From NCBI RefSeq assembly GCF_003977755.1, contig NZ_RQWN01000001.1, forward strand, positions 1,256,995 to 1,320,994: a stretch of 64,000 nucleotides of DNA, read 5' to 3'. A program made the position numbers and the translations under genes. The stretch comes from Haloterrigena salifodinae (GTDB lineage Archaea; Halobacteriota; Halobacteria; Halobacteriales; Natrialbaceae). Under the pieces are notes generated by a model. The model saw only the letters and a list, made by a program, of their open reading frames with translations, ran no database searches and was not told the DNA's origin. Below are positions 1-64,000 of this stretch, in pieces (the stretch's first letter is position 1; every line of letters starts with the position of its first letter).

Positions 1-848
1 CGAAACTCCGAGTTCTCGAACAGCCGGTCCGAGCGGCCGTTGAACGCGTGCCAGAAGAGCGCGAAGTTGGTGCCGGCGATCAGCATGAACGGCATCACCG
101 CCCACTGGACGGCGGGGCTGAACGCCTCGACGCTGCGCGCTTCGGGCGAGAAGCCTCCGGTTGGCATCGTCGTGAGCGCGTGAGCGACGGCGTTGTAGAG
201 GTCCATGTTCGGGGCGAGTCCGCCCGCGTGGAGGGCGTAGTAGAGGCCGACGGCCAGGACGGTGAAGCCGATGTAGATCCGCCACAGCGCACGCGCGGTC
301 TCCCTGATTCCGGGCGTGAGTCGCTCGAGGCTGAAGCCGGGGGCTTCCTCTTCCATCAGTTGCGCGCCGCCGACCGATAGCTGCGGGAGGATCGCGACCA
401 TCAGGACGATGATCCCCATCCCGCCGAGCCACTGGGTCAGCTGGCGCCACATGAGGATCGATCGGGAGTGGCGCTCGACGGAAATCTCACCGAGGACGGT
501 CGACCCCGTCGTCGTGAACCCGGACATCGACTCGAAGAGCGCGTTCGCGGGGGAGGCGATCGTCCCCTGACCGGCGACGAGATAGGGGAGCATGCCGATC
601 AGCGGGACGGCGAGCCACGTCAGCGCGACGAAGAGAAAGCCCTCGCGCCGTCCGAGTTTCGGCTCCGAATGGAGTTCCTCGAGACCAAGGCCGACGGCGA
701 GCGCGACGAGGATCGTGACGACGAACGGGAGGGCGGACTCCCCGTAGATGACCGCGATCGCCAGCGGCAGAAACAACGGGACTGTCGTGTACTTCAGGAC
801 GGTACCGACGAGACTCACCGAAACGCGGTAGTCGACGTGGAGATCCAT
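1..848 (-). CDS. trkH: TrkH-family potassium uptake subunit, partial (C-terminus beyond window edge)
   Basis: The minus-strand frame opens with ATG at 848 and is open to base 1, giving about 282 residues of an integral membrane protein. Two selectivity-filter-like P-loops are visible, SGFTTTGST near residue 105 and TTMPTGGFSP near residue 230, each followed by a hydrophobic helix, which is the repeated M1-P-M2 architecture of Trk/Ktr/HKT ion-conducting subunits. Family members run to about 480-510 residues, so a bit under half is missing. By family knowledge it would carry K+ across the membrane with a cytosolic TrkA/RCK partner; no intact TrkA lies here, although a TrkA-type tail remnant occurs near 28.2 kb. 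Confidence 0.9.
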   Translation of the reverse strand, partial: MDLHVDYRVSVSLVGTVLKYTTVPLFLPLAIAVIYGESALPFVVTILVALAVGLGLEELHSEPKLGRREGFLFVALTWLAVPLIGMLPYLVAGQGTIASPANALFESMSGFTTTGSTVLGEISVERHSRSILMWRQLTQWLGGMGIIVLMVAILPQLSVGGAQLMEEEAPGFSLERLTPGIRETARALWRIYIGFTVLAVGLYYALHAGGLAPNMDLYNAVAHALTTMPTGGFSPEARSVEAFSPAVQWAVMPFMLIAGTNFALFWHAFNGRSDRLFENSEF

Positions 849-1013
849 CGTTACTGAGTGTGGGACTGGGTTTCGGGTACGCTACCGCAAATCGACGGTG
901 TGCGAGGAGTCGTCAGAGACCCGTCGCTCGTCGAGTCGCGCCGCTGGCGGTCGAGACGCGTTCCGGGTCGGCGTTCGATGCGTCCACGCGGGACCGCAGA
1001 CCCGCGGCGATTA

Positions 1014-1136
1014 CTACGCCTCGCACAGGGACTCCCGGAACTGGTCGAGACAGGCGTAGCTGGCGCCGCAGTCCTCGCAGATCCACTCGTCGGACACCGT
1101 GTGATCGCCGATCTCTCGAGGCCACTCCGCGCTCAT
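1014..1136 (-). CDS. small CxxC zinc-finger-like protein, 40 aa
   Basis: ATG at 1136 opens a 40-residue acidic frame beginning MSAEWPREIGDH. It has CEDC in the middle (WICEDCGASYAC) followed by further Cys residues (YAC, LCEA), so it could bind one zinc. It lies between the TrkH gene and the winged-helix regulator, all on the minus strand. Such micro-proteins with CPxCG-like motifs are common in haloarchaea and mostly uncharacterised. No function is assigned. Confidence 0.6.
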   Translation of the reverse strand: MSAEWPREIGDHTVSDEWICEDCGASYACLDQFRESLCEA

Positions 1137-1179
1137 GGTCGACGCTCCCACGGGCGGCCCCGTAAGCGTACCGCCGCCG

Positions 1180-1977
1180 TCACTCGAGCGAGAATCCGGC
1201 GTCCGACAGCGAGTCGGCGTTCGTCCAGTACTCCGCGATAGTCTTCTCGGCCCACGACCGGACCGCCTCGTCGTCGGTGTCGATCGACGCCCGCAGGACG
1301 CCCTGCTCGTCGCGCAAGAGCAGGTAGACGACGTCGTCGAGGAGCATCACCGCGAGCGGAACCGACCCGTCGCGGACCCTGATCGCCGTCCCGTCGGTCG
1401 CTAGCAGCGCCTCGAGTCGGTCCCGGAGCGCCGCGTCGTCGACGAGGGCCTCGATCGCGCTTCGGGAGAAGACGCCCCGAAACGTCTGCTCACTCGTTTC
1501 CGCCCGGTCCTGGACGAGCGATAGCGTCTGTTCATTGAAGGCGTGGGAGACCGTCCGAACGTCGTCGGCGCCCTCAAGCAACTCGAGCAGCCGCGACAGC
1601 GGCGCGTTCGGTCGGGTCTGGCTGGGCGTGGTGATCGTCGCGTCGGCTAGCCGTCGGAGGTCGAAGGTCAATTCCGTACGCGGCAGGTAGTCGACGACCT
1701 CGCGGAGTCGCCGTTCGGTCTCGATGATCCGCTGGAGGTCGGTGATCCCCGACGCGACGAGTCGGCCCGTCGCCGTCGCGACGTACTCGCTGCCTTCGCG
1801 GCGGATCCACGACCGCTCCCGAAAATCGCCGAGAATGCGCCCCAGCGTCGCCTGCGAGGCCCCGGTCGCCGCGGCCAGTTCGTTGCGGGTGTGGCCCTCC
1901 TCGGCGAGGGACTCGAGCACCTCGACACGGTTGGCCGAGAGCGCGAGGAACTCGATCTCCTCGAGTGCCGATTCCAT
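1180..1977 (-). CDS. winged-helix transcriptional regulator with C-terminal sensor-like domain
   Basis: 265 residues from ATG at 1977 (MESALEEIEF); a longer in-frame start exists 13 codons upstream but would run into the regulatory region. Residues 1-75 form an ArsR/IclR-like winged helix with the recognition segment ATGASQATLGRILGDF. The rest resembles the FilR1-type regulators common in haloarchaea, ending in a beta-rich part (IRVRDGSVPLAVMLLDDVV) that could hold a ligand. It is divergent from the EamA transporter, and a perfect 7-1-7 palindrome lies at 2018-2032 between them, so control of itself and the transporter is a reasonable inference. Ligand unknown. Confidence 0.75.
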   Translation of the reverse strand: MESALEEIEFLALSANRVEVLESLAEEGHTRNELAAATGASQATLGRILGDFRERSWIRREGSEYVATATGRLVASGITDLQRIIETERRLREVVDYLPRTELTFDLRRLADATITTPSQTRPNAPLSRLLELLEGADDVRTVSHAFNEQTLSLVQDRAETSEQTFRGVFSRSAIEALVDDAALRDRLEALLATDGTAIRVRDGSVPLAVMLLDDVVYLLLRDEQGVLRASIDTDDEAVRSWAEKTIAEYWTNADSLSDAGFSLE

Positions 1978-2017
1978 ACGCTCCGTTCGACACCCTTTGG
2001 GAAAGCCGTTTCGCACC

Positions 2018-2032
2018 GTGAAATCATTTCAC
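2018..2032. promoter_or_regulatory. palindromic operator candidate GTGAAAT-C-ATTTCAC
   Basis: Perfect 7-1-7 inverted repeat GTGAAATCATTTCAC centred 48 bp upstream of the regulator start, in the divergent intergenic region. A related one-armed copy, GTGAAATATTTTC, lies at 2111-2123, just before a TATA-like ACTATATG (about 2132-2139) that would serve the rightward transcript. Two related sites between a DNA-binding protein and a transporter suggest an operator pair; binding itself is inferred. Confidence 0.5.
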
Positions 2033-2161
2033 ACCTTGATCAAGTGCATCGAGGGTGCACGGCTTTCCCACGTCGTCGGTCCGCTCTCGCCGGCTGCGAT
2101 CTTTCTTGCCGTGAAATATTTTCTGAAGGAAACTATATGCCCTGGCCCCCTACGTAGATGT

Positions 2162-2251
2162 ATGATGATCCTCGAAGAATTTCTGCCGACTGACGATCCG
2201 TCGGCAACTTCTCTGTACGATCGCACGAGTGCGGTGGTGATCGACCAGTGA
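2162..2251 (+). CDS. candidate 29-aa leader ORF overlapping the transporter start
   Basis: ATG at 2162 opens a 29-codon frame (MMILEEFLPTDD...VVIDQ) whose TGA overlaps the GTG start of the EamA transporter as GTGA (2248-2251). A TATA-like ACTATATG lies 22-30 bp ahead, the spacing expected for a leaderless transcript starting at or near this ATG. The overlap implies translational coupling. Whether the peptide has a role of its own is unknown, and its acidic composition alone is weak evidence of coding. Confidence 0.4.
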   Translation: MMILEEFLPTDDPSATSLYDRTSAVVIDQ

Positions 2252-3237
2252 TCGACCGTCGAACGCTCGCGTTCTTCGTCTGCTCGAGCGTGTTCTTCGG
2301 GGGAACGTTCGTCGCGGCGAAGGCCGGCCTCGAGTACTTCCCGCCGCTGCTGTTCGTCGCGATTCGATTCGACGTCGCCGCGCTGGTCATGCTGGGGTAC
2401 GTCGCGCTCACCGCGTCGGGCGACGACCTCCTGCCCGAAACGCGGGGCGACGTCGTCGCGATCCTCGCGACCGGCGGCCTCGTGATCGGACTAGCGAACG
2501 CCCTCCTGTTCGTCGGCCAGCAGTACGCGACCAGCGCCGTCGGCTCGATCGTCTTCAGTCTCAACCCGATTCTGACGCCGGTGTTCGCGGCCGTTCTTCT
2601 CTCGGACGAACGGCTCTCGCGGCGCGGTGCGATCGGGATGGGACTTGGACTGATCGGCGTCGTGCTCGTGGTCAGCCCCGACCCCACGGCCCTGCTGGGC
2701 GGCGACGCGTTCGGGCGAGCGATCCTCTTCGCCGGCGCGATCAGCGCCGCGCTGGGCGCGGTCCTCATCCGCCGGGCCGGCTCGACGGCCACGCTCTCGA
2801 GTACGGTCCGGATCGCGTGGGGACTCCCGATCGCGGCGGCCCTCTGTCACGGCTTCGCCTACTCGACCGGCGAGTCGATGAGTGCCATCACGTGGACGAC
2901 CGACGCGCTCGTCGCGCTGGGCTACGTCAGCATCGTCGCCGGCGTTCTCGCGTACATCGCCTACTTCGGGCTGCTCGAGGCGACCGAGGCGACCACGGCG
3001 AACCTGATCTTCTACGTCGTACCCGTCGTCTCGACGCTGGGCGGCTGGGCGATCTTGGACGAGGCCGTCGCGACGTCGGCGATCGTCGGCTTCCTGACGA
3101 TCTTCGCCGGCTTCGCTGTCATTGGCAGCGACTCGATCGACATCCGTTCACGGCTGCCCGGCCCGACGGCCGAAGCGCCCGCCTGCGAGGAGGGAGCGTC
3201 CGTCACCGAGGAACCGCGCGGGTACCGCTCGGACTGA
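2248..3237 (+). CDS. EamA/DMT-family transporter
   Basis: 329 residues from GTG at 2248, the first start available in frame after a stop at 2191. The protein has about ten hydrophobic helices in two homologous halves, the EamA (drug/metabolite transporter) fold; the first half carries GGTFVAAKAGLEYFPPLLF and the second begins near residue 165 (FAGAISAALGAVLIRR). The last 30 residues are a hydrophilic cytosolic tail. Substrate cannot be read from sequence; the family exports amino acids, nucleotides or drugs. The divergent winged-helix gene and the operator-like palindrome suggest inducible expression. Confidence 0.85.
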   Translation: MIDRRTLAFFVCSSVFFGGTFVAAKAGLEYFPPLLFVAIRFDVAALVMLGYVALTASGDDLLPETRGDVVAILATGGLVIGLANALLFVGQQYATSAVGSIVFSLNPILTPVFAAVLLSDERLSRRGAIGMGLGLIGVVLVVSPDPTALLGGDAFGRAILFAGAISAALGAVLIRRAGSTATLSSTVRIAWGLPIAAALCHGFAYSTGESMSAITWTTDALVALGYVSIVAGVLAYIAYFGLLEATEATTANLIFYVVPVVSTLGGWAILDEAVATSAIVGFLTIFAGFAVIGSDSIDIRSRLPGPTAEAPACEEGASVTEEPRGYRSD

Positions 3238-3282
3238 TCGGCCCGACGCAACTGTCTTCTCAGCCCACGATGGCAGCGATGA

Positions 3283-3735
3283 CTACCGGGAGTCGTCGGT
3301 CGACGTCCGACCGTCGGGTACGGAAACCGGGACGCGAGCGCCGCGCCCGGGGAGCGTCAGTTCGGCCGGCGGACTCGCGACGACGGTCCCCGACGGATAC
3401 CGTGCGACCGCGACCGACCCGGCGTCGTGCATCCGAGCGAACCGCTCGAGGAGGGCCGCGTCGTCGAACCCGTCCGGCGCGTCGACGTTGACGCGATCGG
3501 TCAGCCGATCGCTCTGTAACTGCACCCAACCGGTGAGCGCGAGTTCGACCTTGGTCCCTCGGAGTCCATCGAACCGCTCGGTGACGTCTCGGTCGCCGAT
3601 CACGATCCGGTGAAGGCGTTCGTGTGCCCCCGAGGGGACGACGTAGATACTGTCGTCGGGCGCGACGGTGAGGTGGGTCGCGCGCTCGCCCTCCCACCGG
3701 GGAAACGGAAACGGCACCGCCGCAGCGTCGGTCAT
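3283..3735 (-). CDS. conserved-looking hypothetical protein, 150 aa
   Basis: ATG at 3735, only 9 bp after the stop of the aldehyde dehydrogenase gene on the same strand, so the two are very probably co-transcribed. No transmembrane segment, signal peptide or Cys cluster is visible. The sequence alternates beta-prone stretches (THLTVAPDDSIYVVPSG, KVELALTGWVQLQ) with a helical part (DDAALLERFARMHDAG), suggesting a small soluble alpha/beta protein. I do not recognise the family. Confidence 0.65.
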   Translation of the reverse strand: MTDAAAVPFPFPRWEGERATHLTVAPDDSIYVVPSGAHERLHRIVIGDRDVTERFDGLRGTKVELALTGWVQLQSDRLTDRVNVDAPDGFDDAALLERFARMHDAGSVAVARYPSGTVVASPPAELTLPGRGARVPVSVPDGRTSTDDSR

Positions 3736-3744
3736 CTCACTCTC

Positions 3745-5268
3745 TCACTCGAGTGCGAGATTGATCGTCTTCGTCTGGGTGTAGTGTTCGGCCAGCGCCT
3801 CGTAGCCGACTTCGCGGCCGATTCCCGACTGTTTGTAGCCGCCGAAGGGCATCCCGGCCGGGAACGCGTTGTACTGGTTGATCCAGACGTTCCCCGCTTC
3901 GATGTCCTTCGCCGTCTCGTAGGCCTTCGTAATGTCGTTCGTGATGATACCCGCTGCCAAGCCGTAGTCGACGTCGTTGGCCAGTTCGATCATCGTCTCG
4001 TAGTCGGTCCACTCGAACACCTCCTGGACGGGCCCGAAGATCTCCTCCTGGACGGCGCGGTTGTCGTGGTCGATGTCGTCGATCAGCGTCGGGGAGACGA
4101 AACTCCCCTCCGCGAGCGCCTCGTCGTCGGGCACGTCACCGCCGGTCAGGAAGTCGGCGCCGGCGTCGCGGGCCTCCTCGATGTACTCGAGCGTGCGTTC
4201 GGCCTGCTCTTCGGTGACTTTCGGCCCCAGCGTCGTCTCCTCTAACAGCGGGTCGTCGACGGTGAGGTCCTCGGCGGTCGACGCTAACGCCTCTACGAAC
4301 TCGTCTTTGATGTCGCTGTGAACGAACAGCCGCGAACCCGCGGAACAGCACTCGCCGGTGTTGTAGAAGATGGCCGTGATCGTCGTGGCGACCGCCTTCT
4401 CCAGATCCGCGTCCGGATAGATGATCAGCGGGCTCTTCCCGCCCAGCTCAAGCGTGATGTCGTGGACGTGCTCGGCGGCCTGGGTCATCACCTGCTTGCC
4501 GACCTCGGTCGATCCGGTGAAGGCGATCTTTCGGATGTCGGGATGTTTCGCCAGCGGCTCGCCCGCGTCGGGCCCGAATCCGGTGACGACGTTGACGACG
4601 CCGTCCGGAAGGACGTCGTCGATCTCGTTCATGAGCTTGAGGACTGTGAGCGGGGTTTCCTCGGCGGGTTTGAGGACTGAACAGTTGCCGGCGGCGAGCG
4701 CCGGGCCGAGCTTCCAGGCGGCCATCAACAGCGGGAAGTTCCACGGGATGATCTGTCCGACGACGCCGTAGGGCTCGCGAAGCGTCTGAACGTGTTGCCC
4801 GTCGCCGCTCGGGATCGTCTCGCCGCCGTTGACGCGGGTCGCCCCGGCGAAGTACCGGAAGTGGTCCGCGACCAGTTCCATGTCGATTCTGGCCTCGCTG
4901 ATCGGCTTCCCGTTGTCGAGGGTCTCGAGGCGGGCGAACGCCTCCTGGTTCTCCTCGACGCGGGCCGCGATCTCCTCGAGGACGCGCTGGCGCTCGGCGG
5001 CCGAGTAGCCCGACCACGTCTCGTCGTAGGCAGTCCAGGCGGCCTCCACTGCCCGGTCGATGTCCTCGTGGGTACCCGCCTGCACCGTCGCGAGCGTCTC
5101 GCCCGTCGTCGGATCTCGCGTTTCGAACGTTTCGCCAGCGGAACTGGAGACCCAGTCGCCGCCGATATACAGTTTCAAATTCGGCGGAATGACGTCCGCT
5201 GCGGTCTCCTGATGGCGCTGGCTGATACTATCCGTCCGGTCGCCGCTCGGCTGCGATTCGGTGGCCAT
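3745..5268 (-). CDS. NAD(P)-dependent aldehyde dehydrogenase
   Basis: 507 residues from ATG at 5268 (MATESQPSGD); the longer frame upstream adds a basic stretch atypical of haloarchaea. Hallmarks: cofactor-binding PWNFPLLMAAWKLGPALAAGN, FTGSTEVGKQV, the general-base Glu in ELGGKSP, the catalytic Cys at about residue 308 in GECCSAGSR, and EEIFGPV near the C-terminus. Length and motifs fit the betaine-aldehyde or broad-specificity ALDH clade, which oxidises an aldehyde to the acid with NAD(P)+. Substrate is not determinable here. A hypothetical gene follows 9 bp downstream. A TATAATAAA-like stretch near 5342-5350 on this strand could be its promoter. Confidence 0.93.
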   Translation of the reverse strand: MATESQPSGDRTDSISQRHQETAADVIPPNLKLYIGGDWVSSSAGETFETRDPTTGETLATVQAGTHEDIDRAVEAAWTAYDETWSGYSAAERQRVLEEIAARVEENQEAFARLETLDNGKPISEARIDMELVADHFRYFAGATRVNGGETIPSGDGQHVQTLREPYGVVGQIIPWNFPLLMAAWKLGPALAAGNCSVLKPAEETPLTVLKLMNEIDDVLPDGVVNVVTGFGPDAGEPLAKHPDIRKIAFTGSTEVGKQVMTQAAEHVHDITLELGGKSPLIIYPDADLEKAVATTITAIFYNTGECCSAGSRLFVHSDIKDEFVEALASTAEDLTVDDPLLEETTLGPKVTEEQAERTLEYIEEARDAGADFLTGGDVPDDEALAEGSFVSPTLIDDIDHDNRAVQEEIFGPVQEVFEWTDYETMIELANDVDYGLAAGIITNDITKAYETAKDIEAGNVWINQYNAFPAGMPFGGYKQSGIGREVGYEALAEHYTQTKTINLALE

Positions 5269-5574
5269 TCTACGTCGCCGTTCCACACAGTACGTAATAA
5301 GACTAGTAGACGGAAATCTGACACGATAACCACACAAGGTTTATTATAAAGAAATCTTCATTTAATTCCGGAGGTAACGTAACTTCTATTGGTTCCTCCC
5401 CGAGAGTCGTGCGCGAGTACCGTCTCGAGTCCCCATACTCGAGACACTCGAGCGGCCGATCTGCATGAGAACGCCGGCAGGTCGCTCAACCTCGCGGTTC
5501 TCGTAGCGAGGACGCTCGCCGCCCCTGCGACCGCCCGTTTTCGCGTTCGGAGGCGCCGGCGCCCTACCCGATCC
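5269..5574. other. divergent intergenic region (306 bp)
   Basis: Separates the divergent ALDH and release-factor-paralogue genes. An A+T-rich patch around 5335-5390 contains TTTATTATAAAG, usable as a TATA box for the leftward gene. No convincing small gene or RNA is seen. Confidence 0.5.
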
Positions 5575-6651
5575 ATGGCACTCGCATCCTACGAACTCCA
5601 CGAACGGCTCGACCGACTCTCGTCCGCAAGCGCCGACCGGGATATCCTCGTCAGCCTCGCCGTCCCGCCAGAGGAGACGATCGGCGAGGCTCGCCAACCC
5701 GTCGAGACCGACTACGCGGAGGCGAACCAGCTCGACAAGCGGTCGTTTCCGAAACCGCTCACCGACGCGCTGGAGACCGTCCGGAGCGAACTGAACGAGT
5801 ACGACGAGATCCCCGAGAGCGGGCTGGCGATCTACGCCGGCGTTCCCGACGGCGACCTCGTGACGGTCGTCTTCGACGATCTACCGGTCCCCATCGACGA
5901 CTCGATCTACCGCCACGCCAACGAGTTCGACCTCGAGCCCCTCGAAGACGTCACCGAGCCCGAGTCGACCCACGGCCTGCTGGTCGTCGAACGCGGCGGC
6001 GCCGCGTTGGGCGTGCTCGACGACGAGGGCGTCGAACCCCTCGAGAGCTTCGAGAGCGAGGTCCCCGGGAAGTCGAGCGCCGGCGGCCAGTCCGCCGAGC
6101 GGTTCGAACGCGACCGCGAGCGCCAGAAGCGAGAGTTCTTCGACGAGGTCGCCGACCGCGCCGAGCGGACGTTCCTCGGCGACGAGCCCGTCGACAGCGT
6201 CCTGCTGGGCGGAACGACCGGCACCGTCGAGACGTTCCGAGATGAGGCCGACCTCGATCACCGCCTCGAGGACCGGATCGTCGACGAGTTCGCCGTCGAG
6301 TACGCCACCCAGCAGGGCCTCGAGCAACTCGCCGAGAAGGGACAGGTGGCCCTCGAAGAACGCGATCGGGACGACGTTCGCGAGACGCTCGGCGAGTTCT
6401 TCGATCGGGTCGGCGACGATGATCCTGTCACCTACGGCCGCGAGGCAGTCGACGACGCCCTCGAGTTCGACGCGGTCGAGACGCTGCTGCTCTCGACGGG
6501 TCTGGATGGCGCGGACCTGCAGGAGCTCGGGGAGCGAACCGAACAGCAGGGCGGCGAAACCGTCGTCGTTCCCGACGACTTCCCCGACGGCACCCGGTTC
6601 GCCGAGGCGTTCGACGGGGTCGGAGCGCTGTTGCGATTCCCGATCGACTGA
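5575..6651 (+). CDS. Vms1/VLRF1-type release factor 1 paralogue (GGQ peptidyl-tRNA hydrolase-like)
   Basis: 358 residues from ATG at 5575 (MALASYELHERL); an open frame extends further upstream but is Arg-rich and unlike haloarchaeal protein. It is built like aRF1: an N-terminal domain, a middle domain with GGQ at residues 170-172 (SSAGGQSAERF, followed by a long charged helix), and a C-terminal L7Ae/eRF1-3-like domain. The stop-codon-reading NIKS loop of aRF1 is replaced by NQLDKR around residue 51, and the C-terminal zinc knuckle of aRF1 is absent. By family knowledge (archaeal Vms1/VLRF1) it would release nascent chains from peptidyl-tRNA on stalled large subunits. The canonical aRF1 is also in this window at 40.3 kb. 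Confidence 0.8.
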   Translation: MALASYELHERLDRLSSASADRDILVSLAVPPEETIGEARQPVETDYAEANQLDKRSFPKPLTDALETVRSELNEYDEIPESGLAIYAGVPDGDLVTVVFDDLPVPIDDSIYRHANEFDLEPLEDVTEPESTHGLLVVERGGAALGVLDDEGVEPLESFESEVPGKSSAGGQSAERFERDRERQKREFFDEVADRAERTFLGDEPVDSVLLGGTTGTVETFRDEADLDHRLEDRIVDEFAVEYATQQGLEQLAEKGQVALEERDRDDVRETLGEFFDRVGDDDPVTYGREAVDDALEFDAVETLLLSTGLDGADLQELGERTEQQGGETVVVPDDFPDGTRFAEAFDGVGALLRFPID

Positions 6652-6804
6652 CGGCTCGTAGAAGGCGCGGCTGGCGGGACGTCCGGAGCTGAAACGATTC
6701 GGTCGCAGATTCCGGCGTGTTTTCGAACGGAACGTTCAGACAACGATGAGCTAGACTCTCGAGAGACCGAATTCTTAACTACCGGAGTCACCATTGAGAG
6801 AGTA

Positions 6805-7221
6805 ATGGATGGCCCAAATCCCTTTGGGGAAATACTTTTAGTGGAAGATAATCCCGGTGACGTCCGGTTGACCAAGGAGCTGTTGAAAGAGACCGGGCTC
6901 GAACCAACCGTCCACGTCGTCTCCAACGGGTCCGACGCGCTGGATTTTCTCTCTCAATGCGGCGAGTACGCCGACGCCCCGCGGCCGGACGCGATCCTCC
7001 TCGATCTTCACCTCCCGCGGATGGACGGGACGGACGTACTCGAGCGGATGGACGACGATGTCAGGGATGTTCTAGTGATCGTCCTCTCGGGCGCACAGCA
7101 AGACCGAGCGTTCGAATCCGACGAGGTCGAAGCCGTCGTCGACGCTCGCGTGCAGAAGCCGCTCGATCCGGACGAGTTCAACGCGATCGTGCAGTCGCTG
7201 TCGGAACAGCCCGCCGAGTAA
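6805..7221 (+). CDS. response regulator receiver-domain protein
   Basis: 138 residues consisting of a single CheY-like receiver domain: acidic pocket VEDN near residue 16, phospho-acceptor Asp67 in LLDLHLPRMDG, switch Ser in VLSGA and the conserved Lys in QKPLD. There is no output domain. The sequence style (Rcp1-like, EILLVEDNPGDVRLTKELL) is typical of the many stand-alone haloarchaeal receivers that pair with orphan histidine kinases; one such kinase lies at 19.2 kb but proximity gives no proof of pairing. TTAACT about 25-30 bp ahead of the ATG may belong to a leaderless promoter. Confidence 0.88.
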   Translation: MDGPNPFGEILLVEDNPGDVRLTKELLKETGLEPTVHVVSNGSDALDFLSQCGEYADAPRPDAILLDLHLPRMDGTDVLERMDDDVRDVLVIVLSGAQQDRAFESDEVEAVVDARVQKPLDPDEFNAIVQSLSEQPAE

Positions 7222-7257
7222 CCGCGTCCGGTACCCGCGCGCCCTAAAATCCGCGCG

Positions 7258-7302
7258 AATGCAGGCACTACGCGCTTTACTCGCAGCCGGAGATCGTTCA
7301 GT
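7258..7302 (+). promoter_or_regulatory. upstream block shared with the next PRC-barrel gene
   Basis: The 13-mer CGAATGCAGGCAC begins a few bases before 7261 and its GCAGGCAC core starts exactly 42 bp ahead of the ATG at 7303. The same 13-mer has its GCAGGCAC core at 7693, exactly 42 bp ahead of the ATG at 7735. Both genes then begin ATGTGTGC. This shows tandem duplication including the leader or promoter, or a conserved regulatory site. Confidence 0.5.
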
Positions 7303-7623
7303 ATGTGTGCGACCTTCACCGACGACGACGTCGGAAAACCCGTCGAGCGGGCCGACGGGAAGGTGATCGGGACCGTCGAAGCGATCGAGGGGGACCGAGC
7401 TCGGGTCGAGCCGGCTCCCGACGCGCTTGACTCGATCATGGCCCGGTTCGGCTGGGGTGACACCATCGATCCCTTCGTCCTCGAGGCCGACGCCGTCGAC
7501 GCGGTCACCGATACCCGGATCCATCTGACGGAGGAGTTTTCGACCGGGGAGACGGGGACGACGGCCGCGGACGAACGATCCGGGAGCCGCCAGGATAACC
7601 CACAGAACCGCCCGGATCAGTAA
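7303..7623 (+). CDS. PRC-barrel-like small protein, 106 aa
   Basis: Residues 1-75 form a PRC-barrel-like beta domain (DVGKPVERADGKVIGTVEAIEGDRARVEP, GWGD near 50, DAVDAVTDTRIHL), followed by a hydrophilic tail. The next gene downstream has the same domain order with matching landmarks (MCATF, VGK, GW, DAVxL), so the two arose by tandem duplication; a third relative lies on the other strand at 43.4 kb. PRC-barrels act in RNA processing and photosynthetic reaction-centre assembly, but in haloarchaea these small proteins are uncharacterised. Confidence 0.75.
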   Translation: MCATFTDDDVGKPVERADGKVIGTVEAIEGDRARVEPAPDALDSIMARFGWGDTIDPFVLEADAVDAVTDTRIHLTEEFSTGETGTTAADERSGSRQDNPQNRPDQ

Positions 7624-7734
7624 GGGAGTAAACCGGACCCGTCCGACGGACGCCACACTCGCCGAGCGCAGCCACTAGTGGCCCTGACGAATGCAGGCAC
7701 CACTGGCTTCCCGCGGGTGGTGGTAGCCTCACGC

Positions 7735-8631
7735 ATGTGTGCAACGTTTTCGAACGGCGACGTCGGCAAGTCCGTCGTGAACGGCAACGGCGAGGAGGTC
7801 GGCGTCGTCACGTCGGTCGAAGGGGACGTCGCTCACGTCAGACCCGAAACGGCCGCCGTCGACTCGGTCAAGTCCTCGATCGGCTGGGAGGGCGTCGCCG
7901 ACGCCGCGCACCCACTCGATACCGATTCCGTCCGCGAAATCACCGACGACGCCGTCCACCTCGAGGGCGAACTCCCGTCCGTCGACCAGCAGGATCTCGA
8001 GGCGGCCGTCGATTCGAACACCGGCGACGTCGCGGGCGAGGAACGGACCGAACCCGCCGGCGGCTCGGCCGGGACCGAGGAGACCGAAATCGCCGAGGAC
8101 CTCCGCGACGAGACCGGCGAGGACACCCTCGAGGAGACGGATGCGATCGACGAGCGCGGCACGACCGCACCCGACGAGACCGAATCGGGGCGCGACCGGG
8201 CGAGCGATCGCGGTCTCGAGGCGGACCCGACGGAGCTAGCCCGCCAAGAGCGCGAGGGCGGTACCCGGGCCGGGGCGTCGGTCGAACCGACCGACGATTT
8301 CGAGTTGACCGACGCCGCCGTCGATCCGGACGCGGAGCTGGAATCGACCGACGCTGCGGTCGACCGTGACGACGATTTCGAACCCACCGACGCCGCCGTC
8401 GATCGAACCGGCGAGCCGCGACGGACGGACGCCGCGGTCGATCCCGGTGAACAGCCCCGCGGAGCAGACGTCGATCCGGCGCCCGACTCCGACCGCGACG
8501 CGGAGGCGGAGCGCGGCGGGCCGACGACCGAAGACGCGGGGAAGACGGACCTCGAGGATGGCCCCGAGACGGAGCGACTGAGCGATCGGGACGAGGACGA
8601 GGACGCCGACGGCGACCGGCGCGAAGACTGA
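7735..8631 (+). CDS. PRC-barrel-like protein with long acidic repeat tail
   Basis: 298 residues from ATG at 7735, chosen because MCATFSNGDVGKSV matches the start of the preceding paralogue. The first 80 residues are the PRC-barrel-like domain. The remaining 215 are highly acidic, probably disordered, and contain four copies of a 13-residue unit starting TDAAVD (about 8300-8460). The tail has no counterpart in the 106-residue neighbour, so it was added or expanded after duplication. Function unknown. Confidence 0.72.
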   Translation: MCATFSNGDVGKSVVNGNGEEVGVVTSVEGDVAHVRPETAAVDSVKSSIGWEGVADAAHPLDTDSVREITDDAVHLEGELPSVDQQDLEAAVDSNTGDVAGEERTEPAGGSAGTEETEIAEDLRDETGEDTLEETDAIDERGTTAPDETESGRDRASDRGLEADPTELARQEREGGTRAGASVEPTDDFELTDAAVDPDAELESTDAAVDRDDDFEPTDAAVDRTGEPRRTDAAVDPGEQPRGADVDPAPDSDRDAEAERGGPTTEDAGKTDLEDGPETERLSDRDEDEDADGDRRED

Positions 8632-8714
8632 CGCGGACCTCGATCGGGAGTGGCGGTTCGAACGCCGTGTCTCGCCGGCCCGGACACTATGGGTCGCCGG
8701 CTGATAGGAAGCCT

Positions 8715-9512
8715 ATGTTCGGTCGAGACAGCGAGCGCGGAACCGACGGTATCGACGTCGCCGGCGCGGGAAACGATCGGTCGATCGTGTTCGTCCACGG
8801 CGCGATGTTCACGCGGAAGATGTGGCTCCCCCAACAGCGGGCGCTATCGACTGAGTACCAAGTCGTCACGTTCGACCTGCCGGGCCACGGCGTCTACGGC
8901 GACGAGCAGTTCCGGATGGAGCCCGCGGTCGACCGCCTCGAGCGCGCCATCGAGGAGCACGCCGGCGGCACGGCGGTCGTGGTCGGGCTCTCGCTGGGCG
9001 GCTACGTCGCGACGGAGTACGCCACACGCCGTCCCGAGACGGTCGACGGGCTGATTCTGTCTGGCTCGAGCGTAAATCCCGTCGGGGGGATGGAGACGCT
9101 CACGCGGGCGACTGGGGCCATCCATCGGCTCGCCACGAAGCCCGATATTGGCTGTCGAGTCGTCGAAAAACTCGGCTACCGCTGGGTTCGCAACCGCGAT
9201 CTCCCCGCGGACATCGAGCGAGAGATCATCGACTCGGGCATCTACCCGCGGGAGTTCGGCAACGCGGGACCGTTCATCGCGGGCGAGGACTTCCGGGGGA
9301 AGCTGTCGACCTACCCCGGCCCGACGCTCGTGCTCAACGGCGAGAACGACAAGCTCATGCGCCGCGGCGAGCAGAAGCACGCGGCGGCGGCCCAGGACGG
9401 TCGCGTCGAGGTGCTCGCCGGTGTCGGCCACATCTGTAATCTCCACCGGCCGGAGACGTACACGGACCGCGTCCGGAACTTCGTGCGACAGCGCGTCGCC
9501 GCGCGGCGCTGA
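8715..9512 (+). CDS. alpha/beta-hydrolase fold protein
   Basis: 265 residues from ATG at 8715 (MFGRDSERG); a GTG start 16 codons earlier is also open. Elements of the fold in order: oxyanion-hole FVHGAMFT, nucleophile elbow GLSLGG (Ser), acid in NGENDKL, and catalytic His in GVGHICN, with a helical cap between about residues 115 and 190. This is the layout of esterases and lactonases of the AB_hydrolase_1 group. Substrate is not predictable. It appears to be monocistronic. Confidence 0.85.
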   Translation: MFGRDSERGTDGIDVAGAGNDRSIVFVHGAMFTRKMWLPQQRALSTEYQVVTFDLPGHGVYGDEQFRMEPAVDRLERAIEEHAGGTAVVVGLSLGGYVATEYATRRPETVDGLILSGSSVNPVGGMETLTRATGAIHRLATKPDIGCRVVEKLGYRWVRNRDLPADIEREIIDSGIYPREFGNAGPFIAGEDFRGKLSTYPGPTLVLNGENDKLMRRGEQKHAAAAQDGRVEVLAGVGHICNLHRPETYTDRVRNFVRQRVAARR

Positions 9513-9607
9513 GTCGGCGGCCGGCGGTCAGCGCTGAAAACGAAGACGAAGACAGAGATAGAGACGGAGTCGATCGAAAACGGGTCGGAGAGACGAGGAC
9601 GGACCGA

Positions 9608-10924
9608 TCAGGAACGGCGTTCGCCGACTATATCGCGGACACGACCGGGGAGACCGAGGACGGAGATCCCGAAGCCGAACAGCACCATCAGCACGTAGAC
9701 GCCGAGCGTCGAGGTCCAGACGACGAGCATCGCGAGGATCGCCCAGCCGCCCTCGAGGAAGTAAAACGCCCCGATGGACATTGCCGTCCCGTAGAGCAAG
9801 ACGAGGTACGGCCCCCAGTCGGTGGCGTGGCCCCGTCGCTGCTTCCGGCGGACGTAGCGCTTGAGTTCGCTCTCGAGGGACTCCTTTTCGACGGTGCGGC
9901 GTTCGACGTTGTCCTCGAACGAATCAACTCGATCGCGCAGGCGTTCGATCTCCTCGCGAAGCGCTTCGGGATCCTCCGATCGATCCCGCGTGCGGGCGCT
10001 TCGACGGCGGCTCGATCCCGCCTCCGCCGATTCCGTAGCCGTCCCTGCGTGATCGTCCGTCGCCCCCTCGTCGGCACCCGTGGCGTCGTCGGTCATCGCT
10101 TCTGTCGAAAACTGTCGATGTCCGGGACTTTGTAGCTGCCGATCCACTTCACGGTTGGCGAGGACCGCATTGAGGACGGCGCCGAAGACGAGGATGATCG
10201 CGCCGAGGTACAGCCAGGCGAGCACGAGAAAGACGGCCCCGAGTGCGCCGTAGATGACGTAATCGCCGGCGAACGCGGCATAGAGGGAGAACGTCCGGCT
10301 CAGAGCGTACCAGCCGACGGCGGCGACGAGCGTCCCCGGAAGCGCCTCCCGGAGGTCGACGTCAGCGTCGGGGAAGACGACGTACAGCGGCAGGAAGGTC
10401 ACGGTGAGGCCAAGCAGGACGAAGATCGGGCCGACGATCGTCGCCCCCAGGAAGGGCACGTACCGGATCAGCAACTCAAGGGCGGCGACGAGCGCGAGTC
10501 CGCCCGTTATCACGAGGAAGACGACCATCGCGTCCCAGACGGTGTCGAGCAAGGACTTCGAGCCGGCGGTGCCGTACACCTGCGAGAAGGCCCGATCGAG
10601 GCCGCGGAGCACGCGACTCGAGCCCCACAGCAGACCGAGCGCGCCGGCGACGGTCGCGCTCTGCCGGCCGGTGTCGTTGAGGACCGTCTCGGCGAGCAGT
10701 TCCCGGGCAGACTCCGTGAGGACGTCGGTGGCTGCGGACGTCAGCCGTTCGGCCAGCGCCTCGCCGCCGATCGAAGCCGCAAGCCCCAGGGCGAGCAACA
10801 TCAGCGGCACGAGCGAGATGAACCCGTAGAAGGCGACGCCGGCCGCCAGCAGCGTCAACTGCTCGCTGCGAGCGAGGCGCACGGCGTCGCCGGCGAGTTC
10901 GAAGTCGAACCTGCGGTCGATCAC
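9608..10924 (-). CDS. YihY/BrkB-family membrane protein with C-terminal coiled coil and extra TM pair
   Basis: 438 residues. The first 270 are the YihY/virulence factor BrkB domain with six hydrophobic helices and the family motifs AAGVAFYGFISLVPLMLL and GALGAVFLVLAWLYLGA. Residues about 320-365 are charged and predicted coiled coil (EALREEIERLRDRVDSFED), and two further helices follow (residues 375-430). Typical bacterial YihY proteins stop after the first domain, so the tail is an addition. Role unknown; the family is sometimes mislabelled as RNase BN. Confidence 0.85.
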   Translation of the reverse strand: MIDRRFDFELAGDAVRLARSEQLTLLAAGVAFYGFISLVPLMLLALGLAASIGGEALAERLTSAATDVLTESARELLAETVLNDTGRQSATVAGALGLLWGSSRVLRGLDRAFSQVYGTAGSKSLLDTVWDAMVVFLVITGGLALVAALELLIRYVPFLGATIVGPIFVLLGLTVTFLPLYVVFPDADVDLREALPGTLVAAVGWYALSRTFSLYAAFAGDYVIYGALGAVFLVLAWLYLGAIILVFGAVLNAVLANREVDRQLQSPGHRQFSTEAMTDDATGADEGATDDHAGTATESAEAGSSRRRSARTRDRSEDPEALREEIERLRDRVDSFEDNVERRTVEKESLESELKRYVRRKQRRGHATDWGPYLVLLYGTAMSIGAFYFLEGGWAILAMLVVWTSTLGVYVLMVLFGFGISVLGLPGRVRDIVGERRS

Positions 10925-11288
10925 GGATCGTAGATGGCGGTAGCCAGCGACATATGTGGTTGTGTAGCACAGGCTTGCACGAGACGACTCATCGACGGGC
11001 GCCGCGACGGCGGCGCGTACCGTCCGTCACGGAATCGGAACGGGGCCATACTACCGACGGCGGGCGGACGCCCCATCAGTATTCGATGAATAGGTACACG
11101 AACGCGTCCGTTCCGACACTGTACCGTCGCATTTCTGTCGGCGATCTACTCGAAGGGTGTTGCTTCGCACACATATGGGCGGCGTACGTGTTCGTCAGCG
11201 GCGGCGTTTCGCGCGCGACACCGGACGCAGTCCCGGTAACTGCCGTCTTCAAACCGTCCGTCGAAACGGTTCGGTGTTCGTGACTATT

Positions 11289-11303
11289 ACCGTTCAGAAC
11301 GGT
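11289..11303. promoter_or_regulatory. perfect palindrome ACCGTTC-A-GAACGGT
   Basis: Fifteen-base inverted repeat 206 bp upstream of the multicopper oxidase ATG. It could be a dimeric regulator site or the stem of a small hairpin; there is no T tract after it to argue for a terminator. Confidence 0.3.
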
Positions 11304-11419
11304 CAACTGCGTCGGGGACGAATGCGGGTCGTAACGGTTCCCTTTCTGGAAGGTATCTCACTCAGAAATAAGGAATGAGATAGAATATTTGTACAGTTGA
11401 ACTACCTCCCTCTACAGAA

Positions 11420-11439
11420 TAGCTTACGAACGTGAGCTA
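11420..11439. promoter_or_regulatory. inverted-repeat operator candidate upstream of the multicopper oxidase
   Basis: TAGCTTACGAACGTGAGCTA is a palindrome with a single mismatched pair. It sits immediately before the TATA-like sequence and about 70 bp ahead of the ATG, the usual place for an activator or repressor site. The regulator is not known. Confidence 0.4.
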
Positions 11440-11508
11440 GAGCATTACAATAATTGACACTCTGTTTCGCCAGTCTGTAGCGCTCGATGACTGCTCTACT
11501 CACGACTA

Positions 11509-14500
11509 ATGTCTGACGAACCAGAATCACGACACTGCACGGGGAATCGACCACAGAACGCTATCGGCGGCTCCTCTCGACGCACGTTTCTAAAGGGGTC
11601 GGCGGTCTCCGCTGGGATGCTGGCCACGGCCGGTTGCTTCGGGGAAAACTCCGCCACCGGTGAGGACGAGACGACGGGGATGTCCCCCGGCGACGGCGAG
11701 CCTGCACCGGGCGGGCAGGTCCGACAGTACACCGTCCACGCGATCGAGGCCGATATCGTCTACGACGCGTTCGGACTCCACCAACCGAAGGCCGCAATCT
11801 ACGTCCTCGAGGAGAACCTCGTGGAGGCGCTGGCCGCGTCGGGCGTCACGCCGGACGACGCCTTCGCCGACCTGCCCGACGACGCGCGCGACAAGAAACG
11901 CGAGAAGAAAGACAAACACCGCGCCGATCTCAGCAAGAAAGAGCGGAAAAAAGCGAAGAAGAAACTCGAGACGGCTGACGCGGAGATCGAGGAGGCGAAG
12001 AAGCGCAAGGAGAAGGCGAAAAACGACAAGGAGCGCAAGAAAGCGCGGAAGGCGCTCCATCACGCACGCGAGAAGAAAGCGACGGCCAAGCGGAAGCTAG
12101 GCGACGTCGATACGACCGTCCTCCAGCCGCTGACGATCCGCGCGAACGCGGGCGACGTAGTCGAGATCGAGTTCGTCAACCACCTCGATCGGCACGCTTC
12201 GATGCACCAGACGGCGCTGCCCTACCAGGTGACGGAGTCCGACGGGGCGAACGTCGGTTTCAACACGGACACGACCGCGGCGCCTGGGGAGACGGTCGGT
12301 TACGAGTGGTACGCGACCCACGAGGGGACCCACTTCTTCCACGACCTCGCCAATCCGGCGTTCGACAGCGCCGACGCGCCGCCGGAGGAGGCCAACCTCG
12401 TCTCCCGCGGCCTGTTCGGTTCGGTGGTCGTCGAGCCGCCGGAGGCGACGTGGACCCACCCCGAGACCGGCGAGGAACACCGCAGCGGCGTTCGCGCGGA
12501 CGTTCACGTGCCCGGCGACGACGAGCCGTCCCACCGGGAGTTCATCCTTCACTACCACACGCCCGAGGGCGTCTATCCCGCGGACGGCGGGGAGTTAGTG
12601 TGGCCGGGGACCGACGAACCACAGACCGTACACGCGATCAACTACCGTGCCGATCCGACCGGCAGCCGACTAGGGCCGGAGGGACTGGCCCAGATCGACG
12701 AGGACATTACCCTCGAGGAGGCCACCGAGTTCTTCTACAACTCCTGGCTGTTCGGCGACCCCGGCGGTGGCGACAACGTCTACCGGACGTACGTCGGCGA
12801 TCCGGTGAAGATGGTCGCCGTTGGTGCCTCCCACGAGGAGCGCCACGCCCACCACCAACACGGCCACCGCTGGAAGGAGACAGAGCGCGAGGACGCCGAC
12901 ACGATCGACGCCCAGAACCTCGGCTTCGGCGGGACCCACGAAACGCGGCTGGTCGTCGCTCACGGCGGCGTCGGCTTCTTCAACGTGCGTCCGCTCGGTT
13001 TCGGTCCCGGGGAGGTCCCCGATCGACTCGAAGGTGGCTTGAACCTTGTCGAGGACGACCTGAACCTCGAGGGAGAGGCCCTCGGAGAGGATCCCGACGG
13101 CGTCGCCGATCCGCTCACGTCCGCGCGGCCACAGATGAGCTTCGAGGAGGCATTCGAGGTCGGCGCCGGCGGCGCCCACCGCAGCGCCGGCGACTTCCTA
13201 CTGCACTGCCACCTCTTCCCTCACTATGCCGAGGGCATGTGGGGCAGTATGCGCGTCTACGACAAGGAGCAGGACGATCTCCAACTGCTCGAGAACAACG
13301 CGCCGCCGCTGGACGAGGACGATGAGACCCCCGGCTTCCCCGACTTCATCCCCGGCGAGCAGGGGGAGATTCCGCCGCAGCCGCCGTACGACTTCATCCG
13401 GGATCCGACGCCCGAGGAGGCCGCGGCTCTCGGCGATATCATCCCGGGAGCGCCGTACACCGACCCGTGTGACCCCGAGGTCGGAACCGAAGAGTTCGGC
13501 GGGCCGGCGTCCGGTGAAGACGCGCCGGTACGCGAGTACGACATCTTCGCGGTGCCGTCCGAACTGGTCTACAACGACGCCGGCGACCACGACCCCGAGG
13601 GGCAGGTGTACGTCTTGGAGGAGAACCTCGTCGATGTCCTGACGGGGAAGATGAACCCCGAGCCGCTGGTGATCCGCGCCAACGTCGGCGACTGCGTGGA
13701 GATCAACCTGACGAACCTGATGCCCGACGGTCGGTCGAACCACATCCACTTCGTCTCCTACGACGTCCTCGGCTCGGACGCGCTCTCGAACGGCTTCAAC
13801 TACGACCAGACGGCGTACCCGGGCGAGACGATGCCCTACCGCTGGTACGCCGACGAGGAAGGGACGATCTTCTTCCACGACCACATCAACGGGATCGAGG
13901 AGGTCATGAAGGGTCACTTCGCCGCGCTGATCGTCGAACCCGAGGACTCCGAGTGGCTCGATCCCCACACCGGCGAGCCGATCGAGTCCGGATCGCAAGC
14001 GATCATCACCCAGCCCGACGGCGATGATTTCCGCGAGTTCGCCCTGCTGTACCACGACTTCGCGCCGCTACGTAATCGGCAGGGGAACTTCGTCAACCCG
14101 CAGGAGGAACACAACCAGAACGCCGGCGTGATGGCGATGAACTACCGGAACGCGCCGTACTATCGCCGCGGCAACGACCCCGATCCGGCGTACGTCCACA
14201 GCTCCTACGTCCACGGCGACCCCGAGACGCCGACGCTCGAGGCCTACCACGGCGATCCGGTCCGGATCCGGCTGGTCATGGGCCCCTACGAGGAGCAGCA
14301 CAACTTCCACATCAACGGCATTCAGCTGAACCCGGCCGGCGTGAACCCGGAAGACTCCGTCTCCCAGGCGATCCACATCTCGGAGGCGTTTACCTTCTTC
14401 CTCGAGGCCGACGCCGACGACCTCCCGAACCCGGACGGACTGCCGGTCTACGACCACCTCTACGGTTCGGGGGTCGTCGACGACCTCTGGGACGGCATGT

Positions 14501-16587
14501 GGGGTATTCACCGCGTCTTCGACGCCGAAGTCGATCACCTGCAGCCCCTGCCCGACCGCAGCGCGCCGGAGGGCGAGATCACCGAGGAGCAACTTCGCGA
14601 GATGGGTCACCCCGCGCCGTTCCTCGACTGGGAGGAACTGGGCCGCAAAGCGTGGCTCACCTACCCCGAGGACGTCCAGCAGCAGTACGGTCTCGGCAAG
14701 GAAGCCCTCGACGAGGAGTGGCAGCGCGACCTCGTCGAGGCGTTCGAACAGACGAAACAGCAGGGACTGCTCTCGAAGTTCCTGCGCGGCGAGCTCACGC
14801 TGAAGGACCTCCTCGAGGCCCTCGGGTTCAGCCGGAAGGAGTTCGAGGACCGAACGGGGATCGATCCGAAACGACTGCAGAAGCGCCTCGACGAGTTCGA
14901 CGGAATCGGCCGCGTCGACAAGCCGCCGTTCCCGCCGGACAGGCCGGCCCGCCGGAACCCGAACATCGGCGAGATCCCGCCGCAGGCGCCCGATCCGGGA
15001 GACGAGTGTCCCGACGACGCGATCGTCCGCGAGTACGACGTCACGGTCTTCCAGACCGACATCGAGTTCAACGAGTACGGCGACCACGATCCCCACGGGA
15101 TCGTCTTCGCACTCGACGAACACGTCGACGAGATCCGCGCCGGCGAGCGGCCGGCGACGCCGCTGACGATCCGGGCCAACGAGGGCGATTGCGTCCAGAT
15201 CAACCTCACGAACGAACTCCCGGCTGACTTCACCCCGGATCACGCCCACCCCGAGATGCGGACCCGGGAGCAGGACCTGGGCATCGAGTGGGACGAATCG
15301 AACCGCGCCTCGCTGAACCCGCAGCGCCTCGAATACGACGTACAGGGCTCCGACGGAGCGACGATCGGCTTCAACTTCGACCAGACGATCGCGCCCGGCG
15401 AGACGATCACCTACCGCTGGTTCGTCGACCAGCAGCTGGGTACGTCGATTCTGTGGGACATGGCGGACATCCGCGGCCACCGCCACCACGGCGCCTTCGG
15501 CCGGCTGCTCATCGAGCCCGACGACTCGACCTGGCTCGATCCCCGCACGGCCGAGCCGCTGGCCGACCACGGCGACCGGTTCGCGGCGGCGACGACGGCC
15601 GAGAGCATCATCGTTCCGAGCGACGGGCCGGCGTTCCGCGAGTTCCCGCTGTCGATCAGCGACGGGCGGTACATCATCAACCGGCAGAATCCCGACGACT
15701 GCGTGGTGCCGCCGGGTCCCGACAACGATTCCGACGCGCCGTGTAATCAGATCCCGGACGATCCCGAGGATCAGGGGTACATGGCGATCAACAACCGTGC
15801 GGAGCCGTTCATCAGACGGTTTCAGACCGGATCCGACGAACAACACCTCGTCTTCGACTCCGAGGTCCACGGCGACCCGGCCACGCCGGTGTTGAACGCG
15901 TTCCTCGACGACCCCGTCCGGATTCGCGTCAACCACACCGCCGACAAGGCCCGGGGCGTCGACTTCCACCTCGCCAGCCACCAGTGGCTCCGCCATCGGA
16001 ACGTCCCCGAGTCCGAGATCATCGGCGTCAGCGACCAGTTCATGCCGGGCAAATCGCGCCGCGTCGACCCGCTCGGTGGTGCTGGCGGTCTCGTCGACAG
16101 CGTCGGCGACCACATCTACCAGGAGACGAAGATGCGACGCCGCCTCGAGGCCGGCGCCTGGGGAATCTTCCGCGTCGGAGAGGACGACGACGACTTCACC
16201 GACCTCGTCCAGCCGCTGCCCGACCGCGTGCCGAAGAAACGCCGCGATCCGAAGAATCGGCAGGGGTGGACGGTCGCCTCCGGCGACTGTAACGGCAACG
16301 GCGAGACGGACATCTTGATCGGCGTCCCCGACAGCCACGTCGGCGGCGTCGACGCCGGAGCCGCGTACCTGTTCTACGGCCCGGTCGACGAGAAATCGAT
16401 CACGGATCTCTCCGATGCCGACGTCCAGTTCGTCGGCAAGCCGGGCAAGCGCGTCGGTACCGATGTCCACATCGGCGACGAGACGATCTATCTCGACTCG
16501 AAAGGGCAGAAGGCCCGGTACGCCTTCGACGGAACGAAGACGCGCCGCGGATCGGTCAGTGTCGACGACGCCGACCGGAAGAACTGA
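11509..16587 (+). CDS. giant Tat-exported multicopper oxidase lipoprotein, three cupredoxin modules plus FG-GAP-like tail
   Basis: 1692 residues. The N-terminus has a Tat motif SRRTFLKG and a lipobox ATAGC, so it should be exported folded and lipid-anchored. Three homologous cupredoxin modules start near residues 71, 674 and 1173 (each VREYD/VRQYT ... LTIRAN.GD ... PGET..Y.W). Copper motifs: HAHHQHG (446-452) and HCHLFPH...M (566-577, with Cys567/His572/Met577 as the type-1 site) end module 1; HIH (745-747) and HDH (790-792) begin module 2. Together these supply all four motifs of a blue-copper/trinuclear centre in permuted order; equivalents elsewhere in the protein are degenerate. Residues 129-196 are a Lys-rich coiled coil inserted in a module-1 loop. 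About 1587-1690 resembles an integrin FG-GAP blade (DCNGNGETDILIGVPD). The closest known architecture is the MnxG/ceruloplasmin-type multidomain oxidases; Mn or other metal oxidation is a guess. Confidence 0.85.
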   Translation: MSDEPESRHCTGNRPQNAIGGSSRRTFLKGSAVSAGMLATAGCFGENSATGEDETTGMSPGDGEPAPGGQVRQYTVHAIEADIVYDAFGLHQPKAAIYVLEENLVEALAASGVTPDDAFADLPDDARDKKREKKDKHRADLSKKERKKAKKKLETADAEIEEAKKRKEKAKNDKERKKARKALHHAREKKATAKRKLGDVDTTVLQPLTIRANAGDVVEIEFVNHLDRHASMHQTALPYQVTESDGANVGFNTDTTAAPGETVGYEWYATHEGTHFFHDLANPAFDSADAPPEEANLVSRGLFGSVVVEPPEATWTHPETGEEHRSGVRADVHVPGDDEPSHREFILHYHTPEGVYPADGGELVWPGTDEPQTVHAINYRADPTGSRLGPEGLAQIDEDITLEEATEFFYNSWLFGDPGGGDNVYRTYVGDPVKMVAVGASHEERHAHHQHGHRWKETEREDADTIDAQNLGFGGTHETRLVVAHGGVGFFNVRPLGFGPGEVPDRLEGGLNLVEDDLNLEGEALGEDPDGVADPLTSARPQMSFEEAFEVGAGGAHRSAGDFLLHCHLFPHYAEGMWGSMRVYDKEQDDLQLLENNAPPLDEDDETPGFPDFIPGEQGEIPPQPPYDFIRDPTPEEAAALGDIIPGAPYTDPCDPEVGTEEFGGPASGEDAPVREYDIFAVPSELVYNDAGDHDPEGQVYVLEENLVDVLTGKMNPEPLVIRANVGDCVEINLTNLMPDGRSNHIHFVSYDVLGSDALSNGFNYDQTAYPGETMPYRWYADEEGTIFFHDHINGIEEVMKGHFAALIVEPEDSEWLDPHTGEPIESGSQAIITQPDGDDFREFALLYHDFAPLRNRQGNFVNPQEEHNQNAGVMAMNYRNAPYYRRGNDPDPAYVHSSYVHGDPETPTLEAYHGDPVRIRLVMGPYEEQHNFHINGIQLNPAGVNPEDSVSQAIHISEAFTFFLEADADDLPNPDGLPVYDHLYGSGVVDDLWDGMWGIHRVFDAEVDHLQPLPDRSAPEGEITEEQLREMGHPAPFLDWEELGRKAWLTYPEDVQQQYGLGKEALDEEWQRDLVEAFEQTKQQGLLSKFLRGELTLKDLLEALGFSRKEFEDRTGIDPKRLQKRLDEFDGIGRVDKPPFPPDRPARRNPNIGEIPPQAPDPGDECPDDAIVREYDVTVFQTDIEFNEYGDHDPHGIVFALDEHVDEIRAGERPATPLTIRANEGDCVQINLTNELPADFTPDHAHPEMRTREQDLGIEWDESNRASLNPQRLEYDVQGSDGATIGFNFDQTIAPGETITYRWFVDQQLGTSILWDMADIRGHRHHGAFGRLLIEPDDSTWLDPRTAEPLADHGDRFAAATTAESIIVPSDGPAFREFPLSISDGRYIINRQNPDDCVVPPGPDNDSDAPCNQIPDDPEDQGYMAINNRAEPFIRRFQTGSDEQHLVFDSEVHGDPATPVLNAFLDDPVRIRVNHTADKARGVDFHLASHQWLRHRNVPESEIIGVSDQFMPGKSRRVDPLGGAGGLVDSVGDHIYQETKMRRRLEAGAWGIFRVGEDDDDFTDLVQPLPDRVPKKRRDPKNRQGWTVASGDCNGNGETDILIGVPDSHVGGVDAGAAYLFYGPVDEKSITDLSDADVQFVGKPGKRVGTDVHIGDETIYLDSKGQKARYAFDGTKTRRGSVSVDDADRKN

Positions 16588-16653
16588 TCAATCGCGCGGT
16601 CGGCTCTCTCCGGGACCCGAATCTATTTTTCGCTGTCACGTCGAACGAGACCC

Positions 16654-16854
16654 ATGAAACAGCGACGCTGTCCCGACTGCGGCGTGACGATGGAACCGGT
16701 TCCGGTACGTGACGGCGAAAGCATGGGGCTCTCGATCGCGACCGGCGAGCGGGAGGGACTGCTGGGCAAACTCGGGTTCAAGAACCGGGCGAAACTGCAG
16801 GGCGTCTGCTGTCCCGAATGTCAGCTCGTCCGGTTGTACGCCGAGGAGGAGTGA
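16654..16854 (+). CDS. zinc-ribbon hypothetical protein, 66 aa
   Basis: Two Cys pairs, CPDC at the N-terminus and CCPEC near residue 52, frame a central segment with a GLLGKLGFKN loop, giving a small zinc-ribbon fold. A TATTTTT box lies about 28 bp ahead of the ATG, fitting a leaderless transcript separate from the preceding oxidase. It is convergent with trm1. Function unknown. Confidence 0.75.
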   Translation: MKQRRCPDCGVTMEPVPVRDGESMGLSIATGEREGLLGKLGFKNRAKLQGVCCPECQLVRLYAEEE

Positions 16855-16891
16855 CGCGCTCGAGTCGACGGGTCTGGGACTCGAGTCAGAA

Positions 16892-18013
16892 CTACTCGAG
16901 GCTCCCTTCGGTCGCCGCTCGAATTTCGCCGACGCTCGCGTCGGTCTTGAACGTCGTGCCGCCGTAGTGGGCCGGCGAGGCCGCGTAGCCGGCCTCGCGG
17001 AGGTCGTCGAGGAACTCGTCCATCGCGTTCGCGGGCAGCCCCCAGTTCTTGCAGAGTTTGTGCTGGTCGTAGTGGGTCGGTTCGTCGACCTCGGCCTCGA
17101 GGGTCTCGCAGAGCTCCCGCGCCTTCTCGGCGGTGCCGAACGCGTCGGGGATCGCCGACCGGACCGCGGCGACGAACTCAGTGTCCTGCACGGGGCCGAG
17201 CCAGACCGGGCCGGCGGTGAGCAGGCGGTTGCCGCCGCAGTGGGGACAGCTCTCGAGCGGATCGGCGACCTGTCCGTGCTCGGTCTCGCGGTAGAGGCAG
17301 TCCTCGCAGTGGTAGATGTGCCCGAGGTGCTCGAGGGCGGCGTCGGCCGCGCTCGCCTTCCGGTCGAGTTCGAGGTAGGTCCGGACGTAGTGGCTGGTCG
17401 CGTGGGTCAGGATCGGCTCGACGCCGACGTCGAAGCGGGCGCCGCTGCGGGCGAGCGCGGAGACGAGGATCCGAACGCCCATCTCGGGGTGGTAGTCGGT
17501 GTTCTGGGGCACCGCGCTGTAGGAACGGACGCCGCTGTTGAAGTGAGCGCCACAGAGCGGCGCGGTGTCGGTCGCCGTCACGCAGAGGAGGTCTCGACAG
17601 CGGGCGAAGGCAGCGTCGGCGAAGGGCATCGGCGTCCCGTAGGGATCGAGGTCGATCACATCGAACATCTCGTCGTGCATGAGCGCATTGACGTTGCGGT
17701 GTTCGACGCGCGCCTCGTCCGCAAGGTCGTTTCGCTCGAGGTTCTCCCGCGCGAGGTCGACGGCGTCTGCCTCGAGATCGCAGCAGGTGACGTCCCAGCC
17801 GTCGGCGGCCGCGCGGATCCCGCGGACGCCGCTGGCGGTCATCGCGTCCAGGTAGCTCTCGGCGCGCTCCTCGCGCTCGCGGAAGGTCCGCAGCGTCGCG
17901 ATCGTCAGGTCTCGGTTCAACTCCTGTCTGGGGTTGTAGAACACCGACTCCTCGATGCCCTCGGTCTGTTCGCCGGGGACCTCGAGATCGATCCCGCCCT
18001 CGGTGACGCGCAT
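16892..18013 (-). CDS. trm1: tRNA (guanine26-N2)-dimethyltransferase Trm1
   Basis: 373 residues from ATG at 18013 ([12 protein letters not shown]), in line with archaeal Trm1. It makes N2,N2-dimethylguanosine at position 26 of tRNA using SAM. Visible motifs: SAM-binding [14 protein letters not shown], acidic motif CDLEADAV, catalytic-type [11 protein letters not shown], and a C-terminal-domain zinc site CEDC...CPHC. The C-terminal region with [19 protein letters not shown] matches the substrate-binding domain. An extended frame 20 codons upstream exists but starts with poor haloarchaeal composition. Confidence 0.95.
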
Positions 18014-18369
18014 ACCCCCTGTCGACGGGCGACCGCGAAAAACGCCGTGGTCTGTGCCGGGGCCGCCGATCACTGGAACGAAACTCGAGACGAATATCCA
18101 CTCTCGGCAGTAATCGCTGCTTACCGGGCGTCTCCGCTGTTTTGCGGGTTTTCTCGAGACGCCTCTTCGAGATACGCCCGTCCATCAACCCTCGATATAA
18201 CCGCGAAACCGTCGTTGAAAGTGGCGTTTTGTTACCGACTCAGTGGAAAACGTTTTGTACCCGACGGTACTGTCGTTCGAACAACGATGTCTTGGGATAG
18301 CATACCACAAAGTGGCGGGCGATCACGCGCTGACGCGACCGCGACGGATCAAACGGAGCGGATCCGTCC
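18014..18369. other. intergenic region between trm1 and the amidotransferase (356 bp)
   Basis: A+T-richer DNA with a ten-base palindrome AAAACGTTTT at about 18247-18256, TTTTGTAC after it, and the 28-codon leader ORF at 18287-18373. Nothing else is recognised. Confidence 0.5.
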
Positions 18370-18373
18370 GTGA
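18287..18373 (+). CDS. candidate 28-aa leader ORF overlapping the amidotransferase start
   Basis: ATG at 18287 opens MSWDSIPQSGG... and terminates in a TGA that overlaps the GTG of the next gene as GTGA (18370-18373). TTTTGTA lies about 30 bp before the ATG, compatible with a leaderless start. The arrangement copies that of the EamA transporter leader at 2162-2251. Coding status is uncertain; the geometry, not the sequence, is the evidence. Confidence 0.4.
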   Translation: MSWDSIPQSGGRSRADATATDQTERIRP

Positions 18374-19194
18374 TCGATCCGTCGGCCGACGATCGGCTCC
18401 GGATCGCCCTGCTGAACGCGGCGCACAAACGCGAGAGCACGCGACGGAACTTCGAGCGGGAACTCGACGCGGAGCTCGTCGAGTTTCACTGTCCCTCCGG
18501 CGAACTCCCCGACACGTTCGACTTCGACGCCTGCGTCGTCACCGGATCGAGCGCCTCCGTCTACTGGGATCGGCCGTGGATCGGCGCGTTAACGGAGTGG
18601 GTCGGCGAGGCCGTCGCGGCCGGACTGCCGTTTCTGGGCGTCTGTTATGGCCACCAACTGCTCGCGGACGTCCTCGGCGGCCGCGTCGAGGACATGGGCG
18701 AGTACGAGATCGGCTACCGGGCCGTCGAACACGACGGAGCGAACCGGCTGCTGACCGGCGTCGACGAGGAGTTCACCGTCTTCACCACCCACTCCGACCG
18801 CGTGGCCGCGGCGCCGCCGGACGCGACGGTGTTCGCCAGAAACGAGTACGGCATCCACGGCTTCCGACGAGACCGCGTCTTCGGCGTCCAGTTCCACCCC
18901 GAGTACGACATGACGACGGCCGAACGCGTGACCGCCGGGAAGGATGGCGACCTCGAGCCCGAGCGGATTCGGTCCGTCATGGAGGGCATCGACGCCGAGC
19001 GCTACGAGACTGCCTGCGAGGCCAAACGGCTGTTCGACAACTTCGTCGGGTTCGTCCGCGAACAGCGGTCCGTCGAGTGCGGCGCCGACGTCGCCGGTAC
19101 GGATACCGCTGCGACCGTCGGGGAGGCGTTCGTCGACGCCGATGCGACCGAATCTCCCATCGAGTCGTCGGCCGACTCGAGCCGGTCGTCCTGA
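18370..19194 (+). CDS. class I glutamine amidotransferase domain protein
   Basis: 274 residues from GTG at 18370. The nucleophile Cys92 lies in GVCYGHQL and the His-Glu pair in VQFHPEYD, the complete triad of a class I glutaminase; oxyanion segment TGSSASVYW precedes it. It is a stand-alone domain of the GuaA-N/YLR126C type, with a tail after residue 235 that is acidic and low-complexity. It would hydrolyse glutamine to ammonia for an unknown acceptor. It is downstream of, and overlaps, a possible leader ORF. Confidence 0.88.
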   Translation: MIDPSADDRLRIALLNAAHKRESTRRNFERELDAELVEFHCPSGELPDTFDFDACVVTGSSASVYWDRPWIGALTEWVGEAVAAGLPFLGVCYGHQLLADVLGGRVEDMGEYEIGYRAVEHDGANRLLTGVDEEFTVFTTHSDRVAAAPPDATVFARNEYGIHGFRRDRVFGVQFHPEYDMTTAERVTAGKDGDLEPERIRSVMEGIDAERYETACEAKRLFDNFVGFVREQRSVECGADVAGTDTAATVGEAFVDADATESPIESSADSSRSS

Positions 19195-19242
19195 GTCATC
19201 GCCTCGCTTCGAGCTGAGCCAAGCCGAGACGCAGCCGCAAGC

Positions 19243-20469
19243 TCACCCGTCGCGATCGTCGACCGCCGGCAGCGTCACCGAGAACGTCGACCCCTCGCCG
19301 GGTTCGGAGTCGACCCAGATCTCCCCGCCGTGGCGCTCGACGATGCGCTCACAGAGCGCGAGTCCGAGTCCGGTCCCGTCGTACTCCTCGCGGCCGTGGA
19401 GGCGCTGGAAGAGGTCGAAGACGCGGTCGGTGTCGGCCGGGTCGATACCGATGCCGTCGTCGGCGACCGAGATCGTCCATTCCGAGTCGATCTGCTCCGG
19501 ATTTTCCCGCTCCGCGTCGGCTCGCTCCGCGGTAACGCGGACCCGCGGCGGCTCGTCACCGCTGTACTCGAGCGCGTTGGACAGCAGGTTCTGGAAGAGT
19601 TGGCGCAACTGATGGACGTCGCCCTCGACGCGGGGCATCTCCCCGACGCCGACCGTCGCGTCGGTTTCAGCGATCTGCACTTCGAGATCCGTCAGCACGT
19701 CCTCGAACACCGCCTCGAGATCGACGGGTTCGAACGGCTCGCCCTGGGTGTCGACCCGCGAGTACTCGAGGAGGGCGTCGATCATCTCGCGCATGCGGTC
19801 GGCGCCGTCGACCGCGTAGGCGATGAACTCCTCGCCGTCCTCGTCGAGGTCATCGCCGTACCGGCGCTCGACGAGCGAGAGGTAGCTCGTAACCATCCGC
19901 AGGGGCTCCTGTAAGTCGTGACTGGCGGCGTAGGCGAACTGCTCGAGCCGTTCGTTCGACGCTTCGAACTCGCGGTTGGCCGTCTCGAGTTGTTCGACCG
20001 TTTCGTCGAGTTCCGCCTTGATCCGTCGCAGCTCCCCGTTGCGGCGTTGAATCTCGAACGCGCGGGTTTTGGCCAGTGCGTCGTGGATCCCGACGCCGAA
20101 GCCGGCGACGCTGCCGAACGCCGTGAGGACCAGCGCCGCTCGAAACGGTTCGCTGACGCTCTCGGCCGGCTCGAGCTGATAGAGCACGAGGATGCCAAGT
20201 AGCAGTCCGGCTCCGCCGGTCGCCCAGCGGCCGATCGTGGGGTAGTACTCGGGGCGGATGTCGGTCCGCGGCAACCGATAGCCGGCGTAGAGCAACACCA
20301 GCCCGGGGACGCCGATGAAGCTGGCGACGAGCGCGACGTTCGACGTCGAGCCGCCGTCGGTCAGTCGCTGGGCCGCCCACGCGACCGCAAAGGCGACGTA
20401 CAGCGCGCCGAGGAGTGTGATCGTCACTCGGCCACCGATTGCGGACGGAACCCTAGTCCGACTGCCCAT
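19243..20469 (-). CDS. membrane sensor histidine kinase
   Basis: 408 residues from ATG at 20469 (MGSRTRVPSAIGG), with AAAAATA 22-28 bp upstream on this strand, a good leaderless promoter; a longer frame adds a basic 55-residue extension judged spurious. Order: N-terminal helices (residues 13-130, about four TM), a linker coiled coil (RRIKAELDETVEQLETAN), phospho-acceptor His in ASHDLQEPLR, then HATPase with N box LLSNALEY, G1 DDGIGID, and G2 GTGLGLALC. The membrane part has no recognised sensor domain, so the signal is unknown. Partner receiver not adjacent. Confidence 0.9.
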   Translation of the reverse strand: MGSRTRVPSAIGGRVTITLLGALYVAFAVAWAAQRLTDGGSTSNVALVASFIGVPGLVLLYAGYRLPRTDIRPEYYPTIGRWATGGAGLLLGILVLYQLEPAESVSEPFRAALVLTAFGSVAGFGVGIHDALAKTRAFEIQRRNGELRRIKAELDETVEQLETANREFEASNERLEQFAYAASHDLQEPLRMVTSYLSLVERRYGDDLDEDGEEFIAYAVDGADRMREMIDALLEYSRVDTQGEPFEPVDLEAVFEDVLTDLEVQIAETDATVGVGEMPRVEGDVHQLRQLFQNLLSNALEYSGDEPPRVRVTAERADAERENPEQIDSEWTISVADDGIGIDPADTDRVFDLFQRLHGREEYDGTGLGLALCERIVERHGGEIWVDSEPGEGSTFSVTLPAVDDRDG

Positions 20470-20572
20470 TGGTGCTACTGGGGTCGGACGGTATTTTTGG
20501 CTTGCGACGAGGTCTCTCGGCGCTCGGCGCGACAACCAAACCGATTTTACAGTTGGGCGCACAGTTGCGGTC

Positions 20573-20929
20573 GTGCCGGAGGCCAACCCAGTCGAGCGAT
20601 GGCAGGCGGACCTCGAGGAGACCGGCGAACTCACCCCCGAGATCGTCGACCGGATCTCCAGGGTCCACGGCGACCGCGGGGTCCGCGCGATCGAGGCGGT
20701 CGGCGAGAATCGGGTGAAGGCCTACCGCGATTTTACGATCGTCGTCGGCTACGACGACGAGTACATCGTCGAGGACGGGGGCTGTACCTGCAAGGACAGC
20801 GAGTACAACTTAGACGCCGACGATCCGACCGAGCAGTGCTGGCACGCCCTGGCCGTCGCCATCGCCCGCCGGGTCGGCCACGTCGACTACCACGACATGT
20901 GGTACTCGGAGGTTCGCGAACTGCTCTGA
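20573..20929 (+). CDS. SWIM zinc-finger protein
   Basis: 118 residues from GTG at 20573; the alternative upstream frame overlaps the divergent kinase gene. It holds a SWIM signature CTC...CWH (Cys pair near residue 66, then C-x-H about 15 residues later in TEQCWHALAVAIARRVGH). SWIM domains bind DNA or protein. ATTTTAC about 25 bp before the GTG may be a promoter, sharing the short divergent region with the kinase. Confidence 0.75.
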   Translation: MPEANPVERWQADLEETGELTPEIVDRISRVHGDRGVRAIEAVGENRVKAYRDFTIVVGYDDEYIVEDGGCTCKDSEYNLDADDPTEQCWHALAVAIARRVGHVDYHDMWYSEVRELL

Positions 20930-21000
20930 AACTCGTGCCAAGTTAGTCTTCTCTCAGAGCACCCTGTCAGACGCCCACTATCGCCTCAGGTTTACTACCG

Positions 21001-21190
21001 TGCGGTGGCGCGCGCTGAACTGCGTCGAACGAAGGGTGAGACGCAGTTCGAAGCCGTGCGAGGGATGAGCGAGCGGTGCGAGGGATGAACGGAGTGAATC
21101 CCTCGGAAGCGAACGGTGACCAACGGGAACCGTGAGCAGTGAGTGAATCGGTTGGGGAGGAAGTGGCAATCCCCGTTGCCACGGTAGTAG
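21001..21190 (+). repeat. dispersed structured element, copy A
   Basis: About 190 bp matching, with roughly ten differences over the core 21055-21190, the reverse complement of 51761-51960. It contains a 10-bp-stem hairpin (21017-21026 pairing with 21040-21049, loop starting GAACGA and ending GTGA) and a second hairpin at 21079-21105 (CGAGGGAT/ATCCCTCG over loop GAACGGAGTGA). No reading frame is conserved. The first stem differs completely in sequence between the copies yet pairs perfectly in both. It resembles non-autonomous elements (PATE/MITE) or IS605-linked structured RNA known in haloarchaea; no transposase is attached. Confidence 0.65.
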
Positions 21191-21276
21191 GATACTTCTC
21201 GAGTCATCCGCCGTTCGTCTCGAGTCTCGTCCGATAGGTTTTCGTTCGCCTCGAGACGTACCGCCGAAAATCGCTG

Positions 21277-22476
21277 CTAATCGGACTCGTTACAGGCGGC
21301 AATGATGACCTCGGGGTCGTCGATCAACCGGTTTTCCATGTAGTTGCCCTTCCCCTTCCCGGCCCACTTGCGCTCCTGGTCGATGATCGAGAGGAACTCG
21401 AGTTCCGAGAGGATGTCCCGGATGCGGCGCAGCTTCAGATGTTCGGAGCCGTCGCGGTCGCAGAGGCGCTTGTAGAGGTCGTAGACCTCGTTGGTCGTCA
21501 CGGGCGCGTCGTCGCCCTCCTTCTGCTGGGTCAGCAGCGCCATCGCCTCGAGGACGAGTTTCGCGTGGCTGGGGCTCTTGGAGATGAGTTCGGCCAGCCG
21601 GCTGGTCTCCTCGCGCTCGTGGGCCTGATCGACGCAGGACTCCGTGACGGTCTCGAGGGCGTTCTCCTCGGCGATCTCGCCGGCGAAGCGGAGGATGTCG
21701 ATCGCCTTCCGCGCGTCGCCGTGTTCGCGAGCAGCGAGCGCGGCCACGCGCGGGATGACGCCGTCCTCGAGAACGCCCTCGTGGAACGCGTCCGACCGGG
21801 AGCGGAGGATCTCGCGAATCTGGGTCGCATCGTAGGGCGAAAAGACGTACTCGCGTTCGCAGAGGCTGGACTTGATCCGCTCGTCTAACGAGTCCTTGTA
21901 GCGAACCTTGTTCGAGATACCGATGACGCCGACCGTGCTCTCGGTGAGCTTGCCGGATTCGACGGCTCTCGAAAGTTGCATCAGAATGTCGTCGTCCTCG
22001 ATCTTGTCGACCTCGTCTAAGATTATCAGAGCGACGTCGTAGCGGGTGTCGACGATGTGCCACAGCCGCCGGTAGTACTCAGCCGTGCTCAGCCCCGAGT
22101 GGGGGATCGAGACGTCGGTCTCGGCGTGGTCGTTGAGCTGATGGCCGGCCGACTGGACGGCCTGGGTTTCCGTCGATTCCTGCAGGCAGTCGACGTACGC
22201 GACGCCGATCGAGACGTCGTTACCCTCCGCACGTTCGATGGCCTGGTTCGTGATGAATTTCGAACAGAGGGACTTCCCGGTTCCCGTCTTCCCGTAGACG
22301 AGCACGTTGTTCGGCGTGTTCCCCCGCGTGGCCGGTTTGATCGCGTTCGCGAGGTTCGTCAGTTCGTCCTCGCGGCCGATGATCCGGTCGCCGTCCGGGA
22401 GATGCGAGACCTGCAGGAGTTCCTTGTTTCGGAAGATCTCGTTCTCGCTGCCGAAGTAATCCATCGAATCCGACAT
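21277..22476 (-). CDS. cdc6: Orc1/Cdc6-type replication initiator
   Basis: 399 residues. AAA+ ATPase with Walker A GKTGTGKS, Walker B LIILDEVDK, sensor 1 GISNKV and sensor 2 GDARKAIDI, followed by a C-terminal winged helix (residues 300-399, LKLRRIRDILSELEFLSII) that would bind origin recognition boxes. It loads MCM at replication origins. Its start region faces a 1-kb block of repeated ORB-like elements, the classical haloarchaeal arrangement of initiator next to its own origin. Shorter start at residue 5 (MDYFGSENE) is possible. Confidence 0.95.
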   Translation of the reverse strand: MSDSMDYFGSENEIFRNKELLQVSHLPDGDRIIGREDELTNLANAIKPATRGNTPNNVLVYGKTGTGKSLCSKFITNQAIERAEGNDVSIGVAYVDCLQESTETQAVQSAGHQLNDHAETDVSIPHSGLSTAEYYRRLWHIVDTRYDVALIILDEVDKIEDDDILMQLSRAVESGKLTESTVGVIGISNKVRYKDSLDERIKSSLCEREYVFSPYDATQIREILRSRSDAFHEGVLEDGVIPRVAALAAREHGDARKAIDILRFAGEIAEENALETVTESCVDQAHEREETSRLAELISKSPSHAKLVLEAMALLTQQKEGDDAPVTTNEVYDLYKRLCDRDGSEHLKLRRIRDILSELEFLSIIDQERKWAGKGKGNYMENRLIDDPEVIIAACNESD

Positions 22477-22520
22477 TCAGGTACTAGGGACAGGACGCCG
22501 GAGCACCTTAAACGCTCGGA

Positions 22521-23006
22521 ACCGCAGTGCCGCTGTATAAACAGGATTCCGTCGAGAGCGTTTCTGAAATGCAACAATCACACCCCGGAGTGCCGCTGTA
22601 TAGGCGGCGATACATCGCTTGGTTCCGCTGTATCGATTTCGGACCGTCCCGGGGCGACCGTCGAGGGACAGCCGCGCGGGGAACCCCGGAGTGCCGCTGT
22701 ATAGCTGTGGCCACACCCCGCGGTTCCGCTGTATAGCCACGTCGAGTTACCGGGTCACCCGTCGGGGGACCCCGGAGTGCCGCTGTATGCCGGTAGGTCA
22801 CACGCGACGGCTGGCGCCCGCTCGACCGGAACGGAGACGGAGTCACACGGCCGTTATCGGGAAGATCGGGAACGACCTGACGAACAGGGCGGATACCGTA
22901 GTTCCGCTGTATCGGATAAAAAGGGTTTCTATAGGAACTGCACCGGTCGGTTTCCAGACCGCGGTGCCGCTGTATGCGGACACACACACCCCGCGGTGCC
23001 GCTGTA
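22521..23006 (+). repeat. array of nine ORB-like elements
   Basis: Consensus ACCCCGSRGTKCCGCTGTAT. Copies lie at about 22521, 22582, 22621 (partial), 22683, 22715, 22769, 22895, 22958 and 22988; the CCGCTGTA core is invariant and most have the preceding C run. Read on the other strand the core is CAGCGG...GGGGT, resembling the CAGTGGAAAC...GGGGG of known haloarchaeal ORBs with altered dyad bases. Spacing is irregular (30-126 bp). Confidence 0.8.
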
Positions 23007-23262
23007 ACGGTGTGGCGGTGGGTGTCGACTCGAAGCGGAGGTCGGGAGGGGGCACTCACGGACCCACCGCGGTGTGGGACAGTCACTGACGCGCGGCGAG
23101 CGTGCCGACACGGACGGCAACGGGAATGACAATCGACTCGACAGCGCCAGTTCCGGGAGACTCCACCATAGAGCGTCCCACAGAACTGCTGGTCAACGTA
23201 CCGCGACGAACTCGCCGCTCGAGGCAGTGCCCGAAACAACGAGAGGATCGACGGTCTCGGCC

Positions 23263-23352
23263 GCTGATTCAAAACGGGGGGCTGATTCAGAACTGGGGGC
23301 TGATTCAGAACTGGGCGCTGATCCGGAACGGGGGGCTGATCCAGAACGAGGG
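23263..23352. repeat. five tandem 18-bp repeats within the origin
   Basis: Units start at 23263, 23281, 23299, 23317 and 23335, each GCTGATYCRRAACKRGGG-like. The last one ends AACGAGGGG, resembling the G-string half of an ORB, so these may be mini-ORB or iteron sites. The repeat also yields a six-residue protein repeat in several frames, which explains spurious ORFs here. Confidence 0.65.
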
Positions 23353-23381
23353 GTGGAGTTCGCCTCGAGCGGCGAGCCCTC

Positions 23382-23470
23382 GTCCAATACCAATTGGACG
23401 ATAATTTGTCCAATACACTCAATGGACGTTGACACAGATATAGTATTTAGTAGTGGTGATTAGCTTTGGC
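23382..23470. promoter_or_regulatory. A+T-rich unwinding-element candidate with two GTCCAAT palindromes
   Basis: Inverted repeats GTCCAAT-N4-ATTGGAC at 23382-23399 and GTCCAAT-N7-ATGGAC at 23408-23427 are followed by A+T-rich GATATAGTATTTAGTAG. Position between the ORB array and the inverted ORB suits a duplex-unwinding element; alternatively it is an operator-promoter for an unseen transcript. Confidence 0.5.
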
Positions 23471-23553
23471 TTCGAACAGTAACTGGAAGCGGTCCAGCAG
23501 TTGCTCTCAACGGATTCCGGCATTTTCTCGAGCGACGCGGGATCTCTCGGATC

Positions 23554-23574
23554 TATACAGCGGCAACGAGGGGT
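23554..23574 (-). repeat. inverted ORB-like element on the hisH side of the origin
   Basis: The 21-bp sequence starts TATACAGCGGCAACG and ends AGGGGT, which is the reverse complement of the main array consensus with the CCGCTGTATA core intact. Being inverted and on the far side of the A+T-rich tract, it would bracket the unwinding element. Confidence 0.7.
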
Positions 23575-23721
23575 GTGTCTCTCGAGTCCACCTACTGCTC
23601 TCGTGTAGATCAAGAACGGAGACCAAACACCAACGAACGGCAACCGGATAGCCGACCGGCAAGCAGACAAGCGAGCAACAATCGCTCGAGAGAACTCGAG
23701 CAGTCGAGTCGCGATTACTCC

Positions 23722-23769
23722 TCGACTGCAGATTTCGACGAAGTTCCGCAGGATCTGCAACCCTGTCTC
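23722..23769 (-). pseudogene. duplicated fragment of the hisH 3' end
   Basis: 48 bp nearly identical to the last codons of hisH (23881-23929 region): three differences, all silent in the hisH frame (Thr, Leu and Glu codons). The fragment encodes ETGLQILRNFVEICSR but lacks the rest of hisH; weaker similarity continues a few bases on both sides, including the shifted TAATCG after the stop. It lies about 110 bp downstream of the hisH stop. Confidence 0.7.
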
Positions 23770-23874
23770 GCCCGCCCACCTTTTTCCGCTCGGGTTCGTT
23801 CGCGCTGCTCACTCACCACTCGCGCAAAAATCTGGACCAAAAACCGCTCACTCCCGCTGGTTGTTCGCGGCCGA

Positions 23875-24537
23875 TTATTCTCGACTGCAGATCTCGACGA
23901 AGTTCCGCAGGATCTGCAGCCCCGTCTCACCGCTCTTTTCGGGGTGGAACTGCGTGCCGAAGACGGTCCCCTCCTCGTTGGCGACGATCGAGGGGAACTC
24001 GCGTTCGTAGTCGGTCATCGCGACCGCCGCGTTCTCGTCGTCAGGGACGGCGTAATAGGAGTGGACGAAGTAGGCGTACTGGCCGTCGACCCCCTCGACG
24101 AGTGGGTGGTCTCGCTGGACATCCAGTTCGTTCCAGCCCATGTGGGGCACCTTCTGGCCCTCCGCGAACCGGACGTTGGTGCCCGGGATCAGATCCAGTC
24201 CCTGGACTGCCGACTCGCCGTCGTTCTCGCCCTCCTCGCTGGTCGTCAGCAGCATCTGCATGCCGAGGCAGATCCCGAACAGCGGGGTACCGTCCTCGGC
24301 GACCTCCAGGAGGTCCTCGCGGAGCGGATCGGCGTTCTCGACGCCCTCGCGGAACGCGCCGACGCCAGGGAGGACGACGCCGTCCGCGTCGGCGAAGGCG
24401 ACCGGATCGTCGGTGATTTCGACATCGGCGCCCGCGCGCTCGAGACCGCGGGTGACGCTCCGGAGGTTCCCCAGGCCGTAGTCGACGACGACGACCGAGG
24501 CGAGGGACTGCTCGCTAGAAGTCGAAAGCGTGCTCAT
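23875..24537 (-). CDS. hisH: imidazole glycerol phosphate synthase subunit HisH
   Basis: 220 residues. Glutaminase subunit that feeds ammonia to HisF in histidine synthesis. Nucleophile Cys in GICLGMQM, catalytic His-Glu in TQFHPEKSG, oxyanion-strand PGVGAF, and N-terminal VVVDYGLGNLRSV all match the family. About 15 N-terminal residues before VVVD are a Ser/Thr-rich extension. HisF is not nearby; dispersed his genes are normal in haloarchaea. Its 3' end is partly duplicated downstream. Confidence 0.95.
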   Translation of the reverse strand: MSTLSTSSEQSLASVVVVDYGLGNLRSVTRGLERAGADVEITDDPVAFADADGVVLPGVGAFREGVENADPLREDLLEVAEDGTPLFGICLGMQMLLTTSEEGENDGESAVQGLDLIPGTNVRFAEGQKVPHMGWNELDVQRDHPLVEGVDGQYAYFVHSYYAVPDDENAAVAMTDYEREFPSIVANEEGTVFGTQFHPEKSGETGLQILRNFVEICSRE

Positions 24538-24649
24538 ACCGGTACTCGGTGCGGCGCGTTGAAGTCAATTACTGTTCGCGCAGTCTCGAGTACAAATTCC
24601 GTCTGCTCGAACGCTGGCGTGTTGTTCCAGCGGTCGGGAGTACAGCCGC

Positions 24650-25255
24650 TCAGAAGCCGTCGAGTCGCGTCTGCCCGCTGTCGCCGTCGCCGACGTCCGC
24701 CAGTTCCGCCGCCCGCTCGAGCGCGTTCTCGAAGGTCTCCTCCTGGCTGCGGTCGTACAGCGTCGCCGCCGGGTGGACACAGAGGAGGACTCGCTGTGGC
24801 GTCCCGTTGATTCGGACCTCCTCGAGCGAGCCGGCTTCCTTGGTTACCGCCACCGAGCGCCCGAGCAGGTGTTCGCTGGGGACCTTCCCCAGTGTGACGA
24901 TCACGTCGGGATCCAGCCGGTCGATCTCGGTCTCGAGGTAGCCCCGACAGTTCGCGAGTTCGTCTTTCGTGGGGTCGCGGTTCTCCGGCGGCCGACAGCG
25001 CACGCAGTTGGTGATGCGGATGTCCGTCCGATCCAGACCGACCGTCCGCAGGCCGTCGTCGAGGACGGTGCCGCTGCGTCCGACGAACGGTTCGCCCTGT
25101 TCGTCCTCGTTGGCGCCGGGCCCCTCGCCGACGAACAGCAGGTCGGCGTCCCCGGGCCCGACGCCGTTGACGATCCGGCTCCGTGAGTCCACGAGTTTCG
25201 GACAGCGCGTACACTCGGTCACGCAGAGCCCGTCCATCGCTTCCGACTCGTCCAT
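24650..25255 (-). CDS. type-4 uracil-DNA glycosylase (Fe-S)
   Basis: 201 residues from ATG at 25255 (MDESEAMDGLCV). Excises uracil from DNA in base-excision repair. Motifs: GEGPGANEDEQGEPFVG (active site motif A), ITNCVRCRPPENR, and C-terminal VCVHPAAT-like HP motif (LLCVHPAATLY). Four Cys for the 4Fe-4S cluster are present: two in TECTRCPKL and two in CVRC...ANC. Family length is about 190-220. A longer start 15 codons upstream is Arg-rich and less likely. Confidence 0.93.
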   Translation of the reverse strand: MDESEAMDGLCVTECTRCPKLVDSRSRIVNGVGPGDADLLFVGEGPGANEDEQGEPFVGRSGTVLDDGLRTVGLDRTDIRITNCVRCRPPENRDPTKDELANCRGYLETEIDRLDPDVIVTLGKVPSEHLLGRSVAVTKEAGSLEEVRINGTPQRVLLCVHPAATLYDRSQEETFENALERAAELADVGDGDSGQTRLDGF

Positions 25256-25545
25256 ACGGTCTGAGACAGGCGGTCGCCTCCTACGTCTTTCGGGATACAC
25301 CTCGTACTCGAGGCTATCGGCTCGTTCACTCGCGTGGGGTCCGTCATCGTAGAATTCGTGACCGTAAACGTGATGAAAGCCCCTTTTGCGCTCGATTCCC
25401 GGGACTCGCTGCGGTCCTCAGTCGCTCGTTTCACTCGCTCCCTGCGGTCCGTCCGTCGTCCGGGTTCGTCCAGCGCAAAAGCCCCTTTCAGTCCCACCGG
25501 CGGTGACCAGTCGCGGCTGCTACCGTACGTCCAATTTCAGTCGAG
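25256..25545. other. intergenic region carrying a MITE-like repeat (290 bp)
   Basis: Lies between two leftward genes, and contains the element at 25376-25488. Apart from that element no gene or RNA is seen. Confidence 0.5.
25376..25488. mobile_element. 91-bp MITE-like element with 11-bp flanking direct repeats
   Basis: An identical 11-mer AAAGCCCCTTT lies at 25376-25386 and 25478-25488. Between them the 91-bp interior starts TGCGCTCGA and ends TCCAGCGCA, giving inverted ends (TGCGCT.GA...CCGG). This is the layout of a transposon with target-site duplication. The interior also repeats CTGCGGTCC twice and is non-coding. I recall similar GAAAGCCCC-type intergenic repeats in haloarchaeal genomes, so it may be one of a large family. 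Confidence 0.55.
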
Positions 25546-26133
25546 CTACGTCGAGTCCCCTTCCTCGGTCTCGAGCGACCCGACGAACGAATCGCCCGCT
25601 CGAGCGGCCGTGCTCGCGACCCGGATCGGCTCCGGACGACCTCCCTCAGGCGTGAACGCGCGGACGACCGCGGCCGCCTCGTCGCGATCGCAGCCGCGGT
25701 GGCGCACGTAGACGGTCTCGTCGTTGACCGACAGTTCGCGCCGATCCGGAAGCGAGCGATACGTCTCGAGGCGCCGCTCGAGCTCCCGTCCGGAAAAGGC
25801 GTCTCGGAGGCCGGTCTCGAGGCCGTCGCTCGCCTCGAAGGTGACGGCGATCACCGGCCGATCGGCGGCCTCCTGGACGCGAGACGGGTCGAGAAAATTG
25901 TACCACGCGGGTGCGACGGCGCCGAGCAGGACGTACTGGACGTCGGGTCGACCCAACTCGGCGACCAGTTCCACAGCGGCCTCAGTCGCGTCGGTGCCGC
26001 CGACGGTACACCGACGGTACGCCAGTCCGTCGAGGACGCGGTCGGCACGGACGACGGCACCGGCGAGCGTGCTTCGGTCCGCGTCGCGACGAAACGACTC
26101 GGCGATGCCCAGCGCCCGCACCCCGGGCTTCAT
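25546..26133 (-). CDS. DUF99 (UPF0215) family protein
   Basis: 195 residues starting MKPGVRALGIAESF, the family signature. DUF99 proteins have an endonuclease V-like fold and are proposed nucleic-acid enzymes. Its ATG overlaps the stop of the DUF5786 gene as TGATG (26131-26135), so the two are translationally coupled. Conserved-looking acidic residues occur in GLAYRRCTVGGTDAT and VQYVLLGAVAPAWYN. Function unproven. Confidence 0.85.
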   Translation of the reverse strand: MKPGVRALGIAESFRRDADRSTLAGAVVRADRVLDGLAYRRCTVGGTDATEAAVELVAELGRPDVQYVLLGAVAPAWYNFLDPSRVQEAADRPVIAVTFEASDGLETGLRDAFSGRELERRLETYRSLPDRRELSVNDETVYVRHRGCDRDEAAAVVRAFTPEGGRPEPIRVASTAARAGDSFVGSLETEEGDST

Positions 26134-26306
26134 CAGGTCTCGTCTTTGATTTCCTTGAGTCGATCGAGCAGTTCGTCGCTGGACGCGCCGTTTTCGAACT
26201 CGATCGTCCCTTCGTGGCTGTTCTCACCGGATTTTACCGCGTCGTCATCATCAAAATCAGCGTCGACTTCCTGTTGCTCGGATTCGTCGTAGCTCCCGAA
26301 TCCCAT
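26133..26306 (-). CDS. DUF5786 small acidic protein, 57 aa
   Basis: ATG at 26306 gives MGFGSYDESEQQEVD..., a haloarchaeal-specific family (DUF5786). It is strongly acidic, with no Cys, and ends with a short helix (DELLDRLKEIKDET). It overlaps the start of the DUF99 gene, forming a two-gene operon. Role unknown. Confidence 0.8.
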   Translation of the reverse strand: MGFGSYDESEQQEVDADFDDDDAVKSGENSHEGTIEFENGASSDELLDRLKEIKDET

Positions 26307-26490
26307 ACAGTGATCACTTTGAGCTTACGAGTGAAAAATCTCGTGGTTACCTGTTTATCTGCGTTTATGTCGTCGCTAGCGGACGCTGTGTCCGTCGGTC
26401 CGCATTCGTCCGCATTCCGAGCGCAACTCGCGACGGGAGCGAGCACCTGCGACGACACCGTTTTTGAGGCCAGCGCTCGAGCCATCCGGT

Positions 26491-27108
26491 ATGGCGGTCC
26501 ATCACGTCACCGAGGACGCGGAGACGTTCACCTGCAACGCATTCCTTGCGGTCGGCGAGGACGGAACGGCGACGCTCGTCGACGCCGGCGCGTGGGACGG
26601 CGTCGTCGACGAGATCCGACGCCACGCCGACAGCGTCGACAGCGTGGTCGTAACCCACCAGCACGGCGATCACGTCGACCGACTCAAGGCCGTGGTCGAC
26701 GCCTTCGATCCCGACGTCTACGCCTACAACGGCCACTCAACCCGCACCGACGTGATCGAGGACGGCGACACCGTGACGATCGGCGACGAGGCGTTCGACG
26801 TGGTCTACACGCCCGGCCACGCCGACGACCACGTCTCCTTCGTCTCCGAGTCGTCGCTGTTCTCAGGCGACGTGGTCGTTCACGACGACGGCGCCTTCGA
26901 CTACGGCAGCTTCGGCCGCACCGACATGGCCGGCCAGTCCCGCGAACGGCTCATCGAGAGCATCGAGACCCTCCTCGAGCGGATGCCCGAAGACGTCGAA
27001 CATATGTACGCCGGCCACGGCGGCGTCTTCCACGGGGACGTCCGGGACGTCGTGGCGACGGCGCTCGAGCGAGCAGAGAAGCGCGAACCGAAGTATCCCG
27101 ACGAGTGA
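26491..27108 (+). CDS. metallo-beta-lactamase-fold hydrolase
   Basis: 205 residues from ATG at 26491 (MAVHHVTED), with TTTTTGAG about 28 bp before it, matching a leaderless transcript. Metal ligands: THQHGDHVD (HxHxDH), His in GHADDHV, Asp in FSGDVVVH and His in AGHGGVFHG. This is a glyoxalase-II-like branch of the superfamily. Substrate is not predictable. It shares no operon with its neighbours. Confidence 0.88.
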   Translation: MAVHHVTEDAETFTCNAFLAVGEDGTATLVDAGAWDGVVDEIRRHADSVDSVVVTHQHGDHVDRLKAVVDAFDPDVYAYNGHSTRTDVIEDGDTVTIGDEAFDVVYTPGHADDHVSFVSESSLFSGDVVVHDDGAFDYGSFGRTDMAGQSRERLIESIETLLERMPEDVEHMYAGHGGVFHGDVRDVVATALERAEKREPKYPDE

Positions 27109-27243
27109 GCGGACCGGAGACGCCCGTTTCGCGCACCCGTGATTTCGACGGCGCGGTTGCACTCGAAGTGTAGTCGCCATTCAAAGGGGCACACAGTCGC
27201 CACTCGAGGGGCAGTGCTGAGAGAACGAAAACGGAGAGTCGCG

Positions 27244-27393
27244 TTATGCTGCGCGGGGTTCCTTCGCCTTGGGACGGAGGTTCTTGTAGCCGCACTTGCG
27301 ACAGCGGTCGGCTCCTGAGGAGTTGCGGGCGTTACAGCGCATGCAGATCATCTTCTCGAGCGTCCGTTTCTCGGCGGCGTCGAAACTTGGCAT
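27244..27393 (-). CDS. rpl40e: 50S ribosomal protein L40e
   Basis: 49 residues: [20 protein letters not shown]..., with the zinc site CMRC-x10-CRKC followed by a basic tail [15 protein letters not shown]. Size and motif match archaeal/eukaryotic eL40 of the large subunit. On the minus strand it comes 150 bp after the tsr3 gene, so the two ribosome-related genes may be co-expressed. Confidence 0.95.
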
Positions 27394-27545
27394 ACCGGCC
27401 CGTTAGCTCGTGGTGCATATAATCGCTGTGATTGTGTGGCTTCGTGACAGCGACCGTCGGCGCCCGCCTCCACGGCGGTTCGGGGAACCTGTCGGCCCAC
27501 AGCGAGCCTGAACGGCGACCGTCAGACCGCACAGCGCGCCGACGA

Positions 27546-28049
27546 TCACTCCTCGTCGGCCAGATACTCCTCTTGGACCGCGACGACCTCGCTCGAGTCA
27601 GCGCACTCGCTGTATCGACGCAGGGGCTCCTCGTTGAGCGTCAGGAAGGTCTCGCCCCAGCGGAACGGCTCGAGGAGTTCCTCGGCCCGCTCTCGATCGC
27701 CGAAGATGCAGCAGGCAGCGGCCAGCGCCTCGACAGTGGTCAGTCGGAACGGCCGCCCGTAGTTGATCGGGTTCGCGGCGACGAGGAAGGGCAGCGCCCG
27801 GTGGACGCCCCGCATTTTGAACGACGCCGCCTCGGCGGACTCCCACGAGCAGTCCAGCGCAACCAGCGTCCCCAGCCCCTCTTCGGCGTCGGCCGGCGAC
27901 AGCGCCTGCTCGGCGTGGGGGTTGAGGACGACGCCGTAGGGCACCTGCCCCATCGACCGGTAGAGGGTCGCCTCGTCGAATTTCTCGAGGCGCTTCGCGG
28001 TGCACTTGTTCGGGTCGTCGTCGCCCTCGTAGTAGACGTGACACTCCAC
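27546..28049 (-). CDS. tsr3: 16S/18S rRNA aminocarboxypropyltransferase Tsr3 (DUF367)
   Basis: 167 residues from GTG at 28049 ([21 protein letters not shown]), the usual N-terminus; the upstream extension is basic and probably not translated. Tsr3 transfers the aminocarboxypropyl group from SAM to the hypermodified small-subunit rRNA nucleotide. Motifs: [51 protein letters not shown]. It precedes L40e on the same strand. Confidence 0.92.
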
Positions 28050-28157
28050 AGCGGAGCGTTGGACGCAGCGGGAGAAAAGCGCCGCGGAACGCGGGCCGCG
28101 ACCCACAGAGCGAGACGGATACCCAAGTCGTCGTTCGACCGCGATTCGCGACGGGCG

Positions 28158-28400
28158 TCACGACGATCCGTCGCGACGGAGTGCGTCGAGCGTCCTCGAG
28201 CCGATCCCGTCCTTCGAGAACACGGTGACGATGTCGTCGGCTCTGATCGTCGTCTCGCCGTGCGGCGCCAGGACAGTGTCGCCCCGCTCGGTCGCGATCA
28301 CGAGGCTCTCTCTGGGGAGGATCGTCCGTCGAACCGCGTGCTCGAGGAGTGGGCGGTCGAGAACGACCTCGGCGACGCCGACCTGGTCGTCGACGATTGA
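28158..28400 (-). pseudogene. TrkA C-terminal (RCK_C) domain remnant
   Basis: The minus-strand reading VGVAEVVLDRPLLEHAV... through TIRADDIVTVFSKDGIG to a TGA at 28158 is a recognisable RCK_C domain of about 80 residues, the regulatory tail of K+ transport proteins. No start codon, RCK_N domain or transporter precedes it: upstream of 28400 the frame enters the oppositely oriented Usp remnant. It is a 5'-truncated gene. Confidence 0.6.
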
Positions 28401-28590
28401 GACGTCGAGACCGCGATCGCCGACGCGGCCACCGATGCGACGTTCTTGGTGATCGGCGTGACCGGAGAGGGACTGCTATCGCGACTCATTCAGGGGTCGC
28501 TGATTATCGACGTTCTCGACGACGTCGAGTGTTCGGTACTCCTCGCGGAGACGGCTCGAAAGCGGAGCATGCGCGAACGGCTGTTGGGCA
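28401..28590 (+). pseudogene. universal-stress-protein domain C-terminal remnant
   Basis: Plus-strand frame from 28401, right after an in-frame stop at 28398-28400, reads DVETAIADAATDATFLVIG... GLLSRLIQGSLIIDVLDDV ... RKRSMRERLLG. This is the C-terminal part of a Usp domain like those fused to haloarchaeal amino-acid permeases. The N-terminal Usp half and any permease are missing, and the natural stop after RLLG has been lost by a shift. It abuts the RCK_C remnant head to head. Confidence 0.6.
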
Positions 28591-28669
28591 CCGAGAGAGG
28601 GACTGACTCGAGTCCCACCGCGGAGACAGGATCTCGAGTGCTTTTGGCGGTGGCGCCGAACGGTCGGGT

Positions 28670-29053
28670 ATGGGCACGGAGCCGAATCCGACCGACGATC
28701 CGGACGCCGCGTCGCTCGTCCGCGACTACTACGACGCCCTCGACGAGCGCGACTACGAGACGCTCGAGGACCTCCTGGCACCTGACTTCGTCCAGCAGCG
28801 GCCGGATCGGACGTTCGAGGACCGCGCGGCGTTCGTCCGCTTCATGCGCGACGATCGACCGAATCCCAACACCAGCCACGATCTCGAGGCTGTCGTCGCC
28901 GACGGCGAGACCGACCGCGTCGCGGTCCGGGGTCGGGTTCTCGACGCCGACGGGGAGCGGACGCTGTTCGAGTTCGCGGACTTCTTCGAACTCGAAAGCG
29001 AGAACGAGAGCGAGAGCAGTCAGATCAGTCGCCTCGAGACGTACTCGCGGTGA
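28670..29053 (+). CDS. SnoaL/NTF2-like fold protein
   Basis: 127 residues: N-terminal helix pair LVRDYYDALDERDYETLEDLLAPDFVQQRP and a curved sheet with the pattern VAVRGRVLDADGERTLFEFADFFEL are typical of the SnoaL/nuclear transport factor 2-like superfamily. Catalytic residues cannot be assigned, so it could be an isomerase-like or a binding protein. It follows the truncated Usp remnant and is convergent with a small zinc-finger gene. Confidence 0.75.
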   Translation: MGTEPNPTDDPDAASLVRDYYDALDERDYETLEDLLAPDFVQQRPDRTFEDRAAFVRFMRDDRPNPNTSHDLEAVVADGETDRVAVRGRVLDADGERTLFEFADFFELESENESESSQISRLETYSR

Positions 29054-29067
29054 CGCTCAGCGGAAAG

Positions 29068-29238
29068 TCAGAGCGCTACCCAGTAGGAGTGGCCGTTGGA
29101 ACAGGCCACGGTCCGTTGTTCGCCGAACCGCGTCCCGAGGCGGGCGGACGCGTGGTCGTCGCTACGAACGGGGACGGGGATACTCGTTCGCTTCCCACAC
29201 TGCGGACATTCGGCTTCGCGGATCGCTGTAACCTGCAT
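29068..29238 (-). CDS. small zinc-finger-like protein, 56 aa
   Basis: ATG at 29238 (MQVTAIREAECPQCGKRTS). It has CPQCGK near the N-terminus and a single C plus H pair near the C-terminus (VACSNGHSYWVAL), which may complete a zinc site. TATATAA-like DNA around 29272-29279 on this strand could be its promoter. Function unknown. Confidence 0.65.
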   Translation of the reverse strand: MQVTAIREAECPQCGKRTSIPVPVRSDDHASARLGTRFGEQRTVACSNGHSYWVAL

Positions 29239-29326
29239 TCGATATCACTGTGGTATCGTACGCCACGGTAGTATATAACATATCCTCCGAAGGACGGTGG
29301 TATCCGAGTCGCACCGCAAACCTCTG

Positions 29327-30493
29327 TCAGGCCGAACAGTTGTTCGGCCCCAACTCGAGTTCCGTGCGATCCTCGGGCGGTCGCTCCTCGCGGCCACGGT
29401 TCAGGTCGATGATCTCCTCGTAGTTCGCCGGCTTCTCGCCGGCGTCGGCCATGCGCTCGACGAATTCCTCCTCCCCGAGGCCGAGCAGGTCGATCCCGGT
29501 ACGAGCCTCGCAGACAGTTGTCGCGATCGGGTCACCGGGAACGCCGTGCTCGAACTCGCCGTCGGAAGTGACGGTGACGTGGCCCGGCAGGACGACGACG
29601 GCCTCGGGTTCGGCCAGGAGCGTCCGGTGGAGCGTCTCATAGAGCATCTCGGCACCTTCCTCACCTTCGTCCTGGCTAAACTCGAGTTCAGTCCGCCCGA
29701 CCGAGTCGACGTGGAGGGTGTCGGCCGTCAGCAGGGCCGCGCCGTCGACGAGCAGATTGATCATCTCGCTGGTGTGGCCCGGCGCCGCCAGCGCCTTGAC
29801 CTCGAGGTCCCCGACGTCGAGGACCTCGTTTCGCTCGAGGGGCGTGAACGCGTAGTCGACGCCGCGGTCGGCCGCTCGCGCGCCGAGGTAGTAGGGGACC
29901 GCGAGGCTGTCGGCCAACTCCCGACCGCCGGAAATGTGGTCGGCGTGGACGTGGGTGTCGACGACGCCGGCGATCGTCAGATCGACCTCTTCCGCGGCGA
30001 CCTCGTACTCGTCGATATCGTCCGTCGGGTCGACGACGATCGCTTCGCCCGTCGCCGGACAGCCGACGACGTAGCCCAGACACCCCTTCGCCCGCCGCTG
30101 GAGTTGGACGATCGTCGGGGCGTCCGTCGCGGTCCCGGCGCCGTCGCCGCCGACGTCGATCTCGACGCGCTCGTAGACGCCGCTCCAACCCTTCATTCCG
30201 CCGTCGACCGTCGCCACGTCGTAGGCGTCGGTGGCCGACTCGAGTCGGGTCGCCAGGTTGCCCGACGAGATCCCCTTCGCGCAGATCGTGATCACGCGGT
30301 CGGCGCCGCCGACGGCGTCCTCGAATTCCTCGAGGCGGTCGTCCAGTTCCTCCTCGGGGCCGAAGGGGAAGTGCACCGCGCCCGGGACGTGCCAGGCCTC
30401 GTAGCTGTCCTCGGGCCGGGTATCCACGAGGGTGACCGCGTCGTCTTCGTCGACGAGTTCGGCGAGTCGGTCGGCCGAGAGCGTGGTGACCAT
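29327..30493 (-). CDS. rhodanese-MBL fusion (persulfide dioxygenase/sulfurtransferase-like)
   Basis: 388 residues from ATG at 30493 (MVTTLSADRL). Residues 1-100 are a rhodanese domain with the active-site Cys loop ITICAKGISSGN. From about residue 125 comes a metallo-beta-lactamase domain with HVHADHISG, the later PGHTSEM, an Asp in LLTADTLHVD and His in LPGHVTV, matching ETHE1-like persulfide dioxygenases. The combination suggests oxidation or transfer of sulfane sulfur. Fusions of this kind usually have the MBL part first; here rhodanese leads. Confidence 0.88.
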   Translation of the reverse strand: MVTTLSADRLAELVDEDDAVTLVDTRPEDSYEAWHVPGAVHFPFGPEEELDDRLEEFEDAVGGADRVITICAKGISSGNLATRLESATDAYDVATVDGGMKGWSGVYERVEIDVGGDGAGTATDAPTIVQLQRRAKGCLGYVVGCPATGEAIVVDPTDDIDEYEVAAEEVDLTIAGVVDTHVHADHISGGRELADSLAVPYYLGARAADRGVDYAFTPLERNEVLDVGDLEVKALAAPGHTSEMINLLVDGAALLTADTLHVDSVGRTELEFSQDEGEEGAEMLYETLHRTLLAEPEAVVVLPGHVTVTSDGEFEHGVPGDPIATTVCEARTGIDLLGLGEEEFVERMADAGEKPANYEEIIDLNRGREERPPEDRTELELGPNNCSA

Positions 30494-30653
30494 ACGAATC
30501 GTACGAGAGCGCGCGACGTAAGTCTCGCCACGCAGGTGCCGCTGCGGGATCCATGGCCGCTCACCGCGCGACCGACATCGAGGGCGTCGAACTCGTTCAA
30601 CTGTCGTTCCGGAAGAGAGGTCCATTTAACTGACACACCGACGAACGATCGGT

Positions 30654-32183
30654 ATGTCCCTCTCAGAGGCCGTCGACGCGGCCGTCGACGCAGTGCGTCA
30701 CCGTCCGGGTGATCTCCTCCCCTGGTACGTTCTCGGCGCCGCCGTCCCCGCGATCGCCCGCGTCGTCCCGTTTCTCGCGATGGTGATCGCCTACGTCTAC
30801 CTCGCGACGACCGGCCGACTCGCGACGATCGTCGCGGAGCTACAGGACCTGAACACCGAGCCGCCGGACCCGAACGCCGACCCCGAGGCGTTCGAAGCGT
30901 GGGCCAGCCAGTTCGACGTGCTCGTCGATCAGCTGTTCACGCCGACACTGATTCTGCTGGCCGTCGTGGCGATCGGCGTGGCGCTGGTCGTGTGGATCGT
31001 CCTGTACGCGGCCGTCGCCGCCGGACAGCTAACGGCCTGTTCCGCGCGGCTTCGCGGGAACCGAGGGGTGGCGGCCGGATTCGCGGGCGCGCGCCGCTAC
31101 TGGCTGCGATTCCTCGGGCTCTACCTCCTCGAGTTGCTGGCGTGGCTCGCCGTCCTGCTGACGATCGGGCTGGCCGTGGGAGTTGTCGCCGGCATCGTCA
31201 CGCTGTCGACCGGGTCGGGCGGCCCCGCGCTCCTCGTCGGCGCCGTCGCCGGGCTCGTGATCCTCGCCGCGCTGCTCGCGGTCCGCGCGGTGTTCGCGTT
31301 CGCGTCGGTCGCCGTCGTCGTCGACGACACGACCGCGGTCGACGCGGTGACGAACGCGCTCGGGTTCATCCGATCGCAGCCTCTCGAGGCGGGGGTCTAC
31401 TACGCCGTCGCACTCGGGACGACGATCGCGCTCGCGGTGCTCTCGGCGGTAATCACGTTCGTCGACGTCGCCACGTTGCTGTCGCTGGTGACGCCGCTGG
31501 TCGTGTTTCCGGCGCTCGACCTCCTGAAGACGGCCGTCTACAACGACTATCGACGGCGCCTCGAGCCGCCGACCGCGCCGGTGCGGTCCCTCGGCGGACA
31601 GCTGCGAGACGGCGTTCGGTACGGCTGGTCCGAGATGGTCGCGTTCGTCCGCGAGACGCCCGTCACGCACGCGCTTGTCGTCGCACTCGCTCTCGGCGGC
31701 TTCTGGGCCGGCTGGGCGGCCGCGGCGCCGGTCGAGGGCACCGTCGAAACGTCGATCTCGGCGCGGCTCGTCGACCACAATCCGCTCGGGGCGACCCTCG
31801 AGTTCTTCGCCAACAACTGGCTGGTCGCGCTCACGACGGCGTTGTCCGGCGTCGTGCTGGTGGTGCCCGCGGTCGCCTCGCTGCTGTTCAACGGGCTCGC
31901 GATGGGGATCTTCGCGCGAACCGAGACCGAACCGACGGAACTGCTCGCGTTTGTCGTCCCCCACGGAGTCTTCGAGATTCCGGCGATCTTCATCGCCTCG
32001 GCGCTGGGGATCCGGCTCGGGCTGATCGGCTGGCGAACCTTCCGCGGGAACGCGAGCCGAACGGACCTCGCCGACGCGCTCGAGCGGGCGTTCTGGGTGC
32101 TGGTCGGCGTCGGCGTCCTGCTGGCGGTCGCGGCGGCGATCGAGGGCTTCGTGAGTCCGTACTATTACGATCTGCTGCTCTGA
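30654..32183 (+). CDS. polytopic membrane protein with C-terminal SpoIIM-like domain
   Basis: 509 residues. The N-terminal 290 residues form six or so TM helices of a haloarchaeal membrane domain (begins MSLSEAVDAAVDAVRHRPGDLL). From residue 330 comes a stage II sporulation protein M-like unit with the family's GLAMGIFARTE, VVPHGVFEIPAIFIASALG and GLIGWR segments. Such proteins are often next to ATPases in bacteria, but not here. Function in archaea unknown. Confidence 0.78.
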   Translation: MSLSEAVDAAVDAVRHRPGDLLPWYVLGAAVPAIARVVPFLAMVIAYVYLATTGRLATIVAELQDLNTEPPDPNADPEAFEAWASQFDVLVDQLFTPTLILLAVVAIGVALVVWIVLYAAVAAGQLTACSARLRGNRGVAAGFAGARRYWLRFLGLYLLELLAWLAVLLTIGLAVGVVAGIVTLSTGSGGPALLVGAVAGLVILAALLAVRAVFAFASVAVVVDDTTAVDAVTNALGFIRSQPLEAGVYYAVALGTTIALAVLSAVITFVDVATLLSLVTPLVVFPALDLLKTAVYNDYRRRLEPPTAPVRSLGGQLRDGVRYGWSEMVAFVRETPVTHALVVALALGGFWAGWAAAAPVEGTVETSISARLVDHNPLGATLEFFANNWLVALTTALSGVVLVVPAVASLLFNGLAMGIFARTETEPTELLAFVVPHGVFEIPAIFIASALGIRLGLIGWRTFRGNASRTDLADALERAFWVLVGVGVLLAVAAAIEGFVSPYYYDLLL

Positions 32184-32250
32184 TGTCCGCGGGCGTCCCG
32201 CGCTCCGGCGCGCCTCGAGCGTCTCGAGCGGTTCGACGGCGCCGGGCCGA

Positions 32251-33639
32251 TTAGGCGTAGGCCTCGAACTCCTCGCCGAACAGCAGGAAGTAGGCGGTGC
32301 CGATCAGTCCGACGACGGTCGCGATGGAGAAGGCGAGCGTCGGCGAGCCGGCGAACAGCTCCCGGCCGGAGAGCGGGTTCGAGAACCCGCCCCAGAGCAG
32401 GCCGCCCAGCGCGGCGCTGGGGATGACGATCAGGTTCCGGAGGAGGTAGTAGGTGCCCGTGACGCGACCTCCTGTACCCTGCTCGGCTGGCCCGACGATC
32501 AGCGCCTTGTGCGCGGGGAGGCCCGCAAATCGCAGCCCGGAGAAGGCGAAGAGCACGGCGAGCGTGAGGGCACCCGCGCTCTCACGGGGTGCGTTGATCA
32601 GCAGGATCGGGAAGATCGCGTAGACGAAAAAGCCCAGCGCGACGACCGGCTTTAGCCCGATTCGCTCGGCGGCTTTCGCGACCGGGATCATCGTCAGCAG
32701 GGCCACGAGCATCTCGATCCCGAGCAGGACGCCGAAGTACGACTGGGGCGAGAGCTCGAGGGTGCCTACCGCGGGCAGTGAGAGGGTAAGCCCGACCTCG
32801 AGAAACCGGGTGACGACGATGACGAAGAAGACGTAAACCATCCCGTTGGCGAAGCGGACGAGGGTGTCGCCGACCAGCAGCGGCCGGAGTTCGTCGGGCA
32901 TCGCCCGCAAATCGGCGACGACCTGCGAGAGGCCCGCGAACTCCTTGCCGACGCTGTCCTCCTCGGCCTCGTAGAGGACGTGCTGGACGATCGTCCCGAC
33001 GATTCCGAAGATCACGGCGACGAGCAAGATCAGCTGGAAGGCGACCCGGACGTCGGCGTCGCTCGAGCCGAACGGGTAGAACAGCGCGGCGGCGAGCAGC
33101 GGGCCGACGAGAAAGGCGGTACGACGGAACGTCTCGGTGCTCGCGAAACCGGCGGCGAGCTGGGAGGGCGGGACCGCCTGCTTGACGATCGCGAACGTCG
33201 CGCCAAGCCCGAACGACTTCCAGGCCTGCGAGAAGAACAGGCCGACGAAGATCGTAATGACCGCGAGCGACGTGGAGCCGACGGAAACGTCGGCGAACAG
33301 GGGAGCGGCCAACCAGATTCCGAAGCCGATCGTCGAACACAGCCCGAAGGCGGTCAGCGCGTACCGCGAGCCGATGCGATCGGAAATCGCCCCGCCCGGA
33401 TAGGGGTAGACGGCGCTGATGACGTTCCCGACCGTCCCGAAGAGGCCGACGACGAACGCCGACGCCCCCAGCGCGTACATGTACTCGGCCATGTACCGGC
33501 TGGTCATCTGAAAGCCGAGGCTGAACGCGAACATCGCCGCCGAGAGGACCAGCACGTCGCGCTCGAGCGCGAAGAACTGCCGGTAAGCATCCAGCGGATC
33601 GGCCGTTTCGGTCTCGGGAGTGTCCTGCTCGAGACTCAT
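32251..33639 (-). CDS. major facilitator superfamily transporter
   Basis: 462 residues from ATG at 33639 (MSLEQDTPETET); the longer frame upstream is basic and overlaps the divergent promoter region. Twelve hydrophobic helices are visible; the MFS loop 2-3 motif reads GGAISDRIGSRYAL and the halves are joined by a cytosolic linker around residue 225 (LYEAEEDSVGKEF). Substrate not determinable; the sequence is of the drug/metabolite-efflux type. Confidence 0.88.
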   Translation of the reverse strand: MSLEQDTPETETADPLDAYRQFFALERDVLVLSAAMFAFSLGFQMTSRYMAEYMYALGASAFVVGLFGTVGNVISAVYPYPGGAISDRIGSRYALTAFGLCSTIGFGIWLAAPLFADVSVGSTSLAVITIFVGLFFSQAWKSFGLGATFAIVKQAVPPSQLAAGFASTETFRRTAFLVGPLLAAALFYPFGSSDADVRVAFQLILLVAVIFGIVGTIVQHVLYEAEEDSVGKEFAGLSQVVADLRAMPDELRPLLVGDTLVRFANGMVYVFFVIVVTRFLEVGLTLSLPAVGTLELSPQSYFGVLLGIEMLVALLTMIPVAKAAERIGLKPVVALGFFVYAIFPILLINAPRESAGALTLAVLFAFSGLRFAGLPAHKALIVGPAEQGTGGRVTGTYYLLRNLIVIPSAALGGLLWGGFSNPLSGRELFAGSPTLAFSIATVVGLIGTAYFLLFGEEFEAYA

Positions 33640-33800
33640 AGTCTGACGTGAGCGTCCGAGCGACTTCGTTGTTTTCCACCGCTGAGGGGCCGTTGTTTTC
33701 TGCAGTTGACGGGGCGCAACGTCGAAGCGATACCGTCGGAACTGCCCGCTCGCTGGCGAACACCGAACCAATAAAGGCGAACGGGTCCGTCCACAGGGAC

Positions 33801-34760
33801 ATGACGACGACGCTCGGAACGGCGAGTGCGGCCCCCGGCGAGATGGACACGGGCCGTCTCGAGGTCGGCGAAACCCGGGACGGAAGCTCGTTCGGGTTAC
33901 CGGTCGCCGTGATCAACGGCGCCCGTGCGGGAAAGACGCTCTATCTGCAGGCGGCAAGCGACGGCGACGAACTCAACGGTGTCGGCGTCATTCAGCGCGT
34001 CGTCCCGCAGCTCGATCCCGCCGAAATCACTGGGACGATCCTGATCGTCGGGATCGTCAACTACCACGCGTTTCAGGTCGCCGAACACCGGAATCCGATC
34101 GACGACACGAAGATGAATCGCGCCTACCCCGGCAACGAGGCCGGCACCTCGAGCGAACGGATCGCGGCGGCGACGTTCGAGATCGCGACTCGGGCCGATC
34201 TGATCCTCGACCTCCACCAGGGCTCGACCAGTCGGATGATCGACGAGGTCCGGGTCCGCTGCGGGAAGCGCCACCGCCTTCACGACGACTGTCTCAAACT
34301 CGCGAAGGTCTTCGGTTGTGGCTACATCCTCGACCAGAAGGGGCCCGACGGCCAACTGGCCCGCGCCGCCCCGGACGAGGGAATCCCGACCGTCGATCCA
34401 GAACTCGGCGGCACCGTCGGCTGGGACGAGGAGAGCATCCGCAAGGGCGTCGAGGGCGTGTTCAACGTCCTCACCTACTACGACTTCCTCGAGGGGGAGA
34501 CGACCGTCGAGACCCAGACACGGGCCAACGGGTTCGAACAGTACGGCGCACCCGGCGGCGGCCTGATCTCCTTCGAGCGGGACCTCGGTGAGCGCGTCCG
34601 CCGCGGCGACCTGCTGTTCGAACTGACGACCCCCTTCGGCGAACGGAAGGCCGAGGTGACCGCCGACAGCAACGGCATCCTCTGGCGGACCCGACGGCTG
34701 CCTCAGGTCGCCAGCGGCGAGTACGTCTGCTCGGTCGCCACCGACATCGACGACTACTGA
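33801..34760 (+). CDS. aspartoacylase/succinylglutamate desuccinylase-family deacylase
   Basis: 319 residues from ATG at 33801 (MTTTLGTASAAPG). The M14-like fold elements are SDGDELNG (normally G-x-HG-x-E), HRNPIDDTKMNR, and DLHQGS, followed by a C-terminal lipoyl-like beta domain (LFELTTPFGERKAEVTAD). In the first metal motif the usual zinc-ligand His is Asp. One base separates its stop from the threonine synthase start, so the two are an operon. It might cleave an N-acyl amino acid; substrate unknown. Confidence 0.78.
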   Translation: MTTTLGTASAAPGEMDTGRLEVGETRDGSSFGLPVAVINGARAGKTLYLQAASDGDELNGVGVIQRVVPQLDPAEITGTILIVGIVNYHAFQVAEHRNPIDDTKMNRAYPGNEAGTSSERIAAATFEIATRADLILDLHQGSTSRMIDEVRVRCGKRHRLHDDCLKLAKVFGCGYILDQKGPDGQLARAAPDEGIPTVDPELGGTVGWDEESIRKGVEGVFNVLTYYDFLEGETTVETQTRANGFEQYGAPGGGLISFERDLGERVRRGDLLFELTTPFGERKAEVTADSNGILWRTRRLPQVASGEYVCSVATDIDDY

Positions 34761-34761
34761 C

Positions 34762-35865
34762 ATGGCATCCGATCTCATCTGCCCGAACTGCGAGACCGTC
34801 TACGAGGCTGGCCCGTCCGAACCGTGGCGCTGTTCCTGCGGGAGCGCCCTCGAGTTCACCGAACGGCCGCATCCGCAGGGCGACCCCCTGCCGCTGCAGA
34901 GCCTCGATACGACCGAGGGCCTCTGGACGTTCTTCGAGTTCCTCCCCATCGAGAAGCACGTGACCTTCCACGAGGGGTTTACCCCGCTCGTCGACGCGCC
35001 CGACTGGGACGCCGAGTTCAAACTCGAGTACGTGTTTCCGACGGGCTCGTTCAAGGATCGGGGCGCGACGACGACGCTCTCGCGAGCGGTCGAACTCGGC
35101 GTCAAGAGGGTCATCGAGGACTCCTCGGGCAACGCCGGCGCCGCGATCGCGACCTACGCGGCCCGCGCCGGCCTCGAGGCGGACATCTACGTGCCGGCGG
35201 ACGTCAAACAGTCGAAGCTGATGGCCATCCAGCGGGCCGACGCCCGCCCGGTCAGAGTTGAGGGGAGCCGACAGGACGTTACGGATGCCTGCATCGAGGC
35301 CGTCGAAGCCGGTGAGGGCTGGTACGCCAGCCACGCCTGGAACCCGGCGTTCTACGCGGGCACGATGACGTTCGCGTTCGAGATCGCCGCCCAGCAGGGG
35401 TGGACCGTTCCCGACGCCGTCGTGCTTCCGATCGGCCACGGGACGCTGTTCCTGGGGGCCTACCGCGGCTTTTCGCTGCTCAACGAGGCCGGGATCGTCG
35501 ACGGCATGCCCCGACTGCTCGGCGCGCAGGCGGCGGGACACGCGCCGATCGTCGACCGACTCGGCGGCCGGACCATCGACGAGGACGGCGAGGGCACCGA
35601 CATCGCCGACGGGATCAAGATCGAGAAGCCGGCCCGCGAGGACGAGATCCTCCGTGCCATCGAGGAGACCGGCGGCGACGCCATCGCCCTCGGCGCGGAC
35701 CCGATCGAGACCGCGCTTGACCGCCTCCACCGCGGCGGTTTCTACGTCGAGCCCACCTGCGCGGTCGCCCCCGCGGCGCTCGAGCAGTACCGCGACGACG
35801 ACGTTCTCGAGGCCGACGCCGACGTCGTCGTCCCCCTGACCGGCAGCGGACTGAAAACGCTTTGA
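34762..35865 (+). CDS. threonine synthase (PLP-dependent)
   Basis: 367 residues. N-terminal zinc ribbon CPNC...CSC, then the fold type II domain with the PLP lysine in TGSFKDRGA, phosphate/substrate loop EDSSGNAG, and C-terminal VPLTGSGLKT. It is shorter than typical plant-like ThrC and matches the archaeal group that converts O-phosphohomoserine to threonine; paralogues of different specificity occur, so the exact substrate is provisional. Operon with the preceding deacylase. Confidence 0.85.
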   Translation: MASDLICPNCETVYEAGPSEPWRCSCGSALEFTERPHPQGDPLPLQSLDTTEGLWTFFEFLPIEKHVTFHEGFTPLVDAPDWDAEFKLEYVFPTGSFKDRGATTTLSRAVELGVKRVIEDSSGNAGAAIATYAARAGLEADIYVPADVKQSKLMAIQRADARPVRVEGSRQDVTDACIEAVEAGEGWYASHAWNPAFYAGTMTFAFEIAAQQGWTVPDAVVLPIGHGTLFLGAYRGFSLLNEAGIVDGMPRLLGAQAAGHAPIVDRLGGRTIDEDGEGTDIADGIKIEKPAREDEILRAIEETGGDAIALGADPIETALDRLHRGGFYVEPTCAVAPAALEQYRDDDVLEADADVVVPLTGSGLKTL

Positions 35866-35890
35866 GGGTCCAGTCCCGAAACCCGAACAG

Positions 35891-36427
35891 ATGGTCAGCC
35901 GACCGCCGACGTTCTGTCCCGACTGCGGTACCCGCCTCGAGACGGCCACCGTCGACGCCCGCGAGCGCAAGCGGTGTCCGGTCTGCGAGGATATCGTCTG
36001 GCACAATCCGGTCCCCTGTGCGAGCGTCGCGATCGTCGATCGCTCGCGGGTGGACACGAGGGTGCTCTGCGTCGAACGCGGGGTCCCGCCGGGGGTCGGC
36101 GAGTGGACCCTTCCCGGCGGCCACATCGAGATCGGCGAGGAGCCCGCGGCGGCCGCCGCGCGCGAACTCGAGGAGGAGACCGGCATCAGCGTCGACCCCG
36201 ACGCGCTCGAGATCCTGAGCGCGTCCGCGATGGCGCCCCGTGACGGCAAACACGTGATGACGGTCCACTACGTCGCCGATCGGGCCGACGCCAGCGGCGA
36301 GCCGCTCGCGGGCAGCGACGCGAGCGCGGCCCGGTTCTGGTCACCGAACGAGTTCGACGCCTCCGGCGAGACGTTCCGACCGGTCCACGAGCAGCGGTTC
36401 CGGGAGGCCACGGCGTTCTTCGACTAA
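35891..36427 (+). CDS. NUDIX hydrolase with N-terminal zinc ribbon
   Basis: 178 residues. The first 40 form a zinc ribbon (CPDC, CPVC). The Nudix box GHIEIGEEPAAAAARELEEETGI has the full GX5EX7REUXEEXGU pattern. Domain order is as in NADH pyrophosphatase-like and many archaeal Nudix proteins. It hydrolyses a nucleoside diphosphate linked to another moiety; substrate unknown. It follows threonine synthase by 25 bp on the same strand and probably belongs to the same transcript. Confidence 0.88.
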   Translation: MVSRPPTFCPDCGTRLETATVDARERKRCPVCEDIVWHNPVPCASVAIVDRSRVDTRVLCVERGVPPGVGEWTLPGGHIEIGEEPAAAAARELEEETGISVDPDALEILSASAMAPRDGKHVMTVHYVADRADASGEPLAGSDASAARFWSPNEFDASGETFRPVHEQRFREATAFFD

Positions 36428-36485
36428 TCCCCCTCGGGCGGGCGAACCCGACATTCCTTTACTTCGGCCCTGAATACGGGCGGGT

Positions 36486-38273
36486 ATGTTCCTTGCCTTA
36501 CGCGCGGAGGTCGAGGACGCCCTCGAGCGGGCGCTCTCCGAACTCGACTTCCCGACCGACGACCTCGGGATCGAAGAACCGCCGGAAGACGTCGACAGCG
36601 TCCTCGCCTCGAGCGTGGCCTTCCGACTCGCCGGCGAGGCCGGCGCGGCGCCGCCGCAGGTGGCGGGCCAACTCGCCGACGAACTCGACGCCGCCGAGCT
36701 GACCTACGTCTCCGAGGTACAGACGCAGGGTCCCTATCTCAACTTCCTGCCAAGCGACGCTTACCTCGCCGAGACCCTCGAGACCGCGACCGAGGAGAGC
36801 TACGGCGCTCTCGAGGACCGCGACACCAGCGTCGTCGTCGAGCACACGAGCGCGAACCCGACGGGACCGGTCCACGTCGGCCGCGCCCGCAATCCGATCA
36901 TCGGCGACGCCGTCGCGAACCTGCTCGACTACGCGGGTTACGACGTCGATCGCCACTACTACGTCAACGACGCCGGCCGCCAGATGGCCGTCTTCACGTG
37001 GGCCTACGAGACCTTCGACGAAGCGGATCTCGAGTCCGAGCCCGAACGCGACCGCATCGAGTACGACCTTGTGCGCTACTACCGCAAGGGCAACGCGTTC
37101 CTCGAGAACGGACCCGAAGACAAGGTCGAGGACGCCGAGGCCGAGATCGAGTCGATCATGCAGGGCCTCGAGGCGGGCGACGACGAGACCTACGAACGAG
37201 TCAGCGAGGTCGTCGATCAGGTGCTTTCGGGCATGACGGCCTGCCTCGAGCGCCTCCCCGCAGAGTTCGACGAGTTCGTCAAGGAGACGCGGTTCATGCG
37301 CAACGGGGATACCGACGACCTCGTCAACCGACTGCAGGAACTCGACGAATCGGTCTACGAGGAGGACGCCTGGCAGCTCGAACTGGACGAGCACGGCATC
37401 GACAAGAACCTCGTCTTCCTGCGCTCGGACGGCACCTCGCTGTACGCCACCCGCGACCTGGCCCACCACGAGTGGAAGTTCGACAACTACGACCGCGCGG
37501 TGACGGTGCTGGGCGAGGACCACAAGCTGCAGGCCAGACAGCTCAACACGACCCTCGAGTTGCTCGACAACGACACCGAGCAGCTCCAGCAGGTGCTCTA
37601 CTCGTACGTCAACCTCCCCGAGGGGAAGATGTCGACGCGTCGCGGCACGGGCGTCGACCTCGACGACCTGCTCGACGAGGCGATCGACCGCGCCCGCGGA
37701 GAGGTCGAGGACCGCCTGGACGACCGCATCCGCGACGACGATTTAGACGAGGACGACATCGAGCGGATCGCCCACCAGGTCGGTATCGGCGCGGTTCGCT
37801 ACGACATTGTCTCCAAACAGCCCACCAAGGCGATCACCTTCGAGTGGGACCAGGCGCTTGACTTCGAGGCTCAGTCGGCACCGTACGTCCAGTACGTCCA
37901 CGCGCGCTGTTGCGGGATTCTGGAGGAGGCCGGTCTCGACCCCGAAACCGACCTCGCCGAACAGGACGTCGAACTCGAGGCCCTCGAGGCCGACCTGCTC
38001 GAGACCGAGGCCGAACGCGACCTCCTCGAGACGATCGCGCGGTTCCCGGCGGTCGTCGACGAGGCGGCCGACGACCTCGAGCCCCACCAGATCGCGACCT
38101 ACACGCGCGAGTTCGCCGACCGGTTCAACGCCTTCTACCGGGAGTGTCCGGTGCTTTCCGACGACGTCGACCCGGACGTCAGGGAGGCCCGACTCGCGCT
38201 CGTGGCCGCGTCGAAACACACGGTCGCCAACGCGCTATCGATCCTCGGCGTCGAAGCGCCGCGCTCGATGTGA
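36486..38273 (+). CDS. argS: arginyl-tRNA synthetase
   Basis: 595 residues. Class I synthetase: N-terminal ArgRS-specific Add-1 domain, HIGH-like HVGRARN in [18 protein letters not shown]-like KMSTR in [11 protein letters not shown], then the alpha-helical DALR anticodon-binding domain ending [20 protein letters not shown]. Charges tRNA-Arg with arginine. Preceded by a NUDIX gene by 58 bp on the same strand. Confidence 0.96.
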
Positions 38274-38377
38274 CGGCGGTCGGATCGCTCGCGACTACCG
38301 CCAAGCTCCGCTGACGGCGGTCGACGGCGTCAAAAAGGCCGGTTGCGTCGAATCGTCGATCGGTCGCTGCGAATGCC

Positions 38378-38974
38378 TCACTCGGCCGTCGACTTGACGT
38401 TCTCGAGGAGCGCCTCCGCTGAGAGGTCGCCGTTCTGGTAGTCGACGAGCCAGTCGGTCTTCACGGAGAACGAAACCACCCGCTTGGCGTCGTGGTCGAC
38501 GACCCAGTCGATGGAGTCAATCGCGTCCGCGAACGCCTCGGTGTCGACGATCGCGCTCTCGTGTGCCTCGGCCAGCGTCTCCAGTTCCGCGTACAGTTTC
38601 TGGTAATCAGTGATCCCGCTCGTCGCGACGACATCGACCGTGCTGTCCGCTTGCTCGACGGACGAGACCGACACCTTGTCGCTCTCGAGGGAGAGTTTCG
38701 AGCTGTCGAACCCGGGGATATCCGTACTGGCAGTCTCGTCGGTTCCGTCGGAGTCCTCGGAGTCGCTTTCGTCGCCGTTCTCGGTTTCGTTCCCGGTGTT
38801 CTCGGTTTCGTTCCCGGAGTTCTCAGTTTCGTTCTCGGAATCGTTGTCGGTGATCGACTCGGTATCGTCGTTGTCGTCGTCCGAATCGTCGTCGTTACTG
38901 CCGCTGCCGGTACAGCCCGCGAGTGCGGTTGTGAGCGCTGCGCCACTGCCAAGGAGGATCTTTCGTCGCTCCAT
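38378..38974 (-). CDS. Tat/Sec lipoprotein with acidic spacer, unknown C-terminal domain
   Basis: 198 residues. The signal peptide MERRKILLGSGAALTTALAGC ends in a lipobox LAGC, so it is membrane-anchored outside the cell. A 75-residue Asp/Glu/Asn/Ser spacer, including repeats of GNETEN, leads to a folded domain of about 110 residues (DIPGFDSSKLSLESDKVS...). The domain is not recognised. Spacers of this kind keep globular parts clear of the S-layer. Confidence 0.82.
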   Translation of the reverse strand: MERRKILLGSGAALTTALAGCTGSGSNDDDSDDDNDDTESITDNDSENETENSGNETENTGNETENGDESDSEDSDGTDETASTDIPGFDSSKLSLESDKVSVSSVEQADSTVDVVATSGITDYQKLYAELETLAEAHESAIVDTEAFADAIDSIDWVVDHDAKRVVSFSVKTDWLVDYQNGDLSAEALLENVKSTAE

Positions 38975-39296
38975 GGGCGACCGATCGCTACGGGATTTGA
39001 TTAGTAATTAGCTCGTTACAGTCAGTTCAAAGGTTACGCGGAGAGTTTTTCCGGAAAACGGCCCCTCACCTTCGAAAGCCGGCTGTTAGCGCTCGAGTGA
39101 GCCGCTATCGACGAGACGCTCGACGGTATGTGCTGTATGAACGACAATATTGACTGATTATCACGATCTCGTGAACGACATCGAATCCGACGCGAATCGG
39201 CGGCCGCAAGCGCGAATCGAGCCGTTCAGGCACCGCCTACCGGCCCGGGCGAGACGAGCGCCATCGCTCGAGTCGGCGAGCACCGTGAATCGCCGA
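38975..39296. other. intergenic region (322 bp)
   Basis: Separates two leftward genes. The only notable structure is the perfect palindrome TTTTCCGGAAAA at 39047-39058, about 75-80 bp upstream of the lipoprotein start on the minus strand; with GATTAGTAATTAGC near 38998 it could be part of its promoter. No gene or RNA seen. Confidence 0.4.
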
Positions 39297-40154
39297 TCAG
39301 GTGTCGGATTCGGCCTCGGTGATCGCACTCGAGACGTCGTCGTGGGCCGCCTCCCGCTCGGCGGACCCCTCGGTCGTCTCGTCGTCCGAATCGGCGGTCT
39401 CAGACTCGGCGGCCGCGTCGGCGTCTACCGTCGTGTCGGCAACTGCGATGCCGGCCAGATCAGCCGCGAGTTGGCGGTAGGCGCCGGCGGCGGGTCCGTC
39501 GGGTTCGTAGACGACCAGCGGCGTTCCGGCGTAGACGCTCTCGCGGGCCGCAGGATCGTCGGGGATCGTCGCCAGGAGAGGGGTCTCGAGGCGCGCGGCG
39601 ATCTCCTCGTAGGAGACGTCGCTGTCGGGGCGGGTTCGCGTGACGACGAGCCCGGAGACCTCGCCGCCGGCGCGTTCGGTCAGCTCGAGGGTCTTCTTCG
39701 AGTCGTGGACCGCCGCGGGCTCGGGCGTGGAGACGAGAACGACGGCGTCGGCCAGGCCGAGCGGGAGCACGGTTTCGTGGCTGACTCCGGCGCCGACGTC
39801 GAGAAAGACGTAGTCGAACCGCTCGCGGAGGTCCGCGACGACCTCGCGCAGGCCCTCGGGGGAGGTGTCGGCATATTCGTCGAGGCCGGTGCCGCTGGGG
39901 ACCGCGACGATGTTATCGGTGATCCGGTAGGTGGCGTCGTCGATCGACGCGTTGCCGGACAGTACGTCGTGCAGCGTCGTCGAGTCGGGGGTGAGGCTGA
40001 CGAACCCGGCGAGGTTCGCCATTCCGAGGTCGGCGTCGACGATGGCGACGCGCTCGCCGGCTTGGGCTAGCGCCGTGCCGAGGTTCACCGTCGTCGTCGT
40101 CTTCCCGACGCCGCCCTTCCCGCTCGCGATAGCATAGACCGTCTCGTGAGACAT
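39297..40154 (-). CDS. minD: MinD/ParA-family ATPase
   Basis: 285 residues from ATG at 40154 (MSHETVYAIASGKGGVGKTT). Deviant Walker A KGGVGKTT with the signature Lys, switch I DADLGMANL, switch II FLDVGAG. The last 50 residues are an acidic Ser/Glu/Asp tail, not the amphipathic membrane helix of bacterial MinD. Archaeal MinD homologues position chemotaxis or motility machines; the exact role here is unproven. Divergent from aRF1. Confidence 0.88.
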   Translation of the reverse strand: MSHETVYAIASGKGGVGKTTTTVNLGTALAQAGERVAIVDADLGMANLAGFVSLTPDSTTLHDVLSGNASIDDATYRITDNIVAVPSGTGLDEYADTSPEGLREVVADLRERFDYVFLDVGAGVSHETVLPLGLADAVVLVSTPEPAAVHDSKKTLELTERAGGEVSGLVVTRTRPDSDVSYEEIAARLETPLLATIPDDPAARESVYAGTPLVVYEPDGPAAGAYRQLAADLAGIAVADTTVDADAAAESETADSDDETTEGSAEREAAHDDVSSAITEAESDT

Positions 40155-40335
40155 ACTGGATACTGTCCGGACAGTAGAACGGCAGGACCTTAAAACGTGA
40201 CCTCGGCACGCGATTCGACATCGGCCCGCAAACGCCGAGCGGCGACCGCGAATGCGACGGTAGTCGTCCGCTGGGTCTCCCATCGACACCGCCGTCTCAA
40301 AGAATACTTACCCACAGGACCGTTTTCTAGGGACA

Positions 40336-41595
40336 ATGAGCCAGGAGGGCGAACAGGAGCAATCCGACCGGAAGAAGTACGAGTTCCGGAAGGTTCTCGA
40401 GGATCTCAAGGAGTACGACGGCTCCGGGACGCAGCTCGTGACGATCTACATTCCCGAAGACCGGCAAGTCAGCGACGTGGTCCAACACGTTACGCAGGAA
40501 CACAGCGAAGCGGCTAACATCAAGTCCAAGCAGACGCGGACGGCCGTCCAGGACGCGCTGACGAGCATCAAGGACCGCCTGCGGTACTACGATACGTTCC
40601 CGCCGGAGAAGGGGATGGTGCTGTTCTCCGGGGCCGTCGATTCCGGCGGCGGCCGCACCGATATGGTCACGAAGGTCCTCGAGAGCCCGCCCCAGCCCGT
40701 CGAGTCCTTCCGCTATCACTGCGACTCCGAGTTCCTCACCGAACCCTTAGAGGAGATGCTGGCGGACAAGGGCCTCTACGGCCTGATCGTCTTGGATCGG
40801 CGCGAGGCCAACGTCGGCTGGCTGAAAGGTAAGCGCATCGAGCCCGTCAAGTCCGCCTCCTCGCTGGTTCCCGGCAAGCAGCGCAAAGGCGGCCAGTCCG
40901 CCCAGCGATTCGCCCGCCTGCGCCTCGAGGCCATCGACAACTTCTACCAGGAGGTCGCGGGGATGGCGAACGACCTGTTCGTCCCCCGGCGCCACGAACT
41001 CGACGGGATCCTCGTCGGCGGTCCCTCGCCGACCAAAGACGAGTTCCTCGACGGCGACTACCTCCACCACGAGATCCAGGACAACGTCATCGGCAAGTTC
41101 GACGTCGCCTACACCGACGAGTCCGGCCTGAAGGACCTCGTCGACAACGCTGAGGAGGCGCTGGCCGACGCCGAGGTGATGAAGGACAAGAAGGTGATGG
41201 AGGAGTTCTTCGAGGAACTCAACGCCGGCGATCAGGCTACGTACGGGTTCGAGCAGACCCGCCGGAACCTGATGATGGGCGCGGTCGACCGGCTGCTCAT
41301 CAGCGAGGACCTCCGCAAGGACGTCGTCACCTACGACTGTCCGGAGTGTGGCAACACCGACCGCGAAGTCATCGACCGCCGCAAGTCCACGCCCGACCAC
41401 TCCTGTAACGACTGCGGCACCGAGGTCGAGGCGACCGAGGACGACCGCGAGGACGCGATCGACCACCTCATCGAAATCGCCGAACAGCGGGGTACCGAGA
41501 CCAAGTTCATCTCGACGGACTTCGAGAAGGGTGAACAGCTCTACAACGCCTTCGGCGGCTTCGCCGGTCTCCTGCGGTACTCCACCGGCGTCTAA
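40336..41595 (+). CDS. prf1: peptide chain release factor aRF1
   Basis: 419 residues. Recognises all three stop codons and triggers peptide release. Domain 1 carries the NIKS loop (residues 61-64, EAANIKSKQTR) and the YxCxxxF-like region YHCDSEF; domain 2 carries the catalytic GGQ (185-187); the C-terminal domain retains the mini-domain zinc-ribbon Cys pairs CPEC...CNDC. This is the normal factor of the cell and a useful contrast to the paralogue at 5.6 kb, which lacks NIKS and the knuckle. Confidence 0.97.
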   Translation: MSQEGEQEQSDRKKYEFRKVLEDLKEYDGSGTQLVTIYIPEDRQVSDVVQHVTQEHSEAANIKSKQTRTAVQDALTSIKDRLRYYDTFPPEKGMVLFSGAVDSGGGRTDMVTKVLESPPQPVESFRYHCDSEFLTEPLEEMLADKGLYGLIVLDRREANVGWLKGKRIEPVKSASSLVPGKQRKGGQSAQRFARLRLEAIDNFYQEVAGMANDLFVPRRHELDGILVGGPSPTKDEFLDGDYLHHEIQDNVIGKFDVAYTDESGLKDLVDNAEEALADAEVMKDKKVMEEFFEELNAGDQATYGFEQTRRNLMMGAVDRLLISEDLRKDVVTYDCPECGNTDREVIDRRKSTPDHSCNDCGTEVEATEDDREDAIDHLIEIAEQRGTETKFISTDFEKGEQLYNAFGGFAGLLRYSTGV

Positions 41596-41817
41596 GCACC
41601 CCATACTCGCTCCGTTCGCCCGTCCGATCGCTGATCCTTTCTCTCGACTTCGGACGGACCGATTCGTTCGTTGACCGCCGTTGATCGAACGCGTTCCCCT
41701 ACAGGGCCGTTACCAGTCAGTTGTAATCTCTCCAGTACCGGGAGAAGGGGTGCATTCACCGATTAGAAGATGTAACGGACTCTACCCTTTTCGATCGTTC
41801 GCCGACGTCGATCGAAT

Positions 41818-43236
41818 ATGTGGCAGACACCGACGCGCCGGGGGGTACTCGAGGGTGTCGCGGTCGGGGGACTCGTTCCCGTCGCCGCTACGGGGACCGC
41901 CGCGCCGCGGGCGACGATGCAGGACGCACCGATCGACGTAACGATTCAAGAGACGAACAGTCCGGTCGAGACGGGGGCCGTCCTCGAGGTGACCGCGACG
42001 GTCGGGTACGGCGGCAGCGGATCCCTATCGACCGACGCCGTGCTCGTCGTCGGCCACGATCCAACGGTCGTCGACACGCAGTCGATACAGGTGGGAGCCG
42101 GGGCCACGGCGACCGTCGAACTCACGTTCGAGACGGCGATCGTCGACAACGATCAGGAGTTTCCCGTCTGGGTCGTCGTCGACGGGGCGACCGACCGCAC
42201 GAACGTCCTCGTCTACGCGGATACGCCGCCGGTCGCGATCGACATCTACCGAACGAACGATCCCCTCGCGACCGGCGAGGTCCTCGAGGTGACCGCACGG
42301 CTCGAGACCGAGGGCGACGTGTCGACGACGGAGACCGTCGAGTTGATCGTCGGCCACAATCCGACGACCGTCGATTCGGCGACCGTTTCGGTGCCGTCCA
42401 CCGGCGGCCGACTGGTGACCCTGGAGTTCGAGACGGCCCTCGTCGCCAACACGCAGGAGTTCCCGGCTCGGGTGGTCGGCTCGTCCGATTCGGCCGAACA
42501 GACCGTCCGCGTGATCGGAACGAACGACGACCCCGTTGAGACGAACGTAACCTTCACCTCGTGTACGCGGGCCGAGGTCTCGGGCACGTTCGGCGACGGC
42601 GACAACGTGGCGGCGAGCACCGGCTTCTACAACGAGGGCGGGGGCGAACCGCTCTACGGGAACACGATCATCGAAGACTGGATCGAGATCGGTACCCACG
42701 TCGACGCGCCGTTCGCGGGCACGATCGTCTTCGAGATCGGCGACGAACGCGACGTCTCCGCCACGCCCGACGGCGCTCGCGTGGAGGTTCCGGATTACGG
42801 CGAACTCGGGACAGTGCTGACCGGGATCACGCTGCCGCCGGACTACCCGACCGCGACGATCTCCCGCTCGAACCCGCAGGCCCAATCCTGTCTCGAGGAG
42901 ATCGAGAGCGGGGCCGGTGACGGCGGCGAGGGGACCCTCTCGGTTTCGATCTCCGGAACGAACACTCCCGTCAACGCCGGCGATTTCCTCGAGGTGACGG
43001 CGGTCGTCGAGAACACCGGCGGCGGATCGGCCTCGGGCACCGTCGCGCTCGTCGTCGGTCACAATCCCCAGCAGGTCGACTCGACGAGCGTCTCCCTCGA
43101 GTCGGGTGCGAGCACGACGGTGTCGTTGGGCTATACGACCTATCCGGCGGCCCAGACGACTCAGTTCCCGGTTCGGGTCGAGACCCCGGACGACTCGGCC
43201 GTCCGGTCGGTCACCGTCCACGGCACCGAGAGCTAG
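41818..43236 (+). CDS. Tat-secreted multi-CARDB/Ig-like domain protein
   Basis: 472 residues. The N-terminus TRRGVLEGVAVGGLV is a Tat signal. Three homologous Ig-like CARDB modules follow, at about residues 40-130, 140-230 and 375-470, each starting with an NxPVxxGxxLEVTA pattern and containing VGH(D/N)P. A different domain (about 240-360, containing FTSCTRAEVSGTFGDGDN) is inserted before the third module. It is probably a surface or adhesion protein; nothing anchors it visibly. Start at 41818 is supported by the signal peptide. Confidence 0.8.
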   Translation: MWQTPTRRGVLEGVAVGGLVPVAATGTAAPRATMQDAPIDVTIQETNSPVETGAVLEVTATVGYGGSGSLSTDAVLVVGHDPTVVDTQSIQVGAGATATVELTFETAIVDNDQEFPVWVVVDGATDRTNVLVYADTPPVAIDIYRTNDPLATGEVLEVTARLETEGDVSTTETVELIVGHNPTTVDSATVSVPSTGGRLVTLEFETALVANTQEFPARVVGSSDSAEQTVRVIGTNDDPVETNVTFTSCTRAEVSGTFGDGDNVAASTGFYNEGGGEPLYGNTIIEDWIEIGTHVDAPFAGTIVFEIGDERDVSATPDGARVEVPDYGELGTVLTGITLPPDYPTATISRSNPQAQSCLEEIESGAGDGGEGTLSVSISGTNTPVNAGDFLEVTAVVENTGGGSASGTVALVVGHNPQQVDSTSVSLESGASTTVSLGYTTYPAAQTTQFPVRVETPDDSAVRSVTVHGTES

Positions 43237-43397
43237 GTTCGGGGGTCGCGAGGGCGATCACGCCCGCCGCGAAGCGGTCCCTCGAAGCGCGGACGGCGAC
43301 GACGGCCTCGACTCGAGGCGTTGAGATAGCGATACGACTGTCCCGATCGAGACGGCCCGACAGGCCGAGGGACGTACTCGCAGTCGAGCGGCCAAAA

Positions 43398-43643
43398 CTA
43401 GAGCGTTCCGCGGAGGCGGACCGCGTCGTCGGTGATCTCCGCGATGCTACCCTCGTCAAGCGGGTGGGCCTCCTCGCTCCTGGATCCCCAGCCGAGTTTC
43501 GCCGCGATCGTGTCCGTCAGACTCGGATCCGGTTCGACGTAGCCGCGTCCGTCGTGGACGTCGACCAGCCGGCCGACTTCGGTCCCGTCGGTGTTCAGGA
43601 CCCGTTTCCCCTCGTCCGCTTCGGTGAGTGTCCTCTCGCTCAT
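43398..43643 (-). CDS. PRC-barrel-like protein, 81 aa
   Basis: 81 residues, MSERTLTEADEGKRVLNTDGTEVGRLVDV..., the same small fold as the tandem pair at 7.3-8.6 kb (shared landmarks: DxGKxV, GxEVGxxxxV, LGWGS, HPLDxxxxxEITDDAVRL). It lacks the acidic tail. Haloarchaeal genomes often hold several. Function unknown. Confidence 0.75.
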   Translation of the reverse strand: MSERTLTEADEGKRVLNTDGTEVGRLVDVHDGRGYVEPDPSLTDTIAAKLGWGSRSEEAHPLDEGSIAEITDDAVRLRGTL

Positions 43644-43885
43644 ACTCGTTCGACGATGGTTCTCGCGTCGAGTCCGGTCCGGCGGCCGGACCGACTAGCC
43701 GACGACAGGCAGACGCGAGCAATAAATCGCCGAAACCGTTCCGCCGGTCACCGGCCCGTTATCGCCCGCTCGCCCGCTATCGCTCGAGTAGGCGCCGGTT
43801 ACGGCGCGATAATGGCGTTCGGCGCCGCTCGAAGCGGTGCACAACAGAAGGGTTATGCCGGTAGTCGCGTATTACCAGTCGATCA

Positions 43886-44635
43886 ATGGACGAATCCCCT
43901 CCCTTCGCCGCGTCGTTCGACGACCCCCGGATCACGCCCCAGTTTTGCCGCCGGGTGCCCGGGTCGTCGGGCGACTGTATTCTTCTCGGCGTCGTCCACG
44001 ACCACCCCGCAAGCATCGCGCGCGTTGATCACATCCTCGAGTCGGTCGCCCCCGAGACGGTCGCCCTCGAATTGCCGTCGGCGGCTCTGCCGCTGTACCG
44101 CGCCTATGCCCGCGACGGCTCCGCGTCGTCCCCGCCCCGCTTCGGCGGCGAGATGAGCGCCGCGATCAACGCGGCGCCCGAGGCCGACGTCGTCGGCATC
44201 GACGCGCCGAACTGGTCGTTCGTCCGGCGGCTCGTGGCGCGGCTGATCGCCGACCGCGTCTCGCCGTCGACGGCCCGCCGCGTCCTCTCCGGGCTGGGCG
44301 GCGCGACGCGAGAGGCGCTGACCTGCCGCGTTGCCGCAACGTTGACCCACGCGACGTCGATGACCATCGCCTGCGACGATCCGATCGAGTACGACTGCGA
44401 CCACGACGACACGCCGAAGCGCCAGGCCGCCCACGAGCGCTCCCACGTCGCCAGCGTCCAGGCACTACTTGGCAGCGTCGCGACCGAGGGCAGCGCGCTC
44501 ACCTACCGCGACGACACCCGCGAGCGCTGTATGATCGATCGGCTCGAGACTCTGCGAACCGAGACCGAGAGCGACATCGTCGCCGTCGTCGGCGTCGATC
44601 ACCTCGAGACGCTGGCGGACGCGCTGTCGGCGTAG
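43886..44635 (+). CDS. TraB/TIKI-like protein
   Basis: 249 residues. The fold elements LLGVVHDHPASIARVDHIL (normally G..HVS) and VALELPSAALPLY, plus a C-terminal DDTRERCMIDRL and VVAVVGVDHLETL, match the TraB/GumN superfamily. The usual transmembrane tail is absent, so it is a soluble form. Two of the family's metal-site positions appear changed (see GVVHDHP). Biochemical role unknown. Confidence 0.65.
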   Translation: MDESPPFAASFDDPRITPQFCRRVPGSSGDCILLGVVHDHPASIARVDHILESVAPETVALELPSAALPLYRAYARDGSASSPPRFGGEMSAAINAAPEADVVGIDAPNWSFVRRLVARLIADRVSPSTARRVLSGLGGATREALTCRVAATLTHATSMTIACDDPIEYDCDHDDTPKRQAAHERSHVASVQALLGSVATEGSALTYRDDTRERCMIDRLETLRTETESDIVAVVGVDHLETLADALSA

Positions 44636-44762
44636 GCCGGTCGAGTCGCTTTTCGCGGCTGTCGTCGCCGCATCGGCAGTCTTCACTTCGGACGAGGAGA
44701 GGGTTCGTCGCCGCCGTCGTCACTTCGGACGCGACGGATGCTGACGATCGACGAGAAGAAGG

Positions 44763-45083
44763 TTACCGCTTCGCGGGCGGTTCGATCAGGATTTCGCCGT
44801 CGCTCGAGACCGTCACGTAGTGGTCGCGGACGGTGAAGTCGAGCGAGCCGCCGCTTCGCTGGCGGCCGTCGTGGCGCGGGCGGAAGAGTCTGTCCAGAGC
44901 CTCGGGATCGATGGCGTCGTACAGCGAGACGTACCCGTCGGTGACGTCGGTACCCATGCAGTCGGCCAGCGCGTGGCTCACGGTCGTGCTGAGCCTGGCC
45001 GAACCGTCCGGGTCGTGCGTTGCGCGGTAGACCGATGGAGAGCGAGACTGCGAGGCGGGGGAGTGAGTAGGGTTTCCGTGCAT
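44763..45083 (-). CDS. HalOD1 output-domain protein
   Basis: 106 residues from ATG at 45083 (MHGNPTHSPASQSRS); upstream in-frame Mets exist but sit in A+T-rich promoter-like DNA. Residues 30-106 match the haloarchaeal HalOD1 output domain: STTVSHALADCMGTDV, SLYDAIDPEALDRLF, GGSLDFTVRDHYVTVSSDG. HalOD1 usually ends signalling proteins; here it stands alone. Ligand or DNA target unknown. Confidence 0.78.
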   Translation of the reverse strand: MHGNPTHSPASQSRSPSVYRATHDPDGSARLSTTVSHALADCMGTDVTDGYVSLYDAIDPEALDRLFRPRHDGRQRSGGSLDFTVRDHYVTVSSDGEILIEPPAKR

Positions 45084-45317
45084 GACTGTTCGTCGTCCCT
45101 GCCCACTGTGTGCTTGAAGACTAAAAGCGTAATCGTTCATTACTCGGCTATTTTGACGGATGTATTGGATATTCATTGGTCAATGTGACAGTCTATTTTT
45201 CGAGAATGGCGAATCGAAGGGCACAGGGCCGACTCGAGGAAGGGTTCTCGGTCGACTTCGACGAGGCGGTCCCCGACCGTCGAGGCGGCGACCGGAATCG
45301 AGACCGATGCGACGGGC

Positions 45318-45647
45318 TCACCGGCGGAGCGCCGAGATGCAGTTCCAGCAGTAGGTGAACGTCTGGTCGGCTTCGTTCCGGACGCCGCAGTGGGGACAGC
45401 GGATCGTCTCGCCGTCGAACTCTAGGTCGTAGTCGCCCTCGGGGTCGTCGGGGTCGCCGATATCGTCGACCGCGCGCGGATACCGGTCCGGTCCCGGCGG
45501 GGTGCGGGAACTCGCGCGGTCAGGGTCGGCGAACGAGGGCGAACCCGTGCTGTCGCCGTCGTCCCCGCGGAGGTAAACGTAGTACAGTACCAGGTGCAGG
45601 AGGGCGAACAAGACCACGTAGCCGATGAGCCAGCCCCAGAGCTCCAT
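45318..45647 (-). CDS. membrane-anchored zinc-ribbon protein
   Basis: 109 residues from ATG at 45647 (MELWGWLIGYVV). One N-terminal hydrophobic helix anchors an acidic linker and a C-terminal zinc ribbon CPHC...CWNC (DUF7577-like). Common haloarchaeal architecture of unknown function. It is followed at a distance by a LbH acyltransferase on the same strand. Confidence 0.75.
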   Translation of the reverse strand: MELWGWLIGYVVLFALLHLVLYYVYLRGDDGDSTGSPSFADPDRASSRTPPGPDRYPRAVDDIGDPDDPEGDYDLEFDGETIRCPHCGVRNEADQTFTYCWNCISALRR

Positions 45648-45740
45648 CAGTATGCGATAGGTTCTCAAGGCACTTGGATATTCCCCGCCTCAGGAATCGC
45701 TGAGAGTCAGAATGGAACGACTAACAGGCTCGACGACCGG

Positions 45741-46631
45741 TCAGCGGAGGTCGCGTTGGAACTCGTCGAAGACCTCGAGGTCGTCGGGGAGGTCGTACTC
45801 GATGCGGCGCTGCTCCTGGCGGTTGACGCCGGCCTCGTCGATCGGGGTGGCGGCGTCCTCCCAGCCGGGCTTGATCTTGACGCTCTTGGCGGGCGTGCCG
45901 ATGGCGATGTGGTGGGCGGGAACGTCGTTCTGGACGATGCCGCGCGCGCCGACGATGGCGTTCTCGCTGACTTTACAGCCCGCGCGGACCATCGCGTCGT
46001 AGGTGAGGCGGACGTCGTCCTCGACGATCGTGTGGTAGTTGCGGACCTCCGTCTGATCGACGACGTCGTGGTCGTGGCTGTAGATGTGGACGCCGTCGGA
46101 GATCGAGACGCGGTCGCCGATGGTCAGCTTCCCGCGGTCGTCCAAGTGGACGTCGTCGTGGACGATGGTGTTGTCGCCGATCGTGATGTTGTGGCCGTAG
46201 GTGAACGAGATCCCCTTGAAGAAGCGACAGCCGTCGCCGCAGTCCTCGAAGAGGTGATCGGCGAGCATCCGGCGGAATCGGAGCGCGAACTCGACGTTGT
46301 CCGCGATCGGCAGGCTGTCGAACTGCCGCCACAGCCACTGGAGGTGCTTCGAGCGGCGGAACTTTTCTTCGTCCTTCTCGGCGTAGTACTCGCTCTCGAG
46401 GGTCGTGTTACAGGGGTCGTAGCTCTGTAACCGAACGCGCTCGGCCGGCGAGACCGACTCACCATCCTGCCAGCGCTCGTAGGCCTCGCGGTCGCCCGAG
46501 AGATCGATCAGGACGTCCTCGACGACCGAACAGGTGTCCTCGTCGCTCGAAAGTCGTCGGTCAACCTCGTCGATGAACTCGCGCATTCCCGCCTCCGCTT
46601 CCCCGGGGAGCGAGACGTACCGCTTTGTCAT
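45741..46631 (-). CDS. left-handed beta-helix (hexapeptide-repeat) acyltransferase
   Basis: 296 residues. An N-terminal helical region precedes hexapeptide repeats from about residue 140 to 240 (GHNITIGDNTIVHDDVHLDD, GKLTIGDRVSISDGV, IYSHDHDV, SENAIVGARGIV), the coil typical of maltose/galactoside O-acetyltransferases. The catalytic-type His motif is in SHDHDVVDQ. It would transfer acetyl or acyl groups to a sugar or glycoconjugate; substrate unknown. Length is about 100 residues beyond minimal family members because of the N-terminal part. Confidence 0.85.
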   Translation of the reverse strand: MTKRYVSLPGEAEAGMREFIDEVDRRLSSDEDTCSVVEDVLIDLSGDREAYERWQDGESVSPAERVRLQSYDPCNTTLESEYYAEKDEEKFRRSKHLQWLWRQFDSLPIADNVEFALRFRRMLADHLFEDCGDGCRFFKGISFTYGHNITIGDNTIVHDDVHLDDRGKLTIGDRVSISDGVHIYSHDHDVVDQTEVRNYHTIVEDDVRLTYDAMVRAGCKVSENAIVGARGIVQNDVPAHHIAIGTPAKSVKIKPGWEDAATPIDEAGVNRQEQRRIEYDLPDDLEVFDEFQRDLR

Positions 46632-46984
46632 AGTCTGAGGTATTGTCGCCGTGTTAATAGGAGATTCGATTGAATAATCGGCTTGCTGGATCGGTCCTGA
46701 ACCGCGAGAAACTGGCGAGCGGGCCCGTCGGCGGCGATAGTACCGGAGACGCCCTCAGGGAAGTATTGCTCGTACCGGATGTAGCCTCGAGGCACTGGCG
46801 CGAGTTCTGCGTGCCAATTGGCCCAGTGAACACGAGGCGTCGCAGTGAACGACGAGACATCGGAACCGCCGACCGCTCGGTCGGTCGGCTGCGACGACAG
46901 TCACCGTAACCCGGGAAAACCCTCAATTCCGTGTCAGTCGTACGCCTGGTACGCGCGCCCCGTTCGTCGGCGCACGGGTATCCA
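46632..46984. other. intergenic region (353 bp)
   Basis: Between the divergent acyltransferase and NuoCD genes. Short open frames are present but none shows haloarchaeal codon character or a family match. No repeat of note. Confidence 0.45.
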
Positions 46985-48670
46985 ATGAGTGAACAACGTC
47001 AGCGAAAACCGAAGGGCATCGATCCGGAGTACGACCACCTCCGGGAGGACGGCGTCGACGAGGAGCGCCTCGAGTCGCTGCTCTCCGAGTACACGCTCCG
47101 CCGGGACGAACACGAGAACGCGCCCGGATTCGTGATCCGCCCGGACGACATCCAGGAGGTGCTGGCGCTGTTGCGCGACGAAGCCGGCTTCGACCACCTT
47201 TCGTGTATCACCCCCCAGGAGTACGAGGATCGCTACGAGTCGATCCTCCACCTCACGAAGTACGGGAACCGCACCCACGAGGTGACGCTGGTGGTCCAGC
47301 TCCCGAAGCACGACCCCGTCTGTCAGACCGCTGAACCCGTATTTCGGACGGCCGACTGGCACGAGCGGGAGGCCTTCGACCTCGTCGGCATCGAGTACGA
47401 GGGCCACCCCAACCCGCGACGGATCCTCCTGCCGGAAACGTGGCAGGGCCACCCGCTCGCGCTCGACTACGACCAGGAGAAGCCCCAGGTCGTCAAATAC
47501 ACCGAACACGCCAATCCGATCCAGCCGGACCACCACGAGGCCGAGAGCGACACGATGTTCCTGAACATCGGCCCCCACCACCCGGCGACCCACGGCGTGC
47601 TCCACCTCGAGACGGTGTTAGACGGCGAGACGGTCGTTGACGTCGACCCCGACATCGGCTACCTCCACCGCTGCGAGGAGCAGATGTGCCAAAACGGCAC
47701 ATACCGCCACCAGATCATCCCCTACGCGGATCGCTGGGACTACACCGCGAACCTCCCCAACGAGTGGGCGGTCGCCCGCGCCATCGAGGACCTCGCGGAC
47801 ATCGAGGTCCCCGAGTACGCCCAGATCCTGCGGACCATGTCCGTCGAGTTCGGGCGGATGCTCGGTCACTTCCTCGCGGTCTCGACGTTCGCGCTGGACG
47901 TCTACGGCGACTTCACCGCCATCTTCCAGTACGGCATGCGCGATCGGGAGGTCGTCCAGGACATCCTCGAGGACCTGACCGGCCAGCGGATGATGTTCTA
48001 CTTCTTCCGGCTGGGCGGGGTCGCCTGGGACCTCCCCGAACCGCGCGAAGAGTGGATCGAGAAGTGCCGGGACTTCCTCGACGAACTCCCGTCCAAGGTC
48101 GACGAGTACCACGACCTGCTCACCGGCAACGAAATCTTCCAGCTTCGAACGATAAACACCGGCGTTCTCGAGCCCGAGGTGGCGAAGGACTACGGCTGTA
48201 CGGGGCCCGTCGCTCGCGGCTCGGGCATCGACTATGACGTCCGCCGGGACGATCCCTACGGCTACTACGACGAACTCGAGTGGGACGTCGTCACCGAAGA
48301 CAGCTGCGACAACCACGCGCGGGTCCTCGTGCGCCTTCGGGAGGTCGAGGAGTCGGCTAAGATCATCGAGCAGTGTCTCGACCTGCTCGAGGACTGGCCC
48401 GAGGACGAGCGGACCGTCCAGAGCAACGTCCCCCGGACCCTCAAGCCGGACGCGGGCACCGAAACCTACCGCGCCGTCGAGATCGCCAAGGGCGAACTCG
48501 GCGTTTACGTCCGCTCGGACGGCTCGAACTCGCCTGCCCGGTTCAAGATCCGCAGCCCGTGTTTCCACAACCTCTCCGCGCTGCCGGAGATGGCAAACGG
48601 CGAGTACGTCGCCGACCTGATCGCCTCGCTGGGGAGTCTCGATATCGTCCTCGGAAGCGTCGACCGCTGA
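46985..48670 (+). CDS. nuoCD: fused NADH-quinone oxidoreductase subunit C/D homologue (orphan)
   Basis: 561 residues from ATG at 46985 (MSEQRQRKPKGIDPEY). N-terminal NuoC domain ends in REAFDLVGIEYEGHPNPRRILLP and GHPLALDY; bacterial NuoC has GHPLRKDY, so the Arg-Lys pair is lost. NuoD domain follows with IGPHHPATHG, IGYLHR, WDYTA and GGVAWDLP. Complex I uses these subunits for quinone binding and N2 cluster contact. The other Nuo genes are not here, and haloarchaea usually have nuoCD within a nuo operon, so this is probably a second, specialised copy. Confidence 0.88.
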   Translation: MSEQRQRKPKGIDPEYDHLREDGVDEERLESLLSEYTLRRDEHENAPGFVIRPDDIQEVLALLRDEAGFDHLSCITPQEYEDRYESILHLTKYGNRTHEVTLVVQLPKHDPVCQTAEPVFRTADWHEREAFDLVGIEYEGHPNPRRILLPETWQGHPLALDYDQEKPQVVKYTEHANPIQPDHHEAESDTMFLNIGPHHPATHGVLHLETVLDGETVVDVDPDIGYLHRCEEQMCQNGTYRHQIIPYADRWDYTANLPNEWAVARAIEDLADIEVPEYAQILRTMSVEFGRMLGHFLAVSTFALDVYGDFTAIFQYGMRDREVVQDILEDLTGQRMMFYFFRLGGVAWDLPEPREEWIEKCRDFLDELPSKVDEYHDLLTGNEIFQLRTINTGVLEPEVAKDYGCTGPVARGSGIDYDVRRDDPYGYYDELEWDVVTEDSCDNHARVLVRLREVEESAKIIEQCLDLLEDWPEDERTVQSNVPRTLKPDAGTETYRAVEIAKGELGVYVRSDGSNSPARFKIRSPCFHNLSALPEMANGEYVADLIASLGSLDIVLGSVDR

Positions 48671-48691
48671 GATCCGCAGTTCTCGAGCGCC

Positions 48692-48910
48692 TCACTCGGT
48701 TCTCGGCTGTTCGTCGCCGCCGTCTTCCTCGACGTACTCGAGACAGTGGTTTCGCGCGGTCCGGATGTGATCGACAGTTTCTCCCGACGCCTCCTCGGCT
48801 ACCCCGTCGAGTTTCTCCGCGAGTTCGACGACCCGATCGACCTTCGACGCGGCGTAACCGCCGACGAAATCGAGAACAGTTAACTGCGACGTCACCCGAG
48901 CACGGGACAC
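48692..48910 (-). CDS. small hypothetical helical protein, 72 aa
   Basis: GTG start at 48910; the next GTG at 48895 is an alternative. The frame (VSRARVTSQLTVLDFVGG... KVDRVVELAEKLDGVAEEA...) is acidic and helical, with a single Cys, and sits downstream of nuoCD on the opposite strand, facing it. Haloarchaeal composition supports coding; no family known. Confidence 0.5.
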   Translation of the reverse strand: MSRARVTSQLTVLDFVGGYAASKVDRVVELAEKLDGVAEEASGETVDHIRTARNHCLEYVEEDGGDEQPRTE

Positions 48911-49055
48911 ATGTCGATCGATGGCTGGCAGCCGACCGCCGTCGCCGCGACGGATCGCCGGAGGGGTCTCAAGCGCGACTGGCGAAGCGTCCGCGTTGGC
49001 GCGGCGATCGTCGCACCGGCGAGCGCATTCGAACTGCAGGTTCCGCGATAATGCA

Positions 49056-50039
49056 ATGAACGGCCGTCGACTGTTGCCGGGGCTGCTGGCCCTCTGTCTC
49101 GGCGCGATACTCGCCCGAGCGCTCGCCGTCTCGCTGGGGTTCAACCGGCTCCTGCTCGCGATCGCGCTCGGGTTCGTCGCGACGAACGCCGCAGGTATTC
49201 CCGACCGCCTCGAGCCCGGGATCGCGACGCACGGCCTGTGGCTGGCCGGGGGAATCGTGCTCATGGGCGCCTCGATCTCGCTCGGGACCGTCCTCGAGGT
49301 CGGCGGACTCGTCCTGCTGCTCGTGGTCGGCGTGACCGCCACGACGCTGCTCGCTGTCGAATTCCTCGCGCGCAACGTGTTTGGGCTGGCCGATCGGATG
49401 GGGTCGCTGCTCGCGGCCGGCGCCAGTATCTGCGGCGTCTCGGCGGTCGTCGCGGTCGCGGGTGCCGTCAGCGCCCGCGAGGAACAGATCGCCTACGCGG
49501 CCGCGACGGTCCTCCTGTTCGACGCGATCACCATCGTCGTCTACCCGATCGTCGGCGACCTGCTGAACCTCTCCGGGATGGTGTTCGGCACGTGGGCCGG
49601 CGTCAGTATGTTCTCGACGGGCCCCGTCGTCGCCGTCGGCTTCGCTCACTCCGACGTCGCCGGCCAGTGGGCGACGATGACGAAGTTAGCGCGAAACGCC
49701 CTGATCGGGGTCGTCGTCCTCGCGTACGCGAGTTACTACGCCAACACGGATGGTGATGGTCGTCCCTCCGTCCGGACGCTCTGGAACGAGTTCCCGACGT
49801 TCGTGCTGGGCTTTCTCGCGCTCGCCATCGTCTCGAGCGCAGGCGTCCTCTCTTCGGCCCAGGTGACCTCGATCGAGAACACCTACGACTGGTTGTTCGT
49901 GCTCGCGTTCGTCGGCCTCGGAACCGAGATCCGGCTCGCCGATCTCCGGGCCACCGGACCGATGCCCGCCGTCGTCGTTCTACTGGCGTTGCTCGTCAGC
50001 AGCGCGCTCTCGCTCGCGGCATTGCTGGTGCTCTTCTGA
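49056..50039 (+). CDS. YeiH/UPF0324-family membrane protein (putative sulfate/anion exporter)
   Basis: 327 residues from ATG at 49056 (MNGRRLLPGLLALCLGA). About ten hydrophobic helices; family signature GASICGVSAVVA and GLADRMGSLLAAGASI. Proteins of this family are annotated as sulfate-efflux transporters by analogy; function not proven. The upstream open frame is basic and not included. It lies 158 bp upstream of trpB on the same strand. Confidence 0.85.
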   Translation: MNGRRLLPGLLALCLGAILARALAVSLGFNRLLLAIALGFVATNAAGIPDRLEPGIATHGLWLAGGIVLMGASISLGTVLEVGGLVLLLVVGVTATTLLAVEFLARNVFGLADRMGSLLAAGASICGVSAVVAVAGAVSAREEQIAYAAATVLLFDAITIVVYPIVGDLLNLSGMVFGTWAGVSMFSTGPVVAVGFAHSDVAGQWATMTKLARNALIGVVVLAYASYYANTDGDGRPSVRTLWNEFPTFVLGFLALAIVSSAGVLSSAQVTSIENTYDWLFVLAFVGLGTEIRLADLRATGPMPAVVVLLALLVSSALSLAALLVLF

Positions 50040-50196
50040 CCGGGCGTCAAAGTAGCTGCGACTATCACACGTGTTCGCAGGCGCCGACGACCCGGCGACC
50101 ATCCTCACCGGTCGGATCCCCGGTCGCGAACAAAGCGCGATCGGATCGGGGCTTGAGCACGGAATCTATTTGCCGTCGGCGTGCCACTGCGAACGT

Positions 50197-51354
<1,158 letters not shown>

Positions 51355-51489
51355 CGAGGAAACGAGAGTTTCGCGTTCGACTTTCGCGTTATCGATTAGT
51401 GCGTGATAGCACACGTTCTTTATTCAGAGTGAGACGGGGAGTCGTGTTCAGCAGCGGTGTGGTCCTGTGCAGTCCGAAGAGGCCTCTCC

Positions 51490-51585
51490 TTAGAACGAGC
51501 CGCCAATAGTGACGTACACAAAGATTCCAACGACGGTGGCAATCACGTTGAGGATATACATAATCACGTAATCTTTGGCATCCAT
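51490..51585 (-). CDS. 31-aa single-span membrane protein
   Basis: ATG at 51585 encodes MDAKDYVIMYILNVIATVVG... with one hydrophobic helix flanked by charged MDAKDY at the front. TAATATTTTA-like DNA lies about 30 bp upstream on this strand (51610-51625 region). Too small for homology arguments; orientation and TATA box support expression. Confidence 0.5.
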   Translation of the reverse strand: MDAKDYVIMYILNVIATVVGIFVYVTIGGSF

Positions 51586-51760
51586 ACCGATGTGCCCTTA
51601 GGCTGTTCACTAAAATATTACGGATAAAGAATGTTCAGTAAGCAGATGTACTCGGCGAATTATCCAACTCAGTTTCAGCCCAGATTCTGGATAACGGGAT
51701 CGTGTTACTATCTGCTATAATTGAGCGAGGCGTTCGAGAGGTTGGAAGTAAAACAAAGGA

Positions 51761-51960
51761 TCCTGCTATCGTGGCAACAGGGGTTGTCACACCCTCCCCA
51801 GCCGATTCGCTCACTGCTCACGGTTCCCGTTGGTCCCCGTTCGCTTCCGAGGGATTCACTCCGTTCATCCCTCGCACCGCTCGCTCATCCCTCGCACGAC
51901 TCCGTCGATCGGTCCTCACAGTCGTTCGGACCGATCGCCAGCGTGCGCCACCGCGACCGA
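51761..51960 (-). repeat. dispersed structured element, copy B (inverted relative to copy A)
   Basis: Reverse-complement counterpart of 21001-21190. In its own orientation: GCGGTGGCGC..., a 10-bp stem CGATCGGTCC/GGACCGATCG (51906-51915 with 51928-51937) with loop GAACGACTGTGA, the direct repeat GTGCGAGGGATGA twice, and the CGAGGGAT hairpin. Its end GTGACAACCCCTGTTGCCACG also matches copy A. It borders a truncated HIT gene, as expected of an insertion or recombination point. Confidence 0.65.
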
Positions 51961-52071
51961 ATTCGATTGGTACGCGCTCGAGACCGTCCGTACTCTCGGG
52001 AGGCGTCAAACAGCTCTGCAACGGACCAACCCGAAGTTCTCCTGTTACTGCGCCGCGCCACATCCCGTCCG

Positions 52072-52176
52072 TTACAGGACGACCAGCGCGTGGCCCGAGA
52101 CGGCCGGAGTTTCGGCGAGGACGTGGGCCGGTCGCTCACCGGCAGTGAGTCGACAGAACTCGCAGTCGTCGGTCAT
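52072..52176 (-). pseudogene. truncated HIT-family gene
   Basis: ATG at 52176 gives MTDDCEFCRLTAGERPAHVLA..., then VSGHALVVL and a stop at 52072 after 34 residues. HIT proteins begin this way (CxxC, GExPAxVL) and continue with a FLDxNPxxPGHxLVxP segment and the HxHxH active site; here the middle is shortened and everything after LVV is missing. It adjoins the dispersed repeat. Confidence 0.6.
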
Positions 52177-52262
52177 GGTCGATAGTTCTATCTAACCAAT
52201 ATATCGCTGGCCCCGAGCGGCCGAGGGGGACGACTGCGCCATCGAAGCGGCGCCGACATCGC

Positions 52263-53324
52263 TTACAACAGCCCGTACTCCTCCCGAAGCGTCCGGTACT
52301 GCTCGAGGTATCGCTCGGCGACCGCCGACCGATCGTAGTCGGCGAACCGGTCGTCGAACGTCCGGTGTTCGAGGTCGCCGGCTGCGAGAATAGCGTCGGC
52401 GAGCTCGTCCTCGCTGGTCGTCCGGAACCCCCGATCCCAGCCCTCGACGAGTTCGTGGGCGCTCGAGTCGACGTGGTACTCGACGATACCGACGCAGCCG
52501 GCGGCCAGCGCCCACAGCATCTCCGTGGGGAACACGCAGTGTTCGGCCGTCTGCGCAAAGACGTGTGCCCCGCGGTAGGCCGCGATCCGCTCCTCGAGCG
52601 AGCAGTCGCCGACGAAGGAGAGCCGGTCTTCGATCCGGAGGTCCCTCGCGAGTCGCTCGTAGGCTTCGCGTTCGGGCCCGTCGCCGATCACGGTCGTGGT
52701 CCAGTCGCGGCCGCGGAGTTCCGCCAGCCCGAGCAGGAGACTCTCTAAGTTCGCCCCCTCGTCGAGCCGCCGGGCGTAGACCACGTCGACGCGGTCGTCG
52801 GGTGTCACCTCCCGAACGCGCTCGAGGTCGATCGGGTTGGGCACCGTCTCGACGCGGTCGCCGTCGGCGCCGCGTTCGCGAACCCACGTGGCGACGAGCT
52901 CCGAGGGTGCGACGATCCGATCGGCCCGTCCCGTCGCCCGCCTGGTCCACCAGTCGTCGTCGACGCCGCCGTCGCCGTACCACTCGGCGACTAGCGGCGC
53001 CCGCGCGAGCCGCGCCCCACAGCCGGCCGCCAGTAGCGCGGTCGGCGGCCGGGCGGTCGCGTGGACGATATCCGGTCCGGCCGCCCCAAGGTCGAACGGG
53101 AGCCGCAGGCAAAACGAGCGCCGGGCGTCGGGGTCGTCCGTGACGGCCCGGTAGGTGACGTCGTCGCGCTCGAGCGTCGGCGAGTCGCCGTCCCAAAATC
53201 GCGTACAGAATAGGTGGACGTCGTGGCCCGCATCCCGAAGGAGTTCGAGCGTCGACTGGAGGCGCCGGTTCGTCTCGGTATCGCGGTGGTGTACCGTTTC
53301 GAGCGAGACGAACGCGATTCGCAT
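52263..53324 (-). CDS. GT4-type glycosyltransferase
   Basis: 353 residues, a GT-B fold enzyme: N-terminal MRIAFVSLETVHHRDTETNRR with the usual Rossmann start, central PSELVATWVRE and NPIDLERV, C-terminal VIGDGPEREAYE and a donor-binding EHCVFPTEMLWALAAG. Transfers a sugar from a nucleotide- or lipid-linked donor, probably to a surface glycan. Only gene of its kind nearby, so no cluster context. Confidence 0.88.
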   Translation of the reverse strand: MRIAFVSLETVHHRDTETNRRLQSTLELLRDAGHDVHLFCTRFWDGDSPTLERDDVTYRAVTDDPDARRSFCLRLPFDLGAAGPDIVHATARPPTALLAAGCGARLARAPLVAEWYGDGGVDDDWWTRRATGRADRIVAPSELVATWVRERGADGDRVETVPNPIDLERVREVTPDDRVDVVYARRLDEGANLESLLLGLAELRGRDWTTTVIGDGPEREAYERLARDLRIEDRLSFVGDCSLEERIAAYRGAHVFAQTAEHCVFPTEMLWALAAGCVGIVEYHVDSSAHELVEGWDRGFRTTSEDELADAILAAGDLEHRTFDDRFADYDRSAVAERYLEQYRTLREEYGLL

Positions 53325-53530
53325 ACTCGGTCGCCACGCACCCCCCGGCTATAAAGTCACTTTTTTCGTCCCGTTGACGCACCGACGCTCGTCGCGAGGT
53401 GACGTCGGTGCGTCTCGAGTCCCGCGAACCGAGCGGCTCTCGAGAGAGAGACGATCGAGTACTGCGCTGGAACGAGAGACGAATGACACGGCCGGATCGG
53501 ACGCTGGGCCGTCGGTCCGTTTCGAATCGA

Positions 53531-54106
53531 TCACTCGCCGTTACCGACCGGGAGCACGTCGCTGAAGAAGCCGGTAATTCGCTCGACGATGGAACTCCCA
53601 TCGTCGCCGTCGCCTTCCGCCGGGGTCGCCGCGTCTTCCGAACTGTTGTCCCCCTCCGCCGCGGATTCACCGGCCGTGTCGTTTTCGTCATCAGCACCGT
53701 CTCCTTCGCCGGCTTCAGCGTCCTCGTCCGACTCGTTACCATCCGTGTCGGTCTCGTTGCCAGATCCACTGTCCGCATCGTCCGTCTCATTTTCCCCGCC
53801 GTCCGACTCGCTCTGGCTCGAGTCGTTCCCGTCGTCCGAATCGTTCCCGTCAGCGCCCTCGTCTCGGTCCGGAGAGTCGTTGGCCGCGGCGTCCTCGGTT
53901 TCCTCGGCCGCAGCCCCGTCGTCCTCGAGCCCGTCGATATCGACCGACTCCTCGCTGTCGGTGGTCTCCGACTCGCCCGTCGAAAATCCGACGCCGATCG
54001 CAGCGATCGTCAGCCCGAACGCGACGAGCACGACGACCACCATCGCGAGGACCGCGCCGGTCGAGACGCGCTCGCCGCCGTCGGGTTCGCCCCCAGTATC
54101 TTGCAT
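53531..54106 (-). CDS. single-span membrane protein with acidic low-complexity domain
   Basis: 191 residues. One TM helix (residues 17-40, GAVLAMVVVVLVAFGLTIAAIG) is followed by about 130 residues rich in Asp, Glu, Ser, Gly and Asn, then a short amphipathic C-terminus (SSIVERITGFFSDVLP). Structure suggests a surface stalk or an intrinsically disordered extracellular tail; no conserved domain. Confidence 0.75.
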   Translation of the reverse strand: MQDTGGEPDGGERVSTGAVLAMVVVVLVAFGLTIAAIGVGFSTGESETTDSEESVDIDGLEDDGAAAEETEDAAANDSPDRDEGADGNDSDDGNDSSQSESDGGENETDDADSGSGNETDTDGNESDEDAEAGEGDGADDENDTAGESAAEGDNSSEDAATPAEGDGDDGSSIVERITGFFSDVLPVGNGE

Positions 54107-54421
54107 CGTATCGCAGGCTTTCGGCTCGAGGCAGTTTGTTACGCGTTGCGATCAGGTGTCGAGTCGTCGAGTCGAACGGCGCTCTGCGCGGGCGTGCGCG
54201 CCGTAGGAGCCGGAATCAATCGTTTCGTCCGCGGACTCGATCGCTCGCCGCTGTAAGATCACCCTAGCCGCGCTACGATGCCGAACCGATTTGGGACAAC
54301 GCGGTTCGGCGCGCGATCGCTCTTGACTGCGACCGGCGGCTGGCGGTCGGGGCTCGTCGATCCCCGGCACCAGCATCGCCTCAACCCAAACCACTACCCA
54401 CTCGAGGCGTCATCCCCGTGT
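54107..54421. other. intergenic region (315 bp)
   Basis: Between the divergent low-complexity membrane protein and the S9 peptidase. No gene, repeat or terminator was recognised; a longer frame in phase with the peptidase runs through most of it but is Arg/Pro-rich and unlikely to be translated. Confidence 0.45.
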
Positions 54422-56242
54422 ATGGGCAGCTACGAGATCGAACGCTACCTCAATATTCGAAGCGCCTACGGGACCTCCTTCGGTCCGGACGGCGAACGAC
54501 TCTCCTTCCTGATGAACACGACCGGGACCCCGCAGGTCTGGACGCTCGAGGAACCCCGCACGTGGCCCGAACAGCGGACCTTCTACGACGAACGAGTGAC
54601 CTTCGCCTCGTGGTCGCCCGAGCGATCGGAACTGATCTTCGGGATGGACGAGGGCGGCAACGAGCGCGCCCAACTCTTCAAACTCGACGCCGAGACTGGC
54701 GAGATCGAGAACCTGACGGCGATGCCCGACGCCAAACACCGGTGGGGCGGCTGGAGCCACGACGGCGAGCGGTTCGCCTTCGCCTCGAACCGCCGTGACG
54801 AGTCCGTCTTCGACATTTACGTCCAAGACCGCGACGAGCGGGGAGCGGACGCGGAACTCGTCTACGAGGGCGACGGCTGGCTCTCGCTGTCCGGCTGGAG
54901 TCCCGACGACTCCCGGCTGCTGGTCTCGCAGGCCTACTCCAACTTCGACCAGGATCTGTACGTGCTCGACCTCGCGGCCGACGAGCCCGACCTCGAGCAC
55001 CTCACGCCCCACGAGGGCGACGTCCGCTATCAGAGCGCCAGTTGGGCCCCGGACGGCGAAGGTATCTACCTCGTCACCGACGAGGGCGACGCCGACACTC
55101 TCTATCTCGCCTACCTCGACCTCGAGAGCGGAGCCCTCGAGACGGTCGCCGACGGAGACGGGTGGAACGTCGGCGGCGTCGCGCTGGACGACGAGACGGG
55201 CCGGTTCGTCTACTCCCGGAACGTGGAGGGCTACACCGACCTGACCGTGGGCGAATTCAACGGGAGCGATCCCACCGCGTTCGAGACCTTCCCGGAACCC
55301 GATCTGCCGGGCGGGATCTCCGGCGGTGTGAGCTTCGATCCCGACGCCGAGCGCTTCGCGCTGTCGACGACCGGCGACGCGGTCAACACGAACGTCTTCG
55401 TGGTCGACATCGAGAGCGGCGAGACCGAACAGTGGACGCACGCGCCGACGGCGGGCATCCCCTCCGAATCGTTCGACGAGTCCGACCTCGTCCACGTCGA
55501 GAGTTTCGATGATCTCGAGGTGCCAGGCTTTCTGACGCTTCCCGACGGCGCCGAAGACGGTGAGACGCCGGTCATCGTCGATATCCACGGCGGCCCCGAG
55601 AGTCAGCGCCGACCCTCGTTCTCTTCCGTCAAGCAATATTTCCTCGACCGAGGCTACGCCTACTTCGAACCGAACGTCCGCGGCTCCGCGGGCTACGGCG
55701 CTGACTACGCGGCCCTCGACGACGTCGAGAAGCGGATGGATTCGGTCGCCGACATCGAGGCCTGCGTAGAATGGCTGCAGGACCACCCCGCCGTCGATCC
55801 TGACCGGATCGCCGCCAAGGGCGGCTCCTACGGCGGCTTCATGGTGCTGGCCGCGCTGACGGAGTACCCCGACCTCTGGGCCGCCGGCGTCGACGTCGTC
55901 GGCATCGCCAATTTCGTCACGTTTCTCGAAAACACCGGCGACTGGCGCCGCGAACTCCGCGAGGCCGAGTACGGTTCGCTCGCGGAGGACCGCGAGTTCC
56001 TCGAGGGAATCTCGCCGACGAACAACATCGAGCGCATCGAGGCGCCGCTGTTCGTCCTCCACGGCGAGAACGATCCGCGCGTCCCCGTCGGCGAGGCCGA
56101 GCAGATCGCGGAGAAGACCAAAGCGCAGGGCGTCCCCGTCCGCAAGCTGATCTTCGAGGACGAAGGCCACGGCTTCTCGAAGCTCGAGAACCGCATCGAG
56201 GCCTACTCCACGATCGCGGACTTCCTCGACGAGCACGTCTGA
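54422..56242 (+). CDS. S9 family prolyl oligopeptidase/acylaminoacyl peptidase
   Basis: 606 residues from ATG at 54422 (MGSYEIERYLNIRSAYG). N-terminal 350 residues form a beta-propeller of WD/TolB-like blades; the C-terminal alpha/beta-hydrolase domain has Ser469 in GGSYGGFM, Asp551 in HGENDPRVP and His583 in DEGHGFSK. This is the S9C layout of peptidases that cleave oligopeptides. Cytosolic (no signal). Confidence 0.92.
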   Translation: MGSYEIERYLNIRSAYGTSFGPDGERLSFLMNTTGTPQVWTLEEPRTWPEQRTFYDERVTFASWSPERSELIFGMDEGGNERAQLFKLDAETGEIENLTAMPDAKHRWGGWSHDGERFAFASNRRDESVFDIYVQDRDERGADAELVYEGDGWLSLSGWSPDDSRLLVSQAYSNFDQDLYVLDLAADEPDLEHLTPHEGDVRYQSASWAPDGEGIYLVTDEGDADTLYLAYLDLESGALETVADGDGWNVGGVALDDETGRFVYSRNVEGYTDLTVGEFNGSDPTAFETFPEPDLPGGISGGVSFDPDAERFALSTTGDAVNTNVFVVDIESGETEQWTHAPTAGIPSESFDESDLVHVESFDDLEVPGFLTLPDGAEDGETPVIVDIHGGPESQRRPSFSSVKQYFLDRGYAYFEPNVRGSAGYGADYAALDDVEKRMDSVADIEACVEWLQDHPAVDPDRIAAKGGSYGGFMVLAALTEYPDLWAAGVDVVGIANFVTFLENTGDWRRELREAEYGSLAEDREFLEGISPTNNIERIEAPLFVLHGENDPRVPVGEAEQIAEKTKAQGVPVRKLIFEDEGHGFSKLENRIEAYSTIADFLDEHV

Positions 56243-56349
56243 TCGACTCGAGACGGATTTGGGCCGCTAGTTTTGTTAGCCCATGCCGGACGTTAATCGT
56301 TCCCCATTACCTTAGCAAGACTTACAGTTCAGCGGTTTGGAAAACATGT

Positions 56350-57306
56350 ATGGAAGCTATCAAAACGACCGCCCTGACCAAACGGTACGGCGAGGACGTC
56401 CTCGCGGTCGACGGCCTCGACTTGACCGTCGAAAACGGCGAAGTCTTCGGCTTCCTCGGCCCGAACGGCGCCGGGAAGTCGACGACGATCAACATGCTAT
56501 TGGACTTCGTTCGCCCCTCCGACGGAACCGCGACGGTGCTCGGCCTCGACGCGCAGGCCGACACCGACGAGATCCGCCACCGAATCGGCGTCCTCCCCGA
56601 GGGTGCGAGCGTCTACGACCGACTCACCGCGCGCGAACACCTCCAGTGGGTCATCGACACCAAGGGAACCGACGACGACCCGGACGCCCTCCTCGAACGG
56701 GTCGGACTCACCAGCGAAGACGGCGATCGAGCCGCCGGCGGCTACTCGAAGGGGATGACCCAGCGACTGGGCTTCGGCATGGCGCTGGTCGGTGACCCCG
56801 ACCTCCTCATCCTCGACGAACCCTCTTCGGGACTCGACCCAACGGGAATGCAGGAGATGCGCGAAATCATCCAGCAGGAGGCCGAACGGGGGACTACGGT
56901 CTTCTTCTCGAGTCACATCCTCGGCGAGGTCGAGGCCGTCTGCGACCGGATCGGAATCATGAACGACGGGAATTTGGTCGCAACCGGCACGCTCGACGAC
57001 CTGCAGGGCGACCTCGACCTCGGTGCGCCGATCTCGCTCGAGGTCGCGACGGTGCCCGACTCGCTCGCCCTCGAACGAGTCGAGGGCGTTCGCTCGGTCA
57101 GCGTCGAGGGGACGACGATCACGGCGACCTGCGCCGAGCCCTCGGCTAAGGCCGACGTCGTCGAGCGCGTCGCCGCCGAAACGACCGTCGAGGACATCAT
57201 CTCCGAGGACACCTCGCTCGAGCAGCTGTTCAACACCTACACGAACGGCGAGCGCGCGGGAGACGAAGATAAGGCCGAGGCACCGGCACCGGAGGTGTCG
57301 GCATGA
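56350..57306 (+). CDS. ABC transporter ATP-binding protein (ABC-2 type)
   Basis: 318 residues. Walker A GPNGAGKST, Q-loop and signature region, Walker B LLILDEPSSGLDP, D-loop, and a C-terminal extension after residue 225 as in NatA/CcmA exporters. Its TGA and the permease ATG overlap as ATGA (57303-57306), so the pair is translationally coupled. Confidence 0.93.
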   Translation: MEAIKTTALTKRYGEDVLAVDGLDLTVENGEVFGFLGPNGAGKSTTINMLLDFVRPSDGTATVLGLDAQADTDEIRHRIGVLPEGASVYDRLTAREHLQWVIDTKGTDDDPDALLERVGLTSEDGDRAAGGYSKGMTQRLGFGMALVGDPDLLILDEPSSGLDPTGMQEMREIIQQEAERGTTVFFSSHILGEVEAVCDRIGIMNDGNLVATGTLDDLQGDLDLGAPISLEVATVPDSLALERVEGVRSVSVEGTTITATCAEPSAKADVVERVAAETTVEDIISEDTSLEQLFNTYTNGERAGDEDKAEAPAPEVSA

Positions 57307-58124
57307 GCACGTTAGCCGTCGCGAAGAAGGACTTCCTCGACGTTCGCCGGGCGAAGATCGTCTGGTTCGTCGCCAGCCTCTACCTGCTTCTCGCGGTAGC
57401 GATGTTCTACTTCGGTCAGAACAGCGTCGAGGAGCCCGAATTCCGAAACGCCCTGCAGAGCCTGACCGGCACCGGAGCGTTGGTTCTCACGCTCGTCGCG
57501 CTCGTGACCGCCTATCTCGCCATCGCCGGCGAACGCGAGTCCGGCAGCATCAAGTACATGCTCTCGATCCCGAACAGTCGTCGCGAGGTCGTCCTCGGGA
57601 AGTTCCTCACCCGGTCGGGCGTCGTCGTCGCTTCGATCCTCCTCGGCTTCGGGATCGGCGCCGTTCTCGGGGTCCTCTGGTATCCGTCAGTCGACGTCGA
57701 GATGTTCCTCGGAGCGCTCGCGCTGACGATCCTGTTTACCCTGACGTACGTCTCGGTCGCGATCGGCATCTCCGCCGCGACGGCCTCGCGCTCGCGGGCG
57801 ATGGGCGGGACGATCGCCTTCTTCTTCGTGACGACCGTTCTCGTCCTGTTCGGACTGGTGAACACCGCACTCGGCTGGATCTTCAACGACGTCCTCGGCC
57901 GCGATCTCTCCGGAGAGGTGCTCACCTTCATCGAGGCGCTTATGAGTCCGATGATAGCGTTCTCTAGAGCGTTTAATATCTTCCTCGCGGACCTGCCCGA
58001 AGGGGCCTTCCAGGATCAGCCGTGGTATCTCGAGGGCGAGATGATGATCGTCATCTTGCTGGCGTGGCTGATCGTTCCGCTCGTGCTCGGCATCTGGCGG
58101 TTCGAACGCGCTGATCTGGGCTGA
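57303..58124 (+). CDS. ABC-2 type transporter permease
   Basis: 273 residues, with six hydrophobic segments, including IVWFVASLYLLLAVAMFYF and a GERESGSIKYMLSIP extramembrane motif typical of ABC-2 exporters. It pairs with the ATPase just upstream. Likely exports a hydrophobic or signalling molecule; substrate unknown. Confidence 0.9.
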   Translation: MSTLAVAKKDFLDVRRAKIVWFVASLYLLLAVAMFYFGQNSVEEPEFRNALQSLTGTGALVLTLVALVTAYLAIAGERESGSIKYMLSIPNSRREVVLGKFLTRSGVVVASILLGFGIGAVLGVLWYPSVDVEMFLGALALTILFTLTYVSVAIGISAATASRSRAMGGTIAFFFVTTVLVLFGLVNTALGWIFNDVLGRDLSGEVLTFIEALMSPMIAFSRAFNIFLADLPEGAFQDQPWYLEGEMMIVILLAWLIVPLVLGIWRFERADLG

Positions 58125-58221
58125 TCGGCGGCTCTCGTCCCCGCTTTTCACCCGTCGATCGCTGACCGATCGGCGATCGGCGCTTTGGACGTCAATCAGG
58201 CAGACGACCGGCTGATCGCGA

Positions 58222-59283
58222 TCAGTTGATGACGCCCGTTTTCGTCGCCACTTCGAGCGCGGCCCGCTCGTTCATCCCGTCGCCCAGAATGGTGTAGCGG
58301 TCGCGGATCTCGTGGCAGGTCGTCAGCGCTTCGATCACGGTCTCGTCGTCGATGCCGAGTTCGACGGCGGTCGTCGGCGCGTCGATGCTCGAGAGGGCGT
58401 CCCGAATGTCCCGCCAGATGCCGTCCTCGCCGCCGTGTAAGTAGGCGGTCATGATCGAGCCGACGCCGACCTGGTGGCCGTGGAGCGCCGCGTCGGGCGC
58501 CAGCCGGTCGAGTTGGTGCGAGAAGAGGTGTTCGGCGCCGCTGGCCGGTCGCGAGGAGTCGGCGATGCTCATCGCGACCCCCGAGGACATCAGCGCCTTG
58601 CTGACGACCCAGGCTGACTCCTCGAGTCCCGGGCGGATGAGGTCGGCGTTGTCGACCAAGATCTCGGCGGTCATCTCCGAGAGCGCGGCGGCGTACTCGG
58701 AGTACTCGACGTCCTTGAGCCGTTTGGCGAGCCGCCAGTCCATCACCGCGGTGTAGTTAGAGATGATGTCGGCACAGCCCGCGGTCGTCAGTTCCCACGG
58801 GGCCTGCGAGAGCACCTCGGTGTCGGCGACGACCGCCAGCGGCGGCTTGGCCGCGACGCTGTGGCGGGTGTCGCCGTCTGGGACGGAGCCCCGATTACTG
58901 ATGACGCCGTCGTGACTGGCCGCCGTCGGCACCGACAGAAAGCCCATCTCGAGGTGGTGGCTGGCCATCTTGGCGATGTCGATGGCCTTGCCGCCGCCGA
59001 TGCCGATCAGGTAGGAGGCCTCTGCGGCCTCGGCGGCCTCGATCACATCCTCGACGGCCTCGAAGGACGCCGTCTCGACGGTGACGACGGCGGGGTCGAT
59101 TCCGGCGGCTTCGAAATCGGTGGCGATCGGGTCCGCCGCGACGTCCTTCGGCGTCGGACTGGTTACGAACAGCGGCCGGCCCTGCAGGTGCAGATCGTCG
59201 ACGACGTCGACGACTCGGTCGATAACGCCGTGCCCGACCACGACATTGCGCGGCAGGCGAATCCACGTCGACTTCTCGAACAT
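58222..59283 (-). CDS. egsA: sn-glycerol-1-phosphate dehydrogenase
   Basis: 353 residues. Makes G1P, the backbone of archaeal ether lipids, from dihydroxyacetone phosphate with NAD(P)H. Iron-containing alcohol dehydrogenase-like fold: cofactor loop IGIGGGKAIDIAK, SVPTAASHDGVISNRG, and metal-ligand region LFSHQLDR and HGHQVGVG. Size and motifs match the archaeal family. Convergent with the ABC-2 operon on its left. Confidence 0.96.
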   Translation of the reverse strand: MFEKSTWIRLPRNVVVGHGVIDRVVDVVDDLHLQGRPLFVTSPTPKDVAADPIATDFEAAGIDPAVVTVETASFEAVEDVIEAAEAAEASYLIGIGGGKAIDIAKMASHHLEMGFLSVPTAASHDGVISNRGSVPDGDTRHSVAAKPPLAVVADTEVLSQAPWELTTAGCADIISNYTAVMDWRLAKRLKDVEYSEYAAALSEMTAEILVDNADLIRPGLEESAWVVSKALMSSGVAMSIADSSRPASGAEHLFSHQLDRLAPDAALHGHQVGVGSIMTAYLHGGEDGIWRDIRDALSSIDAPTTAVELGIDDETVIEALTTCHEIRDRYTILGDGMNERAALEVATKTGVIN

Positions 59284-59442
59284 ACCGGATCACACACACC
59301 CCCGGGACATGGGTTTTTCCTCGCGGGGCCATCAATCGGTGAGCTCTCACCCACGGCCCGTCGACGTCGAGGGCGGTGAGCCCGACGCCGTCTATCAAAT
59401 CGATCGAACAGATTAGTAAATTTCCAACTGGTATGGTGAGGT

Positions 59443-60519
59443 ATGATCGCGGTGACTGCGTTCTGGGTCTGCCTGCTCGCTGCCGGCTACGTCGGTGGCC
59501 GGTGTTACGGCTGGTACTCGCTCCGACGCGCCCGTGACGACGGTCGCTCTCGCGGGACGTATCGGCTCCTCGCCGTCGTCGGCCTCGCTGCGGTTATCGG
59601 CCTCGCGTTCGGCGGCCTCGTCGCCGCGACCGAGCGCGCGCTCGCATCCGTCCATCCGGCACTCGCGGGCGGGCTCGCCGCACCACTCGCCTGGCTCCCG
59701 ACTGCGGCCGGAGCGATCGTCGCCGTGCTAGTCGCGTACCTCGGCGTCTTTCCGTACGCCCGCGAGCGACGCGACCTCGAGACCGACGCCACGACGGCAG
59801 TCGGCCGGCTCGCCAAGTACCTCGCGGCGATCGCGCTCTTCGTGATGGGGGCGCTCGCGCCGTTCACAGCGCTGGTCGCCGCGTCCGACCCACGCCCGTC
59901 GCTGATCCCGCTCCTCTTTCTCGTCCTCGTCCTCGGGAGCTACGCCTGGCTCCAGCACAGCGTTCGGCTCTCTCAGACGGTCACCGAACCGACGCCCGAC
60001 CAGCGCCGACGGCTCGAGGTCGCGGCGGATCGGGCCGACCTGTCCGCCGCAATCGTCGGCGTGATCCCGGGTCGCGAAACCGAAATCGCTGGCCTCTATC
60101 TCGACGGACCGTTCTGGAACCGCCGCGCGTACGCCACCGACTACGCGCTCGAGGTCCTCGGCGACGACGAGCTGGCGGCGCTCAGTGCGCGGGCCAGCGC
60201 CGTTGACGACCGTCGACTCCTCGAGCGGCGAGCGGTCGTCACGGCAGTGCTGTTCGGCCTGTTCCTGACGCTGACCGTTTGGCTGTCGTTCCTCGGTGCG
60301 ATCGTCGCCCTCGCGGTCGCCGGACCGCTCCTCCTTCGAACACTCCAGCGAGCCGAGTTCGCCGCCGATCGACGCGCGGCCGAGGAGGTCGGTGCGGACG
60401 CGCTCGCCCGCGCGATCGAGGCCGGAGCGGACACGACCGACGATCGGACCCGTCTCCACGAACGGCTCGCGGCGAAGCCGTCACGGGCCCGGCGGCTTGA
60501 GCAACTCCGCGAGCGCTGA
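59443..60519 (+). CDS. M48-like membrane protein lacking catalytic residues
   Basis: 358 residues. Three or four N-terminal TM helices, a soluble domain, and more TM near residue 265. The sequence parallels HtpX-like M48 peptidases: TDYALEVLGDDELAAL (normally dG.LL..L..dEL.AV), then SARASAVDDRR where the zinc motif AHELAHVRxRD should be, and downstream the conserved EFAADRRAAEEVGADALARA. Thus the two His and the catalytic Glu are gone while the distal Glu-Ala-Asp motif remains. A pseudo-peptidase, perhaps a membrane regulator. Confidence 0.75.
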   Translation: MIAVTAFWVCLLAAGYVGGRCYGWYSLRRARDDGRSRGTYRLLAVVGLAAVIGLAFGGLVAATERALASVHPALAGGLAAPLAWLPTAAGAIVAVLVAYLGVFPYARERRDLETDATTAVGRLAKYLAAIALFVMGALAPFTALVAASDPRPSLIPLLFLVLVLGSYAWLQHSVRLSQTVTEPTPDQRRRLEVAADRADLSAAIVGVIPGRETEIAGLYLDGPFWNRRAYATDYALEVLGDDELAALSARASAVDDRRLLERRAVVTAVLFGLFLTLTVWLSFLGAIVALAVAGPLLLRTLQRAEFAADRRAAEEVGADALARAIEAGADTTDDRTRLHERLAAKPSRARRLEQLRER

Positions 60520-61509
60520 TCAGAGCGTATCGAGGATCCCTAACACGCGCTCCTCAGCCTCGCGGTCCGGCCCGTTGTCGTCGCCGTCCCGGTCGCTCTC
60601 GAGGTGCGCCTCAACCGACCGTTCCATCGCCTCGGCGGGCGGCGTCGCCTCCCAGCCCAGCGCGGCGAGTTTCGCTGTCGAGAGGACGTGCGGATAGTCC
60701 CGATAGAGCACGTAGTCGTCGAGTTCGATGTCGGCGGCGGCGAGTTCGCGCGGGCCGGCGGTGATGATTTCGACGTCGGTCTCGAGCCGGTCCGCGATCA
60801 GCTCGACCATCTCCGCGAGCGTGACGAGCCGTCGGTCGCCGACGTTGTAGGCCTCGCCGGGCTCGCCGCGCTCGGCGACGATCCGGAGCGCACTGGCGAC
60901 GTCCTCGACGTACGCGCGATGCCAGACGTTGGTGCCGTCGCCGGGGACGACGACGCGGTCGAAGCGGTTCACGCGGTCGATCCACCAGTCGAGGCGCTCC
61001 GTGTAGTCGTGGGGACCGTAGACGACCGGCGGGCGGACGCTCATCGCGTTCACCCCCTGCTCGGCGGCCGCGAAGACGGCCCGGTCACCCTCAGCCTTCC
61101 GATTACCGTAGGTCTCCATCGAGTCGTCGGTCGCCTGGTCGGGCGTACAGGGTTCGAGGGGCGTCTCGTCCTCCCGCTTGGGAATGTCCTCGCGGCCGTA
61201 GGCCGAGCCGCTGGAGACGTAGACGTAGGCCTCGCAGTCCGCGAAGATCCGCGTCGCCTCGCGGACGTCCCGTGGCTGGTAGGCCACGCAGTCGAAGACC
61301 GCGTCGGGGTCGACGGTCGTCGCGGCCGCCTCGAGGGCCGCTTCGTTCGTCCGGTCGCCCTCGACGTGGTCGACCCGGTCGTCGTCCGCGAAAGGATTCT
61401 CGTGACTCCCGCGATTGATGATCGTCACGTCGTAGCCGTGCTCGAGGAGTTCTTCGACGAGGTGGCGGCCGATAAAGCGCGTGCCGCCGATAACGAGTGC
61501 GTCGTCCAT
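60520..61509 (-). CDS. NAD-dependent epimerase/dehydratase (extended SDR)
   Basis: 329 residues. Glycine motif GGTRFIG (GxxxxG, atypical SDR), and the active-site pair Tyr-x3-Lys in METYGNRKAEGD. C-terminal parts (GDGTNVWHRAYVEDVASAL, YNVGDRR) match nucleotide-sugar dehydratase-like SDRs. Shares no bases with, but directly abuts, the stop of the upstream convergent gene. Substrate may be a sugar nucleotide; unspecified. Confidence 0.88.
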   Translation of the reverse strand: MDDALVIGGTRFIGRHLVEELLEHGYDVTIINRGSHENPFADDDRVDHVEGDRTNEAALEAAATTVDPDAVFDCVAYQPRDVREATRIFADCEAYVYVSSGSAYGREDIPKREDETPLEPCTPDQATDDSMETYGNRKAEGDRAVFAAAEQGVNAMSVRPPVVYGPHDYTERLDWWIDRVNRFDRVVVPGDGTNVWHRAYVEDVASALRIVAERGEPGEAYNVGDRRLVTLAEMVELIADRLETDVEIITAGPRELAAADIELDDYVLYRDYPHVLSTAKLAALGWEATPPAEAMERSVEAHLESDRDGDDNGPDREAEERVLGILDTL

Positions 61510-61684
61510 ATCCGATCCTCGACGGTCGCGTGGAAAACGGTGGCGAACCGGACGGCGATCCGACCCGCTCGACGTCGGCGAGTCCGGCCGACCGCCGCGT
61601 CGGAAGTAACTATTCGACGCAGCCGAAAGTCACTCTCGATACGAACTGGTTCTTTTTCCTCGTTCGTCGTAGCCGGCGTTACCC

Positions 61685-62692
61685 ATGACATCACAACAGC
61701 GGCCGGAGCGCTCTCCCGAGTATCCTCTCGAGTGCGACCACTGTCACTATCCGATCCCCGGCGAACCCGAAGAGACCGACGACGGGCAGTTCTGTTCGAC
61801 GACCTGTCTCGAAGCCGGCGAAGACGGAGACGAGGTGCCCGATCCGAGCGCGTACAAGCGCATCGTTACAGGTGTCGAACCCCTCGATTCGCTGATTCCC
61901 AACGGCGTCCCCGCCGATTCGTTCGTCTGTCTGTCGGGAGAGGCAGGGACCCGCCGGAGCGAACTGCTGACCGAACTCGTCTGGCGCGCCATCGAGCGCG
62001 GCGAGCCGGCCGTTCTCGTGACCGCGACTACGCCGCCGGCGGCGGTCCTCGAGCGCTTCTTCGAGAACGGCTGGAACGTCCTACCAGCCCTCGAGGACGA
62101 CCGCCTCCGGCTCGTCGACTGCTTCACCCACCAGCTCGCCGACCGCGACGCGTTCCGCGACCACCGCGGCGAGTGGATCGAGTTCGTCGGCGAGGCCGCC
62201 GCCGACTCGATCGTCCCGATCGAGGAGCCGACCGATGTCGAACCGATCCTGCGGGAGCTGAACGAGGCGCTCGACAACCTCGAGATGACCGAGACCGGGC
62301 TGGTCGCGATCGATTCACTGAGCGAACTCGCTCGCGGCCTCGAGACGGACCACGTCCACGAGTTTGTCACCGAGACGCGGGCGACGGTCTGCAAGGCGCG
62401 GTACGTGCCGATCTTCGGCGGCTGGACGGCTGGCGACGAAGGCGTCGCGATGGACGAATCGGTCTTCGACGGCGTCGTCGACCTGCGGCTGGCCGATCAC
62501 CTCGAGCCCGACACGCGACTCCGGCAGCTGGGCGTCCGGAAGCTCACCGGCGCCCGCTCTCTCCCCCAGTGGATCACCTACGAGTACGAACCAGTTCGGG
62601 GCCTCCTCGCGTCCGTCGTGGAGACCGCCGGACAGGCGACGCCCGGCGGCCCGCCGTCACGGGAAATGCAGGGCGTCCGGGAGCGGCGCTGA
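61685..62692 (+). CDS. KaiC/RecA-like protein (HTR-like) with degenerate P-loop
   Basis: 335 residues. An N-terminal zinc knuckle (CDHCHYPI and FCSTTC) is followed by a KaiC/RAD55-like fold: GVEPLDSLIPNGVPADSFVCLSGE, then GTRRSE where GxxGxGK[ST] would be, and GLVAIDSLSELARGL as Walker B. The P-loop Lys is Arg and a Gly is missing, so normal ATP binding looks unlikely. Haloarchaea have several such HTR-like proteins associated with signalling, with unclear role. Confidence 0.8.
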   Translation: MTSQQRPERSPEYPLECDHCHYPIPGEPEETDDGQFCSTTCLEAGEDGDEVPDPSAYKRIVTGVEPLDSLIPNGVPADSFVCLSGEAGTRRSELLTELVWRAIERGEPAVLVTATTPPAAVLERFFENGWNVLPALEDDRLRLVDCFTHQLADRDAFRDHRGEWIEFVGEAAADSIVPIEEPTDVEPILRELNEALDNLEMTETGLVAIDSLSELARGLETDHVHEFVTETRATVCKARYVPIFGGWTAGDEGVAMDESVFDGVVDLRLADHLEPDTRLRQLGVRKLTGARSLPQWITYEYEPVRGLLASVVETAGQATPGGPPSREMQGVRERR

Positions 62693-62864
62693 CACATTCG
62701 GGCGCGTGCACGCTAGCGCGCGCTTTCCTTTTATCCGCCCGGACGGTCCAGCACACGATGTCGACAGCACCGTGGTGCCGGCCCTGTCCGCGACCGGCCG
62801 GCAACGCACGGCCAGGAATCGAGACGAGTGACCACCGAGCGACCACAGCGCCACAGTCACAGCC
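62693..62864. other. intergenic region before the terminal gene
   Basis: About 170 bp. TTTTATCC near 62735 is the only TATA-like stretch, about 125 bp before the ATG at 62865; no other feature recognised. Confidence 0.4.
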
Positions 62865-64000
62865 ATGAACGACCGATACGACCGCGACCGACGAGACCGA
62901 GGCACCGACCGCTCGAGCGACGCCGAGCGAGACGATCGGTATCGCGAGTCCGAGGGACGACAGCACCACGACGACCGCGGCTGGTTACACGGACTCTACA
63001 GCCGCGGCGGCAGCGAGGAAACGGGCGCGAACGGCCCGTCTCGAGACCGTTCCGAGGAGGCTTCTCGAGGCCGCTCGGAGGAGTGGCACAGTTCGGAGGA
63101 AGACGTCCGCGGGACCGCCGGCGAACCGGACTACGGTCGCCAGTCGGCCGGCGGGGACCGCCAGCGGGGTCGCCGCGATGAGGCCGGCCGCGGCGAGCGA
63201 ACGCAGCGCGGCCAGGAGGGCCACCGCGGACAGCCCCAGCAGAATCAGGGCGACCGAGGCCAGCAGGGCGGCCAGGGGAGCGAGTTCGAAACCAACGCAA
63301 TTCGGAAGTCGAACCTCCAGTACGGCGGCGAGGCCCGCCACGAGCGCCAGCAGTCCCAGCCGCAGGGCGGCCAGCGCCCCCAGCAGATGGGCGACCAACA
63401 GCGTCGGAGCGGCCGGCAGGGCCAGCAGGGTCAGCCCCAACAGCGCGGCCAGCAGGGTCAGCCCCAACAGCGCGGCCAGCAGGGTCAGCCCCAACAGCGC
63501 GGCCAGCAGGGTCAGCCCCAACAGCGCGGCCAGCAAGGCCAGCCCCAACAGCGCGGCCAGCAGGGTCAGCCCCAACAGCGCGGCCAGCAAGGCCAGCCCC
63601 AACAGCGCGGCCAGCAGGGTCGCCAGCGCATGGGTGAGCAGCAGCACGGACAGATGGGCGACCAGCAGAACCAACGAATGGGCGGTCGACAGCGTGGCCA
63701 ACAGGACCGTCAGGGAATGGGTACTCAGCAGCGCGGACAGCGAGGGCAACAGTCGCCCCAGCGCGGGTCTCAGGGGTACGAACAGCGCGGCCAGCAGGGA
63801 CAGGGCCGCGAGCGAACCGGACAGTACGAGCAACACGGCGGTTACGAACAGTCCCGCCGCGAACGCCAGCGCCAGCCCGGGAGTCAGTTCGAACCCGACG
63901 TGAGCGACGACGCGGACCTCGAGTACGGCGCCGAAGCGCGCCGGCGACAGAGCGGCGCCCAGTCGCAGCCCCCCGGCGGCCGGCGGGAGCAGCGCGGCCA
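62865..64000 (+). CDS. Gln/Gly/Arg-rich repeat protein, partial (open at window end)
   Basis: Frame open from ATG at 62865 to the end (about 378 residues). The N-terminal 130 residues are Asp/Arg-rich (MNDRYDRDRRDRGTDRSS...), the middle becomes Gln-rich, then seven tandem 9-residue repeats (GQQGQPQQR) span 63423-63611, followed by further QQ/QR motifs. A motif FETNAIRKSNLQYGGEARHE near residue 145 recurs as FEPDVSDDADLEYGAEARRR near residue 345. Its neutral-to-basic Gln composition stands out in an acidic proteome. No family recognised. Confidence 0.6.
   Translation, partial: MNDRYDRDRRDRGTDRSSDAERDDRYRESEGRQHHDDRGWLHGLYSRGGSEETGANGPSRDRSEEASRGRSEEWHSSEEDVRGTAGEPDYGRQSAGGDRQRGRRDEAGRGERTQRGQEGHRGQPQQNQGDRGQQGGQGSEFETNAIRKSNLQYGGEARHERQQSQPQGGQRPQQMGDQQRRSGRQGQQGQPQQRGQQGQPQQRGQQGQPQQRGQQGQPQQRGQQGQPQQRGQQGQPQQRGQQGQPQQRGQQGRQRMGEQQHGQMGDQQNQRMGGRQRGQQDRQGMGTQQRGQRGQQSPQRGSQGYEQRGQQGQGRERTGQYEQHGGYEQSRRERQRQPGSQFEPDVSDDADLEYGAEARRRQSGAQSQPPGGRREQRG
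63423..63611 (+). repeat. seven tandem 27-bp repeats inside the terminal gene
   Basis: Units start at 63423, 63450, 63477, 63504, 63531, 63558 and 63585, each encoding QQGQPQQRG with only third-base differences (GGT/GGC, CAG/CAA). In-frame period of 27 keeps the reading frame, so copy number can vary without breaking the gene. Confidence 0.85.

Follow-up and report, generated by a model that had tools for sequence, protein, structure and literature searches.

The DNA analysed here, referred to below as the window, is a stretch of 64,000 nucleotides from Haloterrigena salifodinae. Between a gene for a BrkB/YihY-type membrane protein and a small zinc-ribbon-like ORF followed by trm1, it carries a complete ORF for an MnxG-like six-domain multicopper oxidase of 1692 aa, which is located at positions 11509–16587 on the plus strand, as are all parts of this gene described below. 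The reading frame extends over 1692 codons from an ATG start to a stop codon with no internal stops. The small ORF that separates the oxidase gene from trm1 (window 16654–16854) starts with MKQRRCPDCG and contains two Cys pairs (CPDC...CCPEC), giving it its zinc-ribbon-like appearance.

Searches against Pfam identified three Cu-oxidase_3 and three Cu-oxidase_2 matches in the protein. Its N-terminal region contains a Tat signal with the motif RRTFLKG (residues 23–43; 11575–11637), which was detected by the TIGR01409 profile (18.6 bits versus a cut-off of 16.7), and at the end of this signal a lipobox-like TAGC can be read from the sequence; these two features suggest that the protein is exported. 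The main part of module 1 (residues 199–618; 12103–13362), comprising domains 1 and 2, aligns to MnxG residues 52–409. The first strands of domain 1 (about residues 70–116) precede a lysine-rich insert (residues 117–198; 11857–12102), which was recognized by its composition (41% K+R versus 7% in the remainder of the protein) and at whose site the relatives, in an alignment of 17 proteins, carry inserts of differing length. This insert is coil-like and lies within an otherwise acidic haloarchaeal protein. Module 2 (residues 672–1016; 13522–14556; domains 3 and 4), which also shows a colinear match to MnxG, is separated from module 3 by an insert (residues 1030–1140; 14596–14928) whose length likewise differs between relatives and which is predicted to be mostly helical, based upon the helices in an AlphaFold2 model. 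Module 3 (residues 1166–1565; 15004–16203; domains 5 and 6) has lost its copper ligands. Lastly, a single FG-GAP repeat is present near the C-terminus (PF01839, E=1e-5; residues 1586–1622; 16264–16374), and the extension containing it is common to the intact haloarchaeal relatives that were compared, whereas Sorangium lacks it. Some haloarchaeal copies of the oxidase have frames of only 1306–1399 residues.

A comparison with MnxG-type proteins had been suggested in a preliminary description of this DNA, and it revealed homology to Bacillus MnxG over the full length of the protein. Of the chains of solved structure, MnxG from Bacillus sp. PL-12 (9bxa_A) scored far above all others (E=3.1e-209), and the match consisted of three colinear stretches that cover all of the modules. 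Module 1 and module 3 also matched this chain when searched alone (E=2.7e-91 and E=1.1e-146, respectively). In the alignment of module 1 the solved MnxG reads HCHLYPAFGIGM, with an Ala at residue 340, and the PDB entry 9bxa is titled 'Structure of Mnx H340A complex'. Because H572 of the oxidase aligns with residue 340 and the solved protein is the H340A form, H572 corresponds to H340 of MnxG. The two proteins share six cupredoxin domains arranged as three modules, with motifs III and IV in domain 2 and motifs I and II in domain 3. They differ in that the oxidase is about 465 residues longer, and the Tat signal, the lysine-rich insert, the inter-module insert and the FG-GAP tail are all additional to what is found in the Bacillus protein. 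The best family match of the oxidase was to the NCBIfam MnxG model NF041487 (E=1.1e-64), but its score of 218 bits is far below the equivalog cut-off of 3100 bits, a cut-off under which three other haloarchaeal homologues (174–217 bits) also fall. Hence, we refer to the protein as MnxG-like and not as a proven MnxG.

In multicopper oxidases, the canonical ligand set comprises eight His residues at the trinuclear center, and the type-1 copper is held by a further two His, one Cys and one Met. It had been proposed that motifs III and IV, with a full type-1 site, close module 1 of the oxidase and that motifs I and II open module 2, and the residues are as described: motif III is HAHHQH (H446, H449 and H451; 12844–12861), motif IV is HCHLFPHYAEGM (H566-C567-H568, H572 and M577; 13204–13239), motif I is HIH (H745 and H747; 13741–13749) and motif II is HDH (H790, D791 and H792; 13876–13884). 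The numbered residues of each motif are invariant in all 28 sequences of our wider set. When assigned in accordance with established multicopper oxidase chemistry, these residues correspond to the complete canonical set of 12 ligands, and all 12 are identical in the 17 aligned proteins as well as in the set of 28. As only 143 of the 1692 columns in the latter are invariant, the invariance of the 12 ligands is far from chance.

The state of the other potential copper sites was assessed by projecting the ligand columns onto the remaining half-modules. In domain 1, H233 is retained without its partner (T235) and H278 is paired with L280; domain 4 has H931, H934 and N936 and the Cys is missing. 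At the ligand positions of module 3 (domains 5 and 6) the residues are N1270/Q1272, W1316/M1318, G1483, H1487, A1489, and T1540. These results agree with the earlier claims that the matching positions in the other half-modules are degenerate and that no recognized site is present in module 3, although some of the solitary His residues left behind are still well conserved. H233 and H931 are each present in 17 of 17 proteins, and the motif-I His of module 3 is found in 15 of 16, being replaced by Asn in the H. salifodinae oxidase. The contrast between these decayed duplicates and the 12 strictly invariant ligands also bears upon the possibility that catalysis has been lost and that the protein now serves as a structural or adhesive surface protein built on a leftover oxidase fold. 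The large size of the inserts and the FG-GAP extension at the C-terminus would fit such a role, but in view of the ligand conservation we regard this possibility as very improbable.

The order of the motifs, with III and IV preceding I and II, was correctly noted in the preliminary description, but the peculiarity that it implied is not borne out, since the colinear MnxG and the members of a published survey share the same layout. In this 2013 survey of six-domain multicopper blue proteins, the trinuclear ligands of the bacterial members analysed are in domains 2 and 3 and their mononuclear sites only in domain 2 (PMC3600357). The discussion in this work extends the domain 2/3 site to archaea, and its list includes proteins from Halorubrum lacusprofundi and Haloterrigena turkmenica. 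In the model proposed there, three duplicated two-domain units provide possible trinuclear sites at the 6/1, 2/3, and 4/5 interfaces, of which the chordate proteins kept 6/1 and the prokaryotic and green-algal proteins kept 2/3; at the 1/6 and 4/5 sites that were lost, some ligands remain (PMC3600357). Similarly, a study of a sponge-associated Bacillus names C/D and A/B as the copper regions of MnxG and has its region D primer (HCHL) upstream of its region B primer (HQQH) (PMC3039467). The "reversed" order is thus an ordinary outcome, because the 2/3 interface was the one that was kept. III-IV followed by I-II is the normal state of the MnxG family and not a peculiarity of the H. salifodinae oxidase. 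The oxidase resembles the prokaryotic six-domain proteins of the survey in that domains 2 and 3 supply its trinuclear ligands, its mononuclear site is in domain 2 only, and leftover ligands persist at the lost sites; as no qualitative difference from them is known, it represents a further member of this group.

Other types of multicopper oxidases were also considered. Ceruloplasmin and hephaestin are similar to the oxidase in that they also comprise six cupredoxin domains and place trinuclear sites where modules meet, but their trinuclear site is between domains 1 and 6, with the order I-II...III-IV, and they contain up to three type-1 sites. Assignment of the oxidase to this type was rejected as its corresponding positions in domains 1 and 6 are degraded. 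In the three-domain laccase or CopA type, motifs I-II...III-IV are found within about 500–600 residues, which does not fit the order III-IV-I-II of the oxidase, and its score against the CopA-type model TIGR01480 (46.6 bits) did not reach the cut-off of 479 bits. The fact that its motif order is unlike that of both laccases and ceruloplasmin could be explained if, recently and only in the lineage of this organism, a three-domain or ceruloplasmin-type oxidase had been circularly permuted or had had its domains shuffled. However, an identical order and identical ligands are found in all of the homologues, including those from Sorangium and the Bacillus MnxG, and the layout has already been published for the family (PMC3600357). 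Such an event is therefore exceedingly improbable, and a recent permutation specific to this genome is ruled out by the colinear homology with MnxG and with the bacterial and archaeal relatives.

AlphaFold2 models of the oxidase were built from 17 and 16 sequences, and both are of low confidence, with a mean pLDDT of 54.8 for the first (residues 198–1030) and of 66.0 for the second (residues 660–1600). In Foldseek searches the top match of both of these low-confidence models was 9bxa_A (E=1.7e-48 and 5.8e-72, respectively), with ceruloplasmin far behind. In the VIA comparison, the first model aligned with 9bxa_A over 585 residues (Z 17.3, rmsd 5.3, 35% identity), with a Z score that was tied with those for factor VIII and ceruloplasmin. 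On the basis of homology, the ligands would be expected to meet at the 2/3 interface in one trinuclear site. The boundary of modules 1 and 2 (domains 2 and 3) had also been proposed earlier as the only place for such a site, which is in agreement with both the homology to MnxG and the layout described in PMC3600357.

Taken together, the protein is very probably a Tat-exported, extracellular MnxG-type oxidase of six domains, probably anchored by a lipid, that contains one trinuclear copper site at the 2/3 interface and reduces O2, with a metal ion as the likeliest substrate. Its three two-domain cupredoxin modules would close into a ring, in which, at every interface between modules, a trinuclear site could in principle be built from the III/IV motifs of one module together with the I/II motifs of the module that follows; all of the ligands are retained at the domain 2/3 interface alone. 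An external substrate in its reduced form, for which a metal ion (Mn(II), Fe(II) or Cu(I)) is the likeliest candidate, would donate electrons to one type-1 copper, predicted in domain 2 (H446, C567, H572, and M577). The electrons would then pass by way of H566-C567-H568 to three coppers bound by H449, H451, H566, H568, H745, H747, H790, and H792, where O2 would be reduced to water. We infer this route from the conservation of the ligands and from what is established about the chemistry of multicopper oxidases.

A clear match to the oxidase was detected in 24 of the 391 Halobacteria genomes sampled, some of which contain two copies, and relatives are encoded at thirteen haloarchaeal and three Sorangium loci. 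Sorangium cellulosum So0157-2 contains two MnxG-type genes in tandem (locus L017:7800–17178). In Halalkalicoccus paucihalophilus the homologue (L015:7890–12088) is split into two overlapping frames, indicating a frameshift in either the gene or the assembly. Within the genus, the genes flanking the oxidase are about 5.9 kb apart in H. salifodinae and in one other genome, with the oxidase between them, whereas in 4 of 6 genomes the same genes are only about 0.4–0.6 kb apart and the oxidase is lacking. The empty sites align with the window up to position 10980, and in three of the four the alignment resumes at about 16611–16634; no remnant of the oxidase was seen at any of the four. The oxidase is thus present or absent in the genus as a single gene cassette of 5.6 kb (window 10981–16610). 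The zinc-ribbon-like small ORF is also found at the empty sites of these genus-mates. In the other carrier the oxidase protein is 84% identical, yet the flanking genes are 94–95% identical in DNA.

The kinship with MnxG makes Mn(II) a plausible substrate, with Fe(II) or Cu(I) as the alternatives. That the enzyme is specifically an Mn(II) oxidase producing Mn oxides, as MnxG does, is favored by the facts that MnxG is its nearest solved relative and that the NCBIfam MnxG model is its best family match, and we consider this quite possible, though at somewhat less than even chances. Its score is far under the equivalog cut-off for that model, and among the papers searched none described haloarchaea oxidizing Mn or was directly relevant to this question. 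Further, the activity of the Bacillus Mnx complex requires MnxE and MnxF, encoded in an mnxEFG arrangement (PMC5622069). Possible partners were sought by an all-against-all comparison of the flanking ORFs at the haloarchaeal loci, which rests mainly on loci from genome contigs and on the window, since many loci have almost no flank. In this comparison no operon partner recurred regularly; it yielded only the oxidase itself, its shadow frames and one large ORF with a response-regulator-like start, the last of these in three haloarchaeal loci. Unlike in the Bacillus system, no MnxE/F-like neighbor was seen among the recurring flanking ORFs of these loci, which were compared with each other. One speculative and rather unlikely reading is that a haloarchaeal branch of MnxG-type enzymes dispenses with MnxE and MnxF: the enzyme would be an Mn(II) oxidase anchored in the membrane and self-sufficient as a single protein, in which the inserts and the FG-GAP extension stand in for the accessory hexamer. 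If this were true, the branch would constitute a one-gene archaeal maker of Mn oxides.

The oxidase is an ordinary, if little-studied, member of the known MnxG family, and as its architecture has already been described, little changes in principle. What is useful is that this family is spread patchily across the Halobacteria as a stand-alone gene. The genus-mates that possess or lack the gene at the same site provide a clean natural comparison for the question of whether Mn is oxidized by an archaeal enzyme of the MnxG type in the absence of MnxE and MnxF.
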